64,000 nt of DNA from Halomonas sp. TD01 (GTDB lineage: Bacteria > Pseudomonadota > Gammaproteobacteria > Pseudomonadales > Halomonadaceae). Positions 1 through 64,000 of the stretch are shown here, one piece after another. Every line of letters begins with the position of its first letter. Positions within the stretch are counted from its first letter, which is position 1. A model generated the notes under the pieces. It did no database searches. It was not told the origin of the DNA and worked only from the letters and a program-made list of their open reading frames with translations. Made by a program: the position numbers and the translations under genes. Location: the NCBI RefSeq assembly GCF_923868895.1, contig NZ_OV350343.1:434001-498000 (forward strand), read 5' to 3'.

Positions 1-2918
<2,918 letters not shown>

Positions 2919-3005
2919 TCAAAAGGCGTAACAGAAAGCCACACCAGGATGGGATGACAGAATAGCAGAGTACGCCTAAAGGCTCAATTTGAACTGCAGG
3001 TGGCA

Positions 3006-3025
3006 GAGGGGCGAAGACGCCCCTC
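3006..3025 (-). terminator. Possible terminator hairpin after gltBD
   Basis: A perfect 8-bp GC-rich stem (GAGGGGCG / CGCCCCTC) with a 4-base loop lies 10 bp beyond the gltD stop. On the minus strand it follows GTTTTGATAGT and is not followed by a T-run, so it may be a weak terminator or an mRNA 3' end stabiliser rather than a classic intrinsic terminator. Confidence 0.45.
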
Positions 3026-3035
3026 ACTATCAAAA

Positions 3036-4475
<1,440 letters not shown>

Positions 4476-7400
4476 TTATTCCGGCTGACGCCGAGATTGA
4501 TTCAGCAAACTGCCCAAGCTTGCCGCTTTTGGCTTCACTAGCCAGAAGTGGCGCGCGTAGTCGCCGAAGTCTTCCAGAATCGCCGCGCCTCGAGCAGAGC
4601 CTGTTGCCGCAACATAGGCTTCGATCATTTCACGCAGGTGACGACGATATGCTTCCATCGCTTCAGTATTGACCCGGTGGATCTCGACCAGCTCGTGGTT
4701 GTACTTGTCCACAAAGGTACGGTCTTCATCCAATACATAGGCAAAACCACCGGTCATGCCCGCGCCAAAGTTAACGCCGGTTTCACCCAATACGCAGACC
4801 AAGCCCCCGGTCATGTATTCACAACAGTGGTCACCTGCGCCTTCAATAACAGCAGTAGCCCCGGAGTTACGCACTGCAAAGCGCTCACCCGCGGTACCTG
4901 CGGCAAACAGCGTGCCGCCTGTCGCACCGTACAGACAGGTGTTACCGATAATGGCGGTTTTGTGACTTTCAAACTGGCTAACCTTAGGTGGCACAATCAC
5001 AATGCTACCGCCGTTCATGCCTTTGCCCACGTAGTCGTTGGCATCGCCTTCGAGATAGAGGTTTAAGCCACGGGCATTCCAAACACCGAAACTTTGTCCC
5101 GCTACCCCGACAAAGCGGGCAGTGACCGGCGCTGCTTCTAAGCCATCTTCGCCGTAGCGCTTGGCAATGGCACCAGAGGTTAACGCACCTACGCTGCGGT
5201 CACAGTTGGTAATGGTGAAATCAAACTCACCCCCAGACTGGTTTTCAATGGCCTCTTTCAACGCGGCCAGCACTTCCTGGTTTTTAGCACCTGGGTCGTG
5301 GGGCACATTACGGCTCACATTGCAGAACTGGGGCGCATCAGCGGGCACGAAGTCATTCGACAGCAGTGGGGTTAAATCCAACTTACGCTGGGCGGCAGTA
5401 TTGCCTTCCAACACTTCAAGTAGGTCAGTACGGCCAATCAAGTCGGTTAACTGGCGCACCCCCAGCATAGCCATCAGTTCACGAACTTCTTCAGCAATAA
5501 AGCGGAAGTAGTTTTTCACCATATCGACAGTGCCGCGGAAGTGCTCGCCACGCAGGAAGTCATCCTGCGTTGCCACGCCAGTTGCGCAGTTGTTCAAGTG
5601 ACAAATACGCAGATACTTACAGCCCAGCGCCACCATGGGTGCGGTGCCAAAACCAAAGCTCTCAGCCCCGAGGATTGCCGCTTTAACCACGTCGAGCCCC
5701 GTTTTAAGACCACCGTCTGTTTGCAGACGAATCTTGTCTCGCAGGCCGTTAATGCGCAGTGCCTGATGGACCTCAGGCAGCCCAAGCTCCCAAGGCGAGC
5801 CCGCGTGCTTGATAGAGGTCAATGGGCTGGCCGCGGTGCCACCGTCGTAACCAGAAACGGTGATCAGATCCGCATAGGCTTTCGCCACACCGGTAGCAAT
5901 AGTGCCAATACCTGGCTCAGAGACCAACTTCACGGAAACCTGGGCATCTGGATTGACTTGCTTGAGGTCGAAAATCAGCTGCGCCAAATCTTCAATCGAG
6001 TAGATATCGTGGTGTGGAGGCGGCGAAATCAGCGTTACACCGGGCACCGAGTAACGCAGCCGAGCAATCAGCTGGTTAACCTTGCCACCAGGGAGCTGAC
6101 CACCTTCACCAGGCTTCGCACCCTGAGCAACCTTGATCTGCAACACGTCGGCATTGACCAAATAGGCCGGGGTAACGCCGAAGCGGCCAGAAGCGATCTG
6201 CTTAATTTTTGAACTACGAATGGTGCCATAGCGAGCGGGATCTTCACCGCCCTCGCCCGAGTTAGAGCGGCCACCCGCTTCATTCATCGCCTGGGCCAAC
6301 GCTTCATGGGCCTCCGGCGAAAGTGCACCCAGCGACATACCGGCGCTATCAAAGCGCGGGATCAGCGCTTCAACCGGCTCAACATCCTCTAACGGAATGG
6401 GCGTTTCAGCTGGTTTAAGCTTAAGTAGGTCGCGAATAGTGGCAACCGGGCGCTCGTTGACCAGCTGAGCAAACTTTTTCCACTTTGCGTAGCTGCCTTC
6501 TTGTACCGCCGCCTGCAGGGACTTCACTACATCTGGGTTGTAGGCGTGATATTCGTAGCCATGAACATACTTCAGCATACCGCCTTGAGAAATACCTTTG
6601 CGGGCAATCCAGGCATCCTTCGCCAGTAGCTCTTGCTGCATTTGTAGCTCTGCAAAACCGGCGCCCTGAATACGCGATGCCATGCCCACAAAGCAGGTAT
6701 CCATGATCTCATCCGATAGCCCCACCGCTTCAAACAACATAGAGCCGCGGTATGAAGCCAACGTTGAGATACCCATCTTCGAAAGAATTTTGAACAACCC
6801 TTTCTGTAGGCCTTTACGGTAGTTCTCTCGGGCATCGGCAGGGTTGCCTGTTAGCTCACCGGTGCGATGCATGTCTGCCATCACTTGGTAAGCAAGCCAT
6901 GGATACACAGCCGTCGCGCCGACGCCAAACAGTACCGCCATTTGGTGGGCATCCCTTGCGTAGCCAGTTTCCACCACAATATTGGCGTTAGGACGTAGCG
7001 CCAAATGGCCAAGGTGGGAGTGAACGGCCCCTACCGCCAAAGCAGCCTGGATAGGCAACTGCCCTTTGGGAAGGTCAGCGTCGGTCAACACCAAAATCAC
7101 CTTGCCCGCTTTTACCTGCGCTTCGGCTTCTTGGCAAAGTAAGGTGACTGCCCGCTGCAGACTGGTGTGCTCCGGGTCGTACCCGAGTGACAGCGTGTGA
7201 CTAGCAAAGGCAGGATCATCCTGACTGACCAGCGCAGTGAACTTACGTGGCGACAGCACCGGAGTTGTCAGAATCAAACGGTGGGCATGTTCAGGCGTCG
7301 CCTTAAAGACATTTAGCTCAGCGCCACAGCAAGTCTCAAGCGACATCACGATCGCTTCACGAAGAGGGTCGATCGGGGGATTGGTCACCTGGGCAAACTT

Positions 7401-8948
7401 TTGGCGGAAGAAGTCGGTCAGCAGACGCGGACGGCTAGACAGCACGGCCATGGGAGTATCATCACCCATCGAGCCAACCGCTTCCTGGCCACTTTCTGCC
7501 AGCGGACGCAGCACCTGATCACGCTCTTCAAAACTCACCTGGAACATTTTCTGCTGAACATTCAGTGCGTCAGTGTCCATTGTCTGGAAACGCGCAAGCT
7601 CAGTCAGCGCCGACTCTAGGTAATTAGCCTCTTGCTTGAGCCAGCGCTTGTAGGGGTAAGCTGACTTCAGACGGTTATCGATATCCTGGGTGTGCAGCAC
7701 TTCACCGGTCTGCGTGTCTACTGCCAGCATTTGACCTGGACCAACGCGACCTTTAGCAACTACGTCCTCAGGACGGTAACCATAAGTGCCAATCTCAGAT
7801 GCTAGCGTAATGTAGCCATTTTTGGTAATCACCCAGCGCGCTGGGCGAAGGCCGTTGCGATCTAGCATACAAACGGCTTGGCGACCGTCGGTCATTACCA
7901 CTCCAGCCGGGCCATCCCAAGGCTCCATGTGCATGGAGTTGTATTCGTAGAACGCGCGCAGCTCGGCGTCCATGGTCTCAACGTTCTGCCAGGCAGGCGG
8001 CACCATCATGCGGACAGCACGATGCAGCTCCATACCACCGGTCAGCAGCACTTCCAGCATGTTATCCATGCTTGAGGAGTCAGAACCGGTGGTATTGACG
8101 ATTTCGTCAAGCTCAGCAATATCAGGCAGACGCTCGTTAACAAAGTTGGCTTTACGAGAGTTCGCCCAGCCGCGGTTGGCTTCAATCGTATTGATTTCGC
8201 CATTATGAGCTAGCAGGCGGAATGGCTGGGCCAGCGGCCAGCGCGGTGCAGTGTTAGTAGAGAAACGTTGGTGGAACACGCAAATGGCGGTTTCCAGGCT
8301 CGGGTCATTCAGGTCTTTGTAGAACGCCGGCAAGTCTTCCGGCATGACTAGGCCTTTATAGGAAACGACTTCTGATGAGAGCGAAGCAACATAAAAGTCT
8401 TCGTCGCTGCGTAGCGCTTGCTCTGCATAGCGGCGCGCCATAAACAGGTCGACATCGAAGCGATCACTGCTTAAATTTCCACTACTAACTGTTCCACTAC
8501 TACCTGGCTGGACAAACAGCTGCTCAATTCGCGGTAGACAGTCCAGCGCCATTGGGCCACATACGCTTGAGTCGGTGGGTACTTCGCGCCAACCCAATAC
8601 CTCTAAGCCTCGGCTGCTTAGTTCGCGCTCAAGGGTTTCTTTAGCATGAGCGGCACGTGCATCGTCATCTGGCAAAAAGATGACGCCTACAGCAAAGCGC
8701 TCGCCAAGCTCCGCATCAAGCGCCTGCTTCGCGGCGGCGCGCATGAATTGCACCGGCATTTTCAGCAGCAAGCCGCAACCGTCACCGGTTTTGCCGTCTG
8801 CCGCAATACCGCCGCGATGGGTCATGCAGGTAAGTGATTCAATAGCCGTTTTCAGCAAGTCGTGGCTGGCCTGCCCTTCCATATGGGCAATAAGGCCAAA
8901 GCCACAGTTATCGCGAAACTCGCCAGGCTGGTGAAGACCTTTATTCAT
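4476..8948 (-). CDS. gltB: Glutamate synthase (NADPH) large subunit
   Basis: GltB is the catalytic subunit of glutamate synthase: glutamine is hydrolysed at the N-terminal amidotransferase domain and ammonia is channelled to the FMN site that aminates 2-oxoglutarate. The 1490-residue protein carries the N-terminal nucleophile Cys15 ([15 protein letters not shown]), implying a 14-residue propeptide. Also visible are the FMN/2-oxoglutarate domain with [12 protein letters not shown] and [15 protein letters not shown], the 3Fe-4S Cys set [19 protein letters not shown], and the C-terminal beta-helix with [13 protein letters not shown] repeats. An odd Ser/Gly-rich insert ([10 protein letters not shown]) lies near residues 147-160 and is encoded by a short tandem repeat. 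The start is fixed by the Cys position. Confidence 0.96.
8477..8506. repeat. Two 15-bp tandem repeats inside gltB
   Basis: TTCCACTACTAACTG is followed immediately by TTCCACTACTACCTG, one mismatch. On the minus strand they encode the in-frame pentapeptides GSSGT and VSSGN in the amidotransferase domain of GltB. The length is a multiple of three, so copy-number change would not break the frame. Confidence 0.8.
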
Positions 8949-9411
8949 GGGCGTGCCTCTAGTCAGCGTATTTATTTAGCAGTGTTTTCATGTTATCGTT
9001 GCGGGTTTTTCTTTTTTTTGATGTCTTGCTACCCACTCAAAATAGGGTATTTCCCGCATTCACCGCTTCAAGAAAAGGTCGCTCAGCATAGCGATTTGCC
9101 TGCGTGTAGCGCAATCATCCAGAACCCGCCAATCCTTAAAAAACCTTGTCAAATCTTGCATTTGCATTCGCAGTTAATAAAAAAACATATTAACTTCAAT
9201 CACTTGCAAAGCATTAAAACGATATTTCAACGACAACAACTCACGATTAGACTTTAGTCTTGGTAAGCCCAAAAAACCCATGCCGATAGCGCATAAGGCA
9301 TACGGATTACATACAAATCGATCATCACTTAACGGCCAGACAACAAAAAACCCACGCGATGGTGGGCTTTCCGTGCAGACTTGTTTATCAATGGCCAATA
9401 CGCCTCGGCAA
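8949..9411. other. Gene-free interval between gltB and aroB
   Basis: No credible gene was found in these 463 bp. The part next to gltB presumably carries the gltBD promoter. The middle is AT-rich, and the end next to aroB contains that gene's terminator. In Pseudomonas and relatives a damX-like gene encoding a SPOR-domain protein usually lies between aroB and gltB; nothing resembling it is present here. One 98-codon open frame crosses into aroB but has no family resemblance and runs over a terminator. Confidence 0.7.
9345..9367 (-). terminator. Rho-independent terminator of the pil-aro operon
   Basis: On the minus strand, 45 bp after the aroB stop, a GC-rich hairpin (CCCAC ... GTGGG with a short loop) is followed directly by TTTTTT. 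This is the expected end of the pilMNOPQ-aroKB transcript. Confidence 0.8.
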
Positions 9412-10518
9412 TTAGCCGCGCGGATAGTGATGAAGTAACTCACGCAGCATATCAGGCGGCGTAGCATCACTCACGCAGGCGTCGCCTAGGGCATTGAGCA
9501 GCACCAAGCGTAGCCTGGTATCGATATTTTTCTTATCCAACTTCATGCGGGCTAAAAAGTCATCTACTGACATTCCGGCAGGCGCTGCTAGCGGTAATCC
9601 GGCACTTTCAATAACTGCCTTGGCACGTACCAGTGCATTGCTATCGATCCAGCCAAGCTGATGAGAGAGCGACGCGGCCATCGCCATGCCTGCACCCACG
9701 GCCTCACCGTGCAGCCAGTTGCCGTAACCTTGATGCGCTTCAATAGCGTGACCAAACGTATGGCCCAGGTTCAGCAACGCGCGAACACCCTGCTCAGTTT
9801 CGTCTTCCGCCACAATGTCGGCTTTAATCTGGCAGCTTTGAGCAATCGCCTCAGCGATAACCACAGGCTCAACACTACGCAGCGACTGCATATTCTCTTC
9901 TAACCAGCTTAGGAAACGCTCATCGCGGATTAATCCGTACTTGATCACTTCTGCCAAGCCTGCAGAAAGCTCGCGGCTGGGCAGCGTGGTCAAGGTGTCG
10001 ATATCCACGATGACGGCTTTCGGCTGCCAAAACGCGCCGATCATATTCTTACCCAAAGGGTGATTAACGCCGGTTTTTCCACCCACCGAAGAGTCAACCT
10101 GGGAAAGTAGTGTGGTAGGCACCTGAATAAAGGCAACGCCGCGCTGATAAGCTGCCGCTGCATAGCCGACCATATCGCCAATCACACCGCCACCTAAGGC
10201 AATCAGCGTACAGCGACGATTGAAACCCGCCTCTAACAGCGCATCCCAAATCTGGCTTACCTGCTCGATGGTTTTGTACTGCTCTCCGTCAGGTAACACT
10301 ACCGTGCGAACCTCTAAATGACTTGGCAGACTGGCGCAAAGCGTTTCTAAATAAAGCGGAGCGATGGTCTCATTAGTCACTACCATCACCTGCTGACCAG
10401 CGATATAAGGCTCCAGCACATTGGCACGCTTCAGAAGCCCAACGCCAATATGTATGGGGTAGCTACGCTCACCCAATGCGACGGTTAGCGTGCGCTGGGC
10501 ACTTGTCATTTCAGTCAT
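9412..10518 (-). CDS. aroB: 3-dehydroquinate synthase
   Basis: AroB converts DAHP to 3-dehydroquinate, step two of the shikimate pathway, using NAD and a divalent metal. The 368-residue protein shows LPDGEQYKT, the NAD-binding [16 protein letters not shown], and the metal-site regions [16 protein letters not shown] (here [17 protein letters not shown]), [12 protein letters not shown] and [10 protein letters not shown]. The first ATG overlaps the aroK stop by 4 bp; a second Met three codons on (10509) is an alternative start. Translational coupling to aroK is likely. Confidence 0.95.
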
Positions 10519-11081
10519 TGTGATACCTTTTTACTTTGAGCCCGCGCAATTTCCAAAGGGTCCACCATGCGATGAACGCGACGCAGTATTTCGTTGACCA
10601 CCGCACGTGGACTGCGCCGATCCGTTCGCACCGTAATATCGGACGTCGCTCGATACAGCGGATCTCGCGTGGCAAACATGTCGTTCAGCACTTGTTCGCG
10701 ATTATCACACTGTAATAGCGGTCGATTCCGATCTTTGGCGGTTCGCTTCAGTTGCTGATCAACAGTGGTCAGCAAATAAACGACCGTTCCTCGTTCACGC
10801 AGAGCACGTCGATTTTCTTCACGTAGCACGGCGCCACCGCCGGTGGCCACTACCACGCTGGGCAACTGAGTGAGTTCGTCAATCATCTGACTTTCGCGTT
10901 GACGAAAGCCGGGCTCACCTTCAACGTCAAAAATCCAGGGGATATCCGCACCGCAGCGGTCTTGTATGGCGTGATCGCTGTCAAAGAACGAGCGCGATAA
11001 TTCAGCCGCGAGTAAGCGGCCTATCGTGCTCTTGCCAGCCCCCATGGGGCCAATTAAAAAAATATTGGGTAACTCTTGCAT
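10515..11081 (-). CDS. aroK: Shikimate kinase
   Basis: Shikimate kinase phosphorylates shikimate at O3 with ATP. The 188-residue protein has the P-loop [12 protein letters not shown], the DSDHAI motif (Asp for shikimate/Mg), a substrate motif with [22 protein letters not shown] and the lid arginine in RNRPLL. The start overlaps the pilQ stop by one base and the stop overlaps aroB by 4 bp. The AroK rather than AroL type is favoured by the position between pilQ and aroB, as in many gammaproteobacteria. Confidence 0.94.
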
Positions 11082-13120
11082 CAGCGAACCGCCAAACCAT
11101 CATCAAGTAGTCGTGGAGTAATAAAGACCAATAACTCTACCTTTTCATTGCTCTCTTCGGTATAGCGAAACAGCCGCCCAAGCCAAGGAATATCTCCTAG
11201 GAGCGGTGTTTTCGCTATTTGGCTCAACTGTTCTGTTGTCAAAATACCGCCTAACACTACCGTTTGACCATTATCGACCAGCACTTGGGTCTCTATTTGG
11301 TTGGTATCAATCGGCGGTTCACCACCAAACTCACTTTCCCGGAAGCTATCGTTTTTAATCACCAAATCCATAATGATGCGGTTATCCGGGGTAATTTGTG
11401 GCGTTACTTCCAAGGAAAGCTCGGCTTCCTTGAACTCTGTATCTGGGTTCCCCTGTGCATCTACACTTTGAAAAGCACGCTCTTCACCTTGACGAATAAT
11501 AGCCGTGCGTTGGTTGGCAGTGATCACTCGGGGCTGTGAAATCGTCTGGCTTTTGCCCTCACTTTCCAGCGCCCGCAGTTCTAAATCCAGTAAAATATCA
11601 CCCGAAAGGTAGCCAAAGCTAAAGCCTGTATTGGAAGCTGCCGTCGAACCCAGATCAACGGCCAGACCCGCCTGGGTTCGATTGATGCTGTTAGGGTTCA
11701 CGTTGCGCCTTTCAAAAACGCCATCGTCGTTCTGCTGAAAGCCTCGAGTACTCGACACTCCCCAGTTAATCCCCAGCTCTCGTGATGCAGTATCTCGAGC
11801 AATGACAATTCTTGCCTCAATTTGCACCTGACGTACGGCGACATCCAAGCGGTCTAAAGTGCGGATAATATCGCGCACCTGCTCTGCGGTATCTTGCACC
11901 AGTAACGTGTTAGTACGCTGATCAATACTAACGCGCCCACGGTCGGTTAACAGGCCAAAGCCGTCGCCACCACGCAACAGTTGAGCAAGGTCTTCGGCGC
12001 GCGCGTATTTTACTTCGATAAACTCAGTGACTAACGGTGCCAGCGTTTGGCGCTGGTTGCGTGTCTCTATCTCTTGGCGTTCGAGATCTGCTAGCTCGCT
12101 GGCAGGCGCCACGACGATCACATTACCCTGTTCTCGGCTTGCCAGCCCTTGGCTTTGCAAGATCAACGCTAGTGCTTGATCCCAGGGAACATCGTTTAAG
12201 TTAAGCGTAATGCGTCCAGAAACGCTATCACTGGCTACTAGATTCAGGCCGGTAAATTCTGCCAACGTGGCAAGCACTGCACGCACTTCAATATCTTGAA
12301 AATTAAGACTTAACCGCTCTCCGGTAAAAGACTCCTCCTGCTGTTCTCGCTCCTGCTGTGAAGCTTGGCTCACTGGTTGTGCTTCAATCGTCAACGTACG
12401 CCCGCTTTGTGATGAAATCATCGCGAAGGGGCCGTTCGTTTGCAGCTCCAGCCGCACATCACGCTGTCCAAGACGAGGGGTAATGCGGGTAACCGGCGTC
12501 GCAAAATCGGTGACATCGTAAACCTGGTTAAGCGCATCCGGCAGCGCTACATCACGCAGCTCGACGATTACCCTTCCTTCGCTACCTTCACGCACGTTAG
12601 CGACCACGCCCACACGATCAAACGTCACCAATACACGCCCTGCACCATCTTCTCCACGCCGGAAGTCAATATTTTCAACACGCGGCCCCTGGATAGCTTG
12701 GGCAGTCTGCTGGGTAGCCCGGAGCACTGGCCTAGACGCAGAGCCACCTGATGTTAGTGTGATTCTTAGCTGGTCGCCGACCACTCGAGAGGTGTAATCA
12801 AGAGATTCTTTCAAATCAACCACGAGACGCGTACGCCCACTGCCCTCTAACACCGTCACCTGCTCAACACCACCTCGGCTAACGGCAATACGGCGTTGGG
12901 CAATCGCACTTTGTGTATCGGCTAAATCAAGCGCTAGACGAGGAGGTGCGTCTAATCGATAACCTCTTAGCTGGGCAACGCCGCCACTAAATTGCAGCAC
13001 TAGCTCTACGTCACCGCTATTGGTTTGGCGCACATCTAAATCGGTGAGCACTGATGCCATGCTGAGCGACGGCACCAAGGCTATCAACAACAGCAAAATT
13101 CGGCGAAGTGTGACGACCAT
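11081..13120 (-). CDS. pilQ: Type IV pilus secretin PilQ
   Basis: PilQ forms the outer-membrane gate through which type IV pili extend and DNA may enter. The 679-residue precursor begins with a signal peptide (about residues 1-22, ending SLSMAS). Two AMIN-type periplasmic domains (about 25-250) follow, then an STN/N0 domain ([19 protein letters not shown]), an N1 domain with the [17 protein letters not shown] region, and the C-terminal secretin domain ending [16 protein letters not shown]. The length is typical. It is the fifth gene of pilMNOPQ and lies 29 bp after pilP. Confidence 0.94.
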
Positions 13121-13149
13121 AGGGTGATATCCGATAACAAGTAAAAAGG

Positions 13150-13671
13150 CTACTCCTCAAGGGTGAGCGTTGCCTGACGCTCTTGCCACCCTTGCTGAGG
13201 GCTGAAAACGCGTTCAACAATAATGATTTCTCGTGACCTAATCTGGTTAATAAGACCATGATTGGTGCCTAAATAATTACCTTCCCGAACACTAACAACT
13301 TCACCCTCGGGAGGCGCAATCAATGCGACTTGCTGACCACCCATGCGCAGCGTACCAACTAAGCGCAGCGTCTGGAGTTGGAAACGTTCTAAAGGTTCTT
13401 GGGTACGCTGCTGATCTGGGGCAAGCTCGCTCGTTGCCTGCTCCACTTGTAATACGTTTTCGCGCACACCTTCCGGCGCTAGAAAAGGGCTACGCGCATC
13501 GCTAAAGCGATAATCAAGCGACTGATACTCGGGCAACTTCTCCACTATTTCAGGCGCTTTTCCACCAGGAGCACGGCGTATCTCCGCAAGGGTTTGATCT
13601 AACTGCCCTAGCTGAGGGTCGCTGCAGCCAGCTAAGCCAGCAATACACAACAGGCTTATCAAGCGCTTCAT
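13150..13671 (-). CDS. pilP: Type IV pilus assembly lipoprotein PilP
   Basis: PilP is an inner-membrane lipoprotein that links the PilMNO platform to PilQ. The 173-residue protein has a lipoprotein signal with lipobox LAGC (Cys at about residue 16). An unstructured stretch follows, then a C-terminal beta domain with LRLVGTLRMGG-like sequence (LQTLRLVGTLRMGGQQVALI) and GNYLGTNHG. The start overlaps pilO by 4 bp. Identity rests on position, lipobox and the C-terminal motif. Confidence 0.92.
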   Translation of the reverse strand: MKRLISLLCIAGLAGCSDPQLGQLDQTLAEIRRAPGGKAPEIVEKLPEYQSLDYRFSDARSPFLAPEGVRENVLQVEQATSELAPDQQRTQEPLERFQLQTLRLVGTLRMGGQQVALIAPPEGEVVSVREGNYLGTNHGLINQIRSREIIIVERVFSPQQGWQERQATLTLEE

Positions 13672-14315
13672 GGCGTACTGGCTCCCTCTTGTGATGCTGC
13701 CTTGTAGCTGTACGTGCGTGCAAGCAGCGACATCCGTAACGTGTCACCACGTTGATCAACAGGCACTAGAGTTAAATCATGCTGAGTAATAATTCGCGCC
13801 AAATCGCTGATATCCGAAACAAATTGCGCCAATGCATGGTAATCACCGCGCACCTGTATATCTAAAGGGTGCTCAATATAGTGCGTGTTACTAACCGTAG
13901 GTCGCAAACGAATAGTTTCAATGGTTAGCCGGTTCTCGATAGCGGCGTCACTGATGCTATCTAATAAAGAGGGAATTTCTGCACTGGTAGGCAGCATCGC
14001 CTGCATCTGCACCATCTGATCTTCAAGAATGGTCAACTGACTGCGAATATCCGGCAGAAAGGCAGCTTCAGACGACTTGCGTCGATACTCGACTAGCAGA
14101 CGCTCTTCTTGGCGCTGTTCTGTCGCAAGCGAGTCGCGCGCCTCCCCCACTAGCCACCAGTTGATACCTAAAAGAGCAATCAAAAAAATGAGTAACCCTA
14201 TAACGGCTTTAAGTAGCCAGGGCCACTCACCCGCTTCTTTAATATCCAGCGATTGCCAGTCAACGTTGCGCAGGCGCTGCCAATCATTTCTAAAGCGTTC
14301 ACGAGTAGGCGTCAT
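13668..14315 (-). CDS. pilO: Type IV pilus assembly protein PilO
   Basis: PilO pairs with PilN in the inner membrane to connect cytoplasmic PilM with PilP. The 215-residue protein has a cytoplasmic N-terminus (RNDWQRLRNVDWQSLD), one transmembrane segment at about residues 34-53 (LLKAVIGLLIFLIALLGINW), a coiled coil and a periplasmic ferredoxin-like domain with IRLRPTVSNTHYIEHPLDI and VRGDYHALAQFVSDISDL. It overlaps both neighbours by 4 bp. Confidence 0.92.
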   Translation of the reverse strand: MTPTRERFRNDWQRLRNVDWQSLDIKEAGEWPWLLKAVIGLLIFLIALLGINWWLVGEARDSLATEQRQEERLLVEYRRKSSEAAFLPDIRSQLTILEDQMVQMQAMLPTSAEIPSLLDSISDAAIENRLTIETIRLRPTVSNTHYIEHPLDIQVRGDYHALAQFVSDISDLARIITQHDLTLVPVDQRGDTLRMSLLARTYSYKAASQEGASTP

Positions 14316-14881
14316 GGTGATGCCTCCATGGAAACGGCCTCATCGGGAGACAATTGCATGACTTCAAACTGAAAAACACGCCGACTGTCATCCTGGCCGC
14401 TAGCAACCTCAGAAAACAGCGGTACCCCCAGCCCTGGCATATCTGCAATTTGGCGTAGCTGCTCAGAAATCTGACGCTCATTACTGGCGACCGCTGAAAG
14501 ACTCACACGCTGTCCACTACGCGACAGGCGCTGATAGACGACACCATCAGCTACGCTAGCGGCAATATCGTTAAATAGCCTCACTGTACTCATGCGCTCA
14601 TTATTAAGCGTGTGGAACAGCGCTAACTGCTCTCCCAACCGTTCCGTATCGCCCTGATAACGTCGTACATCGGCGATTTCATCGTCTAGCTGCTCTAACT
14701 GAGATGAGATATGGGCATTGCGCTGTTGCTGGGCAGCTAACTGCTGTTGATATACGTGCAACACCGCAAAGCCACACGCTACGCCCGACAGCAACACAAA
14801 CAACATGACCCCGTAAAATTGCCGAGTTCGCCTCTCTCGCCGCGCCTCGCGCCAAGGCAAAAGATTGATATTAATACTCAT
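14312..14881 (-). CDS. pilN: Type IV pilus assembly protein PilN
   Basis: PilN starts MSININLLPWREARRE, the conserved N-terminal segment that docks into PilM. A transmembrane segment (about residues 23-44), a coiled coil and a small periplasmic domain follow. Its 189 residues match the family. It overlaps pilO and pilM by 4 bp each, suggesting fixed stoichiometry through translational coupling. Confidence 0.93.
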   Translation of the reverse strand: MSININLLPWREARRERRTRQFYGVMLFVLLSGVACGFAVLHVYQQQLAAQQQRNAHISSQLEQLDDEIADVRRYQGDTERLGEQLALFHTLNNERMSTVRLFNDIAASVADGVVYQRLSRSGQRVSLSAVASNERQISEQLRQIADMPGLGVPLFSEVASGQDDSRRVFQFEVMQLSPDEAVSMEASP

Positions 14882-15939
14882 TGGCTAACTCGCATCGCCA
14901 ACCCTCCGGCCGTTAGCATCGCAGGGGCATCGTTGCTTAGCGCTTCTTTATTAAGCCGTTTGTTAATGCGCATACGTTGAAACGGGTTGGCAATGGTTAC
15001 CGACATACCACTATCTTCGGCAATACGTTCTGCTAGGCCTGGGATAACACTAGAACCACCCGCTAGCACAATATGCTGAACCTCATGCTGACGACCAGCT
15101 GTGTAGTAAAGCTGCAGCGAGCGCCCCACCTGCTGTACCACCGTTTCTAGAAAAGGCGTGAGCACCTTTTCCTGGTAGTCGCTAGGAAGACCTCCACGCT
15201 TTTTAGCAAATCCAGCCTCTTCTATACTCATGTGGTAATACTCGCGGATCGTATCTGTTAGCTGACGCCCACCAAACACCGTATCGCGGCTATAGACAAT
15301 GTGCCCACCACGCACGACATGGAAGGCGTTCATGTTGGCCCCGATATCAACTAACCCCACACAAGCAGTTGGATCATTTTCCACGTTTAACTGCCGACGT
15401 AGTTCGGCCAACGCACGCTCCATCGCGAATGTTTCTACATCGACAGCGGCAGGCTCAAGCCCCGCACGCTCTAGCGTTTCGGTAAGCTGAGTCACATCTT
15501 GCTGACGACACGCCACTAAAATAACTTCTTGCTGATCCTCATCGAAAGGAGCAGGACCCAGGCACTGAAAATCGAATGCCACCTCACTGAACGGAAAGGG
15601 AATATGGCGGTCTGATTCGGCGGTTATTCGCTCTTCAATTTCCTCTTCGCTTAACGAAGCAGGAAAAGTAAGCGTTTTGGTAATGGCGGCACTTGCTGGA
15701 ACGGCCACTGCTGCTTTACGCGTAGAAGGCTTTGCATGCTCAACAGCACGCCGGAGCACATTTGCCACATCATTAATGTCGCGGATGCGCCTTTCAACAA
15801 CCGCACCTTCTCGCAGCGGCCGAACAGCATAGCTTTCTACTTGATAGTTATCGTTATACTGTTTGAGCTCTAACAGCTTGACGGTCGCCGATGTAATATC
15901 GACTCCAATCAACCCTTTACCGGGTTTGAGTAAACGCAT
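14878..15939 (-). CDS. pilM: Type IV pilus assembly ATPase-like protein PilM
   Basis: PilM is an actin-like cytoplasmic protein that recruits the pilus motor to the PilNO membrane complex. The 353-residue protein begins MRLLKPGKGLIGVDITSATV (phosphate-1 loop of the actin fold) and has the ITKTLTFPASLSEEEIEERI segment, VGLVDIGANMNAFHVV (phosphate-2) and IVLAGGSSVIPGLAERI (adenosine motif). It is the first gene of the pil-aro transcript and is divergent from mrcA, a conserved arrangement. Confidence 0.94.
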   Translation of the reverse strand: MRLLKPGKGLIGVDITSATVKLLELKQYNDNYQVESYAVRPLREGAVVERRIRDINDVANVLRRAVEHAKPSTRKAAVAVPASAAITKTLTFPASLSEEEIEERITAESDRHIPFPFSEVAFDFQCLGPAPFDEDQQEVILVACRQQDVTQLTETLERAGLEPAAVDVETFAMERALAELRRQLNVENDPTACVGLVDIGANMNAFHVVRGGHIVYSRDTVFGGRQLTDTIREYYHMSIEEAGFAKKRGGLPSDYQEKVLTPFLETVVQQVGRSLQLYYTAGRQHEVQHIVLAGGSSVIPGLAERIAEDSGMSVTIANPFQRMRINKRLNKEALSNDAPAMLTAGGLAMRVSQ

Positions 15940-16132
15940 TTTGGGTTCGGCTCCGCCTGCCTATCGTGCGAGTTTCGAGGTTACATGATTTTTAGTGAAG
16001 TCACACGCGAATGGCATTAAGGCATATCAACACTGGTGACCGCTGCCTCGCCTTCCTATAATGGCAGCCAATTGCGTGATACGGTCGTTTAGATACCGTG
16101 TCTATTATCCTTTCCACGGGTGTACTCTGTTC

Positions 16133-18664
16133 ATGACGTTTTTTCGAACCCTCATCCTGTCACTATTTTCGCTAATCGTTGCGCTCATTGGCGCCACCGT
16201 GCTGGCAGTGGTGGGTGCTGCTATCTATTTCTCCCCTGGCCTGCCTGATGTTCGCCAGTTGCAAGATTTCGAGCTACATACACCACTTCGCATCTTCACC
16301 AATGACGGCAAACTCATTGGTGAATTTGGTGAAGAACGCCGTATGCCCGTCGATTTTGCTGATATCCCACAGAACATGATCAACGCACTGATCGCAGCGG
16401 AAGATGCCAGTTACTTTGAGCACGCGGGCGTTGACCCTCGTGGCATCGCTAGGGCGGCGGTGGAACTGGCTCAAAGCGGCGGTGCTATTCAGTCAGGCGG
16501 TTCGACCATAACCATGCAGGTTGCGCGTAACTATATGCTGACGTTCGACCAGACATTCACTCGGAAAATTCGCGAGATCCTGCTTGCCCTGCAAATGGAG
16601 CAGATTCTTGATAAAGAGGAAATTTTCGAGCTCTACGTCAACAAGATATTCCTCGGCAATCGCGCCTATGGCATCGCTGCCGCGTCAGAGACTTACTACG
16701 ACAAGCCGTTGGCTGAATTAACGCTAGCTCAGACGGCGATGATCGCGGGACTTCCTAAAGCGCCCTCAGCCTTTAACCCGCTTGCTAATTCAGAGCGCTC
16801 GCTTATTCGCCGCAACTGGATTCTATTCCGCATGCGTGAGCTTGGGCATATTGATAATGATGCTTATCTAACGGCCGTGCAGGAGCCTGTAACAGCTCGC
16901 CGACACTACACTCAAACCGAAGTAGATGCGGCTTATGTTTCAGAAATGGCGCGCCAATATGCCATAGAGCGATTTGGAGATAGCGCCTATACCGGTGGCT
17001 ACCGAATTTACACCACGATTGATAGCGAAATGCAGCCCCATGCTCACCAAGCATTGGCAAATGGCCTATTAGCTTACGACCTACGCCATGGCTGGCGCGG
17101 TTCAGAGCAGCAAGATATCGCAGCCAGCTTAGTAGAAGCTCAAGAGCAAACCGCTACCCAAGGGCTTGAAGAAGAGCTTTCAGAATCACCGGAAATTCGT
17201 CAAACCGCCCGCCAGGCAGCTGAGCGCAGCCAAACGAAAATTGAAGGTGTAGACGGCGACGTCAGTAACTGGTTACAGGTATTAGAACGCACGCCCAACT
17301 ATGGCCTGCTGCAGCCAGCGATTGTGGCTGAAAGCAATGGCCGTGAAATGCAGGTACTTACCCGCGGTGGCGAACTGCAAACAATTGCCTGGAGTGGCCT
17401 GAGCTGGGCACGCCCCTATTTAAGCCCACGCAGCCGAGGCGCAGAACCCAGTTCAGCTAGCCAAATTGCTGTTCGCGGCGACTTAGTCCGCGTGATTGAA
17501 AACGAAGACGGTTCACTGCGCCTATCACAGCGCCCCGACGCCGAAGGTTCTTTGGTTGCACAGAACCCACGCACTGGCGCTATTTTGGCCCTGCAAGGCG
17601 GGTTTGATTTTAACGCCAGCAAATTCAACCGCGCCGTTCAGGCTCAGCGCCAATCAGGCTCAATCTTTAAACCATTCATCTATCTTGCCGCTCTAGAAGA
17701 CGGCGATATGAATGCAGCAAGCGTGGTAAATGATGCCCCCGTCGTACTAGATGACGGCAGTAATTCTTTATGGCGCCCTGTCAATTCAAGCCGCGACTTC
17801 CAAGGCCCGATGCGCTTGCGCCCAGCGCTTGCTCGTTCGCGCAACTTGGTCACCATTCGTGTGCTTCAAACCATGGGGCTAGACCATACCATTCGCTATT
17901 TAGAAGGGTTTGGTTTCTCACCCAACCGCCTACCACGCGGACTATCACTCGCCTTAGGCAGCGCCAGTTTAACGCCCATGGAAATGACCAACGCTTACTC
18001 CGTTATTGCCAACGGTGGCTTCCAGGTCGCGCCATGGTTTATCGAACGCGTCACGCGCAACGATGATGAGGAGCTTGTGGATGAGGCTACGCCTCAGGTT
18101 GCTTGCCCTAGCTGTACGGAAGGACAGGAAACGGTTGAAATCGATGGTAAAGAGTACCCAGTTGCTCCTCGAGTAGCTGATCCTGCTGCTGTCTATATTC
18201 TACGCGACATGCTTCGCGACGTTATCACTTCTGGCACAGGCCGTGGCGCTCTAAGCCTGAACCGAGACGATATCGTCGGCAAAACAGGTACCACCAATAA
18301 CCAGCGTGATGCGTGGTTCGCAGGCTTTAACAGCGACTTGGTGACCACTGTGTGGGTCGGCAAAGACAGCAACGATACCATCGCTGAATATGGCGCTAAC
18401 GCAGCTCTGCCTATCTGGGTTGATTTTATGGGCGATGCGTTAGAAGGCACCCCTTCTGCGTTACCCGAACGTCCAGATACTATTGTAAGCCTACGGGTTG
18501 ATCCCACCACTGGCCGCCGCTTGGCGGATGGACAGTCAGGAGGTATTTCTGAGCTATTCCACCGCGACCACCTACCAAGCTTCCAGCAGCAACGCCGCAT
18601 TAGTCGTGAACTGGAAGAAGCTAGCGGCTCGCAAGGATCTGGTACGCCAGAGTCAATTTTCTAA
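16133..18664 (+). CDS. mrcA: Penicillin-binding protein 1A (bifunctional peptidoglycan synthase)
   Basis: A class A PBP that polymerises and cross-links peptidoglycan at the outer face of the inner membrane. An open frame extends upstream to 16061, but the Met at 16133 places the transmembrane anchor (about residues 8-35) at the N-terminus and gives 843 residues, normal for the family. The glycosyltransferase domain has AAEDASYFEHAGVDPRG and GGSTITMQVARNYML. An OB-like insert follows, then the transpeptidase domain with SGSIFKPF (active-site Ser-X-X-Lys), SRN and KTGTTNNQRDAWF. It is divergent from pilM, as in Pseudomonas. Confidence 0.95.
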   Translation: MTFFRTLILSLFSLIVALIGATVLAVVGAAIYFSPGLPDVRQLQDFELHTPLRIFTNDGKLIGEFGEERRMPVDFADIPQNMINALIAAEDASYFEHAGVDPRGIARAAVELAQSGGAIQSGGSTITMQVARNYMLTFDQTFTRKIREILLALQMEQILDKEEIFELYVNKIFLGNRAYGIAAASETYYDKPLAELTLAQTAMIAGLPKAPSAFNPLANSERSLIRRNWILFRMRELGHIDNDAYLTAVQEPVTARRHYTQTEVDAAYVSEMARQYAIERFGDSAYTGGYRIYTTIDSEMQPHAHQALANGLLAYDLRHGWRGSEQQDIAASLVEAQEQTATQGLEEELSESPEIRQTARQAAERSQTKIEGVDGDVSNWLQVLERTPNYGLLQPAIVAESNGREMQVLTRGGELQTIAWSGLSWARPYLSPRSRGAEPSSASQIAVRGDLVRVIENEDGSLRLSQRPDAEGSLVAQNPRTGAILALQGGFDFNASKFNRAVQAQRQSGSIFKPFIYLAALEDGDMNAASVVNDAPVVLDDGSNSLWRPVNSSRDFQGPMRLRPALARSRNLVTIRVLQTMGLDHTIRYLEGFGFSPNRLPRGLSLALGSASLTPMEMTNAYSVIANGGFQVAPWFIERVTRNDDEELVDEATPQVACPSCTEGQETVEIDGKEYPVAPRVADPAAVYILRDMLRDVITSGTGRGALSLNRDDIVGKTGTTNNQRDAWFAGFNSDLVTTVWVGKDSNDTIAEYGANAALPIWVDFMGDALEGTPSALPERPDTIVSLRVDPTTGRRLADGQSGGISELFHRDHLPSFQQQRRISRELEEASGSQGSGTPESIF

Positions 18665-18683
18665 ACCTGACCTACACAATGCG

Positions 18684-18718
18684 AAAGCCCGGAGGCCTTA
18701 AGGCCTCCGGGCTTTTTT
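18684..18718 (+). terminator. Rho-independent terminator of mrcA
   Basis: A perfect palindrome (GCCCGGAGGCC TTA mirrored by AGGCCTCCGGGC) begins about 20 bp after the mrcA stop and is followed by TTTTTT on the plus strand. It separates mrcA from the convergent TRAP gene; on the minus strand the T-run is only three bases, so it works mainly for mrcA. Confidence 0.9.
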
Positions 18719-18742
18719 ATGGTGTGCATTAACGTGCTGCGA

Positions 18743-20755
18743 TTAACTGTTTACTGGCTGAGCCTCGCGCTTGCTGGCGGACCAGTTGGCACCAATCGCG
18801 GCAATCATCACTACCACCCCAGCAATTTCAGTTAACAGACTGGGATAGAACACCCCAACGATAGCGCCGCCAATCGCCAAGCGCGGTAACCAAGACATCT
18901 TGGTAAACAGATAGCCTTCAAGCGCTGCAGCAAAAGCACACAGCGCCAAAATGGCAATCAGCGCATTCCAAACCACCACAAGCACTGGCCCACCGACAAT
19001 GATTTCTGGGTTAAACACCATAAACAGCGGAATCAAGTAGAGCCCTTTTGCAAACTTCCAGGCCTGGAAACCGGTTTCCATGGGCTTGCTCCCCGCAATC
19101 GCCGCCCCCGCAAAACCTGCCAAAGCGATAGGTGGCGTCACGTTAGAGTCCTGGGAGTACCAGAACACTACCAAGTGAGCAATCAATAGTGGCACCCCGA
19201 ATTCAGCGGTTAACGCCGGGCCCACCAATACAATCAATACGATATAACTGGCGGTCACTGGCAGCCCCATCCCCAAAATCAAGCTTGCCAGCAGCACCAT
19301 CACCAGCGCCAACACCAGGTTGCCGCCAGAGAAAGCCAACATCATGGAAGAAAACTTCAGCCCTAGCCCTGTCAGGCCCACAACGCCGACAATAATACCG
19401 GCCACAGCACAAGCCATAGAAACTGCAACGGCATTACGCGCACCCAGCTCTAAGCCTTGAACCAACTTCACAAGCCCTGCCCATACCACGCCTTTGGTGC
19501 GGCTTATAGTTACCGGCTGACCTTGTTTGGGGGCAATAAAGAAGTACCACAGCGCATAGCGAAGAACCGCCACAGCGATGATAGTGACCACGGCGTAATA
19601 ACCCACGCGCATAGGCGACATACTCATCGCCAACAGCCACACCAGTACCGCTAAAGGAAGCAGGAAGTGCCAGCCATCTTTCATGACTTGACGCATTTGC
19701 GGCAGTTCACTTTTCGCCAACCCCTGCATCCCCTGTTTCAATGCAATGATATGGACAAATAGATACACCGTTGCAAAGTACATAATCGCCGGCAGAATGC
19801 TGACTTTAACGATTTCCAAATAAGGCGTATTGGTATATTCAGCAATCAAGAACGCCCCCGCCCCCATTAACGGCGGCATAATTTGCCCACCGGTAGAAGC
19901 GGCGGCTTCTATTCCTCCCGCTTGCTTTGGCTGATAGCCCAGCTTTTTCATCAGCGGAATAGTAAATGCTCCGGTGGTTACCACGTTGGCAATCGCGCTA
20001 CCCGAGATTGAGCCCATACCGGCTGAAGCCAGCACGGCTGCTTTCGCGGGGCCGCCCCGTTGGCGACCAGTGGCAGCATAGGCCATATCTATAAAAAATT
20101 TACCCGCGCCGGTACTTTCCAAAAAGGCACCAAATAGCACGAATATAAAGATGTAGGTCGCCGCAACCCCCAAAGGCAAACCAAAAATGCCCTCTTGCCC
20201 TAAATAGAGCTGCCCCGCGACACGATCTAAGGTATAGCCTCGATGCTCTAAGATGCCGGGCATCCATTCGCCTAGCCATGGCAACTCGCCCCGAGGCCCT
20301 GCAAACGCATAGATAATGGCAAGCAGGCCAATCACCGTCATGCCAAACCCAACGGCCCGCCGACTTGCTTCAAGCACTGTGACCGTCGCAATGCAGGCCA
20401 CTAAAATATCGGTATCATTCCAAAAACCTGCACGGCTAAAAATCGCGTCTAGATTGAACACTAAGTAACCACCGGTCATCATCGCACCGGCTAAAAATAG
20501 ACAATCAATGCCCCAACCCAAAACACCACGCTTTCGCTTCGGCCCAAACGCAGGAAACATCAGAAACGCCAGCAACATAATTAGCGCTAAGTGAATGCTG
20601 CGCTGGTAGAAAAGCCCCAGGGGCTGGATACCGGCAGAGTAGAGTTGGAAGAGTGAAAGCCCCACCGCAACCGCGGTGATACACCACAGTACAATGCGGG
20701 GCTGCATCGCATTCGCGCCGGGCATCACTACCGGCGGTGAAGTGGATTCGTTCAT
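18743..20755 (-). CDS. TRAP transporter fused permease (4TM/12TM), TAXI type
   Basis: A fused membrane subunit of a sodium-driven tripartite (TRAP) transporter. The 670-residue protein is almost entirely hydrophobic and joins the DctQ-like small and DctM-like large parts, as in TAXI-type systems. Family stretches include GRQRGGPAKAAVLASAGMGS, SGSAIANVVTTGAFTIP, EAAASTGGQIMPPLMGAGAF and ILGMGLPVTASYIV. It is the last gene of a three-gene set with a DUF1850 protein and the TAXI binding protein. TAXI systems characterised so far import glutamate, 2-oxoglutarate and similar acids; the substrate here is unknown, but the divergent glutarate genes point to a dicarboxylate. Confidence 0.92.
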   Translation of the reverse strand: MNESTSPPVVMPGANAMQPRIVLWCITAVAVGLSLFQLYSAGIQPLGLFYQRSIHLALIMLLAFLMFPAFGPKRKRGVLGWGIDCLFLAGAMMTGGYLVFNLDAIFSRAGFWNDTDILVACIATVTVLEASRRAVGFGMTVIGLLAIIYAFAGPRGELPWLGEWMPGILEHRGYTLDRVAGQLYLGQEGIFGLPLGVAATYIFIFVLFGAFLESTGAGKFFIDMAYAATGRQRGGPAKAAVLASAGMGSISGSAIANVVTTGAFTIPLMKKLGYQPKQAGGIEAAASTGGQIMPPLMGAGAFLIAEYTNTPYLEIVKVSILPAIMYFATVYLFVHIIALKQGMQGLAKSELPQMRQVMKDGWHFLLPLAVLVWLLAMSMSPMRVGYYAVVTIIAVAVLRYALWYFFIAPKQGQPVTISRTKGVVWAGLVKLVQGLELGARNAVAVSMACAVAGIIVGVVGLTGLGLKFSSMMLAFSGGNLVLALVMVLLASLILGMGLPVTASYIVLIVLVGPALTAEFGVPLLIAHLVVFWYSQDSNVTPPIALAGFAGAAIAGSKPMETGFQAWKFAKGLYLIPLFMVFNPEIIVGGPVLVVVWNALIAILALCAFAAALEGYLFTKMSWLPRLAIGGAIVGVFYPSLLTEIAGVVVMIAAIGANWSASKREAQPVNS

Positions 20756-20788
20756 GAACGTCCTCGGAAGCGTTAACTAATGTCGTTT

Positions 20789-21301
20789 TTATTCACGCGG
20801 GGCGGCGCGAGGTGCTATTAATTGGATGGTCACACGTTGCCCGGATGCGTACTCACTTAAACTCACCGGTGAATGCTCACCGTCCGGCCACACCACTTGG
20901 TGATTGACGGCAGAAGAGCCCACCCTTAATGCATAACGGTTATTTGCGACCGGCTCATTAATAGCATTAATCCAATAACCGCCCTCATCGTCTGAGACTT
21001 GTACCCCACGGCCAAAGATATGGCCAAGCCCTGCGGCAAAGTCAGGTTGATGACTACGCTCAAGTTGCATAACGCCTGCCACATTGCGATAACAGTCAAG
21101 TACCGTAAAGTGCTCAACAGAGTGCTGCCACTGGATACACCAGCGACCTCCCGAGGGTACCGGCTCATCCACAAGGATGTCGCCTTGCTCAGTCACCACG
21201 GCTAAACGCATAGACGCAATCGCCGAAGCGGGGGAAGCCCCCACTTCGGCGAGCGGTAGACATACAAAAAGTAGCGCCATCAGCCGTTGTTGCCACTGCA
21301 T
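20789..21301 (-). CDS. DUF1850 family protein, TRAP-TAXI associated
   Basis: A 170-residue protein with an N-terminal signal peptide (about residues 1-22, ending AEVGAS), so probably periplasmic or membrane-tethered. The core has RWCIQWQHSVEHFTVLDCYR and FAAGLGHIFGRG, which match the DUF1850 family. Genes of this family often lie between the binding protein and the fused permease of TAXI transporters, exactly as here. Its function is not established. Two Cys residues (in RWCI and LDCY) could form a disulfide in the periplasm. Confidence 0.8.
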   Translation of the reverse strand: MQWQQRLMALLFVCLPLAEVGASPASAIASMRLAVVTEQGDILVDEPVPSGGRWCIQWQHSVEHFTVLDCYRNVAGVMQLERSHQPDFAAGLGHIFGRGVQVSDDEGGYWINAINEPVANNRYALRVGSSAVNHQVVWPDGEHSPVSLSEYASGQRVTIQLIAPRAAPRE

Positions 21302-21346
21302 GGCAATGTCCTTATGGCAAGGTCTTATGACAAGACCCTTTAACTG

Positions 21347-22306
21347 TTAAGGGCGCAGACGGTCAGGAATATCAGCCCCTACTTCTTCAAAGTAGCGAAT
21401 CGCACCCGGGTGCAGCGGCACAGGCGTAGAGTTCATGGTGAACTCAATGGTGGTGTCGTTGGCGGCTGGGTGTACAGCAATCAACTCGTCGGTGTTTTCA
21501 AACAGTAGTTGAGTCAGCTGGTAAGCGAGCTCTTCGTCCATATCAGAATTCACCACCAACACGTTGGGAATACCGATCGTCTGAACCGCCTCGTCCATAC
21601 CGTCATACATGCCCGCTGCCAGTTGGTAGGGCGCGAACACCGCTTCTGCTTCCTGGGCATTGGCAACTTCTTCATCGGAAAGGCCGATTAGACGGATATC
21701 ACGGGTAGCAGCAAGGTTAAGAATAGAGCTGGTGGGAGGCCCAACGCTCCAGAAGCCGGCGTCGATATCACCATCACGAATGGCATCTGCGGTTTCGTTA
21801 AAGTTGAGTCGCTGAGGGGTAAAATCTTCATAACTAATGCCGTTAGCTTCCAGTACAGCGCGTGCATTTAGCTCGGTGCCACTACCTGGCGCCCCAACGG
21901 AAACGCGCTTCCCGGCAAGGTCAGCAATAGTCTGGATATCAGACTCAGCCAGCGTCACTAACTGCACCGCATTCGGATAAACAGAGGCCAGTGCACGGGT
22001 ATTCTCAATCTGACGACTTTCAAAGTCGCCACTGCCGTTATAGGCCTGATAGACCGTATCAGCGAGTGCTAGCGCCAAATCGGCATCGCCACGCATAATC
22101 AGCCCCATATTTTCAACTGAGGCACCGGTGACCTCTGCAGTCGCCTGAGCGCCTTCGATATGGTTATTGATCATTTCAGCAAAGCCACCGCCGATTGGGT
22201 AGTAAACCCCGCCGGTACCACCGGTCGCGATAGAAAGCTGCTGCGCACTGGCTGGAAGTGCGACGGCTAACATAGATGCTGCCACTGTGTATTTTAGAGT
22301 TCGCAT
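21347..22306 (-). CDS. TRAP transporter solute-binding protein, TAXI family
   Basis: Periplasmic binding protein that captures the substrate and delivers it to the fused permease. An upstream Met would give a 31-residue extension, but the Met at 22306 is preceded by GGAGGAAC and begins a clear signal peptide (MRTLKYTVAASMLAVALPAS, cleavage near ASA-QQ). The 319-residue protein then shows LSIATGGTGGVYYPIGGGFA and VSVGAPGSGTELNARAVLEA, both hallmarks of the TAXI family. It is the first gene of the transporter operon and is divergent from the GntR regulator, with a 263-bp shared control region. Confidence 0.92.
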   Translation of the reverse strand: MRTLKYTVAASMLAVALPASAQQLSIATGGTGGVYYPIGGGFAEMINNHIEGAQATAEVTGASVENMGLIMRGDADLALALADTVYQAYNGSGDFESRQIENTRALASVYPNAVQLVTLAESDIQTIADLAGKRVSVGAPGSGTELNARAVLEANGISYEDFTPQRLNFNETADAIRDGDIDAGFWSVGPPTSSILNLAATRDIRLIGLSDEEVANAQEAEAVFAPYQLAAGMYDGMDEAVQTIGIPNVLVVNSDMDEELAYQLTQLLFENTDELIAVHPAANDTTIEFTMNSTPVPLHPGAIRYFEEVGADIPDRLRP

Positions 22307-22569
22307 GAGCGGTTCCTCCGTCCTGTTTGGACTTATAAGTATGGTTGACGATAAGGAGGTGTGAAGTCCCAGCCTCTGGTTACCGTAAACGGCAAGCAAA
22401 CGCGGTGCAATGAAGTTAGCACGGCTTTAGCGTGAGATGCTAATGCAACACTATTCACCGATGAACCCCGCATAAATGTCGTTACCTGTGCCAAAATTTT
22501 AAAATTTATTGATAATAACCGTTAGTCAATGCTAATCGCCACGCCCCAATATTGGCCTAAGGAGATACC

Positions 22570-23259
22570 ATGGAGCACGATGCGCCGCGCCCCAACCTCG
22601 CTATCAGCGCCTATCGCGCCCTGAAGCACGACATTATTCGCGGCCGTTATGCGCCTGAAGAGAAGCTTTTGATGAGCCGTCTCAAGGAGTATTACGGGGC
22701 TAGCACTGGCCCGCTTCGGGAAGCGCTTTCCCAATTAGTTGCCGACCGCCTGGTGATTGCGATTAGCCAGCGCGGCTATCGGGTCGCGCCAATGTCGCTA
22801 GCCGAGCTAAACGATATTTACGACGCTCGTGCTCAGTTGGAAGGCTTGATTTTGCGCCTGGCCATTGAGCGCGGCGACGACGACTGGGAAGCCAACGTAC
22901 TCGCCACCGCCCACCGACTGGCCAAAGTGACCGAAGTGAGTTCACCCGATGAACTACTCGATGGCTGGGATTTACGCCACAAGGCATTTCATACCGCTAT
23001 TGCTAGCGGCTGCAACTCGCCGCACCTATTACAGATGCGCGACACGCTGTTTGATCAAGTAGAGCGCTACCGCCACCTATGGCTGAAGGAAACGGTCATG
23101 TCTCCCCAAGCACTTGAAGTCAAACGACAAGAGCATGCCGCCTTAGTAGACGTCATTCTTGCCCGCGACACAGAACAGGCAGCCAATCTCATGCGTGACC
23201 ATTTGATGACACCTGTCCCGATTATTACTCGCGTTCTCAAGGCGCGTGGTATCCATTAA
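22570..23259 (+). CDS. GntR-family transcriptional regulator (FCD domain)
   Basis: A 229-residue regulator with an N-terminal winged helix (about residues 12-75, [20 protein letters not shown] and the recognition region [19 protein letters not shown]) and a C-terminal all-alpha FCD ligand-binding domain ([39 protein letters not shown]). AAGGAGAT 6 bp before the ATG supports the start. It stands 82 bp upstream of gcdH in the same direction and faces the TAXI operon, so it may control both. The ligand could be glutarate, glutaryl-CoA or a related acid; this is inferred from neighbours only. Confidence 0.9.
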
Positions 23260-23341
23260 ATTCTTTACTTTAAAATGTAGATATTTTTATAGAACGGCGA
23301 TACATTGGGCCTATCAGTACAATTACATAGGAGTCCACGCC

Positions 23342-24520
23342 ATGACCCACTTCAACTGGGACGACCCGCTGCTGCTCGAACACCAGCTCACCGATGAAGA
23401 GCGCCAAATTCGCGATGCAGCCCACGACTACTGCCAGGAAAACCTGCAGCCACGCGTGCTGAGTGCTTTTCGTGAAGAGCGCTTTGACCGTGAAATCATG
23501 AGCGAAATGGGTGAGCTTGGCCTGTTGGGAGCGACCGTTGCCCCTGAATATGGCGGCTCAGGCGTGAACCATGTGGCCTACGGACTGATTGCCCGCGAAG
23601 TAGAGCGCGTTGATTCAGGCTACCGCTCAGCCATGAGCGTTCAGTCATCACTAGTGATGTACCCGATCGAAGCCTATGGCTCTGAAGAGCAAAAGCACAA
23701 ATATTTGCCAAAGCTCGCTAGCGGTGAAATGGTCGGCTGTTTTGGTTTAACCGAACCAGATCATGGATCAGACCCCGGCTCAATGATCACTCGGGCAGAA
23801 AAAGTTGACGGCGGCTACCGCTTAACCGGCGCCAAAATGTGGATTACCAACAGCCCAATTGCTGATATTGCAGTGGTTTGGGCAAAATCCGCTGCCCACG
23901 ACAATCAAATCAAAGGCTTTATTGTTGAGCGCGGCACCGAAGGCTTCAGCACGCCCAAAATTGAAGGCAAGGTATCACTTCGCGCCTCCATCACCGGCGA
24001 GATCGTGCTGGACAACGCCTTTGTCCCTGAAGAAAACCTGCTGCCTAACGTTAGCGGCTTAAAAGGCCCCTTCGGCTGCTTAAACAAAGCCCGCTTCGGC
24101 ATTGCCTGGGGTGTCATAGGCACAGCCGAGTTCTGCTGGCATGCCGCCCGCCAGTACACTCTGGACCGCAAGCAGTTTGGCCGCCCATTGGCTGCAAATC
24201 AGCTGATCCAGAAGAAACTGGCAGATATGCAGACTGAAATCACGCTGGGCCTGCAAGCTGCCCTTCAAGTGGGTCGCCTGATGGACAGCGGCAACTGGTC
24301 ACCCGAAATGGTCTCGCTGATCAAACGCAATAACTGTGGCAAAGCGCTGGATATCGCCCGCGTTGCACGTGATATGCACGGTGGTAACGGCGTTTCCGAC
24401 GAGTACGGCGTTATTCGCCATATGGTGAACTTGGAATCGGTAAATACCTACGAAGGTACTCACGACGTACATGCCTTGATTCTTGGCCGCGCCCAAACTG
24501 GTATTCAGGCGTTTTTCTAA
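23342..24520 (+). CDS. gcdH: Glutaryl-CoA dehydrogenase
   Basis: Oxidises and decarboxylates glutaryl-CoA to crotonyl-CoA in lysine, tryptophan and glutarate breakdown, passing electrons to ETF. The open frame reaches back to 23246, but the ATG at 23342 has an AGGAG 7 bp upstream and begins the family N-terminus ([20 protein letters not shown]). The 392 residues include [15 protein letters not shown] (Arg that contacts the glutaryl carboxylate in the human enzyme), [16 protein letters not shown], and the catalytic Glu in [15 protein letters not shown]. The motifs distinguish it from other acyl-CoA dehydrogenases. The AT-rich 82-bp gap upstream probably carries a promoter. Confidence 0.94.
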
Positions 24521-24539
24521 ACGGCGAGCGAGGCATCCG

Positions 24540-25754
24540 ATGAGCACAGCAACCAAACCACTAGCAGGCATCAAAGTACTCGACATTTCCCGCGTACTGG
24601 CTGGCCCGTGGTGCGGGCAGATGCTCGCAGACATGGGGGCTGATGTGATCAAGGTAGAGCGCCCCGTCAATGGAGATGACACTCGCCACTGGGGGCCTCC
24701 ATGGCTCTCTGGTAGTTCAGAGTCGGCTTATTATCTCTGCGCCAACCGTGGCAAGCGCTCGGTCACAGTGGATATGGCCAAGCCTGAAGGCCAGGCATTG
24801 ATTAAGCAGCTCGCCGCCAAGTCAGATGTGCTACTAGAGAACTTCAAGGTGGGTGGCCTGAAAAAGTACGGTCTGGACTATGAAAGCCTTAAGGCACTGA
24901 ACCCTCGGCTAATCTACTGCTCAATCACGGGCTTTGGCCAGGAAAGCCCTTACGCACACCGCGCCGGTTACGATTTCATGATTCAGGCAATGGGCGGCAT
25001 TATGAGTCTGACTGGCAGGCCTGACCATGAGCCCGGCGGCGGCCCCATCAAAAGCGGCGTTGCCTTTACCGATATTTTCACCGGCCTGTATGCTGCCAAT
25101 GCGGTGCTGGCAGCGCTTTACCAGCGCCGCGATACCGACCTTGGTTGCCATATCGATATGGCGCTGATGGACGTGCAGGTAGGCGTACTGGCGAACCAAG
25201 CGCTCAACTACTTAACTTCTGGTCAGGTCCCCCAGCGGCTGGGGAATGCACACCCCAATATTGTGCCCTACCAAGCGTTTGCCACAGCAGATGGTCATAT
25301 GATTGTTGCGGTCGGTAATGACGAACAGTTTAAGCGTTTCTGCCAAGTGATCGATCAGCCAAGCCTGCCGCTAGACACGCGGTTTGCAACCAACGGCGCA
25401 CGTGTGCAACACCGAGGAGTATTGGCTCCGTTGCTGGAAGCCGTATTATTGACACAGAAAACCGACGAATGGCTGGCAGCCTTTGAAGCCGCCGGTGTGC
25501 CCAGCGGGCCAATCAACACCTTGGATCGCGTATTTGACGACCCCCATGTAAAAGCCCGTGGTCTGAAGCAAACGCTTCCCCACAGCCAAGCAGGTCACGT
25601 CGACTTAGTCGCGAATCCTATCCGTATCAACGGCGAGTCCATCAGCGCCCAGACAGCCCCACCCTCACTAGGTGAGCACACTCAGCAGGTGCTTGACGAG
25701 CTTGGCATTACCAGCGAACAGCGCTGCGCTCTGCAACAAGCAGGCATTATTTAA
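24540..25754 (+). CDS. Family III CoA-transferase (CaiB/BaiF), probable glutarate CoA-transferase
   Basis: Moves CoA between carboxylic acids. The start at 24540 (MSTATKPLAGIKVLDISRVL), 19 bp after gcdH, is preferred over an in-frame Met inside gcdH. The 404-residue protein has the family N-terminus (LAGPWCGQMLADMGADVIKVE), LCANRGKRSVTVDM, GFGQESPYAHRAGYDFM, the region of the catalytic Asp (SGVAFTDIFTGLYAA) and HPNIVPYQAF. Pairing with gcdH matches the human SUGCT/GCDH logic, so conversion of glutarate to glutaryl-CoA from succinyl-CoA is a good guess. The exact donor and acceptor are not readable from sequence. Confidence 0.88.
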   Translation: MSTATKPLAGIKVLDISRVLAGPWCGQMLADMGADVIKVERPVNGDDTRHWGPPWLSGSSESAYYLCANRGKRSVTVDMAKPEGQALIKQLAAKSDVLLENFKVGGLKKYGLDYESLKALNPRLIYCSITGFGQESPYAHRAGYDFMIQAMGGIMSLTGRPDHEPGGGPIKSGVAFTDIFTGLYAANAVLAALYQRRDTDLGCHIDMALMDVQVGVLANQALNYLTSGQVPQRLGNAHPNIVPYQAFATADGHMIVAVGNDEQFKRFCQVIDQPSLPLDTRFATNGARVQHRGVLAPLLEAVLLTQKTDEWLAAFEAAGVPSGPINTLDRVFDDPHVKARGLKQTLPHSQAGHVDLVANPIRINGESISAQTAPPSLGEHTQQVLDELGITSEQRCALQQAGII

Positions 25755-25800
25755 CGCTCGTTGTTAAACGCCCTTTCGTGTCCACTTAACGACTCACTTT

Positions 25801-25823
25801 AGCGCCCACTTGGGCGCTTTTTT
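25801..25823 (+). terminator. Rho-independent terminator of the gcdH operon
   Basis: AGCGCCCA and TGGGCGCT form an 8-bp perfect stem with a two-base centre, followed by TTTTTT, 46 bp after the CoA-transferase stop. Confidence 0.88.
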
Positions 25824-25994
25824 GTCGGCGCAAAGCGCCACCTCATAATTTCTATACAAAACCTATACGAAAAGTTAACACGCGGCTAAACTGATTTCGT
25901 CTATGATTAAATAGTTAAAAAATTTAAATTAACTGGCGACGACGATAAAAAATTAGCCAGTGAGTAACTGGGCGCACTGCTATAGGGGGATTTC

Positions 25995-26798
25995 ATGGGT
26001 CACTGCGCACGGGTAGACGGTAGCTGTAAACGATGCGAGGGAGACCTTCCTTTTGATTTCACGATGGCCTTCCAGCCGATTGTGGACGTGTCACTTGCTC
26101 GGGTGGTGACTCATGAGGCGCTTGTACGAGGCGTCAATGGTGAATCTGCCTGGAGCGTCATTTCCAAGGTGACCGACGACCTGCTTTATCGTTTTGATCA
26201 AGCCTGTCGTGTCAAGGCAATTGAGATGGCAAGCGCATTGAACATGCCAACGGCGCTATCGATCAATTTTTTACCCAATGCTGTCTATGAGCCTGAAGCT
26301 TGCATTCAAGCAACGCTTGATGTTTCTCGACGCGTTGGATGGCCAATGGATCGGCTAATTTTTGAAATTACTGAAACCGAACGCGTACGTGACCGCCAAC
26401 ACCTTCGCAACATCATCGAAGCCTACCGCGAAATGGGCTTTAAAACGGCGCTTGATGATTTTGGTAACGGCTATGCCAACCTGGACCTCTTAACTGATCT
26501 AACACCGGATAAGCTCAAAATCGACCGCGAGCTGGTGATGAACTGTGACCACGACTCGCGTCGCCAAGCGCTGCTTAATTCCGTCGTTTTGCTAGCCAAA
26601 GAACTAGGCATGACGCTCATTGCCGAAGGGGTAGAAACACGCGCAGAGGCGCTATGGTTAGCCCGGGCGGGCATTGCTCGTCAACAGGGCTTTTTCTATG
26701 CAAAACCAGCTATCAATTCCTTAGGCCCAGATCTAGTCCCTCTATTATTAGACTTAAGAGAAGAGGTATGTGTAGGCTTAGAAGCATCGATCTACTGA
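25995..26798 (+). CDS. Stand-alone EAL-domain protein, probable c-di-GMP phosphodiesterase
   Basis: The 267-residue protein is one EAL domain with a short N-terminal tail. The residues expected for c-di-GMP hydrolysis are present: HEALVRG (EAL), SINFLPN, FEITETE, DDFGNGYANLDLL, LKIDREL and IAEGVET, with QGFFYAKP at the end. It is therefore likely active, lowering c-di-GMP and favouring motility over biofilm. The N-terminus holds three Cys in HCARVDGSCKRC before FTMAFQPIVD, which could bind a metal or sense redox state. No transmembrane segment or GGDEF domain is present. AGGGGGA precedes the ATG. It sits alone between two terminated units. Confidence 0.9.
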   Translation: MGHCARVDGSCKRCEGDLPFDFTMAFQPIVDVSLARVVTHEALVRGVNGESAWSVISKVTDDLLYRFDQACRVKAIEMASALNMPTALSINFLPNAVYEPEACIQATLDVSRRVGWPMDRLIFEITETERVRDRQHLRNIIEAYREMGFKTALDDFGNGYANLDLLTDLTPDKLKIDRELVMNCDHDSRRQALLNSVVLLAKELGMTLIAEGVETRAEALWLARAGIARQQGFFYAKPAINSLGPDLVPLLLDLREEVCVGLEASIY

Positions 26799-26935
26799 CG
26801 CTCCCTGTTCACCTTATTACACCCGTTTTACCGTCTAAATAACGATTCTGAAACAATGACGACTGAATCTGTCCTATAAGCAGTGACACTGCACAAATTG
26901 CGCAAGCAATACCCAACATCCAAAGGAGTTGAGCC

Positions 26936-28210
26936 ATGAGCAACGCCGAGCTAAACGAACTAAAGCAGAAGTATGTCGCAGCGGGCGCCGCTAGCCCCGC
27001 CACTGCTTTTGCAGATCGCGCTGAAAACGCTGAGATCTGGGACGCCGACGGCAACCGCTTTATCGACTTCGCAGGCGGCATTGGCGTTTTGAACGTAGGG
27101 CATCGCCACCCAAAAGTCGTTGCTGCTGTGAAAGCCCAGCTTGATAAGGTCATGCACACCTGCCAGACAGTGATGCCTTATGAAGGTTATGTGAAGGTTG
27201 CTGAAAAACTTAGCCATATCGTACCGGTACGCGGCCATGCAAAAGTAATGCTGGCTAACTCCGGCGCAGAAGCGTTGGAAAATGCCGTTAAAATTGCCCG
27301 CGCTGCCACCGGCCGTTCTAACGTGATCTGCTTTGACGGTGGTTATCACGGCCGTACGTTCTACACCATGGCTATGAATGGCAAAGTGGCTCCGTATCAA
27401 ACCGATTTCGGCCCGATGCCTGGCACGGTATTCCGCGCGCCGTATCCGGTGCCCTACCACGGTGTCAGCGAAGACGAAGCCATTCGCGGTCTGAAAATGA
27501 CCCTAAAAACCGACGCCAACCCAAAAGACACCGCCGCAATTGTCTTGGAGCCGGTGCTTGGCGAAGGCGGTTTCTATCCTGCGTCCAAGAGCTTCTTGGA
27601 GAAGATCCGCGAAATTTGCGATGAACACGGCATACTGATGATCATCGACGAAGTGCAGTCTGGCTTTGGCCGTACCGGCAAAATGTTCGCCATTGAGCAC
27701 AGCGGCGTTGAGCCGGACATAATGACCATGGCGAAAAGCATGGCTGACGGCATGCCTATCTCTGCGATTGTCGGCACCGATAAGGTCATGGACGCCTCAG
27801 GCCCCAACTCTCTCGGCGGCACTTATACCGGCAGCCCTACCGCCTGTGCCGCTGCACTGGCCGTGCTGGAAGTGTTCGAAGAGGAAAACATTCTTGAGAA
27901 AAGCCAAGCGCTGGGCGAAAAGCTAGCGGCTCGTTTTGGCGAGTGGCAGAACAAGTTCGACTGCATTGACCATGTGCGCAACATGGGCGCTATGGCGGCA
28001 TTTGAGCTAGTATCGAACAAAACGGATCGCACGCCCAACGCTGAACTTGCTGCAGCGCTGTGTAAGAAAGCCCGTGAAGAGGGATTAATCCTGCTCTCCT
28101 GCGGCATGTACGGCAATACGATTCGCTTCTTGATGCCTGTCACGATTGAAGACAGCGTCCTCAACGAAGGGCTGGATATTATTGAATCCTGCCTGGAATC
28201 GCTGGTTTAG
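26936..28210 (+). CDS. gabT: 4-aminobutyrate (or 5-aminovalerate) aminotransferase
   Basis: A class III PLP aminotransferase of 424 residues that moves the amino group of GABA, or of 5-aminovalerate in DavT-type enzymes, to 2-oxoglutarate. Motifs are FIDFAGGIGVLNVGHRHPKV, ANSGAEALENAVKIARA, FDGGYHGRTFYTM, IDEVQSGFGRTGKMF and the PLP lysine in MTMAKSMADGMPIS. AAAGGAG lies 7 bp before the ATG. There is no gabD/davD next to it. Proximity to gcdH and a glutarate CoA-transferase makes a DavT role in lysine breakdown plausible, but the gene has its own transcription unit. Confidence 0.86.
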   Translation: MSNAELNELKQKYVAAGAASPATAFADRAENAEIWDADGNRFIDFAGGIGVLNVGHRHPKVVAAVKAQLDKVMHTCQTVMPYEGYVKVAEKLSHIVPVRGHAKVMLANSGAEALENAVKIARAATGRSNVICFDGGYHGRTFYTMAMNGKVAPYQTDFGPMPGTVFRAPYPVPYHGVSEDEAIRGLKMTLKTDANPKDTAAIVLEPVLGEGGFYPASKSFLEKIREICDEHGILMIIDEVQSGFGRTGKMFAIEHSGVEPDIMTMAKSMADGMPISAIVGTDKVMDASGPNSLGGTYTGSPTACAAALAVLEVFEEENILEKSQALGEKLAARFGEWQNKFDCIDHVRNMGAMAAFELVSNKTDRTPNAELAAALCKKAREEGLILLSCGMYGNTIRFLMPVTIEDSVLNEGLDIIESCLESLV

Positions 28211-28231
28211 CAGTTATTAGCGCCAACATAG

Positions 28232-28258
28232 ACGCCGCCCAAATCGGGCGGCGTTTCT
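28232..28258 (+). terminator. Terminator after gabT
   Basis: ACGCCGCCC pairs with GGGCGGCGT around a 5-base loop, followed by TTCTTT, 22 bp after the gabT stop. It may also serve the convergent gene that ends at 28259. Confidence 0.82.
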
Positions 28259-28507
28259 TTAACGTGGGCGTCGATCGCCTTCCAGGAAATTAGCTGTAAA
28301 AACCGCTTTCCCGTGGGTCTCAAACGACCACTTCATGACTTCACTTAACGCCGCCATCACCGCATCGAATTCCCCGAACACCTGGGTACTCATTCGATTA
28401 GGGTGTACTTCTAATCCTGTCGCTTCCAAACGTTTTACTACGTCTTTCACCACTGGCTTAAAATCATCGGCCAGCGGGTAATAGCTTAGTTGTACGGAAA
28501 GATACAT
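28259..28507 (-). CDS. YkoF/MTH1187-type small thiamine-binding-like protein
   Basis: An 82-residue protein with an alpha/beta ferredoxin-like pattern. It opens MYLSVQLSYYPLADDFKPVV and has ATGLEVHPNRMSTQVFGEFD, resembling YkoF-related proteins that bind thiamine or hydroxymethylpyrimidine. No enzyme activity is expected; a role as a vitamin-binding accessory is inferred from the family. It lies 18 bp downstream of the hydrolase gene on the same strand, so the two are probably co-transcribed, although no functional link is obvious. Confidence 0.72.
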   Translation of the reverse strand: MYLSVQLSYYPLADDFKPVVKDVVKRLEATGLEVHPNRMSTQVFGEFDAVMAALSEVMKWSFETHGKAVFTANFLEGDRRPR

Positions 28508-28525
28508 CCTGCCTCCTTATGCGCT

Positions 28526-29347
28526 TTATGCGCGCTTACTGGCTCCCAGCTCAAAACGCTGCCACGCCGCCAATATGGCCGCCCGCGTTTCATCTGGATG
28601 CTCCATAGGGAACATATGAGTACCGGGAACCTCGCTAATAGCTAACCCACGGCGCTGAAGCCGCTTGACCCGTGTAGGGGTGAGTAAGTGCGACTCCTGC
28701 CCTGCTACCAAGTGGATCGGCACACCAACTCGACGTGGCAATCCAGAAAGGTGGTCGGGCAGATGGCGAAATATCTCTACCTCAACCCCTGGGTCGAAGG
28801 TTAGCTCAGCGCTACCGTCATCTAGCAAGCGCGTTCCTGCTTCAATGTAGTCGTTCAATGCCTCTGGGGTAAAGCGGCGAAATAACCCACGACGGCGCAG
28901 CGAGTCAGCCATTGCTTCTCGGCTAGGCCACACACTGCGCCGCCCCTGGGTTTTACCAGCAGGCGTGATGCGATCCATAAAGCCAAACCGCTTTGCGGCT
29001 TTCATCACCCAAGCATCCGGCCCCAGCATCAACGGCGGGTCGAGCATAATGACGCCGCAGAAGCGTTCTGGCTGTTTATCTGCAGCCATCGCCATCAGCG
29101 TACCGCCTAACGAGTGACCAACACCCAATAACGGTGCGTCTGTAACCGGCAAGTAGCTCAGCAGTTCATCGACTAAATTGCCCCAGTTATGGTTCACCGG
29201 GTAATCCGGGTGATGACCCAATCGGTCCAGCGGATGGAGGTCAAACGACTCTGCCAGCGGTTCCAGCAACGTGCGATAGCTTAAGCCAGGAAAGCCATTC
29301 GCATGGGCGAACACTAAACGAGGGCGTTGGGTGGCATGGGCAGACAT
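28526..29347 (-). CDS. Alpha/beta hydrolase
   Basis: A 273-residue alpha/beta-hydrolase fold protein. The Met at 29347 (MSAHATQRPRLVFAHANGFP) is chosen over one 16 codons upstream, because the core fold begins at once with the oxyanion-loop HANGFPG. The nucleophile elbow is GVGHSLGG and the catalytic His is in PGTHMFPMEHP. The acid is likely in the LVAGQESHL region. There is no signal peptide, so it is cytoplasmic. The substrate cannot be told; esters or small lipids are typical. Confidence 0.82.
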   Translation of the reverse strand: MSAHATQRPRLVFAHANGFPGLSYRTLLEPLAESFDLHPLDRLGHHPDYPVNHNWGNLVDELLSYLPVTDAPLLGVGHSLGGTLMAMAADKQPERFCGVIMLDPPLMLGPDAWVMKAAKRFGFMDRITPAGKTQGRRSVWPSREAMADSLRRRGLFRRFTPEALNDYIEAGTRLLDDGSAELTFDPGVEVEIFRHLPDHLSGLPRRVGVPIHLVAGQESHLLTPTRVKRLQRRGLAISEVPGTHMFPMEHPDETRAAILAAWQRFELGASKRA

Positions 29348-29486
29348 GGTTAGCTCGCAGGGTAAGATGACAGGAAAGCAGCGCGGCGGCAGCACCCACG
29401 CTAGCTAGCAAGTAGACAAACTATCATACGTCTGTTTTAACGCGCCTTTGAATGAGCGTCAATCGACATAAGTATTAACAGGCTAA

Positions 29487-30533
29487 TTAAAACAGCGAGA
29501 GTTGTTGAACGGTGGCTTCTTCTGCCAAGCGGTAGCCCACGCCTAATAGCCGAACAGGCCTTTCCCCTCGTGTCCAACCAATAGTTAACAGGGATTCGAA
29601 TTGATCCAGGTTAGGCGCGGGATCGGCGTGCTCCACGGTGGTTTGGGTAAAGTCGTTGAATTTTACCTTTACCATTAGCCCACGCACGGCGGGCGCGGGG
29701 TCTAGTCTGGCATAGCGCTGCTCTAAGTCGTTGAGAAGATCAGGTAATTGTTGGCGACAGGCTTCTAGGGTGGGTAAGTCCTGGGAGTAGGTTTGCTCGG
29801 TACTTATCGATTTCCGCTCACGGTGGGTTTTCACTGGCCGCTCGTCGCGTCCAAAGCTAAGCTCGAACAGTCGATGACCGAAGCGGCCAAACTGTTCGAC
29901 CAGCTCAGTGAGCGGACGAGCCCGCAAATCCGCACAGGTTTGAATACCCAACCCCGCCAATTTTTCAGCCGTGCGCGGCCCTACCCCGTGGATTTTCTTG
30001 ACCGGCAGTTGCTGTACAAAGCCATCGATATCGTTCGGCGTGATCACAAACAGACCATCGGGCTTACGCCAGTCACTGGCAATTTTGGCAAGAAACTTAT
30101 TGGGAGCGACACCTGCCGAGACGGTAATGCCTACTTCTTGCTTAACCCGTTGGCGAATCGCTTCGGCCATGCGGGTGGCGCTGCCGTTGCACAGGGAAAT
30201 ATCAGTAACGTCTAAAAAGGCTTCATCTAGCGAAAGCGGTTCAATCAGTTCAGTCACATCGCGATAGATCGCAAACACTTGACGCGCCACTGCTTTGTAT
30301 TTGGCCATGTCACCACGGATAACGGTCAAATGTGGGCAGCGTTTGAGTGCCTGCGCCATGGGCATGGCCGAGTGGATGCCAAATTCGCGGGCGGGGTAGT
30401 TACAGGTAGCGACAACCCCGCGCTGCTCAACGCTGCCGCCTATCGCAATAGGCACATCGTTAAGCGCTAGGTTGTCGCGCATTTCAACCGCTGCGTAGAA
30501 GCAGTCACAGTCGCAATGAATAATTTTGCGCAC
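29487..30533 (-). CDS. dinB: DNA polymerase IV (Y-family translesion polymerase)
   Basis: Pol IV copies past damaged bases and is often SOS- or stress-induced. The 348-residue protein starts MRKIIHCDCDCFYAAVEM (first metal-binding Asp) and has the catalytic SLDEAFLDVT, the helix-hairpin-helix KIHGVGPRTAEKLAGLGI and a little-finger domain. The last residues, QQLSLF, form a classic beta-clamp binding motif, showing the C-terminus is intact. I did not recognise a LexA box in the 64 bp upstream, but the gap is short. Confidence 0.95.
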   Translation of the reverse strand: MRKIIHCDCDCFYAAVEMRDNLALNDVPIAIGGSVEQRGVVATCNYPAREFGIHSAMPMAQALKRCPHLTVIRGDMAKYKAVARQVFAIYRDVTELIEPLSLDEAFLDVTDISLCNGSATRMAEAIRQRVKQEVGITVSAGVAPNKFLAKIASDWRKPDGLFVITPNDIDGFVQQLPVKKIHGVGPRTAEKLAGLGIQTCADLRARPLTELVEQFGRFGHRLFELSFGRDERPVKTHRERKSISTEQTYSQDLPTLEACRQQLPDLLNDLEQRYARLDPAPAVRGLMVKVKFNDFTQTTVEHADPAPNLDQFESLLTIGWTRGERPVRLLGVGYRLAEEATVQQLSLF

Positions 30534-30597
30534 AGATTGCCCTTGCCTCCGCCCTTTACCTGTAAATAATCACAGCTTACCACAGGAAAAGTCGAGA

Positions 30598-32097
30598 TTA
30601 CGTACCGCAAAACGTTCTTAGTACCTGCTCGTTTTCCGTTGCGGGGGCTGCAAGGCGTCGTGCTTCTGCTGATTCATCAAAGGGCTGGGTGACCACAGCA
30701 AGTAAGCTGTGAAACGGCGCAAAATCGCCCTCGTAAGCCGCATCGATAACTTCCTGAATGCGGTGATTGCGGGGAATAACAACTGGATTAGCACGCCGCA
30801 TAGCATCTAAACGCTCGCTGTCTTGGCTGGCAGCCTGTGCGGCTTGCCACTTATCTAACCATGCCGCCAACTCATTGGGTTGGGTCGTCAGCGCCAGCAG
30901 TGCTTCTTTATGCGGCTCGCTTGAGGTGCTGGCGTAATGTGTCAGCGCATCAAAGGTGGCGGTCATATCCATCCGCCCCTGGTGCATCTGGCTTTCCAGC
31001 GCCTTCATTAGCGGTACCGATTGGTCGCTGTCTGCTGCAAGGCCAAGCTTATCCGCATGCAAGCGGTGCTGCTCGGCATCAAACAGTGGCTCAAAGCGGC
31101 GGATGATATCAGTGGCCTGCTCGACGACAGTATCGCCTTCTTCGCGCATCAGCGGCAGCAACGTTTCGGCGAAGCGGGCAAGGTTCCATTGAGCAATCGC
31201 GGGCTGGTTATCGAAGGCATAGCGTTTACTTTGGTCAATTGAGCTGAAGACCTTTTGCGGGTCAAACTGCTCCATAAAGGCACAGGGGCCGTAATCAATA
31301 GTTTCTCCGGCAATGCTGCAGTTGTCGGTATTCATAACACCATGAATAAATCCAAGGCTCATCCACCGCGCCACTAGCACCGCTTGGCGAGCAATCACCG
31401 CCTCTAACAAGGCTAAATAAGGATCGTCTGCACTAGCGGCTTCCGGATAGTGGCGCTCAATCACATGGTCGGCCAGCGCTTTCAGGGCAGCTTCATCTCT
31501 ACGTACCGCAGCAAATTGAAAGGTGCCCACACGAATATGACTGCTTGCGACGCGGGTAAATACTGCGCCGGGCTCAGGTAATTGGCGCACGACTCGCTCG
31601 CCACTGGTAACTGCAGCTAACGCACGGGTGGTGGGTACGCCCATTGCAGCCATAAATTCACTGACCAGATACTCCCGTAGCACCGGGCCTAGCGGCGAAC
31701 GTCCATCACCGCCACGGGAAAATGGCGTGCGGCCACTGCCTTTGAGCTGCACATCGCGTCGTATGCCATCCTGGTCGATAACTTCCCCCAGCAGCAGTGC
31801 ACGGCCATCACCCAACTGCGGTACAAAGTTACCAAACTGATGCCCAGCGTAGCCCAGCGCCCGTGGTTCTGCGCCCGGAGGCAGCTGATTTCCACTAAAC
31901 CACTGGGTAAGGGTGGCATCATCGGGCTTATTCTTCAGTTCTGTCTTAAACCCCAGTGTTTCTGCCAGACGCTCATTAAATACAATCAACGTGGGCTGGC
32001 TCACTGGCGTGGGCTGGCAAGCCATCCAAAGTGGCTCGGGAAGCGTTGCAAACTGGTGTTCAAATGACAGCACGGGCGACTCCGCTGTTGATGACAA
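30598..32097 (-). CDS. selO: Protein adenylyltransferase SelO (YdiU family)
   Basis: SelO is a pseudokinase-fold enzyme that transfers AMP from ATP to Ser, Thr or Tyr of target proteins, tied to redox homeostasis. The 499-residue protein has ALGYAGHQFGNFVPQLGDGR, LKGSGRTPFSRGGDGRSPLG, REYLVSEFMAAMGVPTTRAL and HGVMNTDNCSIAGETIDYG. It ends in TFCGT; this Cys matches the position of selenocysteine in animal SelO and the C-terminal redox Cys of bacterial forms. A second Cys in YGPCAF is a possible disulfide partner. It lies 23 bp downstream of a sirtuin gene on the same strand. Confidence 0.94.
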   Translation of the reverse strand: MSSTAESPVLSFEHQFATLPEPLWMACQPTPVSQPTLIVFNERLAETLGFKTELKNKPDDATLTQWFSGNQLPPGAEPRALGYAGHQFGNFVPQLGDGRALLLGEVIDQDGIRRDVQLKGSGRTPFSRGGDGRSPLGPVLREYLVSEFMAAMGVPTTRALAAVTSGERVVRQLPEPGAVFTRVASSHIRVGTFQFAAVRRDEAALKALADHVIERHYPEAASADDPYLALLEAVIARQAVLVARWMSLGFIHGVMNTDNCSIAGETIDYGPCAFMEQFDPQKVFSSIDQSKRYAFDNQPAIAQWNLARFAETLLPLMREEGDTVVEQATDIIRRFEPLFDAEQHRLHADKLGLAADSDQSVPLMKALESQMHQGRMDMTATFDALTHYASTSSEPHKEALLALTTQPNELAAWLDKWQAAQAASQDSERLDAMRRANPVVIPRNHRIQEVIDAAYEGDFAPFHSLLAVVTQPFDESAEARRLAAPATENEQVLRTFCGT

Positions 32098-32120
32098 TCG
32101 TTGCCTAATACCCTAGCACT

Positions 32121-32987
32121 TTAGTCAAGTAAACGCTGCTGCAAACAGCCGACAGCGTACTCTAGCACTGGCGTCAACGGCGCACGCCACTGATGGGTCA
32201 ACAGCGCATCGGCGCGAGTGACGCCCAACGATAGCGAGGCAACTGGCAAACCCATGGCGTGGGCATCGCGGCAGAAGCGGTAGCCTGAATACACCATCAA
32301 CGAGGTGCCCACAGCCAACACGGCATCGGCGTTTTGCAGCCCTGCTTGAGCAGCCAAGCGCCGCGCTGGCGGCACCACATCGCCGTAATAGACAACCTGG
32401 GGCTTTAGGATGCCTTGGCAGCGCGGGCAGTCCAACACCTTAAACGTCGAAAAATCGGTTTCTAAATCCGCATCGCCGTCGGGCGCATGGCGGGCATCTA
32501 ACGCTGCAAAACGCGGGTTCATCCTGGCCATTTCGCTGTGCATGGCGTGGCGCATGAGTTGGTAACCGCAGGTCATGCACGCCACCATGTCTGCTCGCCC
32601 GTGCAAATCAATCACCTTGCTGGAACCTGCCCGCTGATGCAGACGGTCTACGTTCTGTGTCACCAGCAGTTCCACGTAGCCCATGGTTTCCAGCGCCGCT
32701 AGTGCACGATGCGCACCACTCACTTGGGCTTCACGCATAGCTTTGAAACCGATCAGCGCCCGCGCCCAATAACGCTGGCGCACAGCAAGTGAGGCCATAA
32801 AATCGCCATGCTGTACCGGCGGCGGGCGTTTCCACTGCCCATCCGCATCGCGGTAATCAGGAATGCCGCTGTCGGTGCTTACTCCTGCGCCAGTAATCAC
32901 CCACAGTTTAGGGTGGCGCTCAATAAAACCCGCCAGCGCCTCCCCCGCCTGTGCGATGCTATTTGTCATTTCCACGGCCTGCGTCAA
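32121..32987 (-). CDS. Sir2-family NAD-dependent protein deacylase
   Basis: Removes acyl groups from protein lysines with NAD as co-substrate. The 288-residue protein has GAGVSTDSGIPDYRDADG (NAD site), VTQNVDRLHQRAG, the catalytic His in LHGRADMVACM, four zinc-binding Cys (CMTC and CPRC) and GTSLMVYSGYRF. The long insert between the Cys pairs and the GQWKRPPPVQHGDFM region resemble the SIRT4-like class rather than E. coli CobB. A second Met at residue 7 is an alternative start. It precedes selO, so two NTP/NAD-dependent protein-modification enzymes share one transcript. Confidence 0.9.
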   Translation of the reverse strand: MTQAVEMTNSIAQAGEALAGFIERHPKLWVITGAGVSTDSGIPDYRDADGQWKRPPPVQHGDFMASLAVRQRYWARALIGFKAMREAQVSGAHRALAALETMGYVELLVTQNVDRLHQRAGSSKVIDLHGRADMVACMTCGYQLMRHAMHSEMARMNPRFAALDARHAPDGDADLETDFSTFKVLDCPRCQGILKPQVVYYGDVVPPARRLAAQAGLQNADAVLAVGTSLMVYSGYRFCRDAHAMGLPVASLSLGVTRADALLTHQWRAPLTPVLEYAVGCLQQRLLD

Positions 32988-33084
32988 TGGATCACCCTAT
33001 GCAACACTGCGACAAGTAACCGATACTGTATGACAATAAAGGGTCATGCAATATGCCCTCGTTATTCAACGTAAGGAGTGTCTC

Positions 33085-34257
33085 ATGCAGTGGGATCACG
33101 AGATTATCATTGTCGGCGGTGGCATGGTGGGTGCCGCGCTAGCGGCCCGATTAGGACATACCGGCATGTCGGTTGGGCTGGTAGAACGCGGCAGTGCCCC
33201 CACCCCGCCCAGCGGCGATTATGACCTGCGTATCTCCTCACTTAATGCCCGTTCGCTGGCGTTTGTAAAAGCGAGCGGCACCGCGCTTCCCGAAGAGCGC
33301 TGCTGCCCGTTTCGCCATATTGATGTCGCCAACCAGGATGGCTCCGGCCATTCACTGTTTTCTGCCCAGGACAGTGGCATGGATAACTTCGGCATTTTTA
33401 TCGAAAACCGCACCCTGCAATATGCGTTGTGGCAGCGCTTAGAGAATCTTCCCAGCGTGACCTGCTATACCCAGTGCGCACCGCTCAGCACCATGGCCGC
33501 CAGCACTGGCCGCATGCTAGAGCTAGATAACGGCAAAACCTTAAGCGCCCGCTTGATTGTTGGCGCAGATGGCGCGCATTCGACGCTACGAGAACTTGCT
33601 GGCATTGCCGTTAGTAGCTACGACTACCATCAGCGGGCGATGATTATTAACGTGGAAACCGAGCTACCCCAACAAGATATCAGTTGGCAGTGTTTCACCC
33701 CCACCGGCCCGATTGCCATGCTTCCCTTACCAGGCCATCGTGCATCGCTGGTGTGGTATGACAGCGACGAAGCCACCAAAGCCCGTGAACAGCTCTCCAA
33801 CGACGCCCTAAAAACGGCCATTGAAACAGCCTTTCCCAAGCGGCTAGGCAAGCTAACCCGTGTGGTCGCAAAGGCGAGTTTTCCAATTAGACGCCAGCAC
33901 GCCAAACGCTATATCGGCAAGCGCTTAGCACTGATTGGCGATGCCGCCCACGTGGTGCATCCGCTGGCAGGACAAGGACTGAATATTGGCCTGCATGATG
34001 CTGACACCCTGGCAGAGCTGATTATCAAAGGCCGCGACCCCGGTGACGCTATCAGCCTGCACCGCTTCGAATGCCACCGCCGTTTGGCCAACCAAGCAAT
34101 GATTGCCGCCACCGACAGTTTCCATCACCTGTTTACCGGCGCAAAACCGCTACGCCAGCTGGGTGACCTCAGCCTGCACCTTGCCGAACGCGTACCGCTC
34201 GCCAAACGCATGATGATGCAACAAGCTAACGGGCTAAACCCATTTAAAATGCGCTAA
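33085..34257 (+). CDS. FAD-dependent hydroxylase, UbiH/UbiF/VisC family
   Basis: A 390-residue flavoprotein monooxygenase of the type that hydroxylates ubiquinone precursors. The start at 33085 has AAGGAG 8 bp before it and begins just before the Rossmann motif EIIIVGGGMVGAALAARLG; an upstream Met at 33046 has no such site. Also present are the middle DG motif (RLIVGADGAHSTLRELAGI) and the second FAD motif LALIGDAAHVVHPLAGQGLN. Which ring position it hydroxylates cannot be told. UbiH, UbiF and UbiI are all similar and no other ubi gene is adjacent. Confidence 0.88.
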   Translation: MQWDHEIIIVGGGMVGAALAARLGHTGMSVGLVERGSAPTPPSGDYDLRISSLNARSLAFVKASGTALPEERCCPFRHIDVANQDGSGHSLFSAQDSGMDNFGIFIENRTLQYALWQRLENLPSVTCYTQCAPLSTMAASTGRMLELDNGKTLSARLIVGADGAHSTLRELAGIAVSSYDYHQRAMIINVETELPQQDISWQCFTPTGPIAMLPLPGHRASLVWYDSDEATKAREQLSNDALKTAIETAFPKRLGKLTRVVAKASFPIRRQHAKRYIGKRLALIGDAAHVVHPLAGQGLNIGLHDADTLAELIIKGRDPGDAISLHRFECHRRLANQAMIAATDSFHHLFTGAKPLRQLGDLSLHLAERVPLAKRMMMQQANGLNPFKMR

Positions 34258-34334
34258 AGCCGTCTACGCTAAGAGGGTGGCAACGCAGCCGTTGCCAACA
34301 ATAATCATAACAATCCCTCATTTAAGGAAGGCGT

Positions 34335-35531
34335 ATGCCCCTCAAGCAACGACACTCTTTATTGACCGTGGTGACAGTTACCAGCCTCGGATTACTGGCA
34401 GCATCACCGCTACTGGCCTGGGATGGCGTCGTCGAAAAACAAACCTTCGAGATGCAAGACTTCACTACCCAAGGCGGCGAAACAATTCCCGAACTTGCGG
34501 TGGGTTGGGAAGCCTACGGTGAATTAAACGACGCCCGTGACAATGCCATCTTAATCACCCATTTCTTCTCTGGTACCAGCAACGCAGCAGGTCGTTATGA
34601 TCCGGATGGCGAGCCAACCGGCTACTGGGATGCCATCATTGGCCCCGGCAAACCACTGGATACCGACGAGTACTACATTATTGCGTCCGATACGCTGGTG
34701 AACCTCAACGCCCACGCCCCCAATGTCACCACCACTGGCCCCGCCTCTATCAATCCAGACACCGGCAAACCGTGGGGAATGGATTTTCCTGTGGTAACGA
34801 TTCGTGACTTTGTCGAGGTACAGCGTGCGCTGTTAGAGAGCCAGGGCATTGAGTCACTACACGCGGTCATGGGCGCCTCCATGGGGGCGCTTCAAGCATT
34901 TGAATGGGCCAGCGCGTACCCTGACAAAGTGGATAGGTTGATTCCTGTTATTGGCGGCGGCGTTGCCGACCCCTGGTTACTGGCAACGCTTAGCGCCTGG
35001 GCAGCGCCCATTCGCCTAGACGCCAACTGGAATGAAGGCAACTACTACGATGGCGAGCCACCCACCGATGGCCTAAAAGAAGCGCTCAAGCTCGTCACCC
35101 TCAATGCCAATCACTGGCAGTGGGCCAACGAAACTTTCAACCGCGACTGGGCCGACGAAGAGCGCGACCCCGCTCAAGATATCAACGCCCGCTACGCCAT
35201 TGAGCAAACGCTGGATGACGTCGCCGCCGCCCGCGCCGAGCTTTCCGATGCCAACCATCTGCTGTACTTGGTTCGCGCCAACCAGCTCTTTATGGCGGGA
35301 CACGGTGACTCGTTAGAAGAAGGACTGGCCGCCATCGACGCCCCCACGCTGATGCTCTACAGCGAAAACGACCTCGTCTTTGCGCCTGAAGGCGTACGCC
35401 GCACTGCCGAGCTGATTGAAGCCGACGGCACCGAGGTGACGCTTGAAACCCTGGAAGGCAACCGCGGCCATTTAGATGGCGTTGTCGCTATCGACCAAGC
35501 CAGCGAAACGCTGCGAGCGTTTTTGAAATAG
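34335..35531 (+). CDS. Exported alpha/beta hydrolase of the homoserine O-acetyltransferase (MetX) family
   Basis: The 398-residue protein resembles MetX across its length: LITHFFSGTSNAAG, WDAIIGPGKPLDTDEYYI, the nucleophile elbow GASMGALQAFEWA, YSENDLVFAPEG and the catalytic His in GNRGHLDG. Unlike cytoplasmic MetX it begins with a signal peptide (about residues 1-28, LLTVVTVTSLGLLAASPLLA), so it should act in the periplasm, where acetyl-CoA is absent. Hydrolase activity on an ester or lactone is more likely than acetyl transfer. AAGGAAG precedes the ATG at 34335. It follows the FAD hydroxylase by 77 bp. Confidence 0.84.
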   Translation: MPLKQRHSLLTVVTVTSLGLLAASPLLAWDGVVEKQTFEMQDFTTQGGETIPELAVGWEAYGELNDARDNAILITHFFSGTSNAAGRYDPDGEPTGYWDAIIGPGKPLDTDEYYIIASDTLVNLNAHAPNVTTTGPASINPDTGKPWGMDFPVVTIRDFVEVQRALLESQGIESLHAVMGASMGALQAFEWASAYPDKVDRLIPVIGGGVADPWLLATLSAWAAPIRLDANWNEGNYYDGEPPTDGLKEALKLVTLNANHWQWANETFNRDWADEERDPAQDINARYAIEQTLDDVAAARAELSDANHLLYLVRANQLFMAGHGDSLEEGLAAIDAPTLMLYSENDLVFAPEGVRRTAELIEADGTEVTLETLEGNRGHLDGVVAIDQASETLRAFLK

Positions 35532-35560
35532 CTTTTAAAATAGCTTTTGAAATAGCGAGT
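35525..35560. repeat. Three 12-bp tandem repeats over the stop of the MetX-like gene
   Basis: GAAATAGCTTTT, AAAATAGCTTTT and GAAATAGCGAGT follow one another. The first copy contains the stop codon of the upstream gene, so the array may have arisen by slippage in the 3' untranslated region. Confidence 0.6.
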
Positions 35561-35563
35561 AAC

Positions 35564-35588
35564 GCGCGGGCTTATTGAGAGCCCGCGC
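35564..35588. terminator. Hairpin between convergent genes
   Basis: GCGCGGGC pairs perfectly with GCCCGCGC around a 9-base loop, in the gap between the MetX-like gene and the convergent FrnE-like gene. The plus strand continues TTGAGAAATAG, without a T-run, so it may stop transcription weakly or protect the mRNA end. Confidence 0.5.
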
Positions 35589-35714
35589 TTGAGAAATAGC
35601 GTTTTGAAATCGTTTGACTAGCCATACGCCAGCGACAAAAACGCTGGGAAGCGAAGAGCATTCACCCGGCGTATGGTGATGCACTACTAGTGCCGCCCCA
35701 GAGGCTGTAGGGCA

Positions 35715-36368
35715 TTAACGGCTCGCGTTTTCCTCAGCCACCTGACGAAGCGCATCGACAAGCACATCGGCTGGCTGGGCGCCAGAAATCAGGTAGCGTC
35801 CATCGAGTATAAAGCCCGGCACGGCAGTGACCCCTGCCTCCATGAATTTCTGCTCTGCCTCTCGAACGTCGTCCGCGTACTGATCAGACCGGGCGATGGC
35901 CTCGGCAACGTCGCCGTCAAGCCCAACTTCAATAGCCTTCTCTCGTAGCACCTCTGGATCCGAAGGACGCTTGGCCTCACCAAAGTAGGCCTCAAATAAT
36001 GCCAACTGCAGCGCCGTCTCTCGGTTCTGCGTTGCGGCCCACGCAAGCACACGATGGGCATCGAAGGTATTATTCGCCCGGCGCTCCAGTGCACCACGGA
36101 AATTCAGCCCAAGTTCTTCGGCCACGGCCATAATCTCCCGCTGGGACTGCTCCATGCTGGCCGCGTCCTTGCCGTACTTGCGGCATAAGTGCTCTAGGAT
36201 CGGCTCGCCCTCGGGCGGCATGTCACGGTTGAGTTCAAAGGGCTGCCAGAAGAGTTCAACATCGATCTCACCATCAAGTATCTCTAACGCTTGTTCGAAG
36301 CGCCGATAGCCGATCGCGCACCACGGGCATGCTACATCGGACACTAAATCGACTCTCAACTTCTGCAT
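35715..36368 (-). CDS. DsbA-family oxidoreductase, FrnE-like
   Basis: A 217-residue thioredoxin-fold protein starting MQKLRVDLVSDVACPWCAIG, with the CPWC redox motif at about residues 14-17 and a helical insertion domain. The C-terminal half has the cis-Pro region GVTAVPGFILDGRYLISGAQ. There is no signal peptide, so it is cytoplasmic like FrnE, which protects against oxidative stress in other bacteria. Relatives are sometimes named 2-hydroxychromene-2-carboxylate isomerase, but the CxxC pair supports a redox role. Confidence 0.88.
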   Translation of the reverse strand: MQKLRVDLVSDVACPWCAIGYRRFEQALEILDGEIDVELFWQPFELNRDMPPEGEPILEHLCRKYGKDAASMEQSQREIMAVAEELGLNFRGALERRANNTFDAHRVLAWAATQNRETALQLALFEAYFGEAKRPSDPEVLREKAIEVGLDGDVAEAIARSDQYADDVREAEQKFMEAGVTAVPGFILDGRYLISGAQPADVLVDALRQVAEENASR

Positions 36369-36479
36369 GAGGACTCTCCTTGCTGGGTTCGGTCATCGGG
36401 GCTCAAACAGCGCCGAGCACTGGCTTGTAACACGAAACCCATAAACGTAACCAGCCCAGACGACCACGCGCAGAAAACA

Positions 36480-37442
36480 CTACTCGCCCACCACCTCAGA
36501 AAAGTGGCCCGTTTTTTCCAAGGTGTATTCGCCAAAATCCCGCGCCAAGAAAAGAGAGCCTGAATAGGCACCCTCAGCTTCTTTGCGAATGTCCTCGATG
36601 GACGGCGACGCATGGGAGCTGAACTGATAACGAGGGCTGAAGTGCGTCAGCACCAAACTAGGTAGCTTTATCGATTCGGCAAAAGCAGCAACAAGTTTGG
36701 CGTAGCTATGCCCCACATCACCGGCCTTCTGGGCCATCTCTTCGGTATAGGTGGCCTCATGTACCAGCACCTGCGCCTCTGCACACGCCTCGTTCAATAA
36801 GTCAGGCTGGTCGTTATCCCCAGCGATCACTACTTTCCTGGGCGTGTTCTTGAAGATTAAGTAGTCATGGCTTTTTAACCGCTCACCTGCAAACTCAATA
36901 TCAAACCCCTGCTTCAACTGCCCCCACAGCGGCCCTCTTGGAATCCCCTTTTGCGCTAGCTTAGCCACGTCCAAGACAGCATCAACCTTTCGCTCCGTAA
37001 ATGCATAGGCATAAGACGCCACCCGATGTGAAAGGCTGAATGTCTCAACCGCGATGTTCTCAAACTCAACGCTTGGCAGGTCGTCTGAGGCGATAAACTC
37101 CAAGGCAAAAGGTAGGCATAGCTGCGTCACCTCGCAGGTTGCCTCCAACCAAGTTTTGATACTTGCGGGCGCAACAATAGTGAGTGGCGCTTTCCGGCCA
37201 CCCATAGCCGCACTCGCCAGAATACCCGGCAGCCCGTAGCAGTGGTCGCCGTGCACATGGGTAATCAAGATGGCTTTCAATGAATGGAACGATAGCTTGG
37301 TATGCAAGACCTGATGCTGGGTACCTTCACCACAATCAACCAGATACCAGCCCTTCCCTTTGCTTTCACGCAAAGCGATCCCGGTGACATTTCTTGTTTT
37401 GGTGGGTACACCGGCGGAGGTGCCGAGGAAGAGTAGGTTCAT
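36480..37442 (-). CDS. rnz: Ribonuclease Z (metallo-beta-lactamase fold)
   Basis: RNase Z processes tRNA 3' ends and can act on other RNAs. The 320-residue short form shows MNLLFLGTSAGVPTKTRNVT, the metal motif HVHGDHCYGLPG, FSLSHRVASYAYAF, the late Asp in VVIAGDNDQP, HEATYTEEMAQKAGDVGHS and the last His in LTHFSPRY. It lies 111 bp upstream of the FrnE-like gene, on the same strand. Its start is 117 bp from the higA stop, at the border of the accessory region. Confidence 0.93.
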   Translation of the reverse strand: MNLLFLGTSAGVPTKTRNVTGIALRESKGKGWYLVDCGEGTQHQVLHTKLSFHSLKAILITHVHGDHCYGLPGILASAAMGGRKAPLTIVAPASIKTWLEATCEVTQLCLPFALEFIASDDLPSVEFENIAVETFSLSHRVASYAYAFTERKVDAVLDVAKLAQKGIPRGPLWGQLKQGFDIEFAGERLKSHDYLIFKNTPRKVVIAGDNDQPDLLNEACAEAQVLVHEATYTEEMAQKAGDVGHSYAKLVAAFAESIKLPSLVLTHFSPRYQFSSHASPSIEDIRKEAEGAYSGSLFLARDFGEYTLEKTGHFSEVVGE

Positions 37443-37558
37443 ATCGCGTCCGTGCTTTCTCTTTAGAAACCTGACCTAGTCTGGCGGCATACAGATTTCC
37501 AATAAGTTTGGTTGCTCAGCTTTTTACGACAGGATGCCAACGACAACAGTAGCAATCG

Positions 37559-37852
37559 TTAAGCGGCCTCAAAGTCCAATGGCTGCAGGTCGTCCAAATT
37601 AATTGTGCTGCGAGCCATCCATAGGTCATACATGTCCTGCATTGATAGCCAGCTCTCCGGGGTACGTCCGAGAACCTTCGACAAGCGCAAAGACATTTCG
37701 GGGCTAATGCCACTATCCCCTTTGAGCAACCGTGACAAGGTGGATGGTGAAACGCCCAAGTTGGAAGCAAGCTGACGGGAGCTGATACCAAAAGGTTCTA
37801 GGTACACTTCCCGAATAAATTCGCCGGGATGCGGCGGATTATGCATCGTCAT
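37559..37852 (-). CDS. higA: HigA-family antitoxin
   Basis: A 97-residue helix-turn-helix antitoxin of the HigA/VapI type. It starts [20 protein letters not shown], and the XRE domain [20 protein letters not shown] binds DNA. It neutralises the HigB toxin and, with it, represses the operon. Its start overlaps the toxin's stop by one base, in the toxin-first order typical of higBA. The stop codon overlaps GTTAAGC, which fits the integron core consensus on the complementary strand (GCTTAAC), but no full attC could be built from the sequence after it. Confidence 0.9.
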
Positions 37853-38130
37853 TAGTGATAATCCTCATAATCAAGAATGTACGCGTTGCCATCTCGAAAT
37901 TCGAACGTCATGCGCCAATTTCCGTTGATCCAAATTGACCACCGCGCTTTGTCTCTCCCCTTCAACGGGTGGAGCCTAAAACCAGGGATATCCATATCTT
38001 CTACTGACACGGCCGTGTCCAGAGCGGCAAGCTGCATACGCAATTTCTTGGCATGATCCGCCTGTATACCAGCGGTGCTGCCACTAGCGTAGAACCGCTT
38101 GAGTCCCTTGTGGCGGAATGATTTAATCAT
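37852..38130 (-). CDS. higB: HigB-family toxin (RelE superfamily mRNA endonuclease)
   Basis: HigB cleaves mRNA at the ribosome when not bound by HigA. The ATG at 38130 gives [14 protein letters not shown], the usual HigB N-terminus; a GTG two codons upstream (38136) is an alternative. The 92-residue protein has [40 protein letters not shown] and ends LDYEDYH, all typical of the family including the C-terminal His. Nothing suggests inactivation. Confidence 0.9.
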
Positions 38131-38136
38131 AAGCAC

Positions 38137-38165
38137 ATCATAGCTCGTTGCGCACCGCGCAACAA
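38137..38165 (-). promoter_or_regulatory. Probable higBA promoter with overlapping palindromic operator
   Basis: On the minus strand TTGTTG (38165-38160) and TATGAT (38142-38137) are 17 bp apart, a good sigma-70 match. A 7-bp perfect inverted repeat, GTTGCGC and GCGCAAC with three bases between (38147-38163), lies in the spacer, as expected for an autoregulatory HigBA site. A start about 7 bases after the -10 would fall at or near the higB ATG, leaving little or no leader. Confidence 0.55.
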
Positions 38166-38239
38166 CCAGATTTATATTATTTGAGTTACCCGAGCCTGAG
38201 CCAACAACTTACCCTTTCGGGATTTGGAGTAGCGCTAAT

Positions 38240-38423
38240 CTAATAGTGATAACGACACAAAATAATCGTAATCGCATTATCATCAACTGCGTAGACGAAT
38301 CGATTCGTATCATCTATACGTCGCGACCAAAAACCAGCTAAGTTTTCCTTTAACGGCGCTGGTTTGCCAGTGAAGGGAATCGCTCCAGGATTCGTCAGTC
38401 CATGACAGTAATCGGCGACTCAT
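38240..38423 (-). pseudogene. yoeB: yoeB toxin remnant with internal frameshifting deletion
   Basis: The ATG at 38423 begins MSRRLLSWTDESWSDSLHWQ, the N-terminus of YoeB/Txe endonucleases. After about 20 codons the frame goes wrong; the C-terminal half appears in another frame of the same DNA (GKPAPLKENLAGFWSRRID, then FVYAVDD and a terminal CRYHY before TAG at 38240-38242). YoeB is about 84 residues; this remnant has room for 61, and 184 is not a multiple of three. About 70 bp from the middle are therefore missing. The CTTCACTGGCAAACC at the joint could have coded for either side (LHWQT or FTGKP), suggesting deletion between short similar stretches. No active toxin is expected. Confidence 0.82.
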
Positions 38424-38550
38424 CCATCAAGTCTCTGCGGGTTACCTTACCTGCTTTGAATTGTTCAATTGAGCGATTCAAATGCTCAGAATTCGCCGAT
38501 GAGCGCAGAGCGCCGATAGTTTTTACGCAGCAAAGCAGATACAAAGGCAT
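38395..38550 (-). pseudogene. yefM: yefM antitoxin remnant (C-terminal part)
   Basis: A 51-codon minus-strand frame contains IGALRSSANSEHLNRSIEQF and KAGKVTRRDLMDE, matching the C-terminal toxin-binding part of YefM/Phd antitoxins. The DNA-binding N-terminal half (about 50 residues) is absent and the sequence upstream belongs to the end of parE and a possible attC half. The frame overlaps the start of the yoeB remnant as in intact yefM-yoeB pairs. Both genes are damaged, so the pair is decayed. Confidence 0.75.
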
Positions 38551-38573
38551 CCGAGTGCCACGCCTGGTTTAAT
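38546..38573 (-). other. Possible truncated attC half-site after parE
   Basis: Immediately after the parE stop, the minus strand reads ATTAAACCAGGCGTGGCACT and then CGGATGCC. This resembles the left half of classic integron attC sites (core, then GGCGT, then CGGA-GCC). The core has one mismatch to RYYYAAC and the right half is missing where the yefM remnant begins. Suggestive only. Confidence 0.3.
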
Positions 38574-38575
38574 GA

Positions 38576-38857
38576 CTACCGTTCACCTTTAAGACCATGC
38601 CATACCCGGAGAACAATGATGGCAGTGGCATGGACTGAATATCGAACGACGTATTTTCCGAAAACCATATCTCGAACAGAGTCAGGCACCGGTGCCATTT
38701 CAACCGGTGCGCCCATATTGGGGAAGCCTGGAAGTAATTCGATTTTGCCAACAAGCTCGGCGGCAATCCTGGCCGCCGCAGACGGGTTGTGATCCGCAAT
38801 GAACTCTCGGAGGCGTTTCAAATCGTCAATGGCTTCGGCCGTGTAAACCAGTTTCAC
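38576..38857 (-). CDS. parE: ParE/RelE-family toxin
   Basis: A 93-residue toxin with the ParE pattern: MKLVYTAEAIDDLKRLREFI, ARIAAELVGKIELLPGFPNM, then the strand region VFGKYVVRYSVHATAIIVLR and WHGLKGER at the end. ParE toxins typically act on DNA gyrase, while RelE relatives cut mRNA; the sequence alone favours ParE. Its start overlaps the antitoxin's stop by 4 bp. It appears intact. Confidence 0.85.
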   Translation of the reverse strand: MKLVYTAEAIDDLKRLREFIADHNPSAAARIAAELVGKIELLPGFPNMGAPVEMAPVPDSVRDMVFGKYVVRYSVHATAIIVLRVWHGLKGER

Positions 38858-39126
38858 TTACCTGACCCTGGCGCATCCTGCTCGTTTTCGGTTCCCCAGC
38901 TATTAAGCCAGCTGTGAACCTCGCTGGCATCAACAACCTTGCCTTGGGCAGCAGACTCCATTGCCTCTAACGTTTGTTTCCACCGCTCTTGCTCAAGCTG
39001 CTGCTTTGCTATGTATTCCGACAATGCCTGGTTGATCACCCAGCCTTTGCTCCGGTGTAACCTGCTAGCGATTGCTTCCAGGTGTTGTTCAACGTCTGCT
39101 TGAAGGCGGACTGTGGTGACGCTCAT
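38854..39126 (-). CDS. parD: Ribbon-helix-helix antitoxin of the ParD/CopG type
   Basis: A 90-residue protein with an N-terminal ribbon-helix-helix (MSVTTVRLQADVEQHLEAIA, then LHRSKGWVINQALSEYI) for DNA binding. A helical, acidic C-terminal tail wraps the toxin (KVVDASEVHSWLNSWGTENE). It precedes the toxin, the normal parDE order. The start lies about 65 bp after the integron-type core at 39192-39198, as expected for the first gene of a cassette. Confidence 0.85.
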   Translation of the reverse strand: MSVTTVRLQADVEQHLEAIASRLHRSKGWVINQALSEYIAKQQLEQERWKQTLEAMESAAQGKVVDASEVHSWLNSWGTENEQDAPGSGK

Positions 39127-39191
39127 GACGATACCCTCAAATTTGGCGACTACAACGTATTACATCATAGTCTGCGAGGATGGAGCAAAAA

Positions 39192-39250
39192 ACTTAACGC
39201 TGCGCTAATTCGCGCCGTTTTGCGGCGACGAATTGAGCGATTTGTTAGAC
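39192..39250 (-). other. Integron attC recombination site (59-bp element)
   Basis: Read on the minus strand, the site starts with core GTCTAAC (RYYYAAC) and ends with core GTTAAGT (GTTRRRY), exactly 59 bp in total. Between them AATTCG-T-CGCCG pairs with CGGCGCGAATT, leaving one extrahelical T, and the centre is CAAAA. This is the classic attC fold. The last codons and stop of the upstream membrane-protein gene lie inside it, as is common for cassettes. Confidence 0.8.
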
Positions 39251-39666
39251 GACTTGCCCGGTATGACTTCAACTTTTAATTCCTGAATCATAGGCCGGAC
39301 CTTCGTCATTCGAGATTCTAGCTCTAGGGCATGAGACCGATACTCCTCAAGCTTTACCGGGTCATCGGGGCTATCATCGCTCAGCCACTTTAGCCTGCCA
39401 GGGATAACTGCCGCATACCGCGCCAACTCCTGCTCTATTTTGTCTAAACCATCAGGGAATCGGTACTCTTCACCTTCGTAATTGATGGCCATTGCTACAA
39501 CTTGGTGAAGCTCACGCACCTCAAAAAGAACGCCGGAAAGAATAGTCCTGACATGCGTCCTTTTCTCTGCAGCAGCAGTTCTCCTGGCCAGTCGGGCTGA
39601 GTCAAAGCTGACCCAGAAGCTTCCCAACGATATTAGGAGTGCAAAAGCGGAAATGATGAGTGACAT
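39205..39666 (-). CDS. Small membrane protein of unknown function carried in an integron cassette
   Basis: A 153-residue protein I do not recognise. Residues 3-22 (LIISAFALLISLGSFWVSFD) form one transmembrane segment, followed by a basic stretch (ARLARRTAAAEKRTHVR) that should stay cytoplasmic, and a helical soluble domain with several acidic clusters. The C-terminus (NKSLNSSPQNGAN) is encoded inside the attC site. The start lies 11 bp downstream of an integron-type core (39677-39683). The pattern fits the many unknown small membrane proteins of integron cassettes, and no function is proposed. Confidence 0.75.
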   Translation of the reverse strand: MSLIISAFALLISLGSFWVSFDSARLARRTAAAEKRTHVRTILSGVLFEVRELHQVVAMAINYEGEEYRFPDGLDKIEQELARYAAVIPGRLKWLSDDSPDDPVKLEEYRSHALELESRMTKVRPMIQELKVEVIPGKSSNKSLNSSPQNGAN

Positions 39667-39676
39667 ATACCTACTC

Positions 39677-39683
39677 GTCTAAC
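39677..39683 (-). other. Integron core site at the 5' border of the cassette
   Basis: The minus strand reads GTTAGAC, which fits GTTRRRY. It is the exact complement of the GTCTAAC core in the attC at the other end of the cassette. In a free circular cassette these two would pair, which is the expected property of a true cassette boundary. An upstream partner attC was not clearly found, although a short palindrome (ATGCGCATGCGTAT) follows at 39693-39706. Confidence 0.6.
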
Positions 39684-39955
39684 AGTTTATTAATGCGCAT
39701 GCGTATTTTCCTAACAACCAGCAGCCAAACCATCTACCTGCCATACATTGAAATTTATAAAAAAGCTCGCCTACGCGATACGCTTTGCTTAAAAATGGTT
39801 GTTGTCGCCCTCACCTGAATCTACCCCATTAATTCCCTTTAGGGAAAAGCCAATGTTGGCAAACTATCCAAACGTCGCGTATTTGCGAACTCGTTAACGG
39901 CCAAGTAAGGGAAAGCGTAAAATAGCGGGGTTGAGTGGCAGCCCTAAGGCTGCTT

Positions 39956-40822
39956 TTAACTGAGTGATATACACGCCAACTCCCCTCCAAACCATTGCTG
40001 TTTTAGCCCGCGCTGTTTTTCCAGCAGGGCTAAGTATGGGCGTAGGGGGTGGTGGCTGGGCAGCGTAACGTTCCGTTGGCGTAGGCGGCGTTGGAACGAC
40101 AGCTGTTCGGCGGGTTGGTGCAAGGGCGTGACGTGCTGGGTGAGCCATTCGATGTCAGGTAGTAGTAGATGCGTGGCGCCGCTGTCTAGGGCTAGGGTCA
40201 CGCCTTTGGCGTCGAAGTCACCGGCGTAGAGGTGTGGCCGATTGGTTTTGCGCCATGCTTTTGTCAGTTCGGCAAAGCCGCCGCCGTAGTGGCTGTCGCC
40301 ACGATAGACCACCAGCGGGTTAGCGTAGCCGCTAAGCGCTGCTATCTCTGGCGAAAACGCGTAGAAGCTATCCAGGTTTTCCACCTGAACGAGCGCGCCA
40401 AACACCGCCAGCTTAAGGCCGCTTACATCAACATCGCGTATGCTGCGCGGCTCTGGCACAAGCCATGCAGAGGGCTGTGACGGCAAGTTGATCAGCACGC
40501 GTTTTGCACGAGGGCCTTCGCGGCGGCTTTTATCCTCCTCAACGCCTTCTGCTGCTTGGGCGGTACTGCTTAAGCCACTTAACGAGCGCCCTAGCGGTGC
40601 CAAACGGTCACTCTCCAACATGCTGTTGATTTGCGCCACGAGAGTGGCGTCAAAGCGCAGCGCTTGGTTGGAAATCCGCATGGTCAGATCAATATCTTGC
40701 TGATGGCACCACGCCACCACATCTTCTACCCACTTGCCACGGGATTTTTCTACCACGGGCTGGCGGTTAAGCTCTCGAACAACACTGTTAAGCCCGGCAC
40801 GGGCGCGGCCTGATAACGTCAT
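39956..40822 (-). CDS. JetD/MksG-like Toprim nuclease subunit of an SMC defence complex
   Basis: A 288-residue protein with a helical and winged-helix-like N-terminal half and a C-terminal Toprim-like half. The likely catalytic residues are Glu148 in QVENLDSFYAF and the DxD pair Asp202/Asp204 in LYAGDFDAKGVTLA, matching the E...DxD layout of JetD nucleases that cut plasmid DNA for Wadjet. It is shorter than typical JetD (near 380-400 residues) and I do not see the usual N-terminal domain. It is the last gene of the operon and overlaps the kleisin-like gene by 4 bp. Assignment is by motif and context. Confidence 0.72.
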   Translation of the reverse strand: MTLSGRARAGLNSVVRELNRQPVVEKSRGKWVEDVVAWCHQQDIDLTMRISNQALRFDATLVAQINSMLESDRLAPLGRSLSGLSSTAQAAEGVEEDKSRREGPRAKRVLINLPSQPSAWLVPEPRSIRDVDVSGLKLAVFGALVQVENLDSFYAFSPEIAALSGYANPLVVYRGDSHYGGGFAELTKAWRKTNRPHLYAGDFDAKGVTLALDSGATHLLLPDIEWLTQHVTPLHQPAEQLSFQRRLRQRNVTLPSHHPLRPYLALLEKQRGLKQQWFGGELACISLS

Positions 40823-42048
40823 ACTGCCACCGCCAGTGCGACGTCATGAATCAGGCGCAGATCGTTAAATGGGCTGGCCGGTGATTCGTCTTGGTGTAGG
40901 CGAAACGCCTGCTGCTCGCTACGCGGCAAGCCCTGATATTCGGAGATAACCTGAAACAGCCAAATTTCATCGGGCCAGTCGAGGTGGCTGTCATACAGAT
41001 AAGCGAGGGCGCTAATCGGCTCGGCGGGGGGCTGATCTAACACCGCAAGATAAAAGCGTTCGACATCTTGCTTAAGCGCCTGCTGGCGTGCAGCGGCAAG
41101 ATTATCTTCCGGCGTGAGCGCAGGCACGGCCGACTCAACGGTTTGCGTGGCATGGCGTGGGGTTGGCAATTCATGCAACAGTTCTGCCAGCACGCGGCTT
41201 TCCAGCGCGCGATCTAACGCTGGCGCAGCGGCGGGGTGTAACGGCGCAGCGTGGTTAAATAACGCCGGTACATCGCTGCGTTTGGCGTAATTACTCGGCA
41301 CAAAGCCTGGGTGTTCGCGCATAAACGCGACCATGCCGCTGATCAGGCGGCTGCGTGACTGCTGTTTGCGAAAGCGTGCCATTAGCTCAATTAACCGCCG
41401 TTGCACTTCCCGCAGGCTGGTGTAATGGTGGCTTAAGCGCTGCTGTAGCTGACTGATCAGTAGCTTGCGCAGGCTGCCATCACTGCCTACTAACGCAATC
41501 AGTTCGTCGAAGTCGATCAGCGCCAGGCCATCCAACAACCTAACAATCTGCTTCTGGGCGCGGTCGTTTTCGCGGATCTTATCGCTCAACTGGCTAACAA
41601 AGCCGAAATCGCTATTGAGCCGCTGCCAAAGGCTATCAATAGCATCGGCAAAGCGGCCGTTTAGATCGTCAACTTCCTGACGCAGGCGCAGCAGCTGCTG
41701 CTCCTGTCGCCAATGCTCACCTCGGCTGCGGGCTTCACGGTAGCTGTGCACCAACGAACGCACCAGCTCAAGGGTTTCCGCAACATCGGCATTCACATGA
41801 CGGCGGGTTTCGTCGGCGAGCATTTCAGCGATCAGCTCGCGCACTTTAGGGGAGAGCTTTACGCCGCTCTGCTCATCGGGCCGCCATAACACTCGAGCAG
41901 CCAACAGCTTGCGCAGCGCACTGTCGTTGAGTCCGTCTAACGGCACGTCATCGCGAGTGTAGCCCTGCATCAGTCGTTCGGCATGCTTGCCCAACAGCGC
42001 CAGCCGCTCAGCGCCGGTTTTTAGCAGGCGGCTTTCCAGTTCGCTCAC
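40819..42048 (-). CDS. JetA/MksF-like kleisin subunit
   Basis: A 409-residue, mostly helical, charged protein with no enzymatic motif. A winged-helix-like N-terminus (about residues 1-75) precedes a long helical region (EQQLLRLRQEVDDLNGRFAD, then VQRRLIELMARFRKQQ) and a C-terminal domain. This matches MukF/MksF/JetA kleisins that bridge the two SMC heads. The gene lies between the MksE-like and Toprim genes, overlapping each by 4 bp. The assignment depends more on position and shape than on a diagnostic motif. Confidence 0.65.
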   Translation of the reverse strand: MSELESRLLKTGAERLALLGKHAERLMQGYTRDDVPLDGLNDSALRKLLAARVLWRPDEQSGVKLSPKVRELIAEMLADETRRHVNADVAETLELVRSLVHSYREARSRGEHWRQEQQLLRLRQEVDDLNGRFADAIDSLWQRLNSDFGFVSQLSDKIRENDRAQKQIVRLLDGLALIDFDELIALVGSDGSLRKLLISQLQQRLSHHYTSLREVQRRLIELMARFRKQQSRSRLISGMVAFMREHPGFVPSNYAKRSDVPALFNHAAPLHPAAAPALDRALESRVLAELLHELPTPRHATQTVESAVPALTPEDNLAAARQQALKQDVERFYLAVLDQPPAEPISALAYLYDSHLDWPDEIWLFQVISEYQGLPRSEQQAFRLHQDESPASPFNDLRLIHDVALAVAV

Positions 42049-42674
42049 AGCAGCGCCTCCTGGGCACCCTCTTCCTGCTCCACGTCAATGGGCAAGTTTT
42101 CCTCATCGCGGATAAAGCGCACCACCTCGATCAGGTAATCAATTTTACCGGTGACCACAAACACCTGACGCTCAGTGTGGGGCTGAAGCAAGTAGCCATG
42201 CTCTTTTAAGCGCTTAAATAACTGCTTTACTTGGGCATCCAGCTGGTCGCTCTGGGAGCCAAAGAAGCTGTCTGTGGCTAGCCTTTCCAAACGCTCACGC
42301 AGGCTTTGGTTGTCTTCGCACTTAGCGCTGAACTCTGCGGGCTTGAGCACGTCGCCAGGGGCCGCCAAGGTGTCGCGGCCTAGCGCCTCTTGAACCAGTT
42401 GCAGCCATTCCAGCAGCGGCAACAGGCTGTTGACCGTGTCACTCAGCTGGCGCGATAGCTGCTCCCGAGCGGCTTCGTTCAGCTGTCGCCAAGCTAAAAA
42501 GTAGACACTGCCTTCATCATTGCTCGCCAGCCTGCGGTTGAGCGGGCGCAGATAGTCATCAATCGCGTCGCGGGTCTCTTCGTTGGCTAAGTGGCGAAAG
42601 GCATTGTCATCACTAACGGCGCAGACAAACTCGCCAGCCAGCAAGCGTTCCAGTAGCGGGCCGTGTTCGATCAT
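42045..42674 (-). CDS. JetB/MksE-like accessory subunit
   Basis: A 209-residue protein resembling MukE/MksE, the tandem winged-helix subunit that binds the kleisin. It has FLAWRQLNEAAREQLSRQLS near the N-terminus and a C-terminal winged-helix pattern with QVKQLFKRLKEHGYLLQPHT, VFVVTGKIDYLIEVVRFI and an acidic tail. Start and stop each overlap a neighbour by 4 bp. Such size and position, between an SMC ATPase and a kleisin, are expected for MksE. Confidence 0.75.
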   Translation of the reverse strand: MIEHGPLLERLLAGEFVCAVSDDNAFRHLANEETRDAIDDYLRPLNRRLASNDEGSVYFLAWRQLNEAAREQLSRQLSDTVNSLLPLLEWLQLVQEALGRDTLAAPGDVLKPAEFSAKCEDNQSLRERLERLATDSFFGSQSDQLDAQVKQLFKRLKEHGYLLQPHTERQVFVVTGKIDYLIEVVRFIRDEENLPIDVEQEEGAQEALL

Positions 42675-45600
42675 GCGGTCACCTCTTGCTGACGCTCCTT
42701 GATCCGCTGCGCAAGCGGGCTAAGGCGCGGTTCAATACGTTTTAGCAGGCGCTGGTTGGGCTGGTTAGGGTCCCGCTCAATCAGGTAGCGATTAGCAAAC
42801 AGCAGCAGCACATCTGATTCCGGGTTGGGGAAAGCCCCCACAATATGAATGCGGTTGCTGTCACAAGCGTCGAACAACTTTTCGACATTGTGATAGGCCA
42901 GCGTGCCGATTTCATCAATCGGCCAATGGATAGCGATTTGCGCATCCCCCCGCAGCAGCCGCGTAAACGCCAGCAGGAACTTACACAAAATCAGGTAGGC
43001 CATGCCATGGCTGGAAGACTCCAACAACTGGCGGTCATTTTTGATCACCAGGTCAGTGCCGCCTTCGTTTAGGTGCAGCTCAAGGCGCAGCAGGCTTTCA
43101 AAGCTGTACTGCTGGTCACTGCGCAGCAAATCGACCACATCGGCCAGCGCATTAAGGTAATCGTCACTGGGCAGCATCTGGCCAGATTCCCGCCACGCTT
43201 TGTAGCGCTGGGCAAACAACTTTAAAGGCTCCCAGAAACCCAGCTCATCGATCGTCGATTGAATGCGCACTTCCGCTTTGCTGATGCCTTCTAAGCGCAG
43301 GTCATCCGCCACTTCGTCGGAAAGCCGACGGCTTTGCGCACTGATACGGCGATTTAAGTCGCGGAAGACAATAAAGAATTTATCCAGGTCATCGCTTAAA
43401 TTGCGCCCTTCCTGAATCAGCTGCTGCTGTTGATCTTCCAATAGTTTTAGCATGTCGCGCAGCAGCGGCAACACTAGTCGCGGGCTGTCGTTCGGCAGCT
43501 TCTCGCGTTCGCTTTGCAGTGCATCGGCAAAGCCGCTGCTGGCATCTTTAATCAGTTGGCTTTCTACCTCCAGGCAGCCCCGGCGCAGTTGTTCAAGCTG
43601 CTGATGGCGGCTGGTTAACGCTTGGCGAGCACGCTCAATGCGCTCCTCCATGTCACCTACGGCATCCGCTAAGGGCGCCCCCTCTGAAACGATGTCCAAA
43701 CTTTCTAACTGGGTCAGCAGCGGCTTAAGGGCTTCTACGCTGCCGTGGGCATTTGCGCGCTGAATTTTAAGCTCATTAACCGCTGATTGATGCGCTTCAC
43801 GTGCGGCATGGAAGTCGTTTTTGAGGTGCGCTTTTTCACGTTTCAACTGCTGGTCAAGCTGAACAAGCTCCGCTTCCTGGGCCACCAGCTGGGGCTTGTG
43901 CTGGCTCCACTCCACGCGCATAAAGCGTTGGTACTCGGTGAGTTCTTCCTGGCGAGCGGCGATCTTACGAATGCGGTCACTCTGTTGCTCTAGGCGTTTT
44001 TTCGTTTCCTGAAGCTGCGCGGGGTCCACGCCCTGCTCGGCAAGTTCCTGGCTGAAGGCGGCTTCCAGCTCATTGCGCTGGCGCTGATGTTCCGCGTTGG
44101 CATCGTTGAGCTGCTGCTTGTACTGGCGTAGCTGCGCATCCAGGCTATCCAGCTGGTTTTGCGCATCGGCTTTTAACTCCAGCAGTTGGCCCTGATGGGT
44201 CTCGGCCAGCTCGGCAAGCGACTGGCGTTTCTCTTCACGCAGTTCGGCCTGGGCCTGCTCCTGGCGAGCCAACGCCGCTTGGTGCTCCGCTCGACGTGCC
44301 TGCTGGCGCTTGGTATGGCGCTCTTGCTGCTGGCGGCGAGCCTCAAGGGCATACTCCACTTCCTGTTCGGCACGCTGATACCCCATACGCGCCTGATCTT
44401 GGGCCTCGTCGGCCTGTTGCACCCGTTCGTTGTGCTGCTTTAGGGCTTTTTCGGCAGCGGCACACTCGGCTTGGGCGCGCTGTTTAGCGCCATCCGCCTC
44501 TTCAATCGCCGCCAGCAAACTGGCTTCGTCTTGGGCGTAATCCGGCAGTGCAATGGCGCTTAGGTCCAGCGCTAACCCGAACAGGTCGTCGCTGGCGCCT
44601 TCAGCAAGCTGCGGAGCAAGATCTCGGCGCTCAAGCAGCTCTGGCGCAATAACCTTGCCAAGCTGCTGCTCCCAACCAGGGCGATGGTAGCGCAAGAAGT
44701 GACGCAGGCTGCCTTGTTCGGGGTCACGCTGTTGATAGAGCGCATAGCAGTGTTGTTCGGCCCGCTCACGCTGCTGGCGACACTGCACCAGCTGCTGCTC
44801 GGCGGCGTCGCGTTCACGTTTGTGGCTTTCAAGCTCGCGGCGCAGCGCTTCCAACGTGGCGGTGGCGGCGCTGCGTTCCTGCTGTGTTTGGTCTAAACGC
44901 GCTTGGGCAAGCTCGGCTTCTTGGGCTTCTTCAGCAGTTTGGGTGGGCATCGCCAGTTGCGCTTTTAATTCGGCAAGCTGCTCAACACCCAGTTCTAACT
45001 GCGCTTGATACTCCCCCTCTAACCGCTGGCGCTCTTGCTGATAGCGCTCGTTATGCTGCTGTTCGGCTTGCCATTGCTGCTCTCGGCGCTGCGCTTTTTC
45101 CTCGACCAGGGCATCTATCAATTCCTGGTTTTCTTGAGTTTGGCGGGCAAGTGCTTCGGAAAGCTCGCGTAACCGGCCATCTAAGCGCGCCTGGCTCTCT
45201 TTTACCGCCTCTTGCATGACTTGCAGATGCTTCTGAAGCTGATCACGCTGTTCACGCCACTGGGGCAAGGCGTTGATGTCCCGCTCCAGGCCGGTCATGT
45301 CAGCATCAGCGTAGTGCTCAAACTGGGTTTGCAGGTCATTCAGGCGACGCTGAGTGTGCTGCAAGTCGCTCGCGACTTCACTGTGGCGGTCGTTCAGCTC
45401 ATCGCGCTGCTGGGTGTAGGCATTTTCACGCTGTTGGAATTCACGCTGGTGGCGATTTAACTCACCATCCAGATCCGCAATGCGTTGTTCAGCCTGTTGA
45501 TGATCGGCGCTTAGCTGGGGTTTCAACTGCCAAAGCGTGGTCTCTAAATGGGCCAATTCGCGGTCGATGCCACCAAGCTTAGTCAGCGCGGCTTGCAGCG

Positions 45601-46336
45601 GCTCCAGGCGCATGGACTGGCGCATCTGGGAAATCCACTCCCGCGCTTTGGCACTGCGAATGCGGGTGACCGGCAGCTCGACGCCATCCTCTTCGAAAAT
45701 TGCCGCCAGCATGGTTTTGAGGGTGTCCATCTTGCCCTCTTTCGCATGCACAGCAGACACCAGTTTTTCGATATGACGGATACGCCGTTCAGGGTTAACC
45801 AGGCTAAATTGCGCTGCAATTTGGCGCAATTTTAGGCCATCGCGGCTATTACCGTGAAGCTGGGTGAAGTCGTTTTGGATCACCGAGCGAAACTCGGAGG
45901 TAGCCCCCAACTTAGATGAGACAGGAATCCCGCTGCGGCGCAATCCGCTAGACCACTGTGGGTACTCCAGTGCCAAGGGGCCTTTTTCAGTTTCGATCAG
46001 GTAGTCTTCTGGTCGATAAGGGGCACCGACAAAACGGTACTCCACGCCGCCTTCCTGCTTGCGCGTCAGCACTACTTGGCAAACATTGCCTGCTTCGCGG
46101 CGGTATTCGTAGACCAGATAGCTTTGACGAGTGGGCAAATAGAAGGCATCAAACTTCATGCGAGTTTTCGGCACTACCTTATTGGGCAGTTCGCCATAAA
46201 ACACCGGCACTAACCGCTGAAGCGTGGTTTTGCCTGACGCGTTGGTGCCGCAGATATTGGTGTGGCCATCCACATTGAGCTCAACCACTCCCGACAAGTG
46301 GCCGTGAATCATAACGATGCGTAGCAAATGCGCCAT
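42671..46336 (-). CDS. JetC/MksB-like SMC ATPase (DUF3584 type)
   Basis: The 1221-residue motor subunit has split ABC-ATPase head halves at its ends. Walker A is GTNASGKTTLQRLVPVFYG (about residues 29-47). The signature-like ESSSHGMAYLILCKFLLAF lies near 1108 and Walker B IAIHWPIDEIGTLA near 1139. Between them are long Gln/Glu/Arg-rich coiled coils (about 270-530 and 610-1000) around a hinge-like segment (about 530-600). The N-terminus MAHLLRIVMIHGHLSGVVEL and the signature sequence resemble DUF3584-type proteins rather than classical MukB. The complex is expected to extrude DNA loops and mark small circular DNA for cutting. It is the first gene of the operon; 146 bp upstream hold the promoter. 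Confidence 0.82.
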   Translation of the reverse strand: MAHLLRIVMIHGHLSGVVELNVDGHTNICGTNASGKTTLQRLVPVFYGELPNKVVPKTRMKFDAFYLPTRQSYLVYEYRREAGNVCQVVLTRKQEGGVEYRFVGAPYRPEDYLIETEKGPLALEYPQWSSGLRRSGIPVSSKLGATSEFRSVIQNDFTQLHGNSRDGLKLRQIAAQFSLVNPERRIRHIEKLVSAVHAKEGKMDTLKTMLAAIFEEDGVELPVTRIRSAKAREWISQMRQSMRLEPLQAALTKLGGIDRELAHLETTLWQLKPQLSADHQQAEQRIADLDGELNRHQREFQQRENAYTQQRDELNDRHSEVASDLQHTQRRLNDLQTQFEHYADADMTGLERDINALPQWREQRDQLQKHLQVMQEAVKESQARLDGRLRELSEALARQTQENQELIDALVEEKAQRREQQWQAEQQHNERYQQERQRLEGEYQAQLELGVEQLAELKAQLAMPTQTAEEAQEAELAQARLDQTQQERSAATATLEALRRELESHKRERDAAEQQLVQCRQQRERAEQHCYALYQQRDPEQGSLRHFLRYHRPGWEQQLGKVIAPELLERRDLAPQLAEGASDDLFGLALDLSAIALPDYAQDEASLLAAIEEADGAKQRAQAECAAAEKALKQHNERVQQADEAQDQARMGYQRAEQEVEYALEARRQQQERHTKRQQARRAEHQAALARQEQAQAELREEKRQSLAELAETHQGQLLELKADAQNQLDSLDAQLRQYKQQLNDANAEHQRQRNELEAAFSQELAEQGVDPAQLQETKKRLEQQSDRIRKIAARQEELTEYQRFMRVEWSQHKPQLVAQEAELVQLDQQLKREKAHLKNDFHAAREAHQSAVNELKIQRANAHGSVEALKPLLTQLESLDIVSEGAPLADAVGDMEERIERARQALTSRHQQLEQLRRGCLEVESQLIKDASSGFADALQSEREKLPNDSPRLVLPLLRDMLKLLEDQQQQLIQEGRNLSDDLDKFFIVFRDLNRRISAQSRRLSDEVADDLRLEGISKAEVRIQSTIDELGFWEPLKLFAQRYKAWRESGQMLPSDDYLNALADVVDLLRSDQQYSFESLLRLELHLNEGGTDLVIKNDRQLLESSSHGMAYLILCKFLLAFTRLLRGDAQIAIHWPIDEIGTLAYHNVEKLFDACDSNRIHIVGAFPNPESDVLLLFANRYLIERDPNQPNQRLLKRIEPRLSPLAQRIKERQQEVTA

Positions 46337-46482
46337 GCCGTGTCCTTGATCGTCAAACGTCCGAAAACGCTATCTTGCCAGACCTAGAGCAAGGCGACAT
46401 CTGTTCAGGTGTGAACTATTGATTTATCTAATGACAATGCACATTTAGATTAGGGGCTAGCTGCTCTCACGCACTCTTTTAT

Positions 46483-47157
46483 TCACTCCCCCACGCTGCT
46501 CACCACAAAATCCCTAGCAACGCCTATATGGTAGTCAATGGCCTCGCGGCAAGCCTCGGAACGGCCGCTACCCAAGGCATCTAGCAGCTTAAAGTGACTG
46601 GTGGCAATGGTATCGGGGGCTTCGTGGGTTTTGGTAATCAACGTAATGCACAGGCGAAGTTCGTGGGTTAAGCCATCAAATGCCCGCAGCAGCCGCTCGT
46701 TGCCCGCGTAATGAATCATTAAGCGGTGAAACTGCAGGTCCTCTTCAATGCGGCGTGTTCCATCATTGCTGGCGGTCGCTTCGCACAAAACCTCTACCTG
46801 CTGTTTTAGCGCGCGCTCAGCGTCGCTGCTATAGCGCTCAGATAAGCGCTGGATAGCATGGCGCTCAAGGCATAGCCGCAGATCGAAGACATCCTCTAAT
46901 TCAACGGCATTCAACGCCCTGACAAAAAAACCACGCCGCGGTTTTGAGACCAACAACCCACGACTTTCCAATAAGCGAGCGGCTTCGCGAACCGGCGCGC
47001 GGCTAACGCCTAAATCCCTGGAAAGCTGCACTTCCGAAAGCCGCTCACCGGGCAAAAAGTGTTGCTGGATAATCGCTTGCGTCAAATAGTCGGCCACCTG
47101 TTCAACAAGGTTTTGCTGTTGAATAAAAGCGCCGGGAGCCGCTGAGGAGGAGGCCAT
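46483..47157 (-). CDS. GntR-family transcriptional regulator (FCD domain)
   Basis: A 224-residue regulator with an N-terminal winged helix (LTQAIIQQHFLPGERLSEVQ, then LGVSRAPVREAARLLESRGL) and a C-terminal FCD domain (DVFDLRLCLERHAIQRLSE, HRLMIHYAGNERLLRAFDGL). It is divergent from a dipeptide-type ABC transporter operon, with 264 bp between the starts, so it most likely controls that operon and itself. It ends 146 bp before the SMC operon start, but shares no clear functional link with it. Confidence 0.9.
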   Translation of the reverse strand: MASSSAAPGAFIQQQNLVEQVADYLTQAIIQQHFLPGERLSEVQLSRDLGVSRAPVREAARLLESRGLLVSKPRRGFFVRALNAVELEDVFDLRLCLERHAIQRLSERYSSDAERALKQQVEVLCEATASNDGTRRIEEDLQFHRLMIHYAGNERLLRAFDGLTHELRLCITLITKTHEAPDTIATSHFKLLDALGSGRSEACREAIDYHIGVARDFVVSSVGE

Positions 47158-47211
47158 AGAGTCTACTCTTATTAGGTATTACGTACTTTTAGTATGACGC
47201 AAAAAAGCATT

Positions 47212-47242
47212 CTGTCGACGGCCGATTGCCGACTGTCGACAG
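47212..47242. promoter_or_regulatory. Candidate operator in the gntR/ABC transporter divergent region
   Basis: CTGTCGACGGC and GCCGACTGTCGACAG give two copies of CTGTCGAC 21 bp apart (two helical turns), with the self-complementary TGTCGACA in the second. The position, 55-85 bp upstream of the GntR start, fits a repressor site. No binding specificity can be proven. Confidence 0.35.
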
Positions 47243-47421
47243 TTTTACAAACCACTGCTATGTTCAAAAAGGCCTCTTATAACGATCTATAACGACGATC
47301 CACAACAATTCATAACAACAATCACAACTGGGCTGTTTTGTATCACGCCTCGCTCGCCTAACGACAACGTAAATCCATTACGTGCCAGGCTTTGGCCTAG
47401 TAACCGAGGAGCAGAAACAAA

Positions 47422-48978
47422 ATGAAAACATCTTTAGCGTTGGCAATTTCCGCTGCAGCATTCGCCTTTTCGTCGGCCACCCTGGCAGACGACCCGAAAC
47501 AGGGCGGCACAGTTAACACCATTATCCAACCAGAACCGCCAGGCTTAGTGCTGGGGATGGTGCAAAACGCGCCTACGCGCACCGTGGCAGGCAATATCTA
47601 TGAAGGACTACTGCGCTATACCACTGACCTGGAACCCATGCCGCAGTTGGCTGAATCATGGGAAGTCAGCGACGATGGCCGCACCTATACGTTTCACCTG
47701 AGGGAAGATGTTACCTGGCACGACGGCGAACCCTTCACTGCTGACGACGTGGTATTTTCTGCCGATGTTTTCCACCGCGAGCTGAACCCCAGTGCGCGGG
47801 CCGTTTTACAACATGTGGAAAGCATCGAAGCAACGGATGACCACACCGTTGTATTTACCTTAATCGACCCCTTCGGCCCGTTCCTGATCTCCTTTGAGGC
47901 AGGCACCTTCACCATGGTGCCTGAGCACCTGTATGCGGACACCGATTTTCGCAACAATGAACACAACGACCACCCCATTGGCACAGGCCCCTTCAAATTT
48001 GCTAATTGGGAACGCGGCACCGTTATCGAGCTAGTTAAAAATGACGACTACTACGAAGACGGGCTGCCCTATCTAGACGGCGTCAACTGGCACATCATCC
48101 CGGACGGTGGCTCCCGTGCGGTCGCCTTCGAGAATGGCACCATTGATGTACTACCAAGCGGCACCGTTGAGAACTTCGATATTCCACGTTTATCCGCTAT
48201 GGATAACGTCTGTATGACGGAAGAAGGCCACGAGTATTTCAGTCCCTTCGCTATGTTGTGGATGAACAACCGTGAAGGCCCAACCGCCGACAAACGCTTC
48301 CGCCAAGCAGTGATGTATGCCATGGATCGTGAGTTTGCCAAAGATGTGCTGTGGAATGGCTTAGGCAATGTGCCGCTCTCAGCCTTTGGCTCCAATGCGC
48401 GTTTCCAACATGATGGTTTAGAGCCTTACGATCACAATCCAGACCGTGCCCGTGAGCTGTTGGAAGAAATGGAGTATGACGGCGAAGAGATCACTATCCT
48501 GCCGCTTCCTTACGGTGAAACGTGGACCCGTTGGGCTGAAGCCGTACAACAGAACCTGCGTGAAGTGGGTATTAACGTAAGAACCCAAGCCACCGACGTG
48601 GGCGGCTGGAACCAGCGTCTTGGCGACTGGGATTACGATCTCGCCTTCACCTACCTGTTCCAATATGGCGACCCGGCGCTGGGCATTTCACGTACTTACC
48701 TGTCCGACAATATTGCCAAAGGTTCACCCTGGAACAATGTGGAAGGCTACGAAAACGAGCGTGTTGACGAGCTGTTTAACGCCGCGGCCACAGCCTTCCC
48801 CGATAAAGAGCGTGAAGCGCTATACCATGAAGTGCAGGAAATTCTGCATGAAGACGTGCCTGTCGGCTGGTTGATGGAGCTTGGCTTCCCTACCCTTTAC
48901 CGCTGTGACGTAAAAGACCTCGTGACTTCCGGTGTGGGTGTCAACGATGGCTTCAAAGATGCTTGGTTAGACCGCTAG
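47422..48978 (+). CDS. ABC transporter substrate-binding protein, dipeptide/oligopeptide family (family 5)
   Basis: A 518-residue periplasmic binding protein with a signal peptide (about residues 1-22, MKTSLALAISAAAFAFSS, cleaved near TLA-DD). The family 5 signature region is LRYTTDLEPMPQLAESWEVS, followed by DGRTYTFHLREDVTWHDGEP and GTGPFKF. Family 5 proteins bind peptides, nickel, opines or other solutes; the substrate is not readable. GAGGAG precedes the ATG. It is the first gene of an operon that also has an FAD dehydrogenase and an aminotransferase, which hints at an amino-acid-derived substrate. Confidence 0.93.
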   Translation: MKTSLALAISAAAFAFSSATLADDPKQGGTVNTIIQPEPPGLVLGMVQNAPTRTVAGNIYEGLLRYTTDLEPMPQLAESWEVSDDGRTYTFHLREDVTWHDGEPFTADDVVFSADVFHRELNPSARAVLQHVESIEATDDHTVVFTLIDPFGPFLISFEAGTFTMVPEHLYADTDFRNNEHNDHPIGTGPFKFANWERGTVIELVKNDDYYEDGLPYLDGVNWHIIPDGGSRAVAFENGTIDVLPSGTVENFDIPRLSAMDNVCMTEEGHEYFSPFAMLWMNNREGPTADKRFRQAVMYAMDREFAKDVLWNGLGNVPLSAFGSNARFQHDGLEPYDHNPDRARELLEEMEYDGEEITILPLPYGETWTRWAEAVQQNLREVGINVRTQATDVGGWNQRLGDWDYDLAFTYLFQYGDPALGISRTYLSDNIAKGSPWNNVEGYENERVDELFNAAATAFPDKEREALYHEVQEILHEDVPVGWLMELGFPTLYRCDVKDLVTSGVGVNDGFKDAWLDR

Positions 48979-48988
48979 TCCAAAGCGA

Positions 48989-49016
48989 CACCCAGGCCGC
49001 GCAAGCTGCCTGGGTG
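48989..49016 (+). promoter_or_regulatory. Stem-loop between binding protein and permease genes
   Basis: CACCCAGGC pairs perfectly with GCCTGGGTG around a 10-base loop, just after the binding-protein stop. There is no T-run, so it is likely an mRNA stabiliser or partial terminator that raises binding protein over permease, a common arrangement. Confidence 0.6.
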
Positions 49017-49056
49017 CTTCAGCCATGTTATGAAGGTATCGGTCAGGAAGGTGTCT

Positions 49057-50034
49057 ATGGTTTACGCTCGCTTGATAGTGATGCGGCTATTGAAGGCCGT
49101 TATCGTATTGTTCTTAATCGTTATTTTTAACTTCTTCCTTATTCAGATGGCTCCCGGTGACCCCGCGGCGATTTTAGCCGGTGAGGCGGGCGCTGCTGAC
49201 CAGGAATTTCTCAACCAGCTTCGTGAACGCTTCGGCCTTGATCAGCCGATGTATGTGCAGCTATGGCGCTACGTGTCGGGCATTGCCATGCTCGATTTCG
49301 GTTACTCCTACCGGCTTGGTGTGCCCGTATTTGACCTCATCATGGATCGCTTACCCGCAACACTGCTACTAACAGGCACGGCGTTTGTGCTCTCGCTGGT
49401 GCTCGGCATTGTGGCGGGTTCCATGGCCGCGGCGCGGGTTAAAAAACCTTCTGGTTCACTGATTATGGCGTTAGCCCTGGTGTTCTATGCCACGCCTCTG
49501 TTTTGGGTAGCGCTGATGTCCGTGGTGGTCTTTTCTGTCTACCTCGGCTGGCTGCCCGCTTACGGTCTTTACACCGTTGGCGCGGGCCACACTGGATTTG
49601 CGCTTGTGCTGGATGTTGCCAAACACCTGATACTGCCTGCCACCACGCTGGCGCTATTTTTTATGGCGATTTATACCCGCATGACGCGCACCTCGATGCT
49701 CGATGCAGCCCAGCAGGACTTCGTTAAAACCGCCCGTGCGAAGGGTTTAAAACCTAGCGTCATTCAGCGCCGACACATTCTCCGCAATGCCTTACTGCCG
49801 ATTATCACCCTGGCAGGCTTGCAGGCTGGGCAGATGGTTGGTGGCGCTATTTTGACAGAAACCGTATTTGCTTGGCCGGGTATTGGGCGGCTGATGTTTG
49901 AAGCGCTACAACAGCGTGACTACAACCTGCTGCTGGGTATTTTCTTCTTCTCGGCGGCTTTAGTGATTGTCTTCAATATTCTTACCGACTTGGTTTACCG
50001 CTTGGCTGATCCGCGCATCAAGGGGGCCTCATGA
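49057..50034 (+). CDS. ABC transporter permease, DppB/GsiC type
   Basis: A 325-residue inner-membrane permease with six predicted membrane segments. The ATG at 49057 has AGGAAGG upstream and is preferred over 49030, whose extra nine residues have no role in the fold. The N-terminus has RLLKAVIVLFLIVIFNFFLI and APGDPA, typical of DppB. The EAA loop (DFVKTARAKGLKPSVIQRRH) that contacts the ATPase is present, followed by LRNALLPIITLAGLQ. Its stop overlaps the next permease by 4 bp. Confidence 0.92.
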   Translation: MVYARLIVMRLLKAVIVLFLIVIFNFFLIQMAPGDPAAILAGEAGAADQEFLNQLRERFGLDQPMYVQLWRYVSGIAMLDFGYSYRLGVPVFDLIMDRLPATLLLTGTAFVLSLVLGIVAGSMAAARVKKPSGSLIMALALVFYATPLFWVALMSVVVFSVYLGWLPAYGLYTVGAGHTGFALVLDVAKHLILPATTLALFFMAIYTRMTRTSMLDAAQQDFVKTARAKGLKPSVIQRRHILRNALLPIITLAGLQAGQMVGGAILTETVFAWPGIGRLMFEALQQRDYNLLLGIFFFSAALVIVFNILTDLVYRLADPRIKGAS

Positions 50035-50864
50035 GCTTTTTCGCACGCTTTGCGCAAAACCGTGGTGCCCTGGTAGGGCTGATTATTCTGCTGCTAATTA
50101 TCATCATGGCAATTCTGGCGCCGCTGCTATTTCCTGAGTCTCCCTGGCGCATGGTTCAGCGGCCCTTTTTGCCGCCGCTTTCCCAGGACGGTTTCCTGCT
50201 GGGCACCGACACCATGGGACGTAACGTCGCCTCAGGGTTAATGCATGGCGCCTGGGTATCGCTGCTGATTGGTTTGGTATCCACCAGCGTCGCCCTGCTG
50301 ATTGGCGTGCCGCTGGGAGCGATTGCGGGGTACTACGGGGGACTGATTGACGACGTACTCATGCGCTTTACCGAGTTCTTTCAAACCATTCCCAACTTTG
50401 CCCTGGCGATTGTGCTGGTGGCGATTATGCAACCCAGCATCACCTCCATTGTGCTGGCGATTGCGCTGGTCAGTTGGCCCCCCGTTGCCCGTTTGGTAAG
50501 GGCTGAGTTTATGTCGTTGCGGCACCGTGAATACGTTGAAGCGGCTCGCTTAGTCGGCCAAACCAACAGCACCATTATCCTGCGTCAAATTCTGCCTAAC
50601 ACGCTGTCGCCGATTATTGTGTTGGCCTCGTTAATGGTCGCTACCGCTATTTTGCTGGAATCGGCGCTTTCGTTTTTAGGCTTGGGCGACCCCAATGTGA
50701 TGTCCTGGGGCTACATGATTGGCGCAGCACGCACGGTTATTCGCCAAGCCTGGTGGCTGAGCTTCTTCCCTGGTGTAGCGATTCTACTCACCGTTCTGGC
50801 GTTGAACTTAGTCGGTGAAGGGCTAGACGATGCGCTTAACCCCAAACTTTCCCGCGAGCGCTAG
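50031..50864 (+). CDS. ABC transporter permease, DppC/GsiD type
   Basis: A 277-residue permease partner with MSFFARFAQNRGALVGLIIL, LLGTDTMGRNVASGLMHG, and the EAA loop EYVEAARLVGQTNSTIILR before ILPNTLSPIIVLASL. These are DppC hallmarks. Ends LNLVGEGLDDALNPK, the usual DppC C-terminus. Its ATG lies in the end of the DppB-like gene. Confidence 0.93.
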   Translation: MSFFARFAQNRGALVGLIILLLIIIMAILAPLLFPESPWRMVQRPFLPPLSQDGFLLGTDTMGRNVASGLMHGAWVSLLIGLVSTSVALLIGVPLGAIAGYYGGLIDDVLMRFTEFFQTIPNFALAIVLVAIMQPSITSIVLAIALVSWPPVARLVRAEFMSLRHREYVEAARLVGQTNSTIILRQILPNTLSPIIVLASLMVATAILLESALSFLGLGDPNVMSWGYMIGAARTVIRQAWWLSFFPGVAILLTVLALNLVGEGLDDALNPKLSRER

Positions 50865-50873
50865 GAGCCCTTC

Positions 50874-52529
50874 ATGACGGTCACTATTGATTCTAAAAAA
50901 CAGCACCCATCAGCTGAAACAGTGCTTAGCATTCGTGACTTAAGCGTGGCGCTACCCAAAGGGGCCGACCGTGCCTTGGCGGTGGAAAACGTTAGCTACG
51001 ACGTTAATCGCGGCGAAATCATGTGCGTGGTTGGGGAATCCGGCTCGGGTAAATCAATGGCCGCCAACACCGTGATGGGCCTGCTCCCTAAAGGCGTTCG
51101 CCCCGTTCAAGGTGAGGTCGACTTTCTGGGCCAAGACGTCATCACCCTAACCGAAAAGCAGCATCGTGCCCTGCGCGGCCTTAAAATCGGCATGATCTTT
51201 CAGGAACCCATGACCGCGCTTAATCCGTTAATGCGAGTTGGCGCCCAAATCGCTGAGGTGTTTGAAGCGCATGGTCAACTGACACCGAAACAGCGTCAAG
51301 AACGTGCCTTGGAGCTGTTGATTGAAGTGGGTATTCCACAGCCGGAAAAAGCCATTAGCGCCTACCCTTTTGAGCTATCTGGCGGCCAGCGGCAACGCGT
51401 CATGATCGCCATGGCATTAGCCCTAGAGCCCGTACTATTGATCGCCGACGAACCCACTACGGCGCTGGATGTGACTACCCAGGCGCAGATTCTCGAGCTT
51501 ATTCGTGACCTGCAGCGCCGCCGTGGTATGGCGGTGATGTTTATCACTCATGATTTTGGGGTCGTGGCTGAAATTGCCAACCGCGTCTGTGTCATGCGCC
51601 ATGGTAAGATTGTCGAAATCGGCGAAGCCAAAGAGGTGCTAGAAAATCCGCAAAACGCTTATACAAAAGCACTGATTGCCGCCATTCCCAGCAATGCAGT
51701 GCCGCCCCACCGTGAAACAAGCCAGGTGGCTCCGCTACTCGAGATCAAACAGCTTAATAAAGTCTTTCGTTCACGCGGGGGCTGGTTTAAGCCTGCCCGA
51801 GAAGTCCGCGCACTGGATGATATCTCGCTAACCCTGGCCCGTGGCGAAACCATGGGCATTGTTGGTGAATCGGGGTCGGGGAAATCCACCCTTGGCCGCT
51901 GTGTGGTACGTCTTGAACACCCGGACAGCGGTGAGCTGTTGCTGGATGGCGTTAACCTTTCACAGCTAAAAGGCGACGCGTTACGCCGTGAACGCCACCG
52001 CGTGCAGATGATTTTTCAGGACCCCTACGCCTCACTCAACCCACGCACTCGGGTCGGCATGGCGATTGCTCAAGGGCCTATGGCCAATGGCACACCCAAA
52101 AACGTGGCGCTCAAACAGGCAGGTGATCTGCTTGACCTTGTGGGCCTTGGCGCAAGCGCCGTGGAGCGCTTCCCCCATGAGTTTTCCGGCGGACAGCGCC
52201 AGCGCATTGGCATTGCTCGTGCGTTGGCGCTAAACCCTGAACTGATTGTCGCTGATGAAGCTGTTTCAGCGTTGGATGTGTCTATTCAGGCCCAGGTACT
52301 GGAACTGCTTGAAGAGTTGAAGCAACGGCTTTCGCTTTCACTGCTGTTTATTACCCACGATTTACGGGTAGCCGCGCAAATTTGCGACCGCATCGTGGTG
52401 ATGCAGCATGGCCGTATTGTTGAACAAGGCAGCGCTGAACAAATATTCCTTCAGCCAAAAGAAGCCTATACCCAATCGCTGCTTGATGCGATTCCTGGTC
52501 GTCAAGCGCCGGTGGCGGCTACCGCCTAA
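50874..52529 (+). CDS. Dipeptide-type ABC transporter ATP-binding protein, fused DppD-DppF
   Basis: A 551-residue protein with two full ABC ATPase domains. Domain one has GESGSGKSMAANTV, ELSGGQRQRVMIAMAL and LLIADEPTTALDV. Domain two (from about residue 285) has GESGSGKSTLGRCV, EFSGGQRQRIGIARALALNP and LIVADEAVSALDV. Dipeptide systems often carry these as two genes; here they are one chain. AGGAGCCC precedes the ATG 9 bp after the permease gene. With both permeases it makes a complete transporter. Confidence 0.93.
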   Translation: MTVTIDSKKQHPSAETVLSIRDLSVALPKGADRALAVENVSYDVNRGEIMCVVGESGSGKSMAANTVMGLLPKGVRPVQGEVDFLGQDVITLTEKQHRALRGLKIGMIFQEPMTALNPLMRVGAQIAEVFEAHGQLTPKQRQERALELLIEVGIPQPEKAISAYPFELSGGQRQRVMIAMALALEPVLLIADEPTTALDVTTQAQILELIRDLQRRRGMAVMFITHDFGVVAEIANRVCVMRHGKIVEIGEAKEVLENPQNAYTKALIAAIPSNAVPPHRETSQVAPLLEIKQLNKVFRSRGGWFKPAREVRALDDISLTLARGETMGIVGESGSGKSTLGRCVVRLEHPDSGELLLDGVNLSQLKGDALRRERHRVQMIFQDPYASLNPRTRVGMAIAQGPMANGTPKNVALKQAGDLLDLVGLGASAVERFPHEFSGGQRQRIGIARALALNPELIVADEAVSALDVSIQAQVLELLEELKQRLSLSLLFITHDLRVAAQICDRIVVMQHGRIVEQGSAEQIFLQPKEAYTQSLLDAIPGRQAPVAATA

Positions 52530-52565
52530 TCATTGAATCGTTAACCTCTTTACCAAGGAACACCC

Positions 52566-53948
52566 ATGCAGATAACCCTGGAGGCGCTGAGCGCACTTGT
52601 TGGTTCAGCCCATGTGCTCACGGGTGATGATGTCACTAGTCGCCGCGTTGACTGGATGACCGGCGCGCCCTGCCAAGCAGGCGCTATCGTGCGCCCGGCA
52701 GACACCGAACAGTTAGCGGCTGTCATGCAGGCCTGCCACGCGCTTAAACAGCCAGTAGTGACCCACGGCGGCTTAACCGGTTTAGTGCATGGCGCGGAGG
52801 CTAGCCCAGAAGAGTTGGTAATTTCCCTGGAGCGCATGACCGCTATCGAAGAGATTGACCAGGTCGGCGGCACGATAACGGTACAAGCAGGCGCCCCCCT
52901 TCAGCGGGTACAAGAAGCCGCTAACGAGGTTGGTCTGCAGTTCCCGTTGGATTTAGGCGCACGTGGAAGCTGTACGATTGGCGGCAATATCGCCACCAAT
53001 GCTGGCGGTGTCAGGGTGATTCGCTACGGCATGATGCGCCAGCAAGTACTAGGGCTTGAAGCAGTGATGGCCGACGGGCGTGTTGTCAGTTCCATGAATC
53101 GCATGCTGAAAAACAATGCAGGATTTGATTTAAAGCAGCTATTTATTGGCAGTGAAGGCACCCTGGGGATTATTACCCGCGCCGTGCTGCGGCTTCAGCC
53201 GCCTACCCCTAGCGAGCAAACGGCACTGGTGGCTTGCCACTCGTTTGACGCGCTAACCGGGCTATTAAGCCACATGGGCAAAGCGCTTGGGGGTGGCCTG
53301 GGAGCCTTTGAGGTGATGTGGCAAAACCACTATCGCCTACTCACCGAAACGCTGGCGAGGCACACGCCTCCTATTCCACCAGAGCACCCCTTTTATGTGA
53401 TTATCGAGTCGCTCGGTAACGATGAAACTCACCATGCAGAGCAATTCCGTGTAGCGCTTGAACAGGCATTTGAACAAGACTTAATCGTCGACGCGGTGAT
53501 TGCCCAATCAAGCTCGCAAAGCGATGGTTTATGGGCGATACGAGAAGATATTGAAGGGCTCATCAAGGGGCTGGCACCCATCTTTACCTTTGATGTCAGC
53601 CTCCCCATTGCCGATATGCAGCGCTATACCGATGCATTAGAGAAGCAACTAGTACAACGCTGGCCAGATGGCCGCCTGGTGGTATTTGGTCATCTTGGCG
53701 ACGGCAACCTGCATATTTCTATTAGCGTTGGCAGCGATGCGCCGGAAGAGCGCCACGCGGTAGAAACACTGGTTTACGAGCCACTTAAAGCGCTGGGAGG
53801 CTCTGTTTCAGCAGAGCATGGCATTGGTTTGGAAAAGCGCCCCTGGCTTAGTACCTGCCGCTCTCAGGCGGAAATCGAATTAATGCACACACTGAAGCAG
53901 GCGTTTGACCCACATCAGTTGCTTAATCGCGGTAAAATTTTGAGCTGA
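52566..53948 (+). CDS. FAD-linked oxidase/dehydrogenase of the GlcD/D-2-hydroxyglutarate dehydrogenase family
   Basis: A 460-residue flavoprotein with an N-terminal PCMH-type FAD domain (TEQLAAVMQACHALKQPVVT, then the FAD-phosphate loop LGARGSCTIGGNIATNAGGV) and a C-terminal FAD-oxidase domain with the metal/His motifs FGHLGDGNLHISISV and SAEHGIGLEKRP. It oxidises a D-2-hydroxyacid; the GHLGDGNLH motif is shared with D-2-hydroxyglutarate and D-lactate dehydrogenases. It follows the transporter genes by 36 bp, so the imported compound may yield a 2-hydroxyacid. Confidence 0.88.
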   Translation: MQITLEALSALVGSAHVLTGDDVTSRRVDWMTGAPCQAGAIVRPADTEQLAAVMQACHALKQPVVTHGGLTGLVHGAEASPEELVISLERMTAIEEIDQVGGTITVQAGAPLQRVQEAANEVGLQFPLDLGARGSCTIGGNIATNAGGVRVIRYGMMRQQVLGLEAVMADGRVVSSMNRMLKNNAGFDLKQLFIGSEGTLGIITRAVLRLQPPTPSEQTALVACHSFDALTGLLSHMGKALGGGLGAFEVMWQNHYRLLTETLARHTPPIPPEHPFYVIIESLGNDETHHAEQFRVALEQAFEQDLIVDAVIAQSSSQSDGLWAIREDIEGLIKGLAPIFTFDVSLPIADMQRYTDALEKQLVQRWPDGRLVVFGHLGDGNLHISISVGSDAPEERHAVETLVYEPLKALGGSVSAEHGIGLEKRPWLSTCRSQAEIELMHTLKQAFDPHQLLNRGKILS

Positions 53949-53973
53949 AAATTTTCACTATTAGGATATCGAT

Positions 53974-55083
53974 ATGCCCTCCTACCCCCATCATCTTACT
54001 GGTGAAGGTCCCCTTAATCCGTTTCCTGGGATTAAAGTTCTGGAGCGCCGCATTGGCCGCGAAATCCCTCATCGATTGGGCTCTAATGAAGGGCTGGACA
54101 TGCCCCATCGTGCGCTACGTGAACATTTTGGCGATGCTGTCGCCGAGCATGTGTACTGTTACGGCGATGCGGAAGCTCTCGGCGTTCGTCAGCGACTAAG
54201 CGCCCAGCAGGGTATACCGCTTGATCATTTACTGGTGGATGCCGGTGCCGATAGCCTGATTGCATTAGCACTGCGCACCACCTGCACACCGGGCGACACC
54301 GTGGTTAGCACGGCGGGCACTTACCCAACCTTTGGCTACTTTGCGAAAGGCCAGGGTTGCCACTTAGTAGAGCCTAGCTATGTTGAAGCCCCTGGCCTAC
54401 TGGCCCCTGATTTGGAAGCGTTAGCGGCGGCAGCACACCAGGAAAATGCCCAGCTGGTTTATTTAGCCAACCCCGATAACCCTAGCGGCCACCTGCATAG
54501 CGACAGTGCCATTCTCAAGCTGCGCGACGCACTGCCGGATACCTGCTGGCTGCTGCTGGATGAGGCGTATGGCGATTTTCGTGATGACGCCAACAGTGAC
54601 TTCGCGGCCAAGGCACTTCCAGGTGTCATTCGCCTACGCACGCTGTCAAAAGCCCACGGTTTAGCAGGCTTACGCATTGGCTATGCGATTGCTGACCCTG
54701 ATGTGCTCGCATTGATGATGAAGGTACGCATTCACTACGCGGTATCCACCTTTACCCAGGCAGCCGCAGAAGTCGTGCTCGATCACCCAACTGAAGTCCA
54801 CCAACATATTGCGGAAGTAAAAGCACGCAGGGAACAGTTAGCGGCTCATTTCCAAGCACTGGGTGCCGACGTACTGCCTAGCGCCACCAACTTTATCGGC
54901 ATTCGCTTACCAACTGCCGAACTGGCCGAGCGGGTAAACCGTGAGCTACTGGAAGCAGGCCGTTTAATCGCCCGCCCCGCTCACCCAGCGCTTGGTCATG
55001 TCTTACGCATTACCGCCGTCGCGGATGCTCTGGAACCAGGGCAGCTAGCGATTCTTGAGCAGGCCATTAAAGAGAATGCCTGA
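53974..55083 (+). CDS. Class I/II PLP-dependent aminotransferase (HisC-like)
   Basis: A 369-residue fold-type I aminotransferase. The PLP lysine is in LRTLSKAHGLAGLRIGYAIA; other motifs are DAGADSLIALALR, YLANPDNPSGHLHSDS, LLLDEAYGDF and a C-terminal Arg in HVLRITAV. It resembles histidinol-phosphate and related aminotransferases, but is not in a his operon and lies 25 bp after the FAD dehydrogenase. A catabolic transamination of the imported compound is more likely than histidine synthesis. Confidence 0.87.
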   Translation: MPSYPHHLTGEGPLNPFPGIKVLERRIGREIPHRLGSNEGLDMPHRALREHFGDAVAEHVYCYGDAEALGVRQRLSAQQGIPLDHLLVDAGADSLIALALRTTCTPGDTVVSTAGTYPTFGYFAKGQGCHLVEPSYVEAPGLLAPDLEALAAAAHQENAQLVYLANPDNPSGHLHSDSAILKLRDALPDTCWLLLDEAYGDFRDDANSDFAAKALPGVIRLRTLSKAHGLAGLRIGYAIADPDVLALMMKVRIHYAVSTFTQAAAEVVLDHPTEVHQHIAEVKARREQLAAHFQALGADVLPSATNFIGIRLPTAELAERVNRELLEAGRLIARPAHPALGHVLRITAVADALEPGQLAILEQAIKENA

Positions 55084-55116
55084 CTCAGTTAGAAAATCTG
55101 CCAGTGGTGTTGGTGT

Positions 55117-55211
55117 GCGGGGGCAGATTGAAACGAGGGTCTTTCGCCATGGATGGCGAAAGTAGCGCCCATGGATGGGTTTACAGCGCCCTCGTGGCAA
55201 ACTGCCCCCGC
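55117..55211. repeat. 95-bp nested palindromic element between convergent operons
   Basis: The outer arms 55117-55139 and 55189-55211 are imperfect inverted repeats (20 of 23 match) that begin GCGGGGGCAG. Inside are two smaller hairpins: CTTTCGCCA/TGGCGAAAG (55141-55162) and CCCAT/ATGGG (55168-55179), both centred on CCATGGATGG. The whole could fold as a three-way structure. It lies between two convergent operons with no other terminator, so it may end transcription from both sides. Confidence 0.85.
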
Positions 55212-55251
55212 TAATTAAATGCAAAACGCTCGCTAATAGCGGGCAATGAGC

Positions 55252-56208
55252 CTAAGCGGGCGTTAACCAGTGCTTGAACGCGGCCAGCTCGCCACGCACC
55301 GCTTGGCGATACAGGCGCTGCAAGCGCGCGGTCACACTGTCGTCCGGTATCGGCGCGTCGACTGCCGGCGCACCCGCCCTTACCCCGATGCGGCGGCCAT
55401 CCAGTTCACGCAGAGGAAGAATTTCCGCAGCGGTACCGGTTAAAAACGCCTCATCGGCAGTATATAGCTCATCGCGGGTGATGCGTCGCTCGCGCACTTC
55501 TATGCCCAGCGCCTCGCGGGCTAACTGGATCACGCTGTCGCGGGTGATGCCCTGCAAGCAGGACGTCACTTCAGGCGTGTGCAGTACACCATCGCGCAAC
55601 AAGAAAACATTCGCGGCGGACGCTTCGGCTACATAGCCTTCTGGGTCAAGCATGATGGTTTCATCAAACCCTGCTTTCACAGCGGTATTCAGCGCCAGCA
55701 TCGAATTCACATAATGACCGCTGGTCTTGGCACGGCACAGGCTGATATTGACATGGTGACGCGCCCACGAAGACGTCAGCGCACGTAACCCACAGCGGGT
55801 TGCCTGCGGCGACAGATACGGCCCAAGGTCCCAGGCAGCAATCATCACATGGGTGCTTAATCCTTTGGCCCGTAGGCCAAGGCCTTCCGCCCCAAGAAAC
55901 ACCGTTGGCTTAAGATAAGCGTTCGTCAGCTGATTTTTACGCAAGCACTCCTGCTGAGCCTCGATCAGCGCCTCTTCGCTAAAAGCGATCGGAATATCTA
56001 AGGAGTGGGCGCTCTCTGCCAAGCGGCGGGTATGCTCAGCCACGCGAAACAGCGCCGTTCCCTGCTCCCCCTCATAGGCGCGCACGCCCTCAAAGCAGCC
56101 CATTCCATAGTGCAGCGTATGGGTAAACACATGAACCTTGGCCTCTCGCCAAGCCAGCCATTCACCATCCTGCCAAATCCAACCATCGCGATCATAAAGC
56201 GGTGTCAT
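55252..56208 (-). CDS. Class IV PLP aminotransferase, IlvE (branched-chain) like
   Basis: A 318-residue fold-type IV aminotransferase that closely follows IlvE: DGEWLAWREAKVHVFTHTLH, HYGMGCFEGVRAYEG, the PLP lysine in CRAKTSGHYVNSMLALN, YVAEASAANVFLLRDG, LQGITRDSVIQLARE and FLTGTAAEILPLRE. The ATG at 56208 overlaps the preceding stop as ATGA; an ATG at 56226 would add six residues. Where IlvE has AKAGGNY, this has AKTSGHY, a change near the PLP site. It ends a catabolic operon rather than an ilv cluster, so the substrate may be an amine or amino acid from that pathway. Confidence 0.85.
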   Translation of the reverse strand: MTPLYDRDGWIWQDGEWLAWREAKVHVFTHTLHYGMGCFEGVRAYEGEQGTALFRVAEHTRRLAESAHSLDIPIAFSEEALIEAQQECLRKNQLTNAYLKPTVFLGAEGLGLRAKGLSTHVMIAAWDLGPYLSPQATRCGLRALTSSWARHHVNISLCRAKTSGHYVNSMLALNTAVKAGFDETIMLDPEGYVAEASAANVFLLRDGVLHTPEVTSCLQGITRDSVIQLAREALGIEVRERRITRDELYTADEAFLTGTAAEILPLRELDGRRIGVRAGAPAVDAPIPDDSVTARLQRLYRQAVRGELAAFKHWLTPA

Positions 56209-57311
56209 TGCGTGCATTGCTCCCACTGTTGGCGCCAGCCATCGATAAGCGCCTGCTGGTGCGGTTGTAAGGCTTGATACCCCCAGGCAGCAATTTCATC
56301 GTTTTGCGGATCGGGGACACTCATCGTACTACCTGCCAAGGTTTGAATAACGCCATGCCCACATAGCGGTACATAGCCTTCTGAGTAACCACCTTCATGG
56401 ACAAAAACCAGCTTTCCCTGGCAGCAACGGGCGGCAAGTGCTTTTAGCTGTGCGGTCATTTCGGCAAACGCGGCACTGTTGAGTAGCATCTTGCCTAACG
56501 GGTCTTTTGCACAGGCATCATAGCCACAGGCCACCACGATTAAGTCTGGGTTAAACGCTTCCAGCGCTGGCAACACCAGCGACGCCATCGCATAGCGATA
56601 AGCGCCCAAACCACAGCCCGGCGGTAGCGGCAGGTTAAGATTCGCCCCTAACCCCTCGCCTTCTCCCTGCTCTTCAAAACTGCCTGTATCGAGAGGGTAG
56701 TTCGCGGCTTGATGAACGGAAACGGTGAACACCTCAGGCTCAGCGTAAAACGCCGACTGCTGGCTATTACCGTGATGCACATCCCAATCAAGAATCGCTA
56801 CCCGCTTCACTTGCCCCAAGGCCCGGGCACGCATCACGGCTACCGGGATATTGCCCAGCAAACAGAAACCACGCCCCTGATCCGCCTCGGCGTGATGCCC
56901 CGGCGGGCGGCAAAGCGCATAAGCGTTATTGACATGCCCAAGCGCCACGTCTTCTACCGCTGCGACGGCAAGCCCCGCTGAGTGCCTTGCTGCTGCCCAA
57001 CTGCCAGGCATGAAAGGCGCGCAGTCGCCGCCGTTACCACCGCGCGCCTGGTCACCGGCCTGAAGTGATTCAAGATAACGAGCCGTATGGAAGCGCAGCA
57101 GGTCCTCAACAGATGCGGCAGGAGGTTTGACGACGCGGAGCTCGTCAATCAGCCCGCTAACCTCAAGAATATTCTTCAGCCGCCGTTTGCTTTCGGGACT
57201 TTCCGACGCTGGTTGCGGCTGCAGAAACTCACCGGGAGCAGAAAAAACACCAATGGCACCCTGGTCGTGCCAAAAGCAACGTTCGTGCCAGTAAAACCCT
57301 GTCTTACTCAT
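56205..57311 (-). CDS. Histone deacetylase superfamily amidohydrolase (class II-like)
   Basis: A zinc hydrolase of 368 residues. The Met at 57311 (MSKTGFYWHERCFWHDQGAI) is favoured over 57356, which would overlap the upstream gene by 35 bp. Active-site motifs are intact: CRPPGHHAEADQGRGFCLLG (tandem His139-His140), VAILDWDVHHGNSQQSAFY (zinc ligands Asp177, His179), GYDACAKDPLG (third ligand) and VHEGGYSEGYVP (Tyr). Bacterial members remove acetyl from polyamines or other amides. It differs clearly from its neighbour, so the two are not a recent duplication. Confidence 0.88.
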   Translation of the reverse strand: MSKTGFYWHERCFWHDQGAIGVFSAPGEFLQPQPASESPESKRRLKNILEVSGLIDELRVVKPPAASVEDLLRFHTARYLESLQAGDQARGGNGGDCAPFMPGSWAAARHSAGLAVAAVEDVALGHVNNAYALCRPPGHHAEADQGRGFCLLGNIPVAVMRARALGQVKRVAILDWDVHHGNSQQSAFYAEPEVFTVSVHQAANYPLDTGSFEEQGEGEGLGANLNLPLPPGCGLGAYRYAMASLVLPALEAFNPDLIVVACGYDACAKDPLGKMLLNSAAFAEMTAQLKALAARCCQGKLVFVHEGGYSEGYVPLCGHGVIQTLAGSTMSVPDPQNDEIAAWGYQALQPHQQALIDGWRQQWEQCTQ

Positions 57312-57321
57312 TGAGCGTCTC

Positions 57322-58356
57322 TCAACTTCTCTGATAACCGCGCATAAAGGCGGCAAGGTTAGCGCTGAGATATTCGGTCGGATAGCCGCCCTCTTGAATC
57401 ACCACGGTGGGCTGCGATAAGGCGCTCAACTGCTCACCCAATGCCACAAAGGCTTCCGTTTCCACGCTGAACCCAGCAAGCGGATCATCCTTATGGATAT
57501 CCAGCCCCAAAGACACCACGACCGCCTCTGGCTGGTAACGGTTGAGCTGCTCAATCAGCGTGGCCACCGCGTTAAGATAGGTCCCGCCATCACTGCCCAA
57601 GGGCAAAGGTAAGTTGACGTTGGCACCTTCACCCTCTTCGCACCCTATCTCGTCCACGCCACCCCAGAAGAAGGGATAAAAATCACTCGGGTCGACGTGT
57701 ACAGAGCCGGTCCAGACATCCCCGCGGGAATAGAAAATATCCTGAGTACCGTTACCGTGATGCAAATCCACGTCAATGATCGCTACTTTGGCAAATTTCT
57801 CACGCAGCACGCTGGCAGCCAGAGCAGCGTTATTCAACAAACAGAAGCCACCCGCGTTATCCGGCCCCGCATGATGACCCGGTGGGCGGCACAAGGCGTA
57901 AGCACGTGGGGCCCCGCTCATTACCTCCTCCGTCGCAGCCACGGCTGTCGCTGCCGAGGCCAGCGCCCCTTGAAAGCTTGTTTCGCTTAACGGGCAGGCC
58001 ATATCGTGCAAATGCCAGCCCGTCTGGCCAATCGGGTGATCAGGATAGTGGCGCGCACCGCCGCAAGGGTGAACGTTCGGTGCCACCAGCGCCGCTGCAT
58101 TAGGCAGCGCCTGCCAACGCTCATAAATCGTTTCCAGAAAGCGTAAGTAGCGCGGCGTATGAATCTGCTCTAGACGTTTCCGCAGCGTCGGCGAGTCGGT
58201 TTCACTAGGTTCAGTCAGGCTCAAACCAGCCGCCGCCAACCCTTTGCTTAGCAGCTCAGCGCGTACCGGCCCCTCCGGCGAAGGCGCTGGCTGGCCGCGC
58301 AACAGAAAGGTCGGCGGCGCATGGTAGTCCTGGTCAGGATGGTAAAAGCACTTCAT
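57322..58356 (-). CDS. Acetylpolyamine amidohydrolase (histone deacetylase superfamily)
   Basis: A 344-residue zinc amidohydrolase that matches acetylpolyamine amidohydrolases. It begins MKCFYHPDQDYHAPPTFLLR and has HPIGQTGWHLHDMACPL, CRPPGHHAGPDNAGGFCLLN (His161, His162), IIDVDLHHGNGTQDIFYSRG (zinc ligands Asp197, His199), VSLGLDIHKDDPLAGF and VIQEGGYPTEYL. Known members release acetate from acetylputrescine, acetylcadaverine or acetylspermidine. It lies 17 bp after the DctM gene, which suggests the TRAP transporter brings in its acetylated substrate. Confidence 0.9.
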   Translation of the reverse strand: MKCFYHPDQDYHAPPTFLLRGQPAPSPEGPVRAELLSKGLAAAGLSLTEPSETDSPTLRKRLEQIHTPRYLRFLETIYERWQALPNAAALVAPNVHPCGGARHYPDHPIGQTGWHLHDMACPLSETSFQGALASAATAVAATEEVMSGAPRAYALCRPPGHHAGPDNAGGFCLLNNAALAASVLREKFAKVAIIDVDLHHGNGTQDIFYSRGDVWTGSVHVDPSDFYPFFWGGVDEIGCEEGEGANVNLPLPLGSDGGTYLNAVATLIEQLNRYQPEAVVVSLGLDIHKDDPLAGFSVETEAFVALGEQLSALSQPTVVIQEGGYPTEYLSANLAAFMRGYQRS

Positions 58357-58373
58357 GTGTTGCTATCCACCTT

Positions 58374-59648
58374 TTAAAGTAGTGAAGGAATCCAAGTTGA
58401 AAGCGCTGGAAATGCCGCTAACAGCACAATAACGCCAATGAACGCTACATAAAATGGTAGTGATGCCACGATGGCTCGCTCATAAGGCACTTCGGCTATT
58501 CGGGCGGCCGTCATCAGCGTCATCCCCACGGGGGGCGTCACATTGGAAACGTTGAGCACCACAATCATCAATATGGCGAAATGCAACGGGTCAAAACCCA
58601 GCTGAATCATGGCTGGCACAAGTACGGGCGCTACCACTACGAGCGCAGGTAGCACATCCATCACCGTACCAATCACCAACAGTAGCAAGCACACCAGCAT
58701 TAACTGTAGGAATGCGGCATCACTGAAGGTGGTAATAAGCCCAGCAGCGTCTCTGGCAATTCCTGAGCGTGTTACAAACCAGCCCAGTACCGCCGAGGTA
58801 GCGAGCAAGAAAAACACCACGCCGGAGAAGCGCACGGTCACAACCAGCGCGTCCCAAATTTTTCGCCAAGTGAGATTTCGGTAAAATACGACGCCAATCA
58901 CGATGGCATACACCGCCGCAAACCCAGAGGCTTCAGTGATGGTGGTTAAGCCCGACAGAATGCCACCCAAAATAATCAGTGGCACCACCATGGCAGGCAG
59001 CGCAACGACAAACGACATCAGCGCTACTTTAAACGGCGTAGGTGCCTGTTTGGGATAACCCCGTTTCCAGGCCAGGAAAAAGCTCACACATAACAGCGCC
59101 AACGCCATCAAAAGCCCAGGAATAATGCCGCCCGCGAAAAGATCGATCACCGAAATATCACGCAACAGGGTGGCATATACCACCATCACCACACTGGGTG
59201 GAATAATCGGCCCAATAATCGATGAACACGCCGTAACGGCTGCCGCGTACTCAGCGTCGTAACCCTGCCTTTTCATTTCGGGAATCATGATTTTGCCGAT
59301 TGCCACGGTGTCAGTGACAGCAGCACCGGTTAACCCGGCAAAAAACACCGATACCGAAATATTGACGTGGGAAAGTGCACCCCGAACACGGCCAAACAAT
59401 GAATTATTAAACGCAATCAACTTGTGAGTTAGTCCACCCTGATTCATTAGCTCGGCGGTAAAAATAAAATAAGGCACCGCGATTAACAAAAACCCTGAAA
59501 CCCCTGAAAACATCCGGTCGGCAATGATACCGAGCATGCGCTCTCCGCCCAGGGAGAACCCCCCAGCCAGTCCTGACATAGCCATGACAACCGCCACGGG
59601 AGCACCAATAAACAGCAACAGCACAAATACAATAATAGTAGGCGTCAT
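58374..59648 (-). CDS. dctM: TRAP transporter large permease DctM
   Basis: A 424-residue inner-membrane protein with about 12 hydrophobic segments, the large subunit of a sodium-dependent TRAP transporter. Family stretches are NISVSVFFAGLTGAAVTDTV, GKIMIPEMKRQGYDAEYAAA, CSSIIGPIIPPSVVMVVYAT and VLNVSNVTPPVGMTLM. The start overlaps the dctQ stop by 4 bp. Confidence 0.94.
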   Translation of the reverse strand: MTPTIIVFVLLLFIGAPVAVVMAMSGLAGGFSLGGERMLGIIADRMFSGVSGFLLIAVPYFIFTAELMNQGGLTHKLIAFNNSLFGRVRGALSHVNISVSVFFAGLTGAAVTDTVAIGKIMIPEMKRQGYDAEYAAAVTACSSIIGPIIPPSVVMVVYATLLRDISVIDLFAGGIIPGLLMALALLCVSFFLAWKRGYPKQAPTPFKVALMSFVVALPAMVVPLIILGGILSGLTTITEASGFAAVYAIVIGVVFYRNLTWRKIWDALVVTVRFSGVVFFLLATSAVLGWFVTRSGIARDAAGLITTFSDAAFLQLMLVCLLLLVIGTVMDVLPALVVVAPVLVPAMIQLGFDPLHFAILMIVVLNVSNVTPPVGMTLMTAARIAEVPYERAIVASLPFYVAFIGVIVLLAAFPALSTWIPSLL

Positions 59649-60190
59649 GGCCGGGTCTCCCCTTCAGAACTCTCAAGAAGCTCATCAATCACCTCATGCT
59701 CGCTTGTAAAGTGCTCAAGCAGTGCAAAGCCGTGAACGAGATGCAGCAACATAATCAGGCCGCTGATAGGAACAACAATGGCCGTCACTTTGCTAGGAAT
59801 GCGGATCTGATCCGACACCATGTAAACCTGCGTCGCGTTGGTGAAGTAGCCCCAGCCATACCAAGTAAGCATGAGTGCAAATAAGCCGAGGACCGCCAGA
59901 CACAACACCGCCGCTATTTTCACCATGATTCTGGGCAGGCTACGCACTAGCAGCGTCATCGCTACATGCTCGCCATAACGCAGTGAAATGGTCATTGAGA
60001 GAAAGCCTATCCATGGCAAAAAAAGCCGGGCCAGTGAATAGGTCCAGCTCAGCGTGCTGCCGGTAAACAGCTTGTAGAGAAAGGCGGTAAAAGAAATGCC
60101 CAGCATCGATAAAATACAGCCAACGCATACCACAATTGCCACCTGATTGACGTGATCACTCAGGCGGCGTAACGGGAGTAAAACGCTCAT
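59645..60190 (-). CDS. dctQ: TRAP transporter small permease DctQ
   Basis: A 181-residue membrane protein with four hydrophobic segments and the DctQ pattern FLPWIGFLSMTISLRYGEHV. It binds DctM to complete the membrane unit. Located between dctP (57 bp away) and dctM (4-bp overlap). Confidence 0.9.
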   Translation of the reverse strand: MSVLLPLRRLSDHVNQVAIVVCVGCILSMLGISFTAFLYKLFTGSTLSWTYSLARLFLPWIGFLSMTISLRYGEHVAMTLLVRSLPRIMVKIAAVLCLAVLGLFALMLTWYGWGYFTNATQVYMVSDQIRIPSKVTAIVVPISGLIMLLHLVHGFALLEHFTSEHEVIDELLESSEGETRP

Positions 60191-60247
60191 CGTGATTCCT
60201 CACGCTGGGGCAGGCGTGCTACCCCAGCGTTTGTCCGTCGCTAAGTC

Positions 60248-61321
60248 TTACTGGCCGTAAATGCGCAGATCATCATCTGCAAGCTGCTGACCAACCCGCT
60301 CGACTTCGTCAAGTAGCCCCTGCACGCGGGCTTCATCCATACCGAAGTCATCGACGATCCACTCTTTCCAAGCGGGACGGGCAACCTCTGCCATCCGTTC
60401 CCGCTCGGCATCGGGCATTAGGTAGCAAGCTTCAAAGCGTTCGCAGGACTCTACCCAACTGGCGGTGGCAAGCGCACCAGACATACCGTGGCTCAGTTGA
60501 ATCGCTTCGCGGGCAGAGCTGATTAACGCCTGTTGATGCGTTTCCGGTAGCGACTGATACCAGGATTCACTGACGACCCAAGGGGCACTGTTGTATACAT
60601 GCCCTGTCAGGGTGGTGTAGTCCGTTACCGCATCAAAGTTGAACGTGGTATTCAACACGGGAGCGTTAAATTGGCCATCCGCCAGCCCCGTTTCAAGGGC
60701 AGTAATCAGCTCACCCCAAGGGAGGGGCGTGGCAGAAGCACCAAGTGAGCGCATGATAGCCACGTGAGCTGGGTTCTCTTCGGTACGGATATTGAGCCCT
60801 TCTAGATCTTCCATGGTCTCAATCAAGCGCACGTTGTTAGTGAAGGCCACGAAACCGCCGCCATCATCGAACGTACCTAAGTAGCGCATATTGGCGTCTT
60901 CAACGGTGCCAGACATAAAGTCAGCAAACCATTCGCTGTCAAAGAAGCTCCACGCTTGACGCCAACTGGTAAACAAAAATGGCGCCGTTACCGCTTGATA
61001 GTCGCCATAAAACGATGACATCGCACCCGCTGACATAATGGTCGATTGCAGCGTGCGGCCGCCCTGCACTTCTGAGCCGTTTTCTACTTCTGAGCCTAGC
61101 TGACCACCGCCAAAAATAGAGACTTCAAGGTCTCCATCGGTGCGTGCTTCCACAAGGTTTTTGAAATGCACCAGGGCAGGATAGATTTCGTTATTTTTCA
61201 TATCCTCTGGCAGTTGGGTAGCGATGACCATTTCATAGGACTGCGCCTGGGCGGTGGCACTGGCAATCGCCAGTGGCAGCGTGGCCATGGCAGCGAATAA
61301 AAAAGACTGTGTAGGTTTCAT
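60248..61321 (-). CDS. dctP: TRAP transporter solute-binding protein DctP
   Basis: A 357-residue periplasmic binding protein with signal peptide (about residues 1-26, ending ATAQA). The family motifs are LEVSIFGGGQLGSEVE, NVRLIETMEDLEGLNIRTEE (the Arg in NIRTEE normally holds the substrate carboxylate), and LADGQFNAPVLNT. The presence of that Arg suggests the substrate has a carboxylate, for example an N-acetylated amino acid, rather than a pure acetylpolyamine. Confidence 0.93.
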   Translation of the reverse strand: MKPTQSFLFAAMATLPLAIASATAQAQSYEMVIATQLPEDMKNNEIYPALVHFKNLVEARTDGDLEVSIFGGGQLGSEVENGSEVQGGRTLQSTIMSAGAMSSFYGDYQAVTAPFLFTSWRQAWSFFDSEWFADFMSGTVEDANMRYLGTFDDGGGFVAFTNNVRLIETMEDLEGLNIRTEENPAHVAIMRSLGASATPLPWGELITALETGLADGQFNAPVLNTTFNFDAVTDYTTLTGHVYNSAPWVVSESWYQSLPETHQQALISSAREAIQLSHGMSGALATASWVESCERFEACYLMPDAERERMAEVARPAWKEWIVDDFGMDEARVQGLLDEVERVGQQLADDDLRIYGQ

Positions 61322-61462
61322 AACTTACCTCGTTTTGGTTATTAGCTGGTTTGCGTTATGACTGGCGTTTCCACTCGTAAGCGATCGCTTTATTGTCGTT
61401 ATTGTTAAAGCCGTAGAAGACGAACGTGACGGCTCTCTGTTAGTTACTCGGCTCTCTGTGAG

Positions 61463-62398
61463 TTACTGGTTAATGGCCTCCCACACTTCAATGGCCGCCG
61501 CTAAGTCTTCAAGCGATGCGCCAACTGACTTAAACAGCGTGATGGCCTCTGCAGAGCGTCGGCCTGGCTTAGTTCCCACAAGCACCTCGGCAAGCTCGGC
61601 CTTGATATCCTCGAAACGGAACGCACCTTCGTCGATTGCCTGAAGAATATCGCCAGCTTCACCCTTAGCCCCTGCGTAGGTATCCACAAATACGGCAGAT
61701 CGACGCAGACACTCAGCATCGGTTTCGCGCATTTGGGGGCGGAAGGCACCAATTAGGTCAACATGCGTGCCCGGTGTTAACCACTCACCTTTAATTAAAG
61801 GCTCTGTGGAGAGCGTGACGCAGCTGACAATATCAGCCTGCACAACCGCTTCTTGCAGATCGCTAACGACCTGGGTGTCAAAACGATCCGCATAGGCCTC
61901 AGCAATAGCAGAAGCTTTCTCAGGATTTCTGCCCCACACCAGGACACGTTTGATCGGTCGAATGCTGGCATGAGCTTCAATGACCATAGGAGCCAACTTG
62001 CCAGTACCCACAACCAGTAGCGTTTCTGCTGTCTCGCTGGCCAGCGCCTGCGCCGCCAAGGCAGAAGCAGCCGCTGTGCGGCGGCGCGTTAGTTCGCTGC
62101 CATCAATGCAGGCCAGTGGCTGGCCATGCTTGCCTTCACTAAGCAAATACAGCCCTGAAATAGCAGGAATATTGTGTTGTGCATTTTGGGGAAACACATT
62201 GACCATTTTGACGCCAATATAGCCTGCTGGCTCCCAGGCAGGCATTAGCAGCATGGTGGCTTCACCGTCGGGGCGATGCATCGCGTGATGATGGCGTGGC
62301 GGAGATTCAACGCCGTTCACAAAGGTGGTATGTAGCCGCTTAATCAAACCTTTCCAGGTAAGATAGCGTTCCACTTCCGCCGCAGACACAACCCGCAT
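61463..62398 (-). CDS. Ornithine cyclodeaminase/mu-crystallin family protein
   Basis: A 311-residue NAD(P)-binding protein. The Met at 62398 (MRVVSAAEVERYLTWKGLIK) follows the ridA stop by one base and is preferred to one nine codons upstream. The N-terminal dimer domain has YIGVKMVNVFPQNAQHNIPA, and the Rossmann fold TLLVVGTGKLAPMVIEAHAS leads to VDLIGAFRPQMRETDAE with the catalytic Asp region. Members act as ornithine cyclodeaminases, ketimine reductases or alanine/pyrroline dehydrogenases; one handling a cyclic imine is suggested by the RidA neighbour. The exact reaction is open. Confidence 0.87.
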   Translation of the reverse strand: MRVVSAAEVERYLTWKGLIKRLHTTFVNGVESPPRHHHAMHRPDGEATMLLMPAWEPAGYIGVKMVNVFPQNAQHNIPAISGLYLLSEGKHGQPLACIDGSELTRRRTAAASALAAQALASETAETLLVVGTGKLAPMVIEAHASIRPIKRVLVWGRNPEKASAIAEAYADRFDTQVVSDLQEAVVQADIVSCVTLSTEPLIKGEWLTPGTHVDLIGAFRPQMRETDAECLRRSAVFVDTYAGAKGEAGDILQAIDEGAFRFEDIKAELAEVLVGTKPGRRSAEAITLFKSVGASLEDLAAAIEVWEAINQ

Positions 62399-62399
62399 A

Positions 62400-62756
62400 T
62401 CAAGCCTCCGGCAGCGCAGCAACAACCATGATTTCTACTTTCCATTCCGGCTTAGCAAGCTTGGCTTCAACCGCTGCACGTACGGGTGGGCGGCCAGGCA
62501 CAACCCAGGCATCCCAGGCAGCATTCATTTGATCGAACTCAGCCATGCTGGTGACCCAAATTTGCGCCGAGATAAGCTGCTCTTTCGAGGTGCCTGCCTG
62601 AGCTAACAGTTGGTCAATGCGCGCGAGCACTTGCTCCGTCTGGCCACGCATGTCAGCCGTTGCATCACTAGGCACTTGGCCGGCGAGATAAACGGTGCCG
62701 TTGTGAATCGCGACTTGGCTCATACGGGCATTGCTGTCTTGATAGGTAACGCTCAT
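62400..62756 (-). CDS. RidA-family (YjgF/YER057c/UK114) enamine/imine deaminase
   Basis: A 118-residue Rid protein with MSQVAIHNGTVYLAGQVPSD, LISAQIWVTSMAEFDQMNAA, and the catalytic-type Arg in RPPVRAAVEAKL. These proteins hydrolyse reactive enamines and imines made by PLP enzymes or amine oxidases to ketones and ammonia. It is the first gene after the AraC regulator; GGAGAGACACC precedes the ATG. Its role here is probably to clear imines from the amine pathway encoded downstream. Confidence 0.9.
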   Translation of the reverse strand: MSVTYQDSNARMSQVAIHNGTVYLAGQVPSDATADMRGQTEQVLARIDQLLAQAGTSKEQLISAQIWVTSMAEFDQMNAAWDAWVVPGRPPVRAAVEAKLAKPEWKVEIMVVAALPEA

Positions 62757-62885
62757 GGTGTCTCTCCAAGGAAGGTGGGAATCCTCTTGAGACTACGATG
62801 ATGATGAGCGGCGTGCTTGCCCGAAACTCTGGGAAATTTGCCCGTAAGTGTTGAAACGTGCCGGGCATTGTTGATCGCGGGTAGG

Positions 62886-63653
62886 CTAGCGATCTGAGGA
62901 GGGGGCAATCTCAAAGTAGCGCCGATAGGCGCGTGAAAAGCTACCTTGGTCGCGGAAGCCAACCAGCATGGCAATATGGCCCAGGCTTAGCGCGCTGTGC
63001 CTAACCAACGTACGCGCGTGTTCAAGCCGCCTGCGCTGAACATACGCTAAGGGTGTCACACCGGTTAGCTCACGAAAGCAAGCATGAAAATGGCCAGGGC
63101 TTAGCGCACATAATGCGGCTAATTGCTCAACCCGAATATCGTCCGCCAAGTGCTGATCCAGCCAAGCATCCAGCCTTTCTAGATCCAGCCGCTCACTGAT
63201 ACAACGCACGCCAATCTGATCAGCAACTTGCTTCGGCTCATCTTGGAGGTACATATACAGCGCTCGAAGCAGCAGCACGGCAATTTCATTTTGTAGCGCG
63301 GGACACTGCTCTAACTGATGCGTCAAGGCATGGGTAAGCTGATTAAGCGCCGGAGGCACGGTGAAAAAACGCGGCTTATCGAACAGCCGCTCGATTTCAC
63401 TGCCTTTCTCCAACACGGCCAAGTGCTTCACCGGAATATCCAGCACCAGCGTGCGGTTACTGCCATCGCCTTGGTACTCATGATGTCGAGACGATGGAAT
63501 CAAGCAGCCACGGCGTGCCGTGACGCGCTCGCTCTGCCCTTCCATAGCAAGCTCAGTCACGCCACACGTCGCCAGTATTAACTGGTGAAAATCGTGGGAG
63601 TGAGACACCTGCTCTGGGGCTAAATTGCGATTATGCAGCTCAAACTGGTCCAT
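62886..63653 (-). CDS. AraC-family transcriptional regulator
   Basis: A 255-residue regulator with an N-terminal cupin-like ligand domain (SHSHDFHQLILATCGVTELA, CLIPSSRHHEYQGDG) and a C-terminal double helix-turn-helix (VEQLAALCALSPGHFHACFR, LSLGHIAMLVGFRDQGSFSR). It lies 129 bp upstream of ridA on the same strand, so it is most likely the activator of the ridA to ilvE-like operon. It responds to a small ligand, perhaps the imported amine. Confidence 0.9.
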   Translation of the reverse strand: MDQFELHNRNLAPEQVSHSHDFHQLILATCGVTELAMEGQSERVTARRGCLIPSSRHHEYQGDGSNRTLVLDIPVKHLAVLEKGSEIERLFDKPRFFTVPPALNQLTHALTHQLEQCPALQNEIAVLLLRALYMYLQDEPKQVADQIGVRCISERLDLERLDAWLDQHLADDIRVEQLAALCALSPGHFHACFRELTGVTPLAYVQRRRLEHARTLVRHSALSLGHIAMLVGFRDQGSFSRAYRRYFEIAPSSDR

Positions 63654-63835
63654 GGACGTACCGTTTGGTTCTACGTTGACGATTGCACTATAAAACGGCT
63701 GACCATAGAAAAGCGAGAAAGCGCCAACGCTTGGCTAACGCTTTCTTTAATACGTAAAACAATTTTACAAACAGCTAAATCGACGTTTGAAAGACGGTCT
63801 CCGCCAAACTAGCCAACACCGCCTTCACACAGTCA

Positions 63836-64000
63836 TTAGGCAATCGTGTTGTAATTGGTATTCCAGTTAACGTTATCAAAGTCGCCAAGATTAATATTCT
63901 CGAACGACGCTAGCGTGTCAGTTTCAAACGCACTGTTTGAAAGTGCTTCGACACGTTGCAGCAGCGCGTCATCGGCGATCTCTTGCGTACTACCATCACC
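63836..64000 (-). CDS. Unidentified protein, C-terminal end (cut by window edge)
   Basis: The last 54 codons of a minus-strand gene end at TAA (63836-63838). The tail is acidic and Asn-rich (LGDFDNVNWNTNYNTIA), preceded by QEIADDALLQRVEALSNS. I do not recognise the family. The composition would suit a secreted or surface protein of a halophile, but this is weak. The 182 bp between it and the AraC gene contain no visible gene. Confidence 0.5.
   Translation of the reverse strand, partial: GDGSTQEIADDALLQRVEALSNSAFETDTLASFENINLGDFDNVNWNTNYNTIA

Follow-up and report, generated by a model that had tools for sequence, protein, structure and literature searches.

Four adjoining genes in a stretch of the Halomonas sp. 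TD01 genome (contig NZ_OV350343.1, positions 434,001 to 498,000; these 64,000 nucleotides are referred to here as the window) look like an operon for an SMC complex with its own nuclease. Is this a Wadjet system of a catalogued type, a condensin that serves the chromosome, or something else, and is plasmid DNA what it acts on? We think it fairly probable that the operon encodes a loop-extruding, plasmid-cutting complex from a lineage outside the catalogued types, and that its core has a second role that is independent of the nuclease.

Organization of the operon

All four genes are on the minus strand, and the list of open reading frames agrees with the first-pass annotation of this DNA on their lengths and on the 4-bp overlap between each neighbouring pair. 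As called from these frames, the genes are C, a DUF3584 (PF12128) SMC ATPase of 1221 aa with an ATG start (42671..46336), B, an MksE-like KITE subunit of 209 aa with an ATG start (42045..42674), A, a putative kleisin of 409 aa with a GTG start, named for its position and length (40819..42048), and D, a compact Toprim nuclease-like protein of 288 aa with a DUF7281 domain and an ATG start (39956..40822).

Relatives were sought through C, and our locus set is the best 80 of 444 matching stretches in species genomes. By the positions of the gene ends, all 80 of these loci retain the C-B-A order, which together with the DUF3584 match of C argues that the operon is not a chance arrangement. The longest frame of A begins upstream of B in L131, and C is short or broken in L156, L158, and L159. 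Because the relatives were found via C, loss of C with retention of D would be visible only in one separate check, where it was seen in 0 of 14 cases. Names such as 'ATP-binding protein', 'hypothetical protein', and 'DUF7281 domain-containing protein' are given to the relatives' proteins in the records seen.

The SMC, KITE, and kleisin subunits

The earlier description of C as a DUF3584-type SMC was borne out, with a PF12128 match (E 2e-228) that spans residues 8-1187. Across 11 C proteins, G30-x-N32..G35-K36, D1141-E1142, and the region of S1109/G1111 are invariant, and we take these to be the Walker A motif, the Walker B motif, and the signature region, respectively. A length of 1221 aa is not unusual, as the SMC proteins of 15 canonical Wadjet loci span 1085-1223 aa. 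In profile comparisons, C matched JetC at 98.5% over 319 columns and, with weaker matches to single sub-clades, found two of the three JetC sub-clades, while the two comparisons made between JetC sub-clades gave 99.7-100% over about 1000 columns; the Jet groups compared are sub-clades and not types. C also matched a set of MksB-like proteins at 99.4% over 196 columns, this set being L231-L234 (of 12 MksE stretches fetched) plus L068, picked by eye. The PADLOC profiles matched C at 2.7e-5 for JetC1, over 42 residues only, 0.019 for JetC2, and 0.45 for JetC3.

B scores 33.3 bits against the Pfam MksE family (PF21980), above the cut-off of 27, so its designation as MksE-like holds. Its profile match to pooled JetB is 74.5%, and to the three JetB sub-clades singly 65.9, 0.2, and 0.9%, so that one of three is found. 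The PADLOC Jet profiles gave no match up to E 1 for either B or A.

A is a putative kleisin by its position and length. No Pfam family scored above its cut-off for A. It matched a pool of seven MksF-like proteins at 46.8% (E 2e-4) in the N-terminal region; mismatched subunits gave 0.1-4.9%. The match of A to JetA is 0.9%, but JetA sub-clades match each other at only 0.2-0.3%, making the kleisin comparison with JetA uninformative.

A compact Toprim protein

D scores 42.4 bits against DUF7281 (PF23947), above the curated cut-off of 27. The acidic residues picked out in the first-pass annotation, E148, D202, and D204, sit at the positions given for them and are invariant in 25 aligned proteins, and the pattern EN...DxDxxG is present in all 64 full-length D genes among the best 80 of 444 loci. 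The Toprim fold had been set beforehand as a test, and the predicted model of D did not contradict it; D has a predicted Toprim fold of the Top6A/Spo11/JetD kind with a conserved E...DxD metal site. In the structure comparison VIA-align re-scored Foldseek's own top chains, so the two are not independent.

D is shorter than JetD ahead of the Toprim core, which starts at profile column 144 in D and at column 275 in JetD. The two also differ at a C-terminal motif. All 15 canonical JetDs have [DE]QE, an acid-Gln-Glu motif that likely corresponds to E349/E351 of MksG, while the same position in the window's D reads K-Q275-Q. Among 14 aligned proteins from C-B-A-D operons the first motif residue is non-acidic in every one, and the third is Q in seven and E in seven. 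On a bolder and doubtful reading, set out below, the K/R-Q-Q that replaces acid-Q-E would give D a site of different construction, used either for cleaving or for holding cleavage in check. According to the available portion of PMC13040014, replacing Glu with Gln in a conserved clasp adjoining the metal site of Top6 (E342Q) makes DNA breakage readier than in the wild type.

Loss of the nuclease gene with retention of the core

After excluding four of the 80 loci (best 80 of 444) that end at or just past A, D is absent from 8 of the remaining 76, and in these C, B, and A are full length. On a quick tree, made without those four loci and without L156 and L159 (broken C), the absences amount to six changes, and D-bearing and D-less operons neighbour each other in Onishia, Chromohalobacter, and Arsukibacterium. 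In the D-less pairs that we computed, strong purifying selection acts on C, B, and A. Repeated loss of the nuclease gene from an otherwise retained operon complicates a reading based on plasmid cutting, as do the small plasmid-like contigs described below. Two Chromohalobacter loci carry a common gene where D would be, yet the quick tree does not place them as sisters; the D-replaced state may thus have been spread by recombination. Judging from the accessible part of PMC10586767, Pseudomonas aeruginosa MksBEF likely also derived through loss of JetD.

Compared with Vreelandella zhaodongensis, B and A are 99-100% identical, C is 99%, and D 88%, and synonymous divergence in this pair is 0.375 in the first half of D versus 0.135 in C. 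We do not claim that D was swapped between strains, since the excess of D over C is missing in three other pairs.

Proposed function and alternative explanations

In the reading that we favour, the operon would specify an SMC complex of four subunits, akin to MksBEFG and Wadjet but from a lineage that the catalogued types do not cover. C, B, and the probable kleisin A would form an ATP-driven core that extrudes DNA loops. D, the compact Toprim protein, would attach to this core and cut both strands once extrusion has run to completion on a small DNA circle. Small plasmids would thereby be destroyed, and the chromosome and very large circles spared. The core would also serve a purpose in the absence of D, probably a chromosomal one, and this proposed D-independent job would account for its persistence after D is lost. 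Homology suggests complex formation, loop extrusion, size sensing, and plasmid cleavage, and the evolutionary pattern suggests the D-independent role; that the window's complex cleaves plasmid or other circular DNA, as the first-pass annotation proposed, is what we infer. Several observations go against this reading: small plasmid-like contigs occur alongside an intact operon in two genomes, A is no more than a putative kleisin, D is short ahead of its Toprim core and is missing the acid-Q-E motif, B finds one and C two of the three Jet sub-clades, and genus-wide conservation is unusual in defence systems. A bolder version, which we regard as possible but doubtful, is that this is a chromosome-acting loop extruder with a detachable Top6A/Spo11-like nuclease, a condensin and a plasmid killer in one, with nuclease loss at several stages within one family and with K/R-Q-Q for acid-Q-E giving D a differently built site.

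The alternative that survives best, although we consider it unlikely, is a second housekeeping condensin beside Smc-ScpAB, in which D would be an accessory nuclease, Top6A-like, with chromosomal DNA as its substrate (e.g. catenated or over-looped) and plasmid restriction would be minor or absent. Consistent with this, the system is near-core in the genus: C was found in 30 of 36 genus relatives, compared to 4 of 36 for a type I-like JetD (JetD_C), and the GntR gene upstream in the window lies within the same 20-kb stretch at 18 of 29 genus loci. The purifying selection seen on D-less cores also fits, as do plasmid-like contigs of 4.4, 11.2, and 18.1 kb encoding Rep3 or RPA initiators, found beside an intact operon in the two genomes whose extra contigs were opened (G002 and G012). 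However, six of the 36 relatives have no DUF3584 gene, and every one of the 37 genus genomes, TD01 included, has ScpA, so a condensin is probably already there. The invariant triad of D also argues against it, and four such genes are carried on three large plasmids and one 209 kb phage record, which fits conflict between elements.

An anti-phage role, in which the core would sense circularized or concatemeric phage DNA and D would cut that DNA or abort the cell, seems to us quite improbable. It could draw on that 209 kb phage record and on the toxin-antitoxin genes (HigB-like, ParE) that adjoin the operon, in an interval that is variable among the relatives. But phage records with a relative number only 1 in 50,697, none of 110 pattern matches in viral contigs is a relative, no PHROGs family was matched, and plasmids are the target of relatives with known function in the available portions of PMC10123090 and PMC10586767. 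Least probable of all is an ordinary type I, II, or III Wadjet diverged beyond the reach of profiles: D does match JetD_C (E 0.19) and PADLOC JetD3 (0.033 over 63 residues) weakly, and its plasmid-borne relatives reach DUF2399 (3.5e-6, above the cut-off; one is so annotated in its record) and JetD_C (4.6e-4, below the cut-off), but the PADLOC profiles for Jet types I-III matched only short stretches across C, B, A, and D where 10 of 10 canonical JetDs, all type I, reached 6.2e-37 or better, the 319 columns of the C-to-JetC match fall far short of those aligned between JetC sub-clades, and the C-B-A order is invariant in our locus set.

Returning to the favoured reading of a plasmid-cutting complex with a separable core, the apparently recurrent loss of D among near relatives leaves operons with and without the nuclease as neighbours on the tree, natural pairs in which the transition is open to testing. 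The size of the lineage, 444 matching stretches across species genomes, and the failure of the PADLOC Wadjet profiles to recognize its member in the window also matter for tallies of anti-plasmid systems and for plasmid engineering in relatives of Halomonas.

Comparison with known systems

An ordinary MukBEF-type condensin without a nuclease had been named as the finding that would overturn the plasmid-cutting proposal. This is not what we see, as the matches listed for C at E 1 or below do not include PF04310, the MukB N-terminal family, and a Toprim gene lies within the operon. We also rejected Lamassu: the best LmuB match to C (6.2e-5) falls inside residues 605-913, which are probably coiled coil, and no match to LmuA is listed for any of the four proteins.

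Pseudomonas MksBEF (MksF-MksE-MksB) resembles the window's operon in that B is above the MksE cut-off and both can exist without a nuclease. The core order is the reverse, however, and the five MksB-like genes encode an SMC of 917-943 aa versus 1221 aa in C, where DUF3584 spans the full length; with its C-B-A order and large SMC, the operon is not of the Pseudomonas kind. D differs from the DNA topoisomerase VI A subunit and Spo11 in sharing an operon with an SMC core, and there is no Top6B gene among the window's four.

Operons L068 and L234 (A-B-C-D) and L069, L070, and L235 (D-C-A-B) pair an SMC with a DUF7281-type nuclease as the window does, although L069, L070, and L234 score below the DUF7281 cut-off and L235 was assigned by alignment. 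They differ in gene order, in their SMC of 923-1013 aa, and in keeping acid-Q-E (5/5). Among the literature matches listed, none describes these operons or the C-B-A-D clade.

The known Wadjet layout, A-B-C-D with a larger JetD, was recovered as expected in all 15 canonical loci used, where JetD is 375-439 aa (18 were fetched; L193, L202, and L203 were excluded because their frames were not clear). Types II and III entered the comparison through PADLOC profiles only. Relative to type I Wadjet/MksBEFG (JetABCD; C. glutamicum MksBEFG), the window's operon is ordered C-B-A-D, and its clade has x-Q-Q or x-Q-E where JetD has acid-Q-E. The profiles, the predicted fold, and the gene order support the original suggestion that this is a separate Wadjet/Mks lineage whose Toprim subunit is compact, a lineage that shares with the broader Wadjet/MksBEFG kind an SMC ATPase, a KITE subunit, and a Toprim subunit with E...DxD.

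The operon and its host genome

Four genes on the minus strand (46336 to 39956) encode an SMC ATPase (C, 1221 aa), a MksE-like KITE protein (B, 209 aa), a putative kleisin (A, 409 aa, GTG start) and a compact Toprim nuclease-like protein (D), and the ORF calls bear out the overlapping genes of the first-pass annotation, with neighbours sharing 4 bp. In the Pfam scan, C matches DUF3584 over residues 8-1187 (E 2e-228), B matches MksE (33.3 bits, cut-off 27), D matches DUF7281 (42.4 bits, cut-off 27) and JetD_C only at E 0.19, and A has no family above cut-off. The closest named matches of C and D are from V. zhaodongensis (99% identity) and V. alkaliphila (97% identity), and by sequence the host is a Vreelandella/Halomonas relative. 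Its genome (one contig, 4.14 Mb) holds a single DUF3584 match and no JetD_C match in a profile search; ScpA is present, so the usual Smc-ScpAB is probably there too. Two toxin genes, one HigB-like with an HTH partner and one ParE with a ribbon-helix-helix partner, separate D from an RNase Z-like gene (37559-39126); relatives carry other genes in this interval, which therefore looks like a variable hot spot.

Gene order and classification

The PADLOC Jet type I-III profiles matched C, B, A and D over short stretches at most; as a positive control, the same scan recovered 10/10 canonical JetDs at 6.2e-37 or better. All 80 loci compared (the best 80 of 444 found via C) have the order C-B-A, and C-B-A-D also occurs in six distant gammaproteobacterial loci (L071-L076) with C identities of 23-36%. 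In contrast, canonical Wadjet operons are A-B-C-D in the 15 loci used of 18 fetched. Judged by profiles and gene order, the window operon is none of the catalogued Wadjet types, and the earlier proposal of a distinct Wadjet/Mks lineage gains support from the lack of full-length PADLOC matches and the uniform C-B-A order.

DUF7281 proteins, found in 13 of 398 genomes, adjoin an SMC gene at 14/14 places, in three layouts: C-B-A-D, A-B-C-D (L068) and D-C-A-B (L069, L070). Operons of the latter two orders that pair an SMC gene with a DUF7281-type nuclease lie at L068 4356-9876, L069 4479-10349, L070 9255-15005, L234 1174-6567 and L235 1401-7175; the top Jet match in the PADLOC scan of L068-L070 was JetD1, at 5e-8. 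The literature searched, in which coverage of key papers is incomplete, contained no description of DUF7281 SMC operons or of a type IV Wadjet.

Relation of the core subunits to known SMC complexes

C gave profile matches of 98.5% to pooled JetC over 319 columns and 99.4% to an MksB-like set over 196 columns, where JetC sub-clades, our yardstick, align mutually over about 1000 columns (two comparisons made). Against separate JetC sub-clades the values were 95.8, 97.0 and 2.0% (two of three found). B matched pooled JetB and the MksE-like set at about 75% each and separate JetB sub-clades at 65.9, 0.2 and 0.9% (one of three found), with no match to the D-C-A-B set (0.1%). A did best (46.8%, E 2e-4) against seven pooled proteins, either MksF-like or from the kleisin position of D-C-A-B operons; the remaining sets gave 0.1-18%, and mismatched subunits reached 7.5%. 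Since the same comparison found no mutual match between JetA sub-clades, A is a kleisin by position, not by proof.

Distribution and repeated absence of the nuclease gene

Among 36 same-genus relatives, 30 have DUF3584 above cut-off and four have JetD_C. In the 80 loci, D is full in 64, short in four (L104, L150, L156, L158) and absent in eight, where about 4.1 kb beyond A could be read, while four end before D would be visible. The D-less loci (two Onishia, four Chromohalobacter, one H. litopenaei, one Arsukibacterium) all keep full-length C, B and A, and D was not found elsewhere in any of these eight draft genomes by a search that finds it in 2/2 controls. Break points differ among Chromohalobacter species, and in C. 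canadensis and C. moromii (L117/L118, 11587-12009) a truncated-globin-like gene (PF01152, E 1e-28 in C. canadensis) stands in place of D.

A FastTree of 74 C proteins requires six changes between presence and absence of D, five forced by starred branches; some could be gains. As loci were found via C, loss of C with D kept was detectable solely at the 14 DUF7281 places, and none showed it. We conclude that the system is near-core in the genus and that its nuclease is dispensable. A further C-B-A operon, with no D match downstream, was seen in a distant gammaproteobacterium (L239 3228-8856). Ectothiorhodospira species (L134, L136, L144) also have the operon, with C 63-64% identical; on the quick tree they group within the Halomonadaceae, which suggests horizontal transfer.

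Pairwise dN/dS (our own Nei-Gojobori script) of the core in D-less species was 0.02-0.09 in six Chromohalobacter pairs and 0.04-0.07 in one Onishia pair, values close to those of pairs that carry D; H. litopenaei and Arsukibacterium, having no D-less partner, are left out. D itself gave 0.07-0.24. For the globin gene, pS between C. canadensis and C. moromii is 0.156 (16/103 sites); for C, B and A it is 0.28, 0.28 and 0.21. The replacement of D therefore covers a substantial share of the period after the two split, and the core stayed constrained. The quick tree does not pair these two species as sisters, and the globin state could thus have been spread by recombination.

Plasmid and phage copies

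A tblastn search with C hit 28 of 72,556 plasmid records, and no hit covered more than 80% of the query at a single place. Three of five matches inspected have four intact-looking genes in C-B-A-D order: pMAQU02 (213 kb), pB18-1 (275 kb) and pAZI09 (397 kb); on pLA16-1 (110 kb), C and A are each annotated as two pieces. An Enterobacter IncHI2A plasmid (L248 6965-7654) carries a 229-aa DUF3584-like piece followed directly by two IS630-like transposase genes, and 13 large enterobacterial plasmids have a match equal in extent and identity. One of 50,697 phage records has four such genes, the 209 kb record named Dolichospermum phage Dfl-JY45 (PP438435.1, L249 5968-12323; DUF7281 1e-33, DUF3584 7e-196). 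Wadjet is reported to leave circles larger than about 100 kb intact (PMC10586767), and a large element could therefore use a system of this kind against smaller competitors.

Plasmid-like contigs accompany an intact operon in two genus genomes: one of 11.2 kb with Rep3, a relaxase and 55-bp identical ends, one of 18.1 kb with RPA, and one of 4.4 kb with Rep3 and MobA, in which the Rep frame is open across the contig ends. Their presence counts against a strict plasmid barrier.

The nuclease subunit

D is shorter than JetD (288 versus 375-439 aa), mostly N-terminal of the Toprim core, which begins at profile column 144 in D and 275 in JetD. A C-terminal acid-Gln-Glu motif is present in 15/15 canonical JetDs and in 5/5 DUF7281-type proteins whose operons are arranged differently. 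In the C-B-A-D clade, the first motif residue is non-acidic in 14/14 proteins and the last is Gln in seven, including the window protein, and Glu in seven. Two conserved JetD glutamates, E349/E351 in MksG, are proposed as alternative nucleophiles in PMC10123090, and we infer that the motif corresponds to them. Window D (39956-40822) is 88% identical to that of V. zhaodongensis (L107), with C, B and A 99-100% identical; of four pairs compared, this one alone has an unusual level of synonymous divergence in D's first half.

Proposed mechanism and comparison with known systems

In Wadjet, as outlined in PMC10586767, a dimeric motor extrudes a loop, and self-collision on a small circle activates JetD. 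By homology, DNA would be drawn in by C-B-A and handed as a bent circle to D, and the Toprim dimer of D would cut its two strands. What the present comparisons add is that the core seems worth retaining in the absence of D, and the lineage offers natural pairs with and without the nuclease. The simplest reading of a D-independent function is a role connected with the chromosome, such as the same review reports for P. aeruginosa MksBEF. Overall, our comparisons support the C-B-A-D operon as a variant lineage of the Wadjet/MksBEFG kind, with cleavage predicted.
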